From: Mangrovicoccus sp. HB161399
GTDB taxonomy: Bacteria > Pseudomonadota > Alphaproteobacteria > Rhodobacterales > Rhodobacteraceae
NCBI RefSeq assembly: GCF_013184745.1
Contig: NZ_JAATVU010000057.1
Coordinates: 1-37,537, forward strand
Direction of reading: 5' to 3'
DNA: 37,537 bases
Part shown: positions 1 through 37,537 of the stretch, piece after piece
Position numbering within the stretch: position 1 is the stretch's first letter
Layout of the letters: each line of letters opens with the position of its first letter
Notes under the pieces: generated by a model
What the model was told of the DNA's origin: nothing
Databases searched by the model: none
The model's input: only the letters and a program-made list of their open reading frames with translations
Position numbers and translations under genes: made by a program

Positions 1-48
1 ACGTCACAGTGAGCGCTATGTTCATGCTGTCTAAGTACTTGATTTGAT

Positions 49-125
49 TGGCGCACCCATGAGGATTCGAACCTCAGACCTCTGCCTTCGGAGGGCAGCG
101 CTCTATCCAGCTGAGCTATGGGTGC
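49..125 (-). tRNA. tRNA-Arg (anticodon CCG)
   Basis: Read on the minus strand this folds as a complete tRNA: a 7-bp acceptor stem starting GCACCCA and closing with TGGGTGC, a discriminator G and an encoded CCA at 51-49. The T arm carries GGTTCGAATCC. The anticodon stem CTGCC/GGCAG encloses the loop CTCCGAA, giving anticodon CCG, which reads the arginine codon CGG. It lies downstream of sufS on the same strand but has its own promoter-like hexamers about 10 bp upstream. Confidence 0.96.
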
Positions 126-134
126 GTGAGCGGC

Positions 135-163
135 TGTATAGGTGCCGCTGCCGGGACATGCAA
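135..163 (-). promoter_or_regulatory. Promoter of tRNA-Arg
   Basis: On the minus strand TTGCAT (163-158) is followed after exactly 17 bases by TATACA (140-135), a near-consensus sigma-70 pair. The -10 ends ten bases before the first base of the mature tRNA, the right distance for a short 5' leader. Transcription of the tRNA therefore need not depend on the suf operon upstream. Sequence inspection only. Confidence 0.6.
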
Positions 164-197
164 TCGCAAAAATCGCTGCCCCGGCGGGAATTTGCGC

Positions 198-1418
198 TCA
201 GGCGAACAGCTCGTGGCAGAGCTCCAGCGCCTCCACCAGCTTGTCCACTTCGGCCTCGGTATTGTACAGGCCGAAGGATGCCCGGCAGGTCGCAGAAACG
301 CCCAGATGCGCCATCAGCGGCTGGGCGCAATGGTGGCCCGCCCGCACCGCGACGCCCTTCTTGTCGAGCACCGTCGAGATGTCATGGGCATGGGCCGCGC
401 CCTCCAGCGTGAAGGAGAAGATCGCCGCCTTGTCCGGCGCATGCCCCTGCACGTTGACCCAGTTGAGCCCGGCCAGCCGGTCGCGCGCATAGGCGGCCAG
501 CCGCGCCTCGTGCGCCGCCACGTTCTCCATGCCCAGATCCATCAGGTAGTCGAGCGCAACGCCCAGCCCGATGGTCTGGACGATGCCGGGCGTGCCCGCC
601 TCGAACTTCATCGGCGGATCGGCATAGCTGACCGCGTCGCGGGAAACCTCGCGGATCATGTCGCCGCCGCCGAGGAAGGGACGCATCTCGGCCATCCGCT
701 CCCTGCGGATCCAGATCGCCCCGGAACCGGAGGGACCGTAGAGCTTGTGCCCGGTGATCGCATAGAAATCGCAGCCGATCTCCTCGACATCCACCGGCAT
801 GTGGACCGAGCCCTGCGAGCCGTCGACCAGGACCGGCACGCCCTTTTCGCGCGCCGCGTCGCAGATCGCCTTCACGTCCACCTTGGTGCCCAGCACGTTC
901 GACAGCTGGGTGACCGCGACCAGCCTGGTCCTGGGCCCGATCGCGTCGATCACCTTCTGCGGATCGAGCACGCCCATGGCATCGGTCTCGACCCATTTCA
1001 GCACGGCCCCCTGGCGCTCGCGCAGGAAATGCCAGGGCACGATATTGGCATGGTGTTCCATCACCGACAGCACGATTTCGTCGCCCGGCTGGAAACGCGG
1101 CGCCGCCCAGGCATAGGAGACCAGGTTGATCCCCTCGGTCGTCCCGGAGGTGAAGACGACCTCGTGCTCGTCCCTGGCGCCGAGGAAGCGGGCGACCTTG
1201 CCGCGCACCGCCTCGTATTTCTCGGTGGCGAGGTTCGACAGGTAGTGCAGCCCGCGATGGACGTTGGAATATTCCTCGGCATAGCCGCGGGTGACCGCGT
1301 CGATCACCGCCTGCGGCTTCTGCGCGGACGCGCCGTTGTCGAGATAGACCAGCGGCTTGCCGTTCACCTCGCGCGAGAGGATCGGGAAATCGGCACGGAT
1401 CTTGTCGATGTCAAACAC
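198..1418 (-). CDS. sufS: SufS group II cysteine desulfurase
   Basis: This PLP enzyme removes sulfur from cysteine as a persulfide and passes it to the SufBCD scaffold. It has 406 residues, normal for SufS. Visible landmarks are the N-terminal DKIRADFPILSREV block, H123 in MEHHAN, the PLP lysine K225 in ITGHKLYGPSG, and the catalytic cysteine C378 in SATCRASFGLYNT, the group II signature. I chose the GTG at 1418 because AGGAGG lies five bases before it; a GTG at 1424 is in frame but sits directly against that Shine-Dalgarno sequence. It is the last gene of the suf operon and overlaps the stop of the Yip1-like gene upstream by 8 nt. No SufE, SufT or SufA follows; the tRNA comes next. Confidence 0.95.
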   Translation of the reverse strand: MFDIDKIRADFPILSREVNGKPLVYLDNGASAQKPQAVIDAVTRGYAEEYSNVHRGLHYLSNLATEKYEAVRGKVARFLGARDEHEVVFTSGTTEGINLVSYAWAAPRFQPGDEIVLSVMEHHANIVPWHFLRERQGAVLKWVETDAMGVLDPQKVIDAIGPRTRLVAVTQLSNVLGTKVDVKAICDAAREKGVPVLVDGSQGSVHMPVDVEEIGCDFYAITGHKLYGPSGSGAIWIRRERMAEMRPFLGGGDMIREVSRDAVSYADPPMKFEAGTPGIVQTIGLGVALDYLMDLGMENVAAHEARLAAYARDRLAGLNWVNVQGHAPDKAAIFSFTLEGAAHAHDISTVLDKKGVAVRAGHHCAQPLMAHLGVSATCRASFGLYNTEAEVDKLVEALELCHELFA

Positions 1419-2040
1419 CGGCACCTCCTGAAAAGGTCAGCCCCATGAAGGACAGGATGAGGGACAGGGCGAAGCTGATGGCCAGCACCGAGGCGATGAT
1501 CATCAGGAAGACCAGCCACAGGTTGCTGAAGCCGTGGATCTCGGCAACGAAGGCGGTGAAGACCCAGGCGACCAGCGCGAAGCTCGCTGCCATGACCAGG
1601 AGCCCGGGAAGGCTCGACCCGGTGAAGGACAGCAGGAACAGCAGCACCAACTGCGCCAGCTGGACGGCGACCATGACGATCTCGAGCCAGCTCAGCAGGA
1701 GCAGGCTGCGCTCCAGCGTGCCCTGCCCGCCCATGATGCGGCCGATATGGTGCACGGCGAAGACCGTCAGGACGAGCCCGCCCAGCTGCAGCCCCGCCAT
1801 GAAGAGCGGTCCCAGCACCACCGCGTCGCCGCCGGCACCGGGCGAAGGAAGGAACAGGAGCCCCGCCGCCTGCCCGATCAGCGCGGACACGATGGCGACG
1901 GTGAAGAGGATCAGCCACAGCACGTTCTGCGGCAGCTGCATGGCCAGGATCTGGCGGGCCGTGCCGCGCGGATCGCGCAGCGTGGCCAGGACGAGGGCAA
2001 TGATCCCCCCGGGGGTGAAATCGTCAAGGCGCGGTGTCAT
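1411..2040 (-). CDS. Yip1-like multi-pass membrane protein
   Basis: A 209-residue integral membrane protein. Hydrophobic stretches at about 40-64, 77-97, 112-138, 145-168 and 172-200 suggest five membrane spans after a short cytosolic N terminus. The pattern and the LRDPRGTARQIL N-terminal segment match the Yip1 domain superfamily as found in alphaproteobacteria. Its function is unknown. It starts at an ATG with GGGGAGG just before it, follows the second Yip1-like gene by 9 nt, and its stop overlaps sufS, so it is translated as part of the suf operon. Whether it takes part in Fe-S assembly cannot be read from the sequence. Confidence 0.8.
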   Translation of the reverse strand: MTPRLDDFTPGGIIALVLATLRDPRGTARQILAMQLPQNVLWLILFTVAIVSALIGQAAGLLFLPSPGAGGDAVVLGPLFMAGLQLGGLVLTVFAVHHIGRIMGGQGTLERSLLLLSWLEIVMVAVQLAQLVLLFLLSFTGSSLPGLLVMAASFALVAWVFTAFVAEIHGFSNLWLVFLMIIASVLAISFALSLILSFMGLTFSGGAGV

Positions 2041-2049
2041 GGACCTCCC

Positions 2050-2568
2050 CTACGCCAGCCCGCCGCTGCCGGCAATGCCCGGCCCGGGACGCGCCGCCGC
2101 ACGCATGGCGAGGACCCAGATTGCCGCCCAGCCGAGCAGCGCGACGGTCGTCACGAGGTCAAGTGCAGCACCCGGCCCGTTCGCCGCCGAGACCAGCCCG
2201 CGGCACAGCCACATCGGGCTGGCGGCGAGGAAGGCCCAGAAGGTCGCCAGCCTCGCGGCATACCAGCTGGCGCCGCCGCCGAAGAGCTTCGACAGCCCGT
2301 TCGCGGCGGCGGCCAGCACGTAGAAGGCAAGCGGCGCGAAGAACATCCAGACCAGCAGCTCGCCGGAAGCGCGTTCCACCAGGTCGTTGGCCTCGGCCAG
2401 CGCCGCCTCGCGCGACAGCCGCGGAAGCTGCGCGACGAAGACCAGTGCGCAGCCGAGCATCAGGTAGGCCAGCGCCCGCCCCTCATGCTCGGGCAGCGCC
2501 AGCCGCCGCCGGACCACATGGCCCGGCCGGCGGTAGCTCGCCAGGATGTCCGCCGCGACCGAGGACAT
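2050..2568 (-). CDS. Yip1-like membrane protein, second copy
   Basis: A 172-residue membrane protein with hydrophobic stretches at about 33-48, 70-92, 104-122 and 136-156. The N-terminal region (SYRRPGHVVRRRL) resembles the segment that precedes the first span in Yip1-like proteins, so I place it in the same superfamily as its downstream neighbour, though the two are diverged. Its ATG overlaps the sufD stop codon by one base (TGATG), implying translational coupling. Function unknown. Confidence 0.75.
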   Translation of the reverse strand: MSSVAADILASYRRPGHVVRRRLALPEHEGRALAYLMLGCALVFVAQLPRLSREAALAEANDLVERASGELLVWMFFAPLAFYVLAAAANGLSKLFGGGASWYAARLATFWAFLAASPMWLCRGLVSAANGPGAALDLVTTVALLGWAAIWVLAMRAAARPGPGIAGSGGLA

Positions 2569-3857
2569 CAGCCGCGGCGCCGGGCCAGCCAGCCGTCCAG
2601 CCGTTCGCGGATCTCGCCCGCCAGGCTGTCGTCCTCGATCTCGTCGAGCGCCTCGGCGAGGAAGGCCAGCGTCAGCAGATCCTGGGCCTCGCGCCGCGGC
2701 ACGCCGCGCGAGCGCAGGTAGTAGAGCGCCGTGTCGTCGATCGCCCCCGAGGTGGAGCCATGCGAGCAGGCCACGTCATCGGCATAGATTTCCAGCTCGG
2801 GCTTGGCGAGGAACTGGCTGTCCTCGTCGAGCAGCAGCGACTGGCTGATCTGGTAGCCGTCGGTCTTCTGCGCGTCTTTCTTCACCAGGATCTTGCCCTG
2901 GAAGACGCCAGTCGCGCCGTTGCGCAGCACCTTCTTGAAGACCTGGCGGCTTTCGCAGTTCACCGCGTCATGGGTGACGAAGACCGTGTCGTCGTGGTGG
3001 AAATCACCGTCGCCCATCGAGGCGCCCGCGACATGGGCCACCGCATCGTCGCCGGTGAACTCGATCACGCATTCGTTGCGGGTCAGCACGCCGTTCGCCG
3101 TCATGGTGAAAGACTTGAACAGGCTCTCCTCGCCCAGCCGGGCAAAGATATGCGTGGCCGCGCGGCGCTCGTGGTCGCGCCCCTGGGCACGGACGTGGTG
3201 GAACTTGCCGCCGTCGGCGACCTCGACTTCCAGCACCTTGTTGAACCGCGCCGCCGCCGGGCCGTTCTCCAGCAGCGTGATCTCGGCGCCCGACTCGACC
3301 TTGACGGCATGGTGCAGGATCGCGTCGGAGACTTCGTCCCGGTGGATATAGACCAGCGAGACCGGCTTCGACGGCGTGCCGGTGACGTGGATCAGGATCC
3401 CGTCAGTGGCAAAGGCAGTGTTCAGCGCCGCCAGCGGACGCTCCACCGGGGACTGGCCGCGCGCTTCAAGAACGCCGTACAAGTCCTTGGCCCAATGGAT
3501 ATCCTTCGTTCCGGCTTCGGCCAGACGCTCGATGGTGATGCCTTCGAGTTCCAGCGCGTCGGATTGCGCCGGGTCGAACACGCCGTCGACGAAAGTGATC
3601 TTCAGGCGGTCGCGCTGCGAGAAGATCGGCGTCTCCGATCCCTCGAACACCGCCGCCCGCGGCGCCCCGGGCGCGTTCAGCGTGTCCGGCCGGGTGTATT
3701 TCCAGTATTCGTCGCGGGCACTCGGCAGGCCGGTCGCGCCCAGACGGGACAGCGCGTCCTTGCGCGCCGCGGCGCTCCAGCCGCCCTCGGGCAGGCTCAG
3801 CGCCGCCAGCCGCGCCTCCAGCGCGTCAAGCTTCGGCTTCAGCAGGGCAACCATCAT
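2568..3857 (-). CDS. sufD: SufD Fe-S scaffold subunit
   Basis: SufD pairs with SufB and the SufC ATPase to form the SufBC2D scaffold on which Fe-S clusters are built. The protein has 429 residues, usual for SufD, with the conserved C-terminal beta-helix region containing DDVACSHGSTSGAIDDTALY and YYLRSRGVPRREAQ, followed by a helical tail (LLTLAFLAEALDEIED). The ATG at 3857 overlaps the sufC stop as ATGATGG (4 nt); a second ATG three bases on is equally possible. The longer open frame upstream lies inside sufC and is not coding. Confidence 0.95.
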   Translation of the reverse strand: MMVALLKPKLDALEARLAALSLPEGGWSAAARKDALSRLGATGLPSARDEYWKYTRPDTLNAPGAPRAAVFEGSETPIFSQRDRLKITFVDGVFDPAQSDALELEGITIERLAEAGTKDIHWAKDLYGVLEARGQSPVERPLAALNTAFATDGILIHVTGTPSKPVSLVYIHRDEVSDAILHHAVKVESGAEITLLENGPAAARFNKVLEVEVADGGKFHHVRAQGRDHERRAATHIFARLGEESLFKSFTMTANGVLTRNECVIEFTGDDAVAHVAGASMGDGDFHHDDTVFVTHDAVNCESRQVFKKVLRNGATGVFQGKILVKKDAQKTDGYQISQSLLLDEDSQFLAKPELEIYADDVACSHGSTSGAIDDTALYYLRSRGVPRREAQDLLTLAFLAEALDEIEDDSLAGEIRERLDGWLARRRG

Positions 3858-4609
3858 GCCACCTCCGACAGGATGTCCGCGTAGCCGTTCTTCTCGACTT
3901 CCATCGCCAGCTCCGGGCCGCCGGTCTTGACGATGCGGCCATTGGCCATGATGTGCACGACATCCGGGTGGATGTGGTCGAGCAGGCGCTGGTAGTGCGT
4001 GATCACGAGGAAGGCGCGGCCTTCGTCGCGCAGCGCGTTGACGCCGTCCGAGACCAGCTTCATCGCGTCGACATCGAGGCCGGAATCGGTCTCGTCTAGG
4101 ATGCACATCTTCGGTTCCAGCATGGCCATCTGCAGGATTTCGTTGCGCTTCTTTTCGCCGCCGGAGAAGCCGACATTGACCGGGCGCTTAAGCATCTCGG
4201 CGTCGATCTTCAGCTCCTTCGCCTTGGCGCGGACGAGCTTGAGGAAGTCCGCGGAGCTGATCTCGTCTTCGCCGCGCAGCTTCCGCTGGGCATTCAGGGC
4301 CGTGCGCAGGAAGGTCATGTTGCCGACGCCGGGGATTTCGACCGGGTACTGGAACGCCAGGAACAGGCCCTTGGCCGCGCGCTCTTCCGGCTCGAGACCC
4401 AGCAGATCCTCGCCGTTCAGCGTCGCCGTGCCGCCAGTCACCTCGTAGCCGTCCCGGCCCGACAGGACATAGGACATGGTCGACTTGCCCGAGCCGTTCG
4501 GCCCCATGATGGCATGGACCGACCCGGCCTCGACGGTCAGGTCGACGCCCTTGAGGATCTGCTTGTCCTCTTCTTCGAGTTTGACTTCGAGCCCCTTGAT
4601 TTCCAGCAT
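3854..4609 (-). CDS. sufC: SufC ATPase
   Basis: A soluble ABC-type ATPase that powers the SufBC2D scaffold. In the 251 residues the Walker A motif GPNGSGKST is at 36-44, the signature appears as FSGGEKKRNE, and Walker B as MCILDETDSGLD, followed by the switch histidine in LVITHYQRLL. These are the typical SufC forms (SGGEKKR, DETDSGLD). It overlaps sufD by 4 nt. Unusually, it is separated from sufB by two unrelated genes. Confidence 0.97.
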   Translation of the reverse strand: MLEIKGLEVKLEEEDKQILKGVDLTVEAGSVHAIMGPNGSGKSTMSYVLSGRDGYEVTGGTATLNGEDLLGLEPEERAAKGLFLAFQYPVEIPGVGNMTFLRTALNAQRKLRGEDEISSADFLKLVRAKAKELKIDAEMLKRPVNVGFSGGEKKRNEILQMAMLEPKMCILDETDSGLDVDAMKLVSDGVNALRDEGRAFLVITHYQRLLDHIHPDVVHIMANGRIVKTGGPELAMEVEKNGYADILSEVA

Positions 4610-4628
4610 GTTACGTCCTCTTCTTTAT

Positions 4629-5423
4629 CTAGTTCGCCCTGAGTTCGGGCGGAAAGCTGTCCTTGAGCCGCGCCTTCGCGGCCGCGATGCCCGAAGCATG
4701 GGGCAGCGCCCCTTCAGGCAGGTCGTCAAGCCGCGCCGGGATCTCTTCCGGCTGGATCGGCTCTCCGAGATTTCTTTCTATGCCAAGGGCATAGTCGTTG
4801 AACTTGAAGTGCGGCTCGGCATGGATCCCCTCCGGATCGACCCAGGTCGAAGCGACGCCGTAGGCGTCCGCCGTCACCAGCCCGTGCAGGGACGAACTGA
4901 AGACATGCCGCGCCCCCGCGATCAGCCGCACCGCCTCCAGCGGGTCGCCGGCGCGGACATCGACCAGCCGGAGGCCCGGCCGCTCTGCCAGCGCCTGCCA
5001 CACCGGAAGGTCGGCATGCGAAAAGTGAGGAACGACAGCGACTTCTTCGCCGGTCCTGATGTCCTCGCCCAGCACTTCGCCGATCAGCAGCCCCGGGTCC
5101 CCGAAGGCCTCGACCGGGACATGCAGCACTTCCGCCGTCTTCGGCCCGCGCAAGGCGGCGAAGTCGACATTGGCAGTGAAGCGGCGCCCCACCGGCTTCA
5201 TGCAGCCCGCACCCCAGACAATCGGCCGGTGTCCGCGCGGTTCGCGGTAGGCTTTCGCCACCGGCCGCAGGATCGAGCCCAAGGCGAAGATCTCGGCCTC
5301 TTCCGGCTCGGCCCACTCCACCGCGCGACCCGCGGCATGCGCCACGATCAGCGGAGAGATGCCATCCCCGAAATTCGGCTTCTTCCGCCACCAGAAGAGC
5401 CGCAGAGGCGGACGCGCCGCCAT
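4629..5423 (-). CDS. Polysaccharide pyruvyl transferase-like protein
   Basis: A 264-residue protein with the layout of the polysaccharide pyruvyl transferase family (CsaB/WcaK/ExoV type). The N terminus FWWRKKPNFGDGISPLIV carries the NFGD motif at 18-21. Further on are IFALGSIL, IVWGAGCM and a second-half SSSLHGLVTADAYGV block, the SLHG motif typical of the family. Known members add a pyruvate ketal to cell-surface sugars. The ATG overlaps the ybjQ-like stop by one base, and sufC follows 19 bases after its stop, so it is embedded in the suf operon. A role in Fe-S assembly is not implied by the fold; it could be a passenger gene for surface sugar modification. Confidence 0.8.
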   Translation of the reverse strand: MAARPPLRLFWWRKKPNFGDGISPLIVAHAAGRAVEWAEPEEAEIFALGSILRPVAKAYREPRGHRPIVWGAGCMKPVGRRFTANVDFAALRGPKTAEVLHVPVEAFGDPGLLIGEVLGEDIRTGEEVAVVPHFSHADLPVWQALAERPGLRLVDVRAGDPLEAVRLIAGARHVFSSSLHGLVTADAYGVASTWVDPEGIHAEPHFKFNDYALGIERNLGEPIQPEEIPARLDDLPEGALPHASGIAAAKARLKDSFPPELRAN

Positions 5424-5734
5424 CAGCCGACGGTCACCGACGTGCCGGAGGCCGAGACCATCAGCATGTTGTTGATGACCTCGTAGTCGATGTCGACGCC
5501 GACCACCGCATTGCCGCCCGCCGCGCGGGCGCGTTCCTCCATCTCGCGCAGCGCGGTTTCCCGCGCCTCGCCGAGCGAACGCTCATAGGCGCCGGACCGG
5601 CCGCCGATGATGTCGGTGATCCCGGCGAACATGTCCCGGAAGACATTCGCGCCGAGGATCGCCTCGCCCACGACGATGCCGTGATAGGCGGTGATCGACT
5701 TGCCTTCGATGCTTGGGGTGGTCGTGACGATCAT
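5423..5734 (-). CDS. YbjQ/DUF74 family protein
   Basis: A small cytosolic protein of 103 residues in the YbjQ (DUF74, often called putative heavy-metal-binding) family. It shows the family core [23 protein letters not shown] and [12 protein letters not shown], with the C-terminal [11 protein letters not shown]. The family forms pentameric rings in known structures; the biochemical role is unsettled. I used the ATG at 5734 because the conserved domain begins there (TTPSIEG). An in-frame ATG at 5770 has a better Shine-Dalgarno (GGAGA, six bases away) and would add 12 residues. It lies between sufB and the pyruvyl transferase-like gene. Confidence 0.87.
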
Positions 5735-5869
5735 GGATGCGCCCTTCGACTTGCTCCAGGGGTTGCTCATGCCAATCTCCAACGGCCGGGACGGCCAGAT
5801 ACAATCCAAGCGGCGGGCCAAGCCGTTTCAACGCCCTGGCCGCCGGTTTTCATGCGCAACCGATCCAGA

Positions 5870-7432
<1,563 letters not shown>

Positions 7433-7475
7433 GGCCTATGCCTTTCCCTCGGCGGGCCGCCTGGCCCGCAATCCC

Positions 7476-8528
7476 TTAAGATGCCCGCGCGCGGCGCCGG
7501 CGGTTCTGTGCGCTCCAGGCCTCGACGAAGCGGAGCACCTGGTCCTCGGTTGTCTCCGGCCCGAGAGACACGCGGATGGCGCTTGCCGCCGTTTCCGCAT
7601 CGTATCCCATCGCCGTCAGCACGTGGCTCGCCTTCACCTTCCCCGAGGAGCAGGCGGACCCGGCCGAGATGGAGAATCCCGCCAAATCCATCTGCATTAC
7701 CTGGGTCTCGCCCTTCCAGCCCGGAGTGGCGATCATCGAGGTGTTGGGCAGACGCGCGCTGTCTTTCCCGACAAAAATAGTCGAAGAATTTTCCGAGGCC
7801 AAGCCGCTTTCTAGAATTTTTCTAAGTTCAAAGACTTTTTCCCAGGCGCCCTCGGCCAGATCCGTCTGCGCCGCCATGGCTGCGGCCGCGAACCCCATGA
7901 TTCCAATTACATTTTCCGTTCCGGAGCGACGCCCCATCTCCTGCCCGCCACCCTTGATGCGGGCCGTGACGTCCAGCCCCCGCCTGAGCACCAGCGCACC
8001 GATGCCCTTGGGTCCGCCCAGCTTGTGCGCGGAGATGAAGCCCATCTCGATGCCCAGCCAATCGAATCCGAGGGGCACCTTGCCGAAGCCCTGCGTCAGG
8101 TCGCTGACCGCCAGCCCCTCGGGCAGATCCTGGATCACGCCGGTCTCGCTGTTGGCCAGCTGCAGGGTGCAGCTGGCGGCATCGACAGGCAGCTGCACCT
8201 TGCCGCTGCGGTCGACGGCCAGCTCCTCGCGGCACCAGGCGCGCACGGCATCGTGTTCGACGCCCGAGCACAGGAGGTCCCGCCCTTCCAGCGCCAGCGC
8301 CGCCGCCTCGGTCGAGCCGGACACGAAGACGATGTCCGCCGACAGCGCGCCGAGCGCCTCGGCAATCTGGCCGCGGGCCCTTTCCACCAGCCCCTTCGCG
8401 GCGCGGCCGTCGGCATGCACGGAGGACGGATTGCCCGTCACATCCATCGCCGCGACCATCGCCTCGCGCGCCTCGGGCCTGAGCGGCGTCGTGGCGTTCC
8501 AGTCCAGGTAGGCGCGGTCCTTCCTCAT
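7476..8528 (-). CDS. Group I cysteine desulfurase (NifS/IscS type)
   Basis: A second PLP cysteine desulfurase, 350 residues. It has the class I signatures: YLDWNATTPLRPE at the N terminus, the GSTEA segment, the Schiff-base lysine K169 in ISAHKLGGPKG, and the catalytic C293 in SAGSACSSGKVKASHVL. It is shorter than E. coli IscS (about 404), lacking the C-terminal extension that contacts IscU, which fits a Suf- or NifS-like setting with no IscU gene in view. The ATG at 8528 overlaps the iscR stop as ATGA, so it is coupled to the regulator. The operon thus has a desulfurase at each end. Confidence 0.92.
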   Translation of the reverse strand: MRKDRAYLDWNATTPLRPEAREAMVAAMDVTGNPSSVHADGRAAKGLVERARGQIAEALGALSADIVFVSGSTEAAALALEGRDLLCSGVEHDAVRAWCREELAVDRSGKVQLPVDAASCTLQLANSETGVIQDLPEGLAVSDLTQGFGKVPLGFDWLGIEMGFISAHKLGGPKGIGALVLRRGLDVTARIKGGGQEMGRRSGTENVIGIMGFAAAAMAAQTDLAEGAWEKVFELRKILESGLASENSSTIFVGKDSARLPNTSMIATPGWKGETQVMQMDLAGFSISAGSACSSGKVKASHVLTAMGYDAETAASAIRVSLGPETTEDQVLRFVEAWSAQNRRRRARAS

Positions 8529-8983
8529 TCGTCGATGATGGCAAAGAGGTTCGGGACTGCCGGGCATGGCGCGAGGTCGTTCTTCACCACGTCGGAAAGC
8601 CGGGTCTGGTGGAGGAAGACATATACATGGGCCGAGAAGCCTTCCCACAGCCGGTTGGTCAGCGACTGCGCGCGCGAGCCGGAAAGCGCGCCGGAAGCCG
8701 CCGCCCCCTTGTGCAGCGCGCTGACGGTCTCGTCGACGGCGGCAAGGATTTCCGACACCCGGATCTCGGTCGCCGGGCGCGCCAGGCGGTAGCCGCCGCC
8801 CGGTCCGCGCACGGATTCCACGAGCTTCGCGCGGCGCAGCTTGACGAAGAGCTGTTCGAGATAGGCCACCGAAATGTCCTGCCTCTTGGCGACGTCTGCG
8901 AGGCTCACCGGCTCGTCGCATTTCTGCAGCGCAAGGTCGGTCAACGCCACCATCGCATAGCGGCCTTTCGTGCTGAGCTTCAT
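8525..8983 (-). CDS. iscR: IscR-type Rrf2 family regulator without canonical cluster cysteines
   Basis: A 152-residue Rrf2 family repressor expected to sense Fe-S status and control the operon it heads. The winged helix spans about 1-75 (MKLSTKGRYAMVALTDLAL, RQDISVAYLEQLF, SVRGPGGGYRLAR). In E. coli IscR three cysteines at 92, 98 and 104 hold a [2Fe-2S] cluster. Here residues 91-106 (HKGAAASGALSGSRAQ) have none; the only cysteines are C22 and C140. The downstream SLTNRLWEGFS helix is conserved. Rhodobacter sphaeroides IscR is known to lack the three cysteines yet bind a cluster in another way, so this looks like the same subtype. The start has a strong GGAGGGG eight bases before the ATG. Confidence 0.92.
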   Translation of the reverse strand: MKLSTKGRYAMVALTDLALQKCDEPVSLADVAKRQDISVAYLEQLFVKLRRAKLVESVRGPGGGYRLARPATEIRVSEILAAVDETVSALHKGAAASGALSGSRAQSLTNRLWEGFSAHVYVFLHQTRLSDVVKNDLAPCPAVPNLFAIIDE

Positions 8984-9021
8984 GCGATCCCCTCCGTTGC
9001 CATTGACCCGTGGCCGATGGA

Positions 9022-9050
9022 TGTATACCTGCCTCACGATGCCGTCATGC
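9022..9050 (-). promoter_or_regulatory. Candidate promoter of the iscR-suf operon
   Basis: On the minus strand TATACA (9027-9022) lies 38 bases before the iscR ATG, with weak -35 candidates about 15-17 bases further up (ATGACG, GCATGA). The 150-base space between iscR and the divergent hydrolase must hold promoters for both directions. I did not find an operator I could name with confidence. Confidence 0.3.
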
Positions 9051-9133
9051 CCGTGACGGTGCGAGACACGTCTAAGGACCGGTGGAGACTCCGTCAAGGA
9101 ACAGCGCCGGTGAGCTGGAGAGCTGAGCAGCCG

Positions 9134-9787
9134 ATGCCTGAGGTCATTTTCCCCGGACCCGAAGGGCGCCTCGAGGGGCGCTACCACCCGCAGAAGATCA
9201 AGGACGCGCCGATCGCGATCATCCTTCATCCGCATCCGCAATTCGGCGGGACGATGAACAACCGTGTCGTCTACAACCTGCACTACACGTTCTTCAACAT
9301 GGGCTTCACGGTCCTGCGGTTCAATTTCCGCGGCGTCGGCCGGTCCCAGGGCGAGTACGACCAGGGCATCGGCGAGCTGTCGGATGCGGCCTCGGCGCTC
9401 GACTACCTGCAGTCGATGAACCAGAACGCCAAGCATTGCTGGGTCGCGGGCTTCTCCTTCGGCGCCTGGATCGGCATGCAGCTGCTGATGCGCCGCCCCG
9501 AGATCACCGGCTTCGTCTCGGTCTCGCCGCCCGCCAACATGTACGACTTCTCGTTCCTGGCGCCCTGCCCGTCCTCCGGCCTGATCATCAACGGCACCAA
9601 CGACCGCGTGGCCCCGCCCGCGGACACCCGGTCGCTGGTCGGCAAGCTGCACGAGCAGAAGGGCATCACCATCACCCATACCGAGGTGGAGGGCGCCGGC
9701 CATTTCTACGAGGATCCGCACATGGAGACCCTCACCACGTCGGTTACCGACTACGTCAAGCGGCGGCTCACCGAGAACACCCGTTGA
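9134..9787 (+). CDS. Alpha/beta hydrolase
   Basis: A 217-residue cytosolic serine hydrolase of a short bacterial type. Visible elements are the oxyanion region HPHPQFGGTMNN (32-43), the nucleophile elbow GFSFGAW with S108, the acid D157 in NGTNDRV, and the base H190 in EGAGHFY. The domain is complete and lidless. The substrate is unknown; relatives are annotated as esterases or dienelactone-hydrolase-like. Its stop is overlapped by the start of the HD-domain gene, so the two are probably co-translated. Divergent from iscR. Confidence 0.88.
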   Translation: MPEVIFPGPEGRLEGRYHPQKIKDAPIAIILHPHPQFGGTMNNRVVYNLHYTFFNMGFTVLRFNFRGVGRSQGEYDQGIGELSDAASALDYLQSMNQNAKHCWVAGFSFGAWIGMQLLMRRPEITGFVSVSPPANMYDFSFLAPCPSSGLIINGTNDRVAPPADTRSLVGKLHEQKGITITHTEVEGAGHFYEDPHMETLTTSVTDYVKRRLTENTR

Positions 9788-10356
9788 CCCGTCTCGACCG
9801 GCAGATCGCCTTCCTGATGGAGGCGGAGCGGCTCCGCAAGATCGAGCGCTCCACTCCCATCGGCGACGGCTCGCGGCCGGAGAACTCGGCAGAGCATTCC
9901 TGGCATCTGGCGCTGTTCGCGCTGGTGCTTTCCGAACATGCGGCGGAGGGCATCGACCTGAACCGCGTGATCCGGATGCTGATCCTGCATGACATCGTCG
10001 AGGTGGATGCGGGCGACCACCCGATCCACGGCAAGGTCGACGAGGCCGCCAAGGAAGCCGCCGAGACGAAGGCCGCCGACCGGCTCTACGGGCTGCTGCC
10101 GGAGGACCAGGGGGCGGAGCTGCGCGCGCTCTGGGACGAGTTCGAGGCCGAGGTGACGCCGGAAGCGCAATTCGCCAAGGCGCTGGACCGGTTCCAGCCG
10201 CCGCTGCTGAACCTCGCCACCGACGGCGTGAACTGGAGGCTCTACGACGTGACCGCCGAGAAGATCGAGGCCCGCGTCGGCCGCCCGATCGCCCGCGGCG
10301 CGCCCGGTCTCTGGGACTGGCTCTGGCCGCGCGTCAACGCCTTCTTCGGACGCTGA
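9784..10356 (+). CDS. HD-domain phosphohydrolase (HD_3/YfbR-like)
   Basis: A 190-residue HD-domain protein. Metal-binding signatures are H38 in ENSAEHSWHLAL and H69-D70 in LILHDIVEVDAGD, with a later acidic segment (AKALDRFQP) supplying the last ligand. This matches the HD_3 group, which includes YfbR 5'-deoxynucleotidase and HDDC2, so a nucleotide-monophosphate phosphatase activity is likely but unproven. I chose the TTG at 9784, which overlaps the hydrolase stop (TTGA), because residues before the first ATG (9817) belong to the conserved N-terminal helix. Confidence 0.85.
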   Translation: MTRLDRQIAFLMEAERLRKIERSTPIGDGSRPENSAEHSWHLALFALVLSEHAAEGIDLNRVIRMLILHDIVEVDAGDHPIHGKVDEAAKEAAETKAADRLYGLLPEDQGAELRALWDEFEAEVTPEAQFAKALDRFQPPLLNLATDGVNWRLYDVTAEKIEARVGRPIARGAPGLWDWLWPRVNAFFGR

Positions 10357-10363
10357 GCGGGCG

Positions 10364-11530
10364 CTAGCCCGGCCAGCCCCCCTTTGCCAGCCCGGCCAGC
10401 TGGGCCGGGCGGTAGGGCCAGCCCGTGCCGCTGCGCCCGGCTTTCCACCGTGCCTCTGCCGTGCCGGAGACATCCTCCCGCTTGGAGACCGGCGCACGCG
10501 CAGCGGGAAAGAACCGCTGGGTCAGGCGGTCGACGAACTTGTATTTCAGTTCGGGATTGCCGAACGGGCCCTCGGCATCGGCCAGCGCCCGGAACGCGTC
10601 CAGCTTCGCCGCGTCGAAGCCCAGCCCCGCTGCCTGCGCCCCGTCCGCGATCCAGTCCAGCGTCGCCATCCCCAGCCCTTCATGGCCCTTGGTCAGCGAT
10701 CCGCCCACCGTGCCATGGACGCCCGGGAACCACATCTGGCGATAGGGCTGCCCCGGCGCCTGCGCGTTCAGCTCGGCCAGCTTCGCCTCATCCCAGGGCA
10801 CGGATTTGTAGGTGATGCGCGGCTCGTCGATGGCGATCACGTGGCGCGCCGACGTCACCATCGAGGACAGCTTCTGGTCGTGGAAGCGGAAGCGCTCGTT
10901 GACCCGCGCGATGCCCGGCCACAGCTCGGGCACGCCGAGCGCGCCGACCGTATCGAACACCCCCAGATAGGCGATGCGCAGCAGGCGGCAGCTGCCGGGG
11001 CGGCTCTCCTGCTCCTGCGGGTCGGTGGCGAGCCCCGGATTGACCCATTCGCGCAGGCTGCGCGCCCGCGCTTCCCAGGGTGCATCGCCCGGCCTGCGGC
11101 TGCGGTACACCCCCATCAGATGCGACAGCAGCGACGGGTCGTCGCTGGACGGCAGGCTGCAGTTGCGGATCAGTCCGACCAGCGAACGCGCGGTATAGGC
11201 GCCCCGCGAGAAGCCGAAGACATGGATCTCGTCGCCCGGCTCGTAATGCCGGATCAGGTAGCGGTAGGCCTTGAGGATCTTGTCGTCGAGCCCCCAACCG
11301 AACGCCCCTCCGCCGACCTTGTCGATCGTGTAGCGGAGCCAGCCGACATCGCCCGGCGTGCCCACCCCGTCGATGTAGAAGACCTTCTGCGCCACGCCGT
11401 CCGGGGCCGTGCCCTCGATCGCCGCTTCCGACAGGCGAAGGATATTGGTGATCGGCCGGTTTTCCTCTGCCAGCACCGCCCGGTCGCTGCGGTTCCAGGT
11501 GCCGTCGCAGAAAATTGCAATGCGCTTCAT
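10364..11530 (-). CDS. DUF2235 phospholipase/hydrolase-like protein
   Basis: A 388-residue protein with the DUF2235 alpha/beta hydrolase fold. It begins with MKRIAIFCDGTWN, has the nucleophile motif GFSRGAYTAR (S108), then GVFDTVGALG and the C-terminal WFPGVHGTVGGS block. Some members of this family (Tle1) are type VI secretion phospholipase effectors, but no secretion genes, immunity gene or VgrG/PAAR gene lies nearby, and many housekeeping-context homologues are known. Function is therefore left open. It converges with the HD-domain gene and diverges from icd. Confidence 0.85.
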   Translation of the reverse strand: MKRIAIFCDGTWNRSDRAVLAEENRPITNILRLSEAAIEGTAPDGVAQKVFYIDGVGTPGDVGWLRYTIDKVGGGAFGWGLDDKILKAYRYLIRHYEPGDEIHVFGFSRGAYTARSLVGLIRNCSLPSSDDPSLLSHLMGVYRSRRPGDAPWEARARSLREWVNPGLATDPQEQESRPGSCRLLRIAYLGVFDTVGALGVPELWPGIARVNERFRFHDQKLSSMVTSARHVIAIDEPRITYKSVPWDEAKLAELNAQAPGQPYRQMWFPGVHGTVGGSLTKGHEGLGMATLDWIADGAQAAGLGFDAAKLDAFRALADAEGPFGNPELKYKFVDRLTQRFFPAARAPVSKREDVSGTAEARWKAGRSGTGWPYRPAQLAGLAKGGWPG

Positions 11531-11729
11531 GCCAAATTTACCCCCACGCCGTCCAAGTCGAGCATGGCCGCTGCCGTCCCGACTCACAACGCCGGAATGC
11601 CCCGCCGCCTGCGTCCATTCGCGGGCGCGGCATCATGTATACCAACGTATGCAATGCTGGCCCCCCGGCGGGAAATGCGCTATGGCGGCCTGAGACCTTC
11701 CCCCATCTCCCCGACTCAGAGGACCACCG

Positions 11730-12944
11730 ATGACCAAGATCAAGGTAGACAACCCGATCGTCGAAATGGACGGCGACGAGATGACCCGGATCATCTGGGA
11801 TTTCATCAAGCAGAAGCTGATCCTTCCCTATCTTGACGTCGATCTCCTCTACTACGACCTGTCGATCCAGGAGCGCGACCGCACCGAGGACCAGATCACC
11901 ATCGACGCGGCCGAGAAGACAAAGGAAATCGGCGTCGCGGTGAAATGCGCGACCATCACCCCCGACGAGCAGCGGGTCGAGGAATTCGGCCTGAAGAAGA
12001 TGTGGCGCAGCCCCAACGGCACGATCCGCAACATCCTGGGCGGCGTGGTCTTCCGCCAGCCGATCATCTGCCGCAACGTGCCGCGCCTGGTTCCCGGCTG
12101 GACCCACCCGATCGTGATCGGCCGCCACGCCTTCGGCGACCAGTACCGCGCCACCGACTTCCTGATGCCCGGGCCGGGCAAGCTGATCCTGAAATTCGAG
12201 GGCGATGACGGCCAGGTGATCGAGCGCGAAGTCTACCAGTCGCCCTCCGCCGGGGTCGCGCAGGCGCAGTACAACCTCGACAGCTCGATCATCGACTTCG
12301 CCCGCGCCTCGATGAACTACGGCCTCAACCTCGGCTGGCCGGTCTACCTGTCGACCAAGAATACCATCCTCAAGGCCTATGACGGCCGCTTCAAGGATCT
12401 GTTCCAGAAGGTCTACGAGGAGGAGTTCGAAGAGAAGTTCAAGGCCAAGGGCATCTGGTACGAGCACCGGCTGATCGACGACATGGTCGCCTGCTGCATG
12501 AAATGGTCGGGCAAGTTCGTCTGGGCCTGCAAGAACTACGACGGCGACGTGCAGTCCGATACCGTGGCGCAGGGCTTCGGCTCGCTGGGCCTGATGACCT
12601 CGCAGCTGATGACCCCGGACGGCAAGATCGTCGAGGCTGAGGCCGCGCACGGCACCGTCACCCGCCACTACCGCCAGCACCAGGAAGGCAAGTCGACCTC
12701 GACGAACTCGATCGCCTCGATCTTCGCCTGGACCGGCGGCCTGAAGCACCGCGCCAAGCTCGACCAGAACACCGCGCTGATGGCCTTCGCCACCACGCTG
12801 GAGAAGACCATCGTCGAGACCGTGGAATCGGGCTTCATGACCAAGGACCTGGCGCTGCTCGTCGGCCCCGACCAGGGCTGGCTGACCACGATGGGCTTCC
12901 TCGAGAAGATCGACGAGAACCTGAACAAGGCGCTTGTCGGCTGA
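11730..12944 (+). CDS. icd: NADP-dependent isocitrate dehydrogenase, eukaryote-like
   Basis: Converts isocitrate to 2-oxoglutarate in the TCA cycle with NADP. At 404 residues it is the homodimeric type related to mitochondrial IDH, common in alphaproteobacteria, and not the E. coli type. Landmarks: [14 protein letters not shown] near the start, [10 protein letters not shown] substrate loop, [25 protein letters not shown] and the NADP region [17 protein letters not shown] lies six bases before the ATG. A perfect 9-bp hairpin follows 12 bases after the stop. Confidence 0.97.
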
Positions 12945-12956
12945 TCCGATAGACCG

Positions 12957-12978
12957 GCGGACCGCTGCGGCGGTCCGC
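12957..12978 (+). terminator. Hairpin terminator after icd
   Basis: GCGGACCGC and GCGGTCCGC form a perfect 9-bp stem with a four-base TGCG loop, starting 12 bases after the icd stop. The downstream T stretch is weak (TGTTCC), so termination strength is uncertain. Confidence 0.6.
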
Positions 12979-13472
12979 TGTTCCGGCTGCGGCGGCCAGG
13001 GCTGCGGACTTTCCCATGGCATGGCCGCCAGCCCAGCGGTCCGAAAGCGGAGCGCCGGCGAACGCTTCGGACCTGGCGTTGCGCTGATCCTCGATGGACC
13101 GCCGCGCATCGTCCATGAAGACCGGCTTTGGCCGGGGTCATGGGCAGCACGCGCCGACGCCGGATGCCGGCGCGGCGCAATCCGCTCCAGGCGGGCGGAC
13201 GGGAACCGGTCGCTGCCCCCTTCGTCGACACGGACGCCTCGGCCAAGCCTCTCGCGCTTCCATTCGGGCCCGCCCCGGGCTTGCCAACGACGATCCGCCG
13301 ATCGGCGCTCCCCTGGACAAGGCGCTTGCCGGTTGGGCAGAGGCCGCAATCGGCGCTCCGGATGACCATCTGACGCGGCGTCTCCGGGTGCGGCGGCTTG
13401 CATTTCCCGGGCAATGCGGGTTTGGATGGGTCAGAACCCCTGCCCTTCCCGTCCGTTCCCATGGAGCCCGCC
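12979..13472. other. Intergenic stretch with no recognised gene
   Basis: About 490 bases between the icd hairpin and the YitT-like gene. Open frames run through it on both strands, as expected at this G+C content, but their translations are arginine- and proline-rich with no recognisable domain, no good ribosome binding site and no consistent codon pattern. I see no tRNA-like or repeat structure beyond short G+C-rich hairpins (for example around 13122-13135). Confidence 0.5.
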
Positions 13473-14105
13473 ATGCCCGCGCCGATGCCCATTCCCGCAT
13501 ACGATCCCGACGTGGTCGAGCACTCGGTTCTGGATGACGTCCAGGGCCTATCGACCGGCATCGTGATGTGCTCGCTCGGCCTCGTCCTGCTGACCTATCT
13601 CGGCTTCATGACCGGCCAGACCGCCGGCGCGGCGGTGATCATCTCCTACCTGACCGGGTTTTCCTTCGGGAAGGTGTTCTTCGTGATCAACCTGCCCTTC
13701 TACTGGATCGCGGTGAAGCGGATGGGCTGGGAATTCACGCTGAAATCGCTGGGCTGCGTCACCGCGCTGTCCTTCTGCACCGACTACATGCCGCTGGGCT
13801 TCCAGATCGAGCACCTGAACCCGCTTCTCGGCGTGTTCTTCTTCGGAACCGTGACCGGCATCGGCCTGCTCGCCATCTTCCGCCACGGCGGCAGCCTGGG
13901 CGGGCTGGGCATCGTCGCGCTGTACATCCAGGACAATTTCGGCTTCCGCGCGGGCTATGTCCAGCTGATGGTCGACGCGGTGCTGTTCGTCATCGCCGCC
14001 CTGATCTTCCCCTTCACGGTCGTGTTCTACTCGCTGATCGGCGCGGTGATCCTGAACGGGCTGATCGCCTTCAACCACCGCCGGGACCGCTATATCGCGC
14101 GGTAA
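13473..14105 (+). CDS. YitT-like membrane protein
   Basis: A 210-residue membrane protein with five to six hydrophobic spans beginning near residue 25 (TGIVMCSLGLVLLTYLGF). The conserved N-terminal QG..TGIVMCSLGL segment, the AGAAVIISYLTGFSFGKVFF region and the GGSLGGLGIVALY loop are typical of the YitT (DUF161) family. The family has no settled function; transport has been proposed. I chose the ATG at 13473 because GGAG (13463-13466) sits six bases before it; the ATG at 13461 in the same frame has no such site. Confidence 0.83.
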   Translation: MPAPMPIPAYDPDVVEHSVLDDVQGLSTGIVMCSLGLVLLTYLGFMTGQTAGAAVIISYLTGFSFGKVFFVINLPFYWIAVKRMGWEFTLKSLGCVTALSFCTDYMPLGFQIEHLNPLLGVFFFGTVTGIGLLAIFRHGGSLGGLGIVALYIQDNFGFRAGYVQLMVDAVLFVIAALIFPFTVVFYSLIGAVILNGLIAFNHRRDRYIAR

Positions 14106-14149
14106 CACGCCGAATGGGTCAATTCCGCTGTCTTTTGGACTAGCCTTCC

Positions 14150-14161
14150 GCGCTGCAGCGC
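14150..14161. repeat. 12-bp perfect palindrome upstream of typA
   Basis: GCGCTGCAGCGC lies 38 bases before the typA ATG. In RNA it would form a small hairpin in the leader; as DNA it could be a dimer-binding site. No partner site was seen nearby. Confidence 0.35.
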
Positions 14162-14198
14162 TGTAGGGCCAGCGCAACTTCAGACAAGGACGCCTCCC

Positions 14199-16013
14199 AT
14201 GGATCTGCGCAACATCGCGATCATCGCACACGTCGACCACGGCAAGACGACCCTCGTGGACGAACTGCTGAAACAGTCCGGCACCTACCGGGAGAACCAG
14301 GCGACGACCGAGCGCGCCATGGACTCCAACGACCTGGAACGCGAGCGCGGGATCACCATCCTCGCAAAAGCGACCAGTGTCGAGTGGAAAGGTACCCGGA
14401 TCAACATCGTCGACACTCCCGGCCATGCCGATTTCGGCGGCGAGGTCGAGCGGATCCTCTCGATGGTCGACGGCGTGGTCCTGCTGGTCGATGCCGCAGA
14501 GGGCCCGATGCCCCAGACCAAATTCGTGACCTCCAAGGCGCTGGCGCTCGGGCTGAAGCCGATCGTCGTGCTCAACAAGGTCGACAAGCCCGATGCCGAG
14601 CCCGACCGCGCGCTCGACGAGGTGTTCGACCTCTTCGCCTCGCTCGACGCCAATGACGAGCAGCTCGACTTCCCGGCGCTCTACGCCTCCGGCCGCAACG
14701 GCTGGTGCGACGCAGAGCTCGACGGCCCGCGCAAGGACCTGTCCGCGCTCTTCGACCTCGTCATCAGCCATGTCGAGCCGCCGAAGCAGATCGCCAAGAA
14801 GGACGAGCCCTTCTCCATGCTGGCGACCACGCTGGGCGCAGACCCGTTCATCGGCCGCCTGCTGACGGGCCGCGTCGAGTCCGGCACGCTGAAGGCAGGC
14901 ACCACGGTCAATGCGCTCGCCCGCGACGGCAGCCGCATCGAGCAGTTCCGCGTCACCAAGATCCTCGCCTTCCGCGGCCTGTCGCAGCAGCCGATCGAGC
15001 TGGCCGAGGCCGGCGACATCGTCAGCCTTGCCGGCATGTCGAAGGCCACCGTGGCCGACACGATCTGCGATCCGCAGGTCACCGAGGCGATCCCGGCCCA
15101 GCCGATCGACCCGCCGACCATCACCGTCACCTTCGGCATCAATGACAGCCCGCTGGCCGGCCGCGACGGCGACAAGGTCCAGTCGCGCGTCATCCGCGAC
15201 CGCCTGATGAAGGAAGCCGAGTCGAACGTCGCCATCAAGATCTCCGACACCCCCGGCGGCGAAGCCTTCGAAGTGGCCGGCCGCGGCGAACTGCAGATGG
15301 GCGTGCTGATCGAGAACATGCGCCGCGAAGGGTTCGAGCTGTCGATCTCCCGCCCGCAGGTCCTGTTCCGCGAAGAGAACGGCCAGCGTCTGGAGCCGAT
15401 CGAGGAAGTCACCATCGACGTCGATGACGAGTACTCGGGCGCCGTGATCGAGAAGATCACCGGCCCGCGGAAAGGCGAGATGACCGAGATGCGCCAGAAC
15501 GGCGGCAAGACCCGGATCATCGCGCTGGTCCCGTCGCGCGGCCTGATCGGCTATCACGGCGAGTTCCTGACCGACACCCGCGGCACCGGCGTGCTGAACC
15601 GCGTGTTCCACAGCTGGGAACCCCACAAGGGCGCGATCCCCGGCCGCCGCGCAGGCGTGCTGATCTCCATGGAGAACGGCACCTCGGTCGCCTACGCCCT
15701 GTGGAACCTGGAAGACCGCGGCAAGATGTTCATCGGTGCGCAGGAGCCGGTCTACACCGGCATGATCATCGGCGAGCACTCCCGCGACAATGACCTGGAA
15801 GTGAACCCGCTGAAGGGCAAGAAGCTGACCAACGTCCGCGCCTCCGGCACCGACGAGGCCGTGCGCCTGACCACGCCGATCACGCTGACGCTGGAGCAGG
15901 CCATCGCCTATATCGACGATGACGAGCTGGTCGAAGTCACGCCGAACGCGATCCGCCTTCGCAAGCGCTATCTCGACCCGCACGAGCGCAAGCGGATGGC
16001 CAAGTCGGCCTGA
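14199..16013 (+). CDS. typA: TypA/BipA translational GTPase
   Basis: A ribosome-binding GTPase related to EF-G that acts in ribosome assembly and stress or low-temperature growth. The 604 residues match the family length. The G1 loop [10 protein letters not shown] is at 10-19, G2 lies in ERERGITI, G3 is [16 protein letters not shown], and G4 is [12 protein letters not shown]. The BipA-specific C-terminal domain is present ([15 protein letters not shown]-like segment and [13 protein letters not shown]). AAGGA eight bases before the ATG supports the start. A strong hairpin follows the stop. Confidence 0.97.
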
Positions 16014-16038
16014 TCCGGTCCCGTAATATGATTTTCGC

Positions 16039-16068
16039 GGCGGCGCCTTCCTAGCGGGAGGCGCCGCC
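16039..16068 (+). terminator. Hairpin terminator after typA
   Basis: GGCGGCGCCT at 16039-16048 pairs with AGGCGCCGCC at 16059-16068, and the stem extends inward by about three more pairs to a TAGC loop. TGCGTTTC follows. It starts 25 bases after the typA stop. Confidence 0.7.
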
Positions 16069-16100
16069 TGCGTTTCAAGCCCCCGGCGCGGCATATTTCA

Positions 16101-16115
16101 TGACTGTTTCAGTCA
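16101..16115. promoter_or_regulatory. Inverted repeat upstream of cytochrome b561 gene
   Basis: TGACTG-TTT-CAGTCA is a perfect 6-3-6 inverted repeat, 82 bases before the start of the cytochrome b561 gene and 32 bases after the typA terminator, in a stretch with lower G+C than its surroundings. Its form and position suit an operator for a dimeric regulator. I cannot name the regulator. Confidence 0.4.
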
Positions 16116-16196
16116 ACTTTCTGTCATCCAGTCTCGCGCTGCCGTGATCCGATCCCCATCTCGGGGAAAGTTCATGGTTTACAGCAGGATGGCTTC

Positions 16197-16763
16197 ATGT
16201 CCCTTCCCGGTTCTTCCCGTACTCCGTTGCTCGACACGCAAGACAGCTACGGCCTTGTCACCCGCGCGCTTCACTGGTCGTTGGCCGTTCTGATCCTCTG
16301 GCAACTGACGGGCATGGGGCTGAAGCTGCTGCTCGGCGACGGAGCGGTGACGGACTTCTTCCGCGGCCATCACGGCGACCTGGGCGCGCTGATCTTCGTC
16401 CTGGCCTTGGCCCGCGTGGCCTGGGCGGTTGCAATGCGCAACCGCCGCCCCGCGCACGGGTCCAAGCTGCAGGCCACGGTGGTCAAGCTGGGCCATGCCG
16501 CGCTCTACGTGCTGATCGTCATGGTGCCGCTGGCGGCCATCCTGCGAGCCATCGGCGGTACCCGCGGCTTCGCGCCCTTCGGCATCGAGATCTCGGCGCC
16601 GCGCGAGGCACCGATCGAGTGGATGGTCGCGCTCGGAAACTCGCTGCATGGCGAGGCGGGCTGGGTCATGGCCGCGCTGATCGCGGGCCATGTGGCGATG
16701 GTTGCGCTGCATGAAGGCGTGATGCGCGACGGCACTCTCAAGCGGATGGCCGGGCGCGCCTGA
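16197..16763 (+). CDS. Cytochrome b561 family membrane protein
   Basis: A 188-residue di-haem cytochrome b of the bacterial b561 (CybB/YceJ) type in the inner membrane. Four hydrophobic spans are visible at about 24-46, 61-80, 99-120 and 153-173. Candidate haem ligands are H26 (RALHWSLAVL), H58 or H59 (RGHHGDLG), H151 (SLHGEAGW) and H165 (IAGHVAMV), with H100 and H172 also conserved in position. It probably passes electrons between quinol and a periplasmic partner. AGGA lies eight bases before the ATG. It appears to be a single-gene unit. Confidence 0.9.
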   Translation: MSLPGSSRTPLLDTQDSYGLVTRALHWSLAVLILWQLTGMGLKLLLGDGAVTDFFRGHHGDLGALIFVLALARVAWAVAMRNRRPAHGSKLQATVVKLGHAALYVLIVMVPLAAILRAIGGTRGFAPFGIEISAPREAPIEWMVALGNSLHGEAGWVMAALIAGHVAMVALHEGVMRDGTLKRMAGRA

Positions 16764-16780
16764 GCTGGCTGCAAAGCAAA

Positions 16781-16807
16781 ACCCCCGCCAGGCAGATTGG
16801 CAGGGGT
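16781..16807 (-). terminator. Rho-independent terminator after scpB
   Basis: Read on the minus strand the arms form a continuous 10-bp stem with one G-U pair and a seven-base loop, followed directly by TTTTGCTTTGC. It lies 41 bases after the scpB stop. On the plus strand the same hairpin has one C-A mismatch and no T run, so it serves mainly scpB, with possible help for the cytochrome b561 gene. Confidence 0.75.
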
Positions 16808-16847
16808 CATTTCATTCCAATCACTTGCGGCCAGAAGTTCATAGGGA

Positions 16848-17540
16848 TCAGAACATCTCTTCCTGATCCTCGTCGCCCTCGTCCTCCTCCGGCAGCGGCA
16901 CGGCAGTGTCGTCGTCGAGCCCCGGCATCCGCCGCGGATCGAGCAGCCCCGCGGCCCGCAGCTCGCCCAGGCCCGGCAGATCCTTGGCCGACGACAGGGA
17001 GAAATGGTCGAGGAAGGCCTCGGTCACCACGAAGGTCACCGGCCTGCCGGGCGTTTCCCGCCGCCGACCAACGCGGATCCAGTCGAGATCCAGCAGCAGG
17101 TCGATCGTGCCCTTCGAGACGGCAACGCCGCGGATCTCCTCGATCTCGGCACGGGTGGCAGGCTGGTGATAGGCGATGATCGACAGCGTCTCGATGGCGG
17201 CGCGCGACAGCTTCCGCGTCTCGATGACTTCCTTCTGCATCAGGAAGGACAGGTCGGGCGCGGTGCGGATCGCCCAGGCGCCGCCGACCTGGACCACGTT
17301 GACGCCCCGGCCCCGGTAATGGTTCTGCAGCATCGCGATCGCCGTGCCCGCATCGCAGCCCTGCGGCATCCGGGTGGCCATCTCGCGGACCGTCAGCGGC
17401 TCGGAAGTGGCGAACAGCATCGCCTCTACCATCCGCTCCTGTTCGGCCAGGGGCGGCGCATCGAAGAGTCCCGGATCCTCCAGCGCCCCCATCTCCTCGG
17501 GATCGGCACCGCCCGGCAGGTCGTCGTCGTGGTCGGTCAT
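16848..17540 (-). CDS. scpB: ScpB, condensin-associated kleisin partner
   Basis: A winged-helix protein that binds ScpA and SMC in the bacterial condensin complex for chromosome organisation and segregation. The 230 residues carry the two winged-helix regions: VEAMLFATSEPLTVREMATRM near 40-58 and the conserved ETLSIIAYHQPATRAEIEEI. The C terminus is an acidic tail (EEDEGDEDQEEMF), common in alphaproteobacterial ScpB. The ATG overlaps the scpA stop as ATGA. Confidence 0.94.
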   Translation of the reverse strand: MTDHDDDLPGGADPEEMGALEDPGLFDAPPLAEQERMVEAMLFATSEPLTVREMATRMPQGCDAGTAIAMLQNHYRGRGVNVVQVGGAWAIRTAPDLSFLMQKEVIETRKLSRAAIETLSIIAYHQPATRAEIEEIRGVAVSKGTIDLLLDLDWIRVGRRRETPGRPVTFVVTEAFLDHFSLSSAKDLPGLGELRAAGLLDPRRMPGLDDDTAVPLPEEDEGDEDQEEMF

Positions 17541-18316
17541 TCAGGTTTCTTGCGCAGCTCGATGGGGCCGAAGATATCGGACTGCCGTATCTCCACCCGG
17601 CCCTCCTTGGCAAGCTCAAGCGTCGCCGCGAAGGTCGCCGCGAGCGAGGACCGCCTGCGCGCGGCGTCGCCCTGCCAGTCGACCGGAAGGTAGCTCGACA
17701 GGTCCGACCACTGGCCGGCGAAGGCAATCATGCCGCGCAGCCGGTCGAGCGCCTGCTCCATCGTCAGGATGGCGTCGCGGTCCATCACATAGGGCCGGAA
17801 ATCGTCCTTGGTGCGGATCCGGGCATAGGCCTGCATCAGATCGAGCAGCGTCGCCTGGTACATCACGTTGCGATGGGTGGAGATGCCTTCGGGCATGCCG
17901 CGGGCGAAGACGTCGCGGCCCAGCCGGTCCCGGCCCATCAGCCGCGCCGCCGCCTCCCGCATCGCTGCGAGACGTTCGAGCTGGAAGGCCAGGTGGTCGG
18001 CCAGTTCCTCCGCCGACGGCCCCTCCTCCTTGGGATCGGGCGGCAGCAGCAGCTTGGATTTCAGGAAGGCCAGCCAGGCCGCCATGACCAGGTAGTCGGC
18101 GGCAAGCTCGATCCGCAGCTCCTTGGCGCGGCCGATGAAGGACAGGTACTGCTCGGCCAGCGCCAGCACGGAGATCGTCCGCAGGTCGACCTTCTGCGTG
18201 CGCGACAGCGACAGCAGCAGGTCGAGCGGCCCCTCGAAGCCGTCGACATCGACGATCAGGGCTTCGGCGGCGCGGCGGGCTTCGATCTCGGTGACGTTGG
18301 AGGCCCCCTCCGTCAC
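17537..18316 (-). CDS. scpA: ScpA kleisin subunit of condensin
   Basis: The kleisin that bridges SMC heads. The 259 residues contain the hallmark FEGPLDLLLSLSRTQKVDL near the start, the AADYLVMAAWLAFLKSKLLL helix and a C-terminal winged helix ending in SDIFGPIELRKKPE. I start it at GTG 18316, which overlaps the nagZ stop as GTGA; the following codons include no ATG before the conserved core, so the non-ATG start is needed. Longer open frames upstream lie inside nagZ. Confidence 0.92.
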   Translation of the reverse strand: MTEGASNVTEIEARRAAEALIVDVDGFEGPLDLLLSLSRTQKVDLRTISVLALAEQYLSFIGRAKELRIELAADYLVMAAWLAFLKSKLLLPPDPKEEGPSAEELADHLAFQLERLAAMREAAARLMGRDRLGRDVFARGMPEGISTHRNVMYQATLLDLMQAYARIRTKDDFRPYVMDRDAILTMEQALDRLRGMIAFAGQWSDLSSYLPVDWQGDAARRRSSLAATFAATLELAKEGRVEIRQSDIFGPIELRKKPE

Positions 18317-19308
18317 CCGAGGATCTCCGCCAGTTCCGCCTCCGCCGCGGCAATGTCGAACTCCTCGACCGCGCCGCGCATCGTCAGGGCCTTGTGCGCC
18401 CGGTAGAGCGCCCTGCCCGCCAGAATGCCGGTGCCTGCCATGACCGCCTCCATCTCGTCCCGATGCCCGTTGCAGTGGAGCACGACATCGCAGCCCGCCG
18501 CAAGGGAAAGGCCGGCGCGGTCGCGGTAGCTGCCGGACAGCGCCTCCATCGACAGGTCGTCGGTCATCAGGAGCCCGTCGAAGCCGATTTCGCGGCGGAT
18601 CGCGTCGATCACCGGCTTTGACTGGGTCGCGGGCAGGTCCGGATCGATGGCCGGATAGACGATATGCGCGGTCATCGCCATCGGCAGGTCGGCAAGACCC
18701 TGGAACGCCGCGAAATCGACGGCGCGCAGCTGGGTCAGCGAGGCCTCGACCCGGGGCAGCTCCTTGTGGCTGTCGGACGTGCCGCGGCCATGGCCCGGGA
18801 TATGCTTCAGCACCGGCAGGACGCCGCCCGCCAGCAGCCCCTGGGTCACCGCCCGCGCTGCCGCGACCACCGTCATCGGATCGTCGCCGTAGCAGCGGTT
18901 CATCAGAAAGGGGTGCGTCGCCGACATTGCCACATCGGCCATCGGCGCGCAGTTGGTGTCGATCCCCAGCTCGCGCAGTTCGGCAGCAATGATGCGGTAG
19001 CGCAGGAACATCGCGCGCGCAGCCAGGCCGGGCGCGGCGCGCGCCATCTGGTCGAGCGGCGGCAGCCACTGGCGCCAATGCGGCGGGCCGAGCCTCTGCA
19101 CGCGCCCGCCCTCCTGGTCGATCAGGATCGGCGCGTCATGGCCGACCGTGTCGCGCAGGTCGCCGGTCAGGCGGCGCAGCTGTTCCGGATCGACGATGTT
19201 GCGGGCGAAGAGGATGAAGCCGTAGGGGCTGGCCTCGGCGAAGAAGCCGCGCTCCCACGCGGAAAGCTCGGGCCCGTCGAGCCCGAGGATCGCTGCGGAA
19301 AGCGTCAT
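18313..19308 (-). CDS. nagZ: NagZ beta-N-acetylhexosaminidase
   Basis: A cytosolic family 3 glycoside hydrolase that trims N-acetylglucosamine from anhydro-muropeptides in peptidoglycan recycling. In 331 residues it shows LIDQEGGRVQRL, the catalytic-loop LKHIPGHGRGTSDSHKELP with the general-acid Asp-His pair, and the nucleophile aspartate in MTDDLSMEAL. The length is normal for NagZ. It follows the SPOR gene by three bases and overlaps scpA by four. Confidence 0.95.
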   Translation of the reverse strand: MTLSAAILGLDGPELSAWERGFFAEASPYGFILFARNIVDPEQLRRLTGDLRDTVGHDAPILIDQEGGRVQRLGPPHWRQWLPPLDQMARAAPGLAARAMFLRYRIIAAELRELGIDTNCAPMADVAMSATHPFLMNRCYGDDPMTVVAAARAVTQGLLAGGVLPVLKHIPGHGRGTSDSHKELPRVEASLTQLRAVDFAAFQGLADLPMAMTAHIVYPAIDPDLPATQSKPVIDAIRREIGFDGLLMTDDLSMEALSGSYRDRAGLSLAAGCDVVLHCNGHRDEMEAVMAGTGILAGRALYRAHKALTMRGAVEEFDIAAAEAELAEILG

Positions 19309-19311
19309 GGA

Positions 19312-20157
19312 TCAGCGGACCTGCACCGGAATGCAGTCGGCGCCGCCGGCCTCGAGCGAGGCGCAGAAGCGGCGGCTGTCGGCGAGATCGTCGAAGCCGT
19401 GGACGCGCAGGCGGTAGAAGACCTTGCCGCTGCGCTCGGTCCGCTCGATCACCCGCTGCTTGCCCTCGAAATAGCCCGAGAAGCGGCCGCTGAGGCGGTT
19501 CCATTCGGATTCGGCGGTCGCCTCGCTGTCATAGGCGCCGAGCTGGACCAGCCGGGTCCCGATGGCGATCAGCGCGGGATCGAGATCGAGCGCGCGCTGC
19601 GGCTCGGGCGCCGGGGCGGTGTAGGAGGCACGGCTGACCACGCCCAGGTCGGGACGCGGCGAAGGGCGCGGCGCGGAATTCATGATCGTCGGGATCGGCG
19701 TTGCGATGGGCGCGGTGGAGGCCTCTGCCGCGCTCGGCAGAACTCCGGCATCCTGCAGCGCCTCGTTGACCGCGTCGCGCAGCGTGCGCGCCTTGGCGAC
19801 CGGGGCGATCTCGGCCACCGGCTGGTCGGTGCTTTCCAGCCTCACCGGCTCGGGCGCCAGGGTGATTTCCTCGGGCGCCACGACATCGGCCGCCGACGAC
19901 AGCTCGGTCACCGACATGCCCTGGTGCGCGGCCTCGAAACCGCCGGGCGATTCAGGGGCGATCCGGGCCGGGCCTTCCAGCGCGGCGATGACGGGGATGC
20001 CATGGGTCTCGCGCATGGCGAGGTCATAGCCCCACCAGCCGACGCCGACGACCAGCGCCAGCGAGCAGCCGGCGCCGAGCCAGCCCATGAAGGAAGAGAC
20101 GACGGCCTCGGAGGATACGTCGTCCGTGAAGTCCTCGGTGAATTCCGGGTTTGCCAT
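19312..20157 (-). CDS. SPOR-domain membrane protein
   Basis: A 281-residue protein with a cytosolic N terminus, one membrane span at about 24-46 (MGWLGAGCSLALVVGVGWWG), a long proline- and alanine-rich periplasmic linker, and a C-terminal SPOR domain at about 205-281 (LVQLGAYDSEATAESEWNRL ... YRLRVHGF). SPOR domains bind denuded peptidoglycan at division sites. It lies between argS and nagZ, the usual alphaproteobacterial arrangement, which ties it to cell-wall growth. Confidence 0.9.
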   Translation of the reverse strand: MANPEFTEDFTDDVSSEAVVSSFMGWLGAGCSLALVVGVGWWGYDLAMRETHGIPVIAALEGPARIAPESPGGFEAAHQGMSVTELSSAADVVAPEEITLAPEPVRLESTDQPVAEIAPVAKARTLRDAVNEALQDAGVLPSAAEASTAPIATPIPTIMNSAPRPSPRPDLGVVSRASYTAPAPEPQRALDLDPALIAIGTRLVQLGAYDSEATAESEWNRLSGRFSGYFEGKQRVIERTERSGKVFYRLRVHGFDDLADSRRFCASLEAGGADCIPVQVR

Positions 20158-20245
20158 CTATGCCCCATGCGGCGGACCTGTTGACCGGCCCGTCCTCTTG
20201 TCTGCGGTTCTGCCTCAATGCCCGCCGCCGGGGTCGCCGTTTAGA

Positions 20246-21991
20246 TCAGCGCATTTCCTCCAGCGGGGTCACGCCAAGAATACCAAGACCCGACGAAATC
20301 ACAACGCCGACCGCACGGGGGAGCGCAATTTTCGCAGCGGTGGCTTGGGGATCGCCGTCCTGCACGAAGCGCAGGTCGGTCTGGTCGTTGCCCCGGTTCC
20401 ACAGCGCATGGAACTCGCTGGCGAGTTCGTAGAGGTAGAAGGCGATGCGGTGCGGCTCGTTCCCGCGCGCCGCGATCTCGACGAGGCGCGGCCATTCCGC
20501 CAGCTTCTTGGCGACCTTCAGCTCGGCCGGATCGGACAGATGCGACAGGTCGGTCTTCGAGATCGCCGCATCGGAGATGTCGACCCCCTGCGCCTCCGCC
20601 TTGCGCAGGACCGAGGACATCCGGGCATAGGCGTACTGCACGTAGAAGACCGGGTTGTCCTTCGACTGCTCCAGCACCTTGTCGAAATCGAAGTCGAGCG
20701 GCGCGTCGTTCTTGCGGGTCAGCATCACGAACCGGGTGACGTCGGGGCCGACCTGGTCGACCACGTCGCGCAGCGTCACGAAGGTGCCCGCCCGCTTCGA
20801 CATCTTGAATTCGGCGCCGTCCTTGAACAGCTTGACCAGCTGGATCAGCTTGATGTCGAGCGGCACTTTCCCGCCCGAAAGCGCGGCCACGGCCGCCTTC
20901 ATCCGCTTGACATAGCCGCCGTGATCGGCGCCGAACACGTCGATCAGCGCGTCGTAACCCCTTGAAACCTTGTCGTAATGATAGGCGATATCGGGGGCGA
21001 AATAGGTCCAGGCGCCGTCCGACTTCATCACCGGACGGTCGACATCGTCGCCATGCGCCGTCGACTTGAACAGCGTCTGCTCGCGCGGCTCCCAGTCCTC
21101 GGGGGTCTTGCCCTTCGGCGGCTCCAGCACGCCCTGGTAGATCAGCCCCTTGGCCTTCAGGTCGGCCAGCGCCTTCTCGATCTGGCCGGTGCCGTAGAGC
21201 GACTTCTCGGAATAGAAATTGTCCATCCGCACGCCGAGCGCGGCGAGATCCTCGCGGATCAGCGCCATCATTTCCTCGGTGGCGAATTCGCGCACGGACT
21301 CGAGCCAGACCTCTTCGGGCTGGTCCAGATAGTCCTCGCCGACCTTGTCCTTGAGCTTCTCGCCGACCTCGATCAGGTAGTCGCCGGGATAGGTGCCGTC
21401 CGGGAAGCTGACCTCCTGGCCGTGGGCTTCGAGATAGCGCAGGTAGACCGAGCGGGCGAGCGTGTCGACCTGACCGCCGCCGTCATTGATGTAGTATTCG
21501 CGCGTGACCGCGTAGCCCGCATAGTCGAGAAGCGAGGCCAATGCGTCGCCGAAAACCGCGCCGCGGGTGTGGCCGACATGCATCGGTCCAGTCGGATTCG
21601 CCGAGACATATTCGACGTTGATCTTCTTCCCCGCCCCCAGGTCGGAGCGCCCGTAGGCCGGTCCGTGGGTGAGAATCTGCGCAACTTCGGCCTGCCAGGT
21701 GGCGGCGGTCAGCGTCAGGTTGAGGAAGCCCGGGCCGGCGACATCGGCCTCGGCCACGCGCGGGTCCGAGAGCAGCTTTTCGGCCAGAGCCTCGGCGATG
21801 TCGCGCGGCTTCATCTTGGCCGGCTTCGCCAGCACCATCGCGGCATTGGTGGCCATGTCGCCATGCGAAGCGTCGCGCGGCGGTTCCACCGTCACGTTCT
21901 TGGTGTCGAGCCCTTCGGGCAGCTTGCCCTCCGCCACCAGAGCGTCGAGCTGGGTCAGGACCAGGTCCTTCACTTCGGAAAACAGGTTCAT
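20246..21991 (-). CDS. argS: Arginyl-tRNA synthetase
   Basis: Class I synthetase that charges tRNA-Arg. The 581 residues include the N-terminal additional domain, the HIGH-type motif in [20 protein letters not shown], and the MSK motif in [16 protein letters not shown]. The C-terminal anticodon-binding domain with [14 protein letters not shown] is complete. The ATG at 21991 begins the conserved [12 protein letters not shown] segment; in-frame codons further up extend into sequence that is not conserved. The SPOR gene starts 88 bases downstream of its stop. Confidence 0.97.
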
Positions 21992-22058
21992 AGCGTCCAC
22001 CTTTGCCTCGGCGCGGTGTAGCATCCGCAGCCGGGGCGTCAACGGCCTGCCATTGAAA

Positions 22059-22077
22059 GCCGGGCATTTTGCCCGGC
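22059..22077 (-). terminator. Hairpin between dgt and argS
   Basis: A perfect 7-bp stem GCCGGGC/GCCCGGC with a five-base loop. On the minus strand it is followed by TTTC. It is 68 bases upstream of argS and more than 400 bases after the dgt stop, so it could end the dgt transcript and insulate argS. Confidence 0.5.
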
Positions 22078-22503
22078 CGCCGCCGCGTCACGCGCCCGGC
22101 ACCGCATGGAAGGCCAGCGGCGCCCGCTGGCGGCGGCTGGGGCCCTCGGCAGCACCGCGCGCTGGACACGGCCATTCCGTTGCGGGCAGCGATGGTGGCA
22201 GCGGGATGGCGCAGCGCAGGATCAATTCGGTCATGGCGAACCCGAACCGCTTCCCGGCATGCCCCTGCCTTCGCCACCGCCGCGCCCGCCCCGGCCAGCG
22301 CCGCAACCGTCGGCCTGGACGGAAAATTGCCGAGCGGGCGGAAGAGCCTGCATCGGCCCGGGAAGAACACTCCCGCGGCCACGATGCACTTGGCCGGTGT
22401 GCCGAAGCAGACAGCAACCGGGACCCAAGCCGGGGAAGGATGCCGAAAGCACGGGCCGTCGCGGAGATGCCGGAGCCACCGCAAAGCGAGGCAGCAGCAA
22501 ATC
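22078..22503. other. Intergenic stretch with no recognised gene
   Basis: About 425 bases between the hairpin and the dgt stop. All six frames give arginine-, proline- and alanine-rich translations with no recognisable domain. No tRNA, repeat array or clear promoter was seen here. Confidence 0.5.
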
Positions 22504-23655
22504 CTAGAGGTATCTGAGCGTCTCGGCGCAATGCTGGCGGTGGGCCTGGAGCGCGTAGCGGTCGGTCATTCCGGCGACGTAATCGGCCACCATGCGGGCC
22601 AGGCGGCCCTCCTGCGCGACCAGGGCCTGCGCGTGCCAGCGTTCGGGCAGCAGCTCGGGATGGTCCATGTAGAGCGGGAAGAGTTCGCGAATCACCTGCT
22701 CCGCCTCCTCGCGCTTCTTCATCACCGAGGGCGCGCGGTACATCCGCTCGAACAGGAAGGCGCGGATTTGCTTAAGGTCACTCCACATCCGGGCGGAGAA
22801 CTGGACCACCGGCGCGCCGGCCGCTCTGATGTCCTCCACCGAAGCAGGGGCCAGCGCCTCCAGCAGGCCCCGGCTGGTGCCGATCACGTCCGAGACCATC
22901 ACGCCGAAGACCCGCCGCAGCGCCTCGTGGCGCCGCCGGATTTCTTCCGCACCCGGATAGAGCCGGTCGACCTCGGCGAAGGCGGGCCCGAGGATCGGCA
23001 GCGCCATCAGGTCGTCCTCGGCGAACAGCCCGGCACGCAGCCCGTCCAGCAGGTCGTGGTTGGTATAGGCAATGTCGTCGGACAGCGCCGCCACCTGCGC
23101 CTCGGCGCTGGCATGGGTCTCCAGCTCCAGGTCATGCTGGGCATTGTAGGTCGCCAGCGCGGCGGGCACGGCGCCCAGCACCGGACCGTTGTGCTTGGCG
23201 ATGCCTTCGAGGCATTCCCAGGTCAGGTTCAGCCCGTCGAACGCGGCATATTGGGTCTCCAGCCGCGTGACGATGCGGATCGCCTGGGCATTGTGGTCGA
23301 AGCCGCCCCAGGGCTTCATGCAGTCGTGAAGCGCGTCTTCGCCGGTATGCCCGAAAGGCGTGTGGCCGAGATCGTGCGCCAGCGCCACCGCCTCGGTCAG
23401 GTCGCTGTTCAGCCCCAGCGCCCGCGCGATTGTCCGTGCCACCTGCGCAACTTCGATGGAATGCGTCAGCCGGGTGCGGTAGTAGTCGCCTTCGTGCTCG
23501 ACGAAGACCTGGGTCTTGTGCTTCAGCCGACGGAAGGCGTTGCAGTGGATGATCCGGTCCCGGTCGCGCTGGTAGGGAGAACGGAATCCGCTCTCCTCTT
23601 CGGGGTGGAGGCGTCCGCGCAGCCGCTCCGGGTCGCTCGCATAGGGCTGGCACAT
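22504..23655 (-). CDS. dgt: dGTPase-like deoxynucleotide triphosphohydrolase
   Basis: An HD-superfamily enzyme that cleaves dNTPs to the nucleoside and triphosphate. In 383 residues: the N-terminal YQRDRDRIIHCNAFRRLKHK, the metal ligands H65 in TRLTHSIEVAQ and H94-D95 in ALAHDLGHTPFGHTGE, and a later aspartate in ALSDDIAYTNHD. This is the shorter dGTPase type 2 common in alphaproteobacteria. I chose the ATG at 23655 since homologous N termini begin near it; a GTG at 23691 is in frame but lies in the likely promoter. Confidence 0.92.
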   Translation of the reverse strand: MCQPYASDPERLRGRLHPEEESGFRSPYQRDRDRIIHCNAFRRLKHKTQVFVEHEGDYYRTRLTHSIEVAQVARTIARALGLNSDLTEAVALAHDLGHTPFGHTGEDALHDCMKPWGGFDHNAQAIRIVTRLETQYAAFDGLNLTWECLEGIAKHNGPVLGAVPAALATYNAQHDLELETHASAEAQVAALSDDIAYTNHDLLDGLRAGLFAEDDLMALPILGPAFAEVDRLYPGAEEIRRRHEALRRVFGVMVSDVIGTSRGLLEALAPASVEDIRAAGAPVVQFSARMWSDLKQIRAFLFERMYRAPSVMKKREEAEQVIRELFPLYMDHPELLPERWHAQALVAQEGRLARMVADYVAGMTDRYALQAHRQHCAETLRYL

Positions 23656-23669
23656 GGCGTGCTGCTTTC

Positions 23670-23706
23670 TTGTCTGTGGCCTGACCAACACTTATATTGC
23701 CTGACC
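23670..23706 (+). promoter_or_regulatory. Candidate erpA promoter with paired GCCTGACC sites
   Basis: TTGTCT (23670-23675), an 18-base gap and TATATT (23694-23699) form a plausible plus-strand promoter for the erpA-like gene; on the minus strand the same A+T stretch could give a -10 for dgt. The octamer GCCTGACC occurs twice in the same direction, at 23679-23686 and 23699-23706, exactly 20 bases apart, flanking the -10. This arrangement suggests binding of a regulator on one face of the helix. Confidence 0.4.
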
Positions 23707-23734
23707 TGAGCTTCCAAGAGCGGAGAGCGCCCCC

Positions 23735-24067
23735 ATGGATCTGACCCTGCCCCCGAAAGTGACCGAGCGCGCCTTCCAGCGCATCGCCGAGATCAATGCT
23801 TCCTCCACCGGCCAGAAGGCGCTGCGCGTCGCGGTCGAAGGCGGCGGCTGCTCCGGCTTCCAGTACGAAATCACGCTCGACGAACCCGGCGACGGCGACC
23901 TCGTGCTCGAAGGCCAGGGCCAGAAGGTCGTGGTCGACGAGGTCTCCCTGCCCTTCCTGTCGAATGCCGTGATCGACTTCTCCGAAGAGCTGATCGGCGC
24001 CCGATTCGTCATCGAGAACCCGAATGCCGCCTCCTCCTGCGGCTGCGGCACCAGCTTCTCGATGTGA
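23735..24067 (+). CDS. erpA: ErpA/HesB-type A-type Fe-S carrier
   Basis: A 110-residue A-type carrier that takes Fe-S clusters from a scaffold to apoproteins. The three ligand cysteines are C39 in EGGGCSGFQYE and C102 and C104 in the C-terminal SCGCGTSFSM, the full set for the family. ErpA and IscA/SufA are hard to separate by eye; I favour ErpA because it stands alone next to dgt, as in other alphaproteobacteria, and not in the suf operon. GGAGA lies nine bases before the ATG. Confidence 0.9.
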   Translation: MDLTLPPKVTERAFQRIAEINASSTGQKALRVAVEGGGCSGFQYEITLDEPGDGDLVLEGQGQKVVVDEVSLPFLSNAVIDFSEELIGARFVIENPNAASSCGCGTSFSM

Positions 24068-24078
24068 TCCCGGCCCGG

Positions 24079-24097
24079 CGGGCCGCGGCGCGGCCCG
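24079..24097. terminator. Hairpin between converging erpA and sulfotransferase genes
   Basis: CGGGCCGC and GCGGCCCG make a perfect 8-bp stem with a GGC loop, filling the 30-base gap between two convergent stops. No T run on either side, so function as a terminator is likely from position but not certain. Confidence 0.45.
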
Positions 24098-25186
24098 TCA
24101 GCGCTTGCCCTGGATTTCCTTGCGGCGGCGGCGGTCCTCGGCGACGTAATTCACCGCGCGCTTGGCCAGCGGCATCATGCCCCAGAATTCCGGCGCGGGC
24201 TTCTGCTTCTGATGGGCCTGGGCATTGGCGATCCAGGGCTCGACGAAGCTGACGCCGCATTTCGCCACCCGCTCCAGGTCGCGCTCGAACTCGCCGGCCA
24301 GATGGGCGAAGAGCCCGCGCGGCATCTCCATCTTCACCGACGCGTTGATCACCCGCTGCTCCCGCTCCTCGTCGCCGCGACGGGGCAGCTTGACCGGGTC
24401 GAGCCCGAGGAAGCCCTGCACGTCGTCGAACAGCCCGGCCGGGCGGGCGGCAATGTCCTCGAAATTCAGCACCAGCGATTTCTCGGGGCCGAAGGAGGCC
24501 ATCATGTTCTCGATCGCGGCACCGTAGAAGCTGCTGTCCACCAGCATGTGATGGCGGGCGAAATCGCGCAGCGCCTCGGTGCTCCAGACATGGAAGCGGT
24601 GGATGTCTCGGGTCAGTTCGGCATGGAACTTCATGTGCGACCACAGCCGGTCGATCGGATCGCGCAGCAGGATCAGCGCGCGGGCGTCCTCCGCGATGCC
24701 CGCCATGTCGGCGAAGCCCTCGGCGCGGGCGAGGAAGTTGGTCGTGCTGAAATCCAGCGCCCACTTGTCCTCGGGCACGCCGGCGAACAGCCCCCGGTAC
24801 CAGTCGTCGTTGACCGGCCCGCGCAGATAGCCCTTGTACCATTCCATGCTGTTGAGGAAGCCGCGGTAGCGCTTCATGCTGACGCCGCCGGGCTGCCAGT
24901 TCTCGGCCATCTGCGCGTCCCAGGGGCTGCCATAGGCGCCGGGATCGGTCACCTCGGAGCGGCCGAGCTCGGAATCGAAGGGCACGAAGCTGGCGCGGCG
25001 CACATGCACCGCGAAAGTCGCCAGCCGCGACTGGTCGGTCAGACGGTCGATGCCGCCATATTGCCGGAGGAAATAGTGGATTTCCTTGCGCGGCACCCGC
25101 CCGATCCCCGGGTTGCGCACCAGCGCCGAATGCAGCCAGGTCGTTCCGCCCTTGCTAACCCCCAGACAATACAGAAACTTCTTCAC
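24098..25186 (-). CDS. Sulfotransferase, copy 1
   Basis: A 362-residue PAPS-dependent sulfotransferase-fold protein, expected to be cytosolic. The 5'-phosphosulfate loop is LGVSKGGTTWL at 8-18, and the 3'-phosphate site is LILLRDPIDRLWSH at 171-184. It resembles sulfotransferases that act on carbohydrates or other small acceptors; the acceptor cannot be told. I start it at GTG 25186, which has GGAG six bases upstream; a TTG 33 bases further up is in frame. Its first fifty residues align without gaps with copy 2 (26193-27323). Convergent with erpA. Confidence 0.88.
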   Translation of the reverse strand: MKKFLYCLGVSKGGTTWLHSALVRNPGIGRVPRKEIHYFLRQYGGIDRLTDQSRLATFAVHVRRASFVPFDSELGRSEVTDPGAYGSPWDAQMAENWQPGGVSMKRYRGFLNSMEWYKGYLRGPVNDDWYRGLFAGVPEDKWALDFSTTNFLARAEGFADMAGIAEDARALILLRDPIDRLWSHMKFHAELTRDIHRFHVWSTEALRDFARHHMLVDSSFYGAAIENMMASFGPEKSLVLNFEDIAARPAGLFDDVQGFLGLDPVKLPRRGDEEREQRVINASVKMEMPRGLFAHLAGEFERDLERVAKCGVSFVEPWIANAQAHQKQKPAPEFWGMMPLAKRAVNYVAEDRRRRKEIQGKR

Positions 25187-25330
25187 GCTCTTCTCCGCCC
25201 GCTCCGGTTGTTTCCGCAAAACCTAGCCGATCGCGCGGGGAGCTGCCAGAACTGCGCCGACGCAGGGACGCCTTGACACGGGGGGGCGGCTCGGACGACC
25301 TGCAGCCGAGGCCGCAAGAGGACAGCACCG

Positions 25331-26128
25331 ATGAAGATCGCCACTTTCAACATCAACGGGATCAAGGCGCGGCTGCCGGCGCTGCTCGACTGGCTCGACG
25401 AGGCCAAGCCCGACGTCGCGGTGCTGCAGGAGCTGAAATCCGTCGACGAGGGCGTCCCGCACGAGCCCTTCGAGGAGCGCGGCTACGCGATCGAGACCCA
25501 CGGGCAGAAAAGCTTCAACGGGGTGGCCATCCTGTCGAAGCTGCCGCTGGAGGACGTGGTGCGCGGCCTGCCCGGCGACGAGAGCGACGAGCAGGCGCGC
25601 TGGATCGAGGCGACGGTGGCCGGCGAGCGCGCGGTGCGGATCTGCGGGCTCTACCTGCCCAACGGCAATCCTGCGCCGGGGCCGAAATACGACTACAAGC
25701 TCGCCTGGCTGGAGCGCATGGAGGCACGGGTGAAGGAGCTGCTCGCGCTGGAGGAGCCGGTGCTCTTCGCCGGCGACTACAACATCATCCCGCAGCCCGA
25801 GGATGCCGCGAAACCCCAGGCCTGGATCGACGACGCGCTGTTCCTGCCCGAGACGCGCAAGGCGTGGCGGCGGCTTCTGGCGCTGGGGCTGACCGATGCC
25901 CTGCGCGCCGTGCATCCGCACCGCCCGCCGGCCGAAAGGCTGCGCGACTTCACCTTCTGGGACTACCAGGCCGGGGCCTGGGACCGCGACAACGGCATCC
26001 GCATCGACCACCTGCTGCTCAGCCCGCAGGCGGCCGACCTGCTGGAGGACGCCCAGATCGACCGCGCGATCCGCGGCCGGGTCAAGCCATCGGACCACGT
26101 GCCGGTCTGGATCGAGCTCGCCGCCTGA
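25331..26128 (+). CDS. xthA: Exodeoxyribonuclease III
   Basis: An AP endonuclease and 3'-5' exonuclease of base-excision repair. The 265 residues contain the exonuclease III motifs: TFNINGIKARLP at the N terminus, LQELKS with the metal-binding glutamate, GLYLPNG, FAGDYNIIP with the catalytic Asp-Asn pair, and SDHVPVWIEL with the catalytic histidine near the C terminus. A TTGACA hexamer at 25273-25278 is a possible -35, but no good -10 follows. It is placed between two related sulfotransferase genes on the other strand. Confidence 0.94.
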   Translation: MKIATFNINGIKARLPALLDWLDEAKPDVAVLQELKSVDEGVPHEPFEERGYAIETHGQKSFNGVAILSKLPLEDVVRGLPGDESDEQARWIEATVAGERAVRICGLYLPNGNPAPGPKYDYKLAWLERMEARVKELLALEEPVLFAGDYNIIPQPEDAAKPQAWIDDALFLPETRKAWRRLLALGLTDALRAVHPHRPPAERLRDFTFWDYQAGAWDRDNGIRIDHLLLSPQAADLLEDAQIDRAIRGRVKPSDHVPVWIELAA

Positions 26129-26138
26129 GGACATCCCT

Positions 26139-26157
26139 GCCGGGCGCCCCGCCCGGC
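26139..26157. terminator. Hairpin between converging xthA and sulfotransferase genes
   Basis: GCCGGGC (26139-26145) pairs with GCCCGGC (26151-26157) around a GCCCC loop, 10 bases after the xthA stop and 35 before the stop of sulfotransferase copy 2. The stem is identical to the one at 22059-22077. There is no T run. Confidence 0.45.
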
Positions 26158-26192
26158 GGCACCGTTCCGACAATGCGCCGGGCGCCTGGCGG

Positions 26193-27323
26193 CTAGGCGG
26201 CCGGGTCGCGGCCCGGCGCGGCCACGCGGGCGGCGGCGGCCGGGTCCTCGGCGGCGACGGTCTCCTCGGCCGCGCCCTCCGGCCCTTCCCCGGCATCGAG
26301 CGCCAGCGGCACATGCATGTAGGGCGCGGCCGGGAATGGATGCAGCGCGGGGGCATGCCGGTCGAGGTCCTTCAGCCAGGGCCCGGCCATCGACAGCCCC
26401 ATCGCGGCGACCTTCTCCAGATCCATCCGGAAGCTGGGCACCATCGCCGACAGCAGCTTGGCATCGAGCGCCCGGCCGCGGCCGGGCGTCCGCGCCTCGG
26501 CGCGCTGCTGCACCCCGCGGCGCATCCCGGCCGGGTAGTCGAGCCCCAGGAATTCCAGAACCTCGCCCACCACGCCGGCCGGATCGGCTTCGATCCGGTC
26601 GAAGCTGAGGATCAGCCGCTTCTCCGGGGCGAAGGCGCGCATCACCCCCTCGACCACCGGCGCGTAGAGACTGGAGCCCATCAGGTGCTGCTGCCGGATG
26701 TAGCTGGCCGCCTGCATCGGCGTCATCGTGTCCAGATCCTTCTCTCGGCGCGACAGCCGCAGCTGCAGGCGGAGATGCGACCAGAGCCGGTCCAGCGGGT
26801 TGCGCAGCACCAGCACGGCGCGCGCGTCCGGCGCGAAGCGCGCCATCGCCTGGAACCCCTCGGGCACGACCAGCCCGTTGGTGGTGCTGAAATCCAGTGC
26901 CCAGGCGCCGTCTTCCACGTCCTGGAACAGCCGCCGGTACCAGGCATCGCAGACCGGCCCCTGCAGGTAGCGGAGATACCAGGCCAGGTCGTCGGTCAGC
27001 CGGTCGTAGCGCACGGCACAGGGCCCGCCCGGCGCCCAGTAGCCTTCGGCATCGGCGGGACCGGCCGCGAGCCCGGCCATCGGCACGCGTTCTGCCACGC
27101 CGCGCTGGTCGGACGGCTCGACGATCGAGGCGGCGTTGACGAAATTGCGGAACTGGGTCTGGCGCGCCGCCTCGGTCAGCCGGTCGACGCTGCCGTACTG
27201 GCGCATGAAGTAATGGATTTCCTTCCGCGGGACCCGCGGAATGCCGGGATGCGCAATCAGCTGCGAATTCAGCCAGGTCGTCCCGCAGCGCGGCATCCCC
27301 GCACAGAACAAGAGCTTTCTCAT
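26193..27323 (-). CDS. Sulfotransferase, copy 2
   Basis: A 376-residue sulfotransferase-fold protein, clearly a paralogue of copy 1. The phosphosulfate loop is CAGMPRCGTTWL at 7-18 and the 3'-phosphate site LVLRNPLDRLWSH at 171-183. The segment RVPRKEIHYF and the following RQYG are identical in both copies at the same residue numbers, as is WALDFSTTN near 141-150. The C-terminal third has diverged, and this copy ends in an alanine- and glutamate-rich tail. The ATG at 27323 starts the conserved core, with GGGGAAAG nearby upstream. The acceptor is unknown. Confidence 0.88.
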   Translation of the reverse strand: MRKLLFCAGMPRCGTTWLNSQLIAHPGIPRVPRKEIHYFMRQYGSVDRLTEAARQTQFRNFVNAASIVEPSDQRGVAERVPMAGLAAGPADAEGYWAPGGPCAVRYDRLTDDLAWYLRYLQGPVCDAWYRRLFQDVEDGAWALDFSTTNGLVVPEGFQAMARFAPDARAVLVLRNPLDRLWSHLRLQLRLSRREKDLDTMTPMQAASYIRQQHLMGSSLYAPVVEGVMRAFAPEKRLILSFDRIEADPAGVVGEVLEFLGLDYPAGMRRGVQQRAEARTPGRGRALDAKLLSAMVPSFRMDLEKVAAMGLSMAGPWLKDLDRHAPALHPFPAAPYMHVPLALDAGEGPEGAAEETVAAEDPAAAARVAAPGRDPAA

Positions 27324-27496
27324 CAATCGCTTTCCCCGCCAGTCTCCCGACCCGAGCCTAGCATGCAGCAAAGGCAATGGGATAGTCCGGCACCTTCGGA
27401 AAAGCCCGGGAAAGCCCACCTTTCGCGGCGGCTGCCGGACACTCCGGTCTCGGACCGGACGGGCGCGGGTCCCTGCAGTCCCGGATAGGCCGCCGC

Positions 27497-27796
27497 CTAG
27501 CGAAGCTGCGCAAGATCCACGAAATACATCGCGACAAAGCGAAACCTGTCCAGAACGACCAGCCGGTCATTCCCGTAGAGCTTCGTGATGATGCCGCGCA
27601 GCTGCTCGTCCAGGATCATCAGGTCGACCATGAGGATCGCGGCGATCTTCGGCGGCTCCTGAATGTCCGAGTCGGCTGCATCCGACCAATAGCTGCGCGC
27701 CCTCTGCGAATAGCGGCCGCCATTGTCATCGAGATAGTCCTTCATCCGCTGATAGGTGCGGAGTTCGGCAACTTCTTCCGGTCTCAGAAGAGCCAT
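27497..27796 (-). CDS. Unrecognised small cytosolic protein
   Basis: A 99-residue protein that I do not recognise. It has no signal peptide and no clear membrane span; the predicted character is helical, with a charged N-terminal half (EEVAELRTYQRMKDYLDDN) and a more hydrophobic second half (AAILMVDLMILDEQL, FRFVAMYFVDLAQL). Its start lies 13 bases inside the end of the membrane-protein gene, so it is the third gene of a coupled operon. The coupling and the A+T content, slightly above that of its neighbours, support it as a real accessory gene. Confidence 0.6.
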   Translation of the reverse strand: MALLRPEEVAELRTYQRMKDYLDDNGGRYSQRARSYWSDAADSDIQEPPKIAAILMVDLMILDEQLRGIITKLYGNDRLVVLDRFRFVAMYFVDLAQLR

Positions 27797-28143
27797 TTCG
27801 GAACCCCCATTTCGGCGAGAGCCCAAATCACCGTGCCGAGGCTCACGTAGAAAATCAGGATAACCGTGAGCCAAAGCGGCAGCCGTCCGGTGCGTCCCCT
27901 GCCGGACAGCGCGGCGAGACAGGCCATCAATTGAAGCATGCAGAGCGCCAGCGCGCCCGAAACATAGGCTGCGATCCGGACAAGCCCGGGCTCGTCGATG
28001 GACAGCAGCGTCGGCGCCCGGAGAAGCCCGATCGTGGCGACCAGAACCGGAAACATCAGCCCCAGCAAGGTGGTCCCCGTTGAAAGGAGCTTGCCGGTCA
28101 GGTCGTGGTCGATGCCCGGATGCGGGCCTGTGGGGCCGGTCAT
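27784..28143 (-). CDS. Unrecognised three-span membrane protein
   Basis: A 119-residue protein with a hydrophilic N-terminal tail (TGPTGPHPGIDHDLTG) and three hydrophobic stretches at about 23-43, 55-80 and 88-110. A basic loop (GRGRTGR) separates the last two, so by the positive-inside rule that loop is cytosolic. No known family comes to mind. The ATG overlaps the upstream gene stop as ATGA, and the downstream gene starts within its last codons. Confidence 0.65.
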   Translation of the reverse strand: MTGPTGPHPGIDHDLTGKLLSTGTTLLGLMFPVLVATIGLLRAPTLLSIDEPGLVRIAAYVSGALALCMLQLMACLAALSGRGRTGRLPLWLTVILIFYVSLGTVIWALAEMGVPKWLF

Positions 28144-28763
28144 TCCATCATCCGCCCGAATGTCCGGGTTTCGGGATTGAGTTGCAGCAGCCCGGCAGGG
28201 CTCTCGATCATGCTGTCCCGCATCGCCGCAATGATGTCATATGGCGTAGCTGCCTCGCCCAGGCGCGCAACCGCCTCGGTTACCGACAATGTGATCGCCC
28301 GGGACTGATCGGCGACCGCTGTACCGTTCGAGGCCCCGCCGACCGGCAGGAAATACTGGTATGGCAGGGCAATTGCATTCTGCGGCAGGCTGAACCCGCC
28401 AAAAGCCGGTGCCTTCAAATCTGCGATCAGGGCGCCTGGCGCATTTTCCGAAACGAGAGGGATCGCGATCGGCCCGAACAGCCCGACCACCAGCCGGGCT
28501 CCGTCCAGCTCGGCGGCCCGTTTCGCCGCCATCACCTGGCTGGGGCCGAAGCCCGCGTCATAGACAAGGATCGAGATGTTGCAGCTGCCATTCCCGGCAG
28601 CGCTCTGGATGCCGCGGACGACATCCGCGCCCACCGAAGCATAGGGTCCCGTCTGCGGAACGATCGCCGCGATCGCGAAGCGGGCGCAGGTTATGGCCTG
28701 TGCCCCCGCGGGCCCGGCGACCAGAGACGCGCCAAGACCACCCAAGACGACCCTTCGCTGCAT
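28140..28763 (-). CDS. Exported short periplasmic-binding-protein-like protein
   Basis: A 207-residue protein with an N-terminal signal (MQRRVVLGGLGASLVAGPAGA, a twin-arginine pair then a hydrophobic stretch, likely cut after about residue 21-23). The mature part begins like a type 1 (LivJ-like) binding protein: IVPQTGPYASVGADVVRGI, then a beta-alpha pattern with ISILVYDAGFGPSQV and ARLVVGLFGPIAIPLV. The C terminus (GEAATPYDIIAAMRDS ... GLLQLNPETRTFG) resembles the end of that family. At 207 residues it is about half the usual 350-400, with the middle missing. It heads a three-gene operon with no ABC transporter genes. Confidence 0.7.
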   Translation of the reverse strand: MQRRVVLGGLGASLVAGPAGAQAITCARFAIAAIVPQTGPYASVGADVVRGIQSAAGNGSCNISILVYDAGFGPSQVMAAKRAAELDGARLVVGLFGPIAIPLVSENAPGALIADLKAPAFGGFSLPQNAIALPYQYFLPVGGASNGTAVADQSRAITLSVTEAVARLGEAATPYDIIAAMRDSMIESPAGLLQLNPETRTFGRMME

Positions 28764-28931
28764 GATTTCCGCCGCCTCCCGCCTCCCGGAACGTCGAATT
28801 CAGGATAACAGATGCATGGCGTTCCGGTCTACCGCCGGTGGCCATGGCAGGCTGCATCCCGGTCCGTTCCGAAGGTCCGGCGAGGGGGAAGCCGTCGAGA
28901 ACGTATGCAGCCTGCTCCCGGCAACAGGAAA

Positions 28932-28956
28932 GCCCGCCCCCATTTCGGGGACGGGC
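28932..28956 (-). terminator. Rho-independent terminator of sodB
   Basis: On the minus strand the arms form a 10-bp stem with one G-U pair and a five-base loop, followed by TTTCCT. It begins 27 bases after the sodB stop codon. Confidence 0.8.
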
Positions 28957-28983
28957 CTCAGTCTCTTGCAGCTGGTGCGGGGC

Positions 28984-29586
28984 TCAGCCCAGGCGCGACG
29001 CCACGTTTTCCCAGTTGACCAGGTTGTCGAGGAAGTTGGTCAGGTAGGCCGGACGCTTGTTGCGGAAGTCGATGTAGTAGGAGTGTTCCCACACGTCGCA
29101 ACCCAGCAGCGCGGTCTGGCCGAAGCAGAGCGGGTTCACGCCGTTCTCGGTCTTGGTGACCTTCAGGCCGCCGTCGGTGTCCTTCACCAGCCAGCACCAG
29201 CCCGAGCCGAACTGGCCCGCGCCTGCGGCGGCGAAGTCTTCCTTGAACTTGTCGACCGAGCCGAAGGACTCGGTGATCGCCTTCTCCAGCTCGCCCGGCA
29301 TCGCTGCCTTGCCCGGGCCCATCATTTCCCAGAACTGGACGTGGTTCCAGTGCTGCGAGGCGTTGTTGAAGATGCCGTTCTGGGCGACCGCACCGGCCTG
29401 GTAGGTGCCGGCGATGATGTCTTCCAGCGACTTGCCTTCCCACTCGGTCCCGGCAATCAGCTTGTTGCCGTTGTCGACATAGGCCTTGTGGTGGATGTCG
29501 TGGTGAAACTCGAGGGTTTCCTTGGACATGCCCAGATCGGCAAGCGCATCATGGGCGTACGGAAGGTCGGGAAGTTCGAAAGCCAT
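28984..29586 (-). CDS. sodB: Superoxide dismutase, Fe type
   Basis: Cytosolic enzyme that dismutates superoxide. The 200 residues show the metal ligands H28 (LEFHHDIHHKAY), H82 (SQHWNHVQFW), D164 and H168 (DVWEHSYYIDF). The glutamine Q78 before HWNH is placed as in iron enzymes, while manganese enzymes usually have glycine there; this supports the Fe type but cambialistic activity is possible. GAGGGG lies seven bases before the ATG at 29586. A promoter and a terminator frame it as a single-gene unit. Confidence 0.95.
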   Translation of the reverse strand: MAFELPDLPYAHDALADLGMSKETLEFHHDIHHKAYVDNGNKLIAGTEWEGKSLEDIIAGTYQAGAVAQNGIFNNASQHWNHVQFWEMMGPGKAAMPGELEKAITESFGSVDKFKEDFAAAGAGQFGSGWCWLVKDTDGGLKVTKTENGVNPLCFGQTALLGCDVWEHSYYIDFRNKRPAYLTNFLDNLVNWENVASRLG

Positions 29587-29618
29587 TTTGGACCCCTCAC
29601 AGGTTATTGGTCGTGCCC

Positions 29619-29649
29619 TGTATAGAGGCCTCCTGCAGGAGCACGTCAA
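29619..29649 (-). promoter_or_regulatory. sodB promoter with palindrome in the spacer
   Basis: On the minus strand TTGACG (29649-29644) is followed after 18-19 bases by CTATACA (29625-29619), a good sigma-70 pair about 35 bases before the ATG. The spacer contains the perfect 12-bp palindrome CTCCTGCAGGAG (29630-29641), placed to block RNA polymerase if bound by a repressor or to respond to a MerR-type twisting regulator, which favour long spacers. Confidence 0.5.
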
Positions 29650-29821
29650 CCCCGGCGGGGCGCTGGCACGGGTTTTTCCCTGACATGCCGTGCGGCGCGG
29701 AACTTTCCCGCTTTGCGCGCGTTTTGCGCCTCGAGGCGGGGCAATCCGGCCGTTCCGGACGGGAATGGCCGCGTGCGGGCCGCGGCTTCAGATTGTCACA
29801 GAGCAACCTGCCATGCGCCGG

Positions 29822-30367
29822 TCAGCCGATCTCGCCGCCCGCCCGCGCCGCCGCCGCGAGCAGCTCGAAGGCATGCGCCGCAGCGGGACGCCCGCAGTAC
29901 ACCGTCGCTCCCTGGGCGTCGAAGCGCAGCGCCGCGGCATGCGGCCCCAGCCGCGACTGCACGAAGCTGCCGGGCGGCGGCGTGCCGTCGAGCAGCTCCA
30001 GCGGCACCAGCTTGGCCAGCACCTCGCCTGCCCGCACGCCGTCGAGCCTCAGCCCGACGTGTGCCTCCGAGACATCGGCCGCGAGCGACGGGCGCCCGGC
30101 CAGCTCCGCCTTCAGCGCCGGCAGCAGGACGGCCGCCCGCGGCGGCTGGCAGACCACCAGGAGTTCCCGCGGCCCCATCCAGCCGGTCTCGCCCGAGGGA
30201 CCGCCGAAGATCCCGCCCGGCTCCGGCAGGCGCAGTCCCAGCCGCTCCAGCGCTGCCGCCAGCGCCTCGTCCTGGACGGCATGGAGCGCGATCATCCCTG
30301 CGGGCGGCGCCTCGGAGATCCGCACCAGCCCGGCCATCCAGCGCCCGTCAAGCACCCGCTCAGCCAT
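29822..30367 (-). CDS. soxG: SoxG-like sarcosine oxidase gamma subunit
   Basis: A 181-residue protein resembling the gamma subunit of heterotetrameric sarcosine oxidase, a folate-domain-like structural subunit. Recognisable pieces are GWMGPRELLVVCQPP, the DVSEAHVGLRLDGVRAGEVLAKL block and the GSFVQSRLGPHAAALRF region. The ATG at 30367 overlaps the soxA-like stop by eight bases. No beta or delta subunit gene is present in the window. Assignment rests on sequence pattern and on its pairing with soxA. Confidence 0.78.
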   Translation of the reverse strand: MAERVLDGRWMAGLVRISEAPPAGMIALHAVQDEALAAALERLGLRLPEPGGIFGGPSGETGWMGPRELLVVCQPPRAAVLLPALKAELAGRPSLAADVSEAHVGLRLDGVRAGEVLAKLVPLELLDGTPPPGSFVQSRLGPHAAALRFDAQGATVYCGRPAAAHAFELLAAAARAGGEIG

Positions 30368-33209
30368 CTGCCCGCGCCTCCTCCGCCGCATGGAAGACCG
30401 GCCCCGTGATCCTTGCCTGCAGCACCCGCCCGTCCGGCGCGTCGAAGTCCAGAAGCTCGCCGCTGCGCCGCGCGCCGCCCGGCACCAGCCCCAGAGCGAT
30501 GCCGCGGCCGCGGACCGGCGACCAGCAGCTGGCCATCACCCGCGCCCCGTCCGCAGCCGCCACCGACCCCTCGGGCAGGACCGCGCCGTCCGGCGTCAGC
30601 AGCCCCGCCAGCTGCGGCCGTGAGGGATCGGCCATCGCCGGCAGCCCATGCGCGGCCTTGCCGATATAATCCGCCTTGCGCGGCGACACCGCCCGGCCCA
30701 GCCCCAGATCCTGGGGCGCCGCGCCCAGGGCGGCCGCGCGGCCGATCCCGGCAAAGCCCCGGCCGATGCGCAGCGCCCGCAGCGCCGCGGTCCCGCAGGG
30801 GACGGCTCCCGCCGCGGCGAGCATGTGCCATAGCTCCGGCGCGCGTGACGGCGCCACCGCGATCTCGTAGCCCAGCCCGCCCGCCAGCGCGTAGCGGAAC
30901 AGCCGGACCGGGATGCCGCAGAGCTGCCGGTCGCGCCAGTGCATGACCGGCAGCGCGGCGTCCGACAGCTCGATCTCTCCGGCAAGCTCGGCCAGCACTG
31001 CGCGGGACCCGGGACCTGCCAGCGCGATCTGCGCGAACTGTCCGACGATATCGGCGGCGAAGACCTGCCAGCCGGGCCAGCGCTGCTCAAGCAGCCTGCG
31101 CAGATGCGCCTCGAAGCGCGCCGAAGTGGCGGGCGAGGCATGGCAGAGCCAGGTCTGCTCGTCGATCCGCGCCACCATGCCGCCGGACAGAACCGCGCCA
31201 TTTTCGCCGCAGGCCAAAGCATAGCGGCAGAAACCGGGCGGCAGGGTCCCCAGCGATCCGGCATAGGCCATGTCGAGGAAGCGGCCCGCATCCGGCCCGG
31301 CGACCAGCAGCTTGCCCACGGGCGACACATCGGCCAGCGCCGCGCCCTGCCGCGCCGCCCCGGCCTCGCGCAGCAGCGCCGCGCGCCCGGAATCGGCGCC
31401 GCGCGGAAAGCTCTCCGGGCGAAGCCACGGCCCCGCCTCTTCCCAGGCTGCGCCATGGGCCGCGTGCCAGCCGTGCAGCGGCGTCCGCAGCACGGGCCGG
31501 GCGGGCAGCGCATCGTCCGGGAGCAGCGCTTCCGCCCAGTCTGCCAGACCGGTCCGGCTGCGGATCAGCGGCACGCCGCGGGCCAGCGCCTCGGCATCGA
31601 GTTCCGCACCGCCGATCCCCGAGGCACGGCAGGGACCGCGGCCGAGCGTCGGCAGGTCGGCAACGGACAGGTCCCGGCCAAAATCGAAGATCGCGGAGCG
31701 CAGCAGGGCCGGAGACGCCCCGGATGGCAGCAGCCAGCGCCCCTCGGCCGGGCCTTCCTCCTCCTCCGGCGCAGCTGGCAGTGCGATCCGGTCCGGCAGG
31801 ACGAGACCCAGCGCGGCCACGGCGCCGGCGGCGGCCAGTGCCGCGTCCCGCAGCACCTCGGCGGACCCCGCATGCCCGGCAGCCTGGCCTGCCGGGCGGA
31901 GCCAGACCGTGCCGTCCGCCGCCGCGGGCAGCGCCTCGGGATCGGGGCGGAACATAGCGCGGCTCTCGTCCCACCAGAGCGTCCCGCCCGCTTGCAGCAA
32001 CAGCTCCGCCTCCGGCGCCCAGCCGCCCGACACTGCCACCGCATCGCAGGCAATCCAGCTGCCATCCTTGCCGTCGCCATCCGCCGCGCCGATGCGGGCC
32101 GCCTTCACCCGGCGCCTGCCGCGTATGCCGGTGATCGCCATGCCCGGCGCAACACGAAGCCCTGCCGCTGCCGCCTCCGCGGCAAGCGGGCCCTGCGCCT
32201 CCCCGCGGAGATCGGCGATGCAGGCCACTGCCACGCCCGCCCGATGCAACGCCAGCGCGGTGCGGTATCCGCCGTCATTGCAAAGCGAAACCGCAACGCG
32301 GCGGCCAGGCGTCACAGCGTGATTGAACAGCAGATCGCGCACCGCCGAGGCTAGCATGACCCCCGGCACGCCATTTCCGGGAAAGCAGAGCGGGAGTTCC
32401 GTCCCGCCGGTGGCGAGGATCACCTGCCGGGCGCCGATCTTCCAGAGGCGGCGGCAATCCCCCCCGTCGCCCGCGGCGGTTTCCTGCGCGAAGACCAGAC
32501 CCTGGGCACCGATGCGCACGGCCTCGCATCCCGGGCGGAGCCGCACATTCGCCATCCGTTCCAACTGCGCGCAGGCCGTGGCGATCCAGTCGCCTGCCGG
32601 CACCCCGTCCAGCCGCACCCCATCCGCCGGAGCCCGCCCGCCGAACCGCGGCGCGCGTTCGAGAAGCAGGACCTTCGCCCCGGCCGCGCCCGCGGCAACT
32701 GCCGCCTGCAGGCCGGCAATCCCGCCGCCAACCACCAGGATATCGGCGAAATAATGGAGGATTTCGGAAGGTACGCCGTCCGCCAAGGACGATTTGGGGC
32801 GGACAGGCACCGTACCGTCATCGCGCCTGCCGCCCGCGGAACTGCTGCCAAAGAGGAATGACAGGGCGCGGACAAGGTCCGGGCGGCCGGCATCCGGCCC
32901 GGTCACGCCCATCCCCTGCTGCAGGGGCATGGCCAGCGACGCGCCCGGCAGAGCCAGGCCATCCGCCCCGGCCACCGACAGGCCGATCTCCGCTTCGCCC
33001 CGGCCTGTTCCGAGGACGCCGCGCGCCGCGCCGTCCCGGGATGACCGTCCGATCGCGGCCATGCCGCTGCCGATCAGCGCCGAGGCAAGCGTGTCGCCTT
33101 CGAACCCTTTCAGGGCGCGGCCGTCGAAGGTGAAGTCCAGGCGGCGGCTCCGGTCGATCCGGCGTCCGCCTTCGGGCAGGCGGCAGCTCACGCGCCGCCC
33201 CCCGCGCAT
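30360..33209 (-). CDS. soxA: SoxA-like sarcosine oxidase alpha subunit, divergent N terminus
   Basis: A 949-residue alpha-subunit-like protein. Order: short N-terminal domain (EGGRRIDRSRRLDFTFDGR, GDTLASALIGSG), dinucleotide fold GGGIAG at 161-166, second dinucleotide region RRVAVSLCNDGGYRTALAL, and a C-terminal aminomethyltransferase-like domain (VSPVGKLLVAGPDAGRFLD ... YIGKAAHGLPAMADPSRP). The RSFKYHRPRG segment usual in SoxA is replaced by GRSSRDGAARGVLGTGRG, and the N-terminal domain is shorter than normal. Known enzymes need SoxB and SoxD, which are absent here. ATG 33209 was used; GTG 33191 would start next to RLPEGGR, closer to other SoxA starts. Confidence 0.82.
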   Translation of the reverse strand: MRGGRRVSCRLPEGGRRIDRSRRLDFTFDGRALKGFEGDTLASALIGSGMAAIGRSSRDGAARGVLGTGRGEAEIGLSVAGADGLALPGASLAMPLQQGMGVTGPDAGRPDLVRALSFLFGSSSAGGRRDDGTVPVRPKSSLADGVPSEILHYFADILVVGGGIAGLQAAVAAGAAGAKVLLLERAPRFGGRAPADGVRLDGVPAGDWIATACAQLERMANVRLRPGCEAVRIGAQGLVFAQETAAGDGGDCRRLWKIGARQVILATGGTELPLCFPGNGVPGVMLASAVRDLLFNHAVTPGRRVAVSLCNDGGYRTALALHRAGVAVACIADLRGEAQGPLAAEAAAAGLRVAPGMAITGIRGRRRVKAARIGAADGDGKDGSWIACDAVAVSGGWAPEAELLLQAGGTLWWDESRAMFRPDPEALPAAADGTVWLRPAGQAAGHAGSAEVLRDAALAAAGAVAALGLVLPDRIALPAAPEEEEGPAEGRWLLPSGASPALLRSAIFDFGRDLSVADLPTLGRGPCRASGIGGAELDAEALARGVPLIRSRTGLADWAEALLPDDALPARPVLRTPLHGWHAAHGAAWEEAGPWLRPESFPRGADSGRAALLREAGAARQGAALADVSPVGKLLVAGPDAGRFLDMAYAGSLGTLPPGFCRYALACGENGAVLSGGMVARIDEQTWLCHASPATSARFEAHLRRLLEQRWPGWQVFAADIVGQFAQIALAGPGSRAVLAELAGEIELSDAALPVMHWRDRQLCGIPVRLFRYALAGGLGYEIAVAPSRAPELWHMLAAAGAVPCGTAALRALRIGRGFAGIGRAAALGAAPQDLGLGRAVSPRKADYIGKAAHGLPAMADPSRPQLAGLLTPDGAVLPEGSVAAADGARVMASCWSPVRGRGIALGLVPGGARRSGELLDFDAPDGRVLQARITGPVFHAAEEARADG

Positions 33210-33271
33210 CTGGTCCGCAGACCGTCACGGGCCGGCGGTTGCATCATGCGACCGCCCTAGGGACATAGAGG

Positions 33272-33427
33272 TCAGCCGTTGTCGCCGGGCAGGTCGATCT
33301 GGATCTCCGCCTCGTTCTCGCCGCCGAAATCCCCGCCCGTGTACACATAGGCAACCACGCCGACCAAGGCGGCGACGCACACGCCGAGAATGAAGGTAAG
33401 GGTGGCATTGGGGGACTTGCGTTCCAT
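33272..33427 (-). CDS. Small single-span membrane protein
   Basis: A 51-residue protein: charged N terminus MERKSPN, one hydrophobic span at about 8-28 (TLTFILGVCVAALVGVVAYV), then an acidic tail (GENEAEIQIDLPGD). GGAG lies nine bases before the ATG. Similar short proteins occur as hypothetical genes in Rhodobacterales, as far as I recall; the function is unknown. It precedes soxA by 62 bases on the same strand. Confidence 0.65.
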   Translation of the reverse strand: MERKSPNATLTFILGVCVAALVGVVAYVYTGGDFGGENEAEIQIDLPGDNG

Positions 33428-33940
33428 GGGGACTGCTCCGTTTCCGTTTCTCCGGGGCAACCAACCCGCGGACATGTCCGGAAGTTCCCGGCCGCGTGAA
33501 CGGCCCCCTCTGTGCGTCGGCGGTTGCATGCCGCAACCGGCATGCCGACCGTTCGTCCCAAGGCATTTCCCGCAACCGCGTCCCGGCGAGGCAATCGCGC
33601 CCCCTTCCCTTCAGTTTCAGCAGCTTGCGGCCAGAACTTCACGCGACCGCGACATGACGAACCAAACGGGCCCGATGGCTGGCGATCCATTTCCGCCCGG
33701 CCATCGCAAAAGGACCTCCCCGGGTTTCCGCCGCCCGGCCGGCTGTCCCGAGATGCAGCCGCCCGCCGATCGGCGGGTGGCTGCCGCCCCAGTCTTGCCG
33801 GGATTCGCCCATCCGGACCACAGGAAAGCGCGGACGCCCCGCTGCCGGGACGCGCAGGGAATTGCGACTTCCGGGGAATTGACCGCCTGCCGGGGCGAAT
33901 CCGGGTTTTGCACGGATGAGGAAGCGCTTATGTGAGGCAC
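33428..33940. other. Intergenic stretch with no recognised gene
   Basis: About 510 bases between divergent genes. Open frames on both strands give low-complexity translations without known domains. It contains the perfect 16-bp palindrome CCCGCCGATCGGCGGG at 33762-33777 and presumably the promoters of ccmI and of the small membrane protein, which I cannot place with confidence. Confidence 0.5.
33762..33777. repeat. 16-bp perfect palindrome
   Basis: CCCGCCGATCGGCGGG is self-complementary without a gap, 164 bases before ccmI in the long intergenic stretch. It may be a regulator site or a hairpin; no T run follows. Confidence 0.4.
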
Positions 33941-35170
33941 ATGAGCTTCTGGATCCTTTCCCTCCTGCTGGCGCTGATCGTGGTCGTCCCACTGGTCTAC
34001 GCCCTGGCCCGCCAGAGCGGCGCCGCCCGCGCCGCCGCAGATTTCGACATTGCGGTCTACCGCGAACAGCTGGGCGACGTGGAGCGCGATCTCGAGCGCG
34101 GCGTGATTTCGCCGGAAACCGCCGAGCGCACGCGCTTGGAGATTTCCCGCCGCATCCTCGAAGCCGACCGCAGCCGCAAGGGCGCCAAGGCCGGGGCTGC
34201 CCCCAAGGCAGCAACCTATGCCGCGGCCGGGCTCGGCCTTCTCGCGCTGGTCGGCGGTTCGCTCGCGCTCTACTGGCGGCTCGGCGCCCCGGGCTACGGC
34301 GACCTGCCGCTGAAGGAAAGGATCGCCATGTCCGAAACGCTGCGCGAGACGCGGCCGGACCAGGCGAAGGCCGAGGCCGAGCTGCCGCAGCAAGCCGCGC
34401 CCGCGGCCGACCCGGAATACCTGGCGCTGGTCGAGCGGCTGCGCCGGACCGTGGCCGAGCGCGGCGAGGATCCGCGCGGCTACCAGCTGCTGGCGCAGAA
34501 CGAGGCCAATCTGGGGAACTTCAGGGCCGCCTATGCGGCGCAGCGCAAGCTGCTGGAACTGACCGGCGACGACGCCCCGGCCGATGGCTGGGCCGAGCTG
34601 GCGGAGCTCTACATCCTGGCGGCGGGCGGCTATGTCAGCCCCGAAGCCGAGGATGCGCTGGACGAGGCACTGGCACGAGACCGCGCCAACCCGCTGGCGC
34701 GCTACTACATGGCGGTGATGTACAACCAGACCGGACGCCCCGACCTTGCCTTCGGACTCTGGCGGCAGCTGCTGGAGCAGAGCCGTCCCGACGCGCCCTG
34801 GGTCCCCGCGATCCGCGCCCAGATCGAGGAGGCCGCGATGCGGGCCGGCGTGCGCTATTCCCTGCCGCCCGAGGCGCCGGCGGCAGGCCTGCCCGGCCCG
34901 TCGGCCGGCGATGTCGCCGCCGCACAGGAGATGGCCGCCGGCGACCGCCAGGCAATGATCCGCAACATGGTCGAAGGCCTTGCCGAGCGGCTGGCCTCGC
35001 AGGGCGGCAGCCCGGAGGAATGGGCCCGCCTGATCGGCGCGCTCGGCGTGCTGGGCGAAGCCGAGCGGGCACAGGCGATCTTCGACGAGGCACGCACGGT
35101 CTTCGCCGCCGACCCGCAGGGCCTGGCAACGGTCGAGGCGGCGGGCAAGCAAGCGGGGCTGGACCTGTGA
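33941..35170 (+). CDS. ccmI: CcmI cytochrome c maturation protein
   Basis: CcmI holds apocytochrome c and delivers it to the haem-ligation complex in the periplasm. The 409 residues show the two-span N-terminal domain (spans about 3-23 and 92-111) with the cytosolic [19 protein letters not shown] coiled-coil signature between, then a periplasmic TPR-type region ([39 protein letters not shown]). I used the ATG at 33941, with GAGG just upstream; a GTG nine bases earlier is also possible. The stop overlaps ruvX as GTGA. Confidence 0.93.
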
Positions 35171-35649
35171 TCACCGACGACCTCTCCGAATTCGCCGCCG
35201 CCCTGCCGCCCTTCGGCGCACTGGCCGGCCTGGATCTGGGCACCAAGACGATCGGCGTCGCGGTCTCGGACACGATGCGCGGCGTCGCCAGCCCGATCGA
35301 GACCGTCAAGCGGAAGAAGTTCACGCTGGATGCCGAGGCGCTGCTGAAGATCATCCGCGCGCGCGACGTGAAGGGCATCGTTCTCGGCCTGCCGAAGAAC
35401 ATGGACGGGACCGAGGGCCCGCGCGCCCAGTCGACCCGCGCCTTCGCGCGGAACCTCGCGCAGCTGACCGACCTGCCGATGGGGTTCTGGGACGAGCGGC
35501 TGTCGACCGTGGCCGCCGAGCGCGCGCTGCTGGAGGCCGATACCTCGCGGCGGCGCCGGGCCGAAGTGATCGACCATGTCGCGGCCGGCTTCATCCTGCA
35601 GGGCGCGCTCGACCGGCTGCGCCACATCAAGGGAGGCTTCGATGGCTGA
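35167..35649 (+). CDS. ruvX: RuvX/YqgF pre-16S rRNA nuclease, Holliday-junction-resolvase-like
   Basis: A 160-residue RNase H-fold nuclease involved in 16S rRNA 5'-end maturation in bacteria, once called a putative Holliday junction resolvase. Motifs: [15 protein letters not shown] with catalytic D23, [29 protein letters not shown] and the C-terminal [13 protein letters not shown]. It begins at a GTG overlapping the ccmI stop by four bases; no ATG is available before the catalytic motif. The stop overlaps the DUF1289 start by eight bases. Confidence 0.93.
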
Positions 35650-35860
35650 CGGCATCAAATCCCCCTGCACCGGGGTCTGCACCGTGCATCACGAGGCGCG
35701 GCTCTGCATCGGCTGCCTGCGCAGCGTCGAGGAAATTTCCCGCTGGAAATTCTACAGCGACGCAGAGCGCGAGGCGGTGATGGCGGAGCTGCCGTCCCGC
35801 GCCGGACGGGTGCCCCAGCGCCGCCGCCGCAGGCAGCGCTCCGGCCCGGAACAAGGCTGA
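35642..35860 (+). CDS. DUF1289 family protein
   Basis: A 72-residue protein with the DUF1289 core [20 protein letters not shown] and [16 protein letters not shown]. Four cysteines in a CxxxC...CxxC pattern may bind a metal or Fe-S cluster; no member has an established role that I know. It ends in an arginine-rich tail. The ATG overlaps ruvX, so it is the last gene of the ccmI-ruvX unit, converging on dusA. Confidence 0.88.
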
Positions 35861-35864
35861 GCCG

Positions 35865-36872
35865 CTATTCCGCCGCCAGCGCGCCGGGAATGAGCGCCAG
35901 CGCCTCTTCCACGATCTCGGCCCCCGCGCCGGGACGCGCCGCAGCGGTCGACAGATGCCGCCGCCAGGCCCGCGCGCCCGGACGTCCCGCAAACAGCCCC
36001 AGCATGTGGCGCGTCACCGAATGCGCCCGTCCGCCCGCATCCACATGCGCGGCGATATAGGGGATCATTGCGCGTGCCGCGTCCTCGGCCGAGCTGTCGG
36101 GCCCCGCGGCCCCGTAGATCCGCCGGTCGGCCGCCGCAAGGATGGCGGCAGGTTCATGATAGGCCGCGCGGCCGATCATCACCCCGTCCAGCCCCTCGGC
36201 CAGGAACGCCTCCGCCTGCTCCAGCGAGGCGATGCCGCCATTGACCGAGATGTGCAGCTCCGGGTAGCGGCGCTTCATCGCCACGACGAGCGGGTAGTCG
36301 AGCGGCGGAATGTCCCTGTTTTCCTTGGGACTGAGCCCCTTGAGCCAGGCCTTGCGCGCATGCACGGCGAAGCGGCGGATGCCCGAGGCGGCGACCGTCT
36401 CGAGGAAGCGCGGCAGCACATCGGCCGGATCGTCCTCGTCGACGCCGATGCGGCATTTGACGGTCACCTCGGCTGGGCTCGCCGAGATCATGGCGGCAGT
36501 GCAGCGGGCGACCAGATCAGGATCCTTCATCAGCACCGCGCCGAAGCAGCCCGACTGCACCTTGTCCGAAGGGCAGCCGACATTGAGGTTGATCTCGCAA
36601 TAGCCCGCCTGCCAGCCGAGCGCCGCGGCCTCGGCCAGCTCCTCCGGCTCCGACCCGCCGAGCTGCAGCGCCAGTGGACGCTCCTCCGCGGCATGGTCCA
36701 GCAGGTGCAGCGCGCCGCCGCGGACCAGCGCGGGCGCGGTCACCATTTCGGTGTAGAGCAGCGTTTCCTTCGACAGCTGCCGGTGCAGCATCCGGCAATG
36801 CCGGTCGGTCCAGTCCATCATCGGCGCCACGGAAAGTCGAGAAGCCTTTTTAATCAGCAACTTATGCTCCAT
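35865..36872 (-). CDS. dusA: DusA tRNA-dihydrouridine synthase
   Basis: An FMN enzyme that reduces uridine 20/20a in the tRNA D loop. In 335 residues: SVAPMMDWTDRHCRMLHR at 14-31, INLNVGCPSDKVQSGCFG with catalytic C100, FAVHARKAWLKGLSPKENR and the ISVNGGIAS phosphate-binding turn. I start at ATG 36872. An ATG at 36914 is in frame, but it overlaps a TATAAT hexamer that is the probable -10. The first 13 codons (KLLIKKASRL) use A+T-rich codons unlike the rest of the gene, as if the 5' end had been swapped by integration of the neighbouring element. Confidence 0.94.
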   Translation of the reverse strand: MEHKLLIKKASRLSVAPMMDWTDRHCRMLHRQLSKETLLYTEMVTAPALVRGGALHLLDHAAEERPLALQLGGSEPEELAEAAALGWQAGYCEINLNVGCPSDKVQSGCFGAVLMKDPDLVARCTAAMISASPAEVTVKCRIGVDEDDPADVLPRFLETVAASGIRRFAVHARKAWLKGLSPKENRDIPPLDYPLVVAMKRRYPELHISVNGGIASLEQAEAFLAEGLDGVMIGRAAYHEPAAILAAADRRIYGAAGPDSSAEDAARAMIPYIAAHVDAGGRAHSVTRHMLGLFAGRPGARAWRRHLSTAAARPGAGAEIVEEALALIPGALAAE

Positions 36873-36912
36873 GTTCTCGCTGTGTTCACGCTCCGCTGCG
36901 TCAGAATTTTCC

Positions 36913-36918
36913 ATTATA
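36913..36918 (-). promoter_or_regulatory. Candidate -10 of dusA within the element side
   Basis: TATAAT on the minus strand, 40 bases before the chosen dusA ATG, in a distinctly A+T-rich stretch (about 36840-36950). The -35 is weak (GTGAAG at 17 bases). If used, the promoter of dusA is provided by integrated DNA. Confidence 0.4.
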
Positions 36919-36951
36919 TTTCAACGTTGCCCAACTTCACTTTTCGACCGA

Positions 36952-36989
36952 TAGTCCTCGGGACTACCAAAATGCTCTCGAGGACTACC
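36952..36989. repeat. GGACTACC repeats upstream of the integrase
   Basis: GGACTACC occurs at 36961-36968 and 36982-36989, 21 bases apart, and TAGTCC at 36952-36957 forms an inverted repeat with GGACTA at 36961-36966 around TCG. The cluster ends a few bases before the integrase ATG, overlapping its ribosome binding site, so it may be an operator or a recombinase arm site. Confidence 0.45.
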
Positions 36990-36992
36990 GGC

Positions 36993-37426
36993 ATGGGCAC
37001 CATTATAGAGCGCGAGCGCAAGGATGGCACGACCTCATTCCGCGCGCAGATCGTCATCAAGGAACGCGGCGAGACTCTGCACCAGGAGAGCCGCAGCTTC
37101 GACCGGAGGATGACTGCATCTGCATGGATGAAGCGTCGCGAGAAGGAGCTCCGGGCCCCGGGCGGGCTGAAGGCGGCACGCGGCTCCGGCGCGACGCTTG
37201 AAGAGGCGATCCAAGCCTATGTGAAGGATCACCGGGAGCGAATTGGAAAGACGAAGGCCCAGGTGCTGAGAGCGATCGAGATGCACGACATTGCCAGGAT
37301 GCGCTGCGACGAAATCCGCAGCGACGACATCGTGGACTGGGCACGCGGGCTGCTGGCAGGCAGGAGCGCCACGACCGTCTGCAACTACCTATCCCACCTA
37401 TCCGCTGTTGCGGCTGTTGCGGAACC
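36993..37426 (+). pseudogene. Tyrosine-type integrase, N-terminal part, cut by IS
   Basis: The open frame begins MGTIIERERKDGTTSFRAQI, a basic arm-type N terminus, followed by RSFDRRMTASAWMKRREKEL and a SAM-like core-binding domain (ATLEEAIQAYVKDHRERI, IRSDDIVDWARGLL, TVCNYLSHLSAV). About 145 codons remain. The pattern is that of site-specific integrases of genomic islands and prophages. The catalytic domain with its Arg-His-Arg-Tyr residues is missing because IS3-like sequence starts at about 37427; the rest may lie beyond the window. GAGG lies nine bases before the ATG. It is divergent from dusA, its probable target gene. Confidence 0.75.
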
Positions 37427-37537
37427 TGAGCTTGCCCCCGGATCCCGGACTGGGCCGATATTCACTATGCGGCCATCTTGGCGGCCATGTCGATCCTTGC
37501 CTGCTCCGGCGTGCGATATCCGATGCTCGAGTGGCGG
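37427..37537 (-). mobile_element. End of an IS3-family insertion sequence, partial
   Basis: From 37427 the sequence TGAGCTTGCCCCCGG begins with TGA, as IS3-family terminal repeats do, and it is followed within 40 bases by the stop codon of a transposase on the minus strand. The element continues past the window edge, so the other end and the target-site duplication cannot be seen. The exact junction is an estimate. Confidence 0.65.
37465..37537 (-). CDS. IS3-family transposase OrfB, C-terminal fragment
   Basis: The last 23 codons before a TAG read RHSSIGYRTPEQARIDMAAK and then MAA. The HSSxGYRTP motif is the hallmark of the C terminus of IS3-family OrfB (DDE integrase-fold) transposases. The gene is cut by the window end. 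Confidence 0.85.
   Translation of the reverse strand, partial: RHSSIGYRTPEQARIDMAAKMAA

Follow-up and report, generated by a model that had tools for sequence, protein, structure and literature searches.

A dusA gene in Mangrovicoccus that apparently keeps the start lent by a dead integrative element

Elements inserted at dusA and the present locus

Islands inserted at the 5' end of dusA have been described in Farrugia 2015 (PMC4482086). Their integrases form a family, the dusA-associated integrases (DAIs), encoded divergently at the 5' end of the gene; the attachment site (att) lies within dusA, the 5' end of the host gene is displaced to the far att and the element supplies a 5' end of its own. 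Phages AH2, BcepIL02, BcepMigl, DC1, H66 and mEp460 are named there as DAI carriers. In the Vibrio island IMEVchUSA3, which is complete and mobile, the new N terminus of dusA is likewise derived from the element, and the element's promoter was shown by a lacZ fusion to drive dusA (Durand 2021, PMC8409611). Arm-type sites, which flank the core on either side as short repeats, are known from tyrosine recombinases with an N-terminal arm-binding domain, such as the integrases of lambda and Tn916, and three strands with a helix make up the arm-binding fold of the Tn916 group (PMC8138268).

The locus presented here agrees with the islands of Farrugia 2015 in the integrase family, in its divergent position, in the part of dusA that holds the att, in the element-supplied 5' end and, as read from relatives, in the displaced host 5' end. 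With IMEVchUSA3 it shares an element-derived N terminus of dusA, argued here from sequence. Unlike the islands of Farrugia 2015, its integrase has been cut by an insertion sequence (IS) and lacks the catalytic half, no far att was found in its genome, and congeners stand at other stages of loss. It can be said that an element-supplied dusA start is known biology, and that the additions are a dead integrase, decay states within one genus and an array resembling arm sites. We give a probability of about nine in ten that positions 36780-36992 represent the att junction on the integrase side of an integrative element specific for dusA, that this element has since died, and that dusA keeps the borrowed start. 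The window, that is, the whole stretch analysed, is contig C277 (37,537 bp) of an assembly of 7.18 Mb in 323 contigs, and because the contig ends at 37537 there is no assembled sequence to its right. The features of the junction are as follows:

35865-36834, minus strand: dusA body of host origin, running from the conserved SVAPMMDWTDRHCR block through the stop; PF01207
36805-36827, minus strand: attachment core GCNCCNATGATGGAYTGGACNGA, coding for APMMDWTD; 0 mismatches
36835-36992, no strand: A+T-rich segment taken as element-supplied from its GC and congener homology; dusA 5' codons and divergent intergenic region
36872-36914, minus strand: candidate dusA starts, two in-frame ATG (36914 and 36872)
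36913-36918, minus strand: candidate TATAAT in the A+T-rich part, overlapping the 36914 start codon and outside any scored promoter-like site
36993-37426, plus strand: N-terminal 144 codons of a DAI, 74% identical to the DAI of Mangrovicoccus ximenensis; without catalytic domain
37002-37007, minus strand: second TATAAT, with GTGCCA at 37025-37030 (spacer of 17 nt); lies within the start of the integrase and is directed toward dusA
37427-37537, minus strand: end of an IS3-type insertion sequence (C-terminal end of the transposase), running off the contig

The dusA frame (35865-36914, minus strand) carries a Dus domain (PF01207, E 6.4e-75 in a Pfam profile search), and the amino-acid identity of its body is 85% to the congener G198 and 83% to the congener G199. 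The frame stays open through the attachment core, its 5' end being replaced and the reading frame restored. An earlier note on this DNA had placed the junction within 36780-36840, and the conserved core at 36805-36827 indeed lies inside that interval. A sharp fall of base composition from about 36830 outward had also been noted; it is real for the 158 bp of 36835-36992, which have a GC of 0.475 against 0.705 in the dusA body (just 3 of the 3738 158-nt blocks of the window reach so low a value), but it is short, the integrase fragment being back at 0.634. The segment is homologous, position by position, with both G198 and G199. The integrase frame (MGTII...) starts at 36993, with a further in-frame ATG at 36972, and diverges from dusA. 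The distance of 120 bases given in the earlier note is correct, approximately, for ATG 36872; from ATG 36914, which aligns gap-free with an ATG in G199 as read from the alignments, it is 78 nt. The TATAAT that had been pointed out in the A+T-rich part is present at 36913-36918, and there is another at 37002-37007.

The integrase fragment alone matches no Pfam and no NCBIfam family, and among PHROGs it matches one family of unknown function and one integrase family. By tblastn 74 phage records match it, all below 60% identity; among the matches listed are the integrases of phages AH2, BcepIL02, BcepMigl, DC1 and H66 and of an mEp460 isolate (28-43% identical to the fragment), and the DAI of Bradyrhizobium BTAi1 is matched as well. 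Matches occur in 26 of 198 family genomes, its own included. Judged by this similarity to named DAIs and by its divergent position at dusA, the fragment is a DAI, as the earlier note had held in assigning it to a dusA-adjacent integrase family. Upstream of dusA in G022, G031, G071, G116, G173, G177 and G188 lies another group of integrases, which is more divergent and matches the DAI profile from position 19 onward.

Contigs of named genomes were used to see how constant the arrangement is, the best 80 of 186 stretches encoding a DAI relative being kept. A dusA core lies divergently, 137-200 bp from the integrase start, in 73 of these best 80 of 186; the remaining seven have no dusA core within 1.5 kb, one of them with a flank of just 174 bp. 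Where the core is present, median GC is 0.38 in the 60 nt preceding it and 0.66 in the dusA bodies. This recurrence, together with a truncated dusA-like 5' end at 20 far att sites (see below), upholds the proposal of the earlier note that the dusA start was supplied by the element, and a mobile-element origin of the start is supported, the insertion itself being read from relatives. The same recurrence, nearly one distance from the same dusA codons, speaks against the A+T-rich 5' end being the ancestral start of dusA, next to which an integrase landed by chance or rearrangement. We regard that explanation as very improbable; the remaining points on both of its sides are given below.

Loss of the integrase and probable decay of the element

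The integrase frame is interrupted at 37427, after codon 144, by the end of the IS, which had been overlooked in the earlier note. This IS end matches at least 40 other places in the same genome, in full or in part (88 candidates), several of them at contig ends; in 17 of 19 other copies inspected the similarity begins at the same base as 37427 and the flanks are unrelated. Another copy in the genome encodes rve_2 and rve_3 domains, and hence the element is read as IS3-type. A search with the intact G198 protein did not find the catalytic half of the integrase in the 323 contigs; it recovered the N-terminal piece at 74% and, elsewhere, matches that reach at most 32% identity. The catalytic residues of tyrosine recombinases (RHRH/Y) are absent from the window copy; its intact counterpart in G198 carries PF00589 together with the invariant residues R216, H301, R304, H327 and Y336, assigned by reading. 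As the frame is cut after codon 144 and the catalytic half is missing, the window integrase is to be regarded as a dead DAI, a pseudogene that by its sequence could not work as assembled. Excision of the window element as a circle is improbable, and the island is probably now a relic.

It is unlikely that a complete island persists beyond the IS, hidden by the contig break, with the IS insertion being recent. Such a situation would fit a contig that stops within a repeated IS, a typical break point of assemblies, and a far att is present in 18 of 29 named DAI genomes, but the integrase as assembled could not function, its other half is missing from all contigs, and no att core seen elsewhere in the genome resembles anything but an ordinary gene. 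Cargo of the element may remain beyond the IS without its integrase.

The search for a second att used the 23-bp core pattern with up to 3 mismatches. No convincing copy was found in the 323 contigs, the window contig itself ending about 700 bp from the core. Four candidates, each with 3 mismatches, were set aside: C1:205345 lies in an ordinary coding gene by reading, C190:41194 is of a type that recurs in G198, G199 and G219, C277:4500 is on the wrong side and strand and of a type recurring in G198, and C101:64911 was not accepted after inspection of its flanks. In G198 the 148 kb on the island side contain no second core, and neither does the rest of that contig; an arm-pair candidate at 174725/174737 there is due to chance, being inside a reading frame taken by reading for lepA. 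The second copy of the junction anticipated by the earlier note was thus met with in neither place, and for this reason the insertion is inferred from relatives.

Those relatives commonly show both ends. The 18 of 29 named genomes mentioned have another copy of the core toward the island, on the same contig and strand, and so do BTAi1 and Phyllobacterium sp. 628, two of five further DAI genomes outside the genus; on the same contig and island side it was not found in Salipiger bermudensis, Pseudooceanicola spongiae and G013. A far copy on the same contig and side is missing in 11 of 29 and 3 of 5 other DAI genomes, so that the absence of a second att weighs little as evidence of decay. The far cores of the 20 islands have 0-3 mismatches, and each of the 20 far sites has a frame that enters its core as a dusA 5' end would and terminates within 7-60 codons. 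This truncated frame represents the displaced start described in Farrugia 2015 (PMC4482086), either that of the host or, in tandems, perhaps that of a neighbouring element. Three genomes (G221, G238 and G242; loci L148, L201 and L218), from Bradyrhizobium valentinum, Afifella sp. IM 167 and Taklimakanibacter lacteus, have the dusA core at least three times on a single contig and strand, which suggests dusA islands in tandem.

Within the genus three states are seen. G198 has an intact DAI of 359 aa adjoining dusA on a contig of 859,972 bp, and about 0.4 kb behind it come genes read as an ABC transporter. In G199 no DAI was found by search. Upstream of dusA, G199 shares about 208 nt of homology with the window (32/60, 30/58 and 66/90 identities, each reached by 0 of 2000 shuffles; the next block, 26/92, is background), which extends to 37045 and thus takes in about 17 integrase codons in register (24 from ATG 36972), followed by a gene read as aroB. 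The start of G199 is GC-rich (0.77 over 60 nt), so composition alone would have missed this homology. Ungapped identities are 123/200 for the window against G199, 130/200 against G198 and 105/200 between the two congeners, whose local alignment does not stand out from shuffled sequences (134 of 500 score as high); against 72 other DAIs the window reaches at most 82 identities over 200 positions (median 59.5). In G200, which is more distant, nothing upstream of dusA is homologous to the window beyond the core, and an unmistakably empty site that still has the original 5' end is seen in no genome of the genus. The window-genome counterpart of the aroB-like gene (C46), tried as a pointer to the far end, has no adjoining dusA fragment. 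Reading frames at 198-7432 of the window resemble, by reading, a suf iron-sulfur cluster operon; a 90% match to 33-2271 lies about 79 kb from dusA in G198, so gene order differs within the genus.

The earlier note had proposed comparing DusA N termini with relatives lacking the integrase. The outcome is divided: G199 has a homologous terminus and no integrase by search, and this, like the missing second att, favours an ancestral start, but remnant integrase codons follow in register beyond the dusA start, and the upstream sequence of G200 is unrelated. We explain both contrary results, the terminus of G199 and the lack of a second att in G198, by decay. Likely the window and congener state goes back to one ancestral insertion; since synonymous divergence between the window and G198 is higher in the integrase (1.37) than in dusA (0.50), separate insertions of sister elements in these two genomes would also be possible. 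On a tree of about 150 residues the window DAI groups with that of G198 (local support 0.99). The nearest DAIs outside Mangrovicoccus, L141 and L143, share the AGGACTACC array discussed below; their reading frames are short (140 and 181 codons, the L143 stretch ending about 600 bp after the start), and they may be broken too.

An HMM survey of the region upstream of dusA covered 127 family genomes (138 loci less 4 without core, 4 outside the family and 3 duplicates). It takes in three congeners, is partly hand-picked and left out 14 of the 25 other fragment-matching genomes, most on purpose, so its counts, 16 genomes with an intact DAI N part, 12 broken or partial and 99 with none, are not frequencies. 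Controls (co-directional strand, shuffled) gave no match at E 0.01, the best being 0.33. The median GC of the dusA start is 0.58 in the 99 genomes without DAI match, 0.375 in the 16 intact and 0.41 in the 12 broken or partial cases, which again argues against an ancestral A+T-rich start; a start GC of at most 0.45 in 12 of the 99 is in its favour. Nine of the 12 cases were re-read with longer flanks and four show clear damage, namely a frame change or stop in G035, G099 and G100 and an internal deletion in G063. In G051, G055, G087 and G089 the match is partial and these could be divergent integrases, G131 runs toward a contig end, and the remaining three of the 12 sit at contig edges. The survey missed the short scar of G199, hence small scars are undercounted.

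The order of events would be the following. A DAI tyrosine recombinase would have joined the attP of the element to the conserved APMMDWTD codons of dusA, shifting the host 5' end to the element's far side and giving dusA a new in-frame start and presumably a promoter. Later an IS would have cut the integrase after codon 144 and the element would have died. With the integrase cut, its catalytic half gone and no distal att found, dusA seems to be left permanently with the borrowed start. G199, retaining a homologous start and a scar of integrase codons only, is its like, and it seems that the borrowed start outlives the element. A housekeeping gene would thus keep a foreign start after the death of the donor, and it may be asked whether dusA depends on element DNA; dependence would select against clean excision.

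As for the promoter, only one of the two TATAAT has a passable -35: the pair of 37002-37007 with GTGCCA gave 10 of 12 matches in promoter scoring. Related hexamers are present in G198 and, by reading of the alignment, in G199. They are absent in the other DAIs scanned (55 non-redundant loci), so the pair was dropped as a general dusA promoter and none is claimed. In the window an element-borne promoter presumably drives dusA.

The repeat array between dusA and the integrase

The A+T-rich segment contains three short repeats:

36950-36958, minus strand: arm-type-like copy C, inverted, AGGACTATC
36960-36968, plus strand: arm-type-like copy A, GGGACTACC
36981-36989, plus strand: arm-type-like copy B, AGGACTACC, 21 bp after A

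The window array reads GATAGTCCT-C-GGGACTACC, then AGGACTACC 21 bp past the second copy. Arrays were scored as one 9-mer in inverted orientation plus two direct ones spaced by 19-22 bp, with a threshold of 14/18, which is reached in 45 of 54 non-redundant DAI loci (including the window and G198) and in 0.2 after dinucleotide shuffling; as the layout was chosen after the repeats had been seen, this count is post hoc and the far att provides the independent test. The motif varies by clade (TGTTGTACC, GCAGTACCG, GGACCAAAT, TGTAGCACT, AGGACTACC and others) and the layout is constant.

For the far-att test a 9-mer within 1 mismatch of any of the three copies was sought in the 250 bp inside the far att, after four of 20 islands (L402, L409, L414 and L416) scoring below 14 on the integrase side had been dropped beforehand. 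The motif of the clade recurs there in 15 of the 16 islands with a clear integrase-side array, the miss being L400, nearly always at +53 to +90 and often paired 12 bp apart. It was found in none of 64 control blocks (four further in per island), and motifs swapped between islands (pairs differing in at least 3 of 9 positions) recurred in 3.3 islands on average and in at most 10. In the window the integrase-side cluster alone is present, repeats on both sides being known from relatives.

The DAI modelled on the G198 sequence (mean pLDDT 87.6) has an N terminus of three strands and a helix, and full-length lambda integrase is among its best fold matches. Similarity of motifs follows the identity of the N-terminal domain (r 0.435) more closely than that of the catalytic (0.333) and core-binding (0.181) domains; given the catalytic domain the partial correlation of the N-terminal domain is 0.341, a value that none of 300 permutations attains. 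These values come from 58 loci with a clear array and 1526 pairs below 85% identity, and relatedness is only partly removed from them. The repeats at 36950-36989 most likely form a cluster of integrase arm sites belonging to attP, as predicted from sequence; fold and covariation point indirectly to binding by the N-terminal domain. The likeness to lambda Int and Tn916 Int (PMC8138268) would lie in the N-terminal fold and in short repeats that flank the core on either side; unlike theirs, the motif of the putative DAI sites differs strongly between clades while the layout is kept.

The main rival to the arm-type reading is that the array binds the excisionase RdfN, which is PrtN-like, or a repressor of the integrase gene, instead of the N-terminal domain of the integrase. 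RdfN is the directionality factor of the dusA island in Durand 2021 (PMC8409611) and should bind near the att, and 3 bp separate the end of copy B from the start of the integrase, as would suit an operator. We consider this doubtful, since motif similarity tracks the N-terminal domain above the other two and copies lie on both sides of the att. The arm-type reading is rather to be favoured, and with it the wider proposal that dusA elements carry an arm-site code of fixed layout (an inverted and two direct copies 19-22 bp apart, with far direct copies about 50-90 bp inside the far att) which drifts with the N-terminal domain of the integrase; the Mangrovicoccus element would have decayed around its array with the dusA start kept, and related elements would be kept apart by their arm sites and not by the core. 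Word searches of Durand 2021 (PMC8409611) and Farrugia 2015 (PMC4482086) gave no mention of arm-type sites, and a limited search of the open-access literature gave no paper joining dusA, integrase and arm-type sites. An array of this kind could serve as a simple finder for both ends of dusA elements, including tandem or dead ones, and lets one test how a large integrase family discriminates its own att at a shared chromosomal target.

Phages were scanned for the same pattern. Three of four attP regions scanned have an integrase-side array together with one far copy (RHph_Y3_1) or two (AH2 and Haddon), the chance of at least one in 250 nt being 0.11-0.15; the BcepIL02 region has no clear array. 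A fifth phage stretch, L421 (OQ658365.1), was left out because it holds a dusA gene: in this Pseudomonas phage record the integrase has an annotated tRNA dihydrouridine synthase A gene beside it, which is apparently host DNA retained in the record of a prophage.
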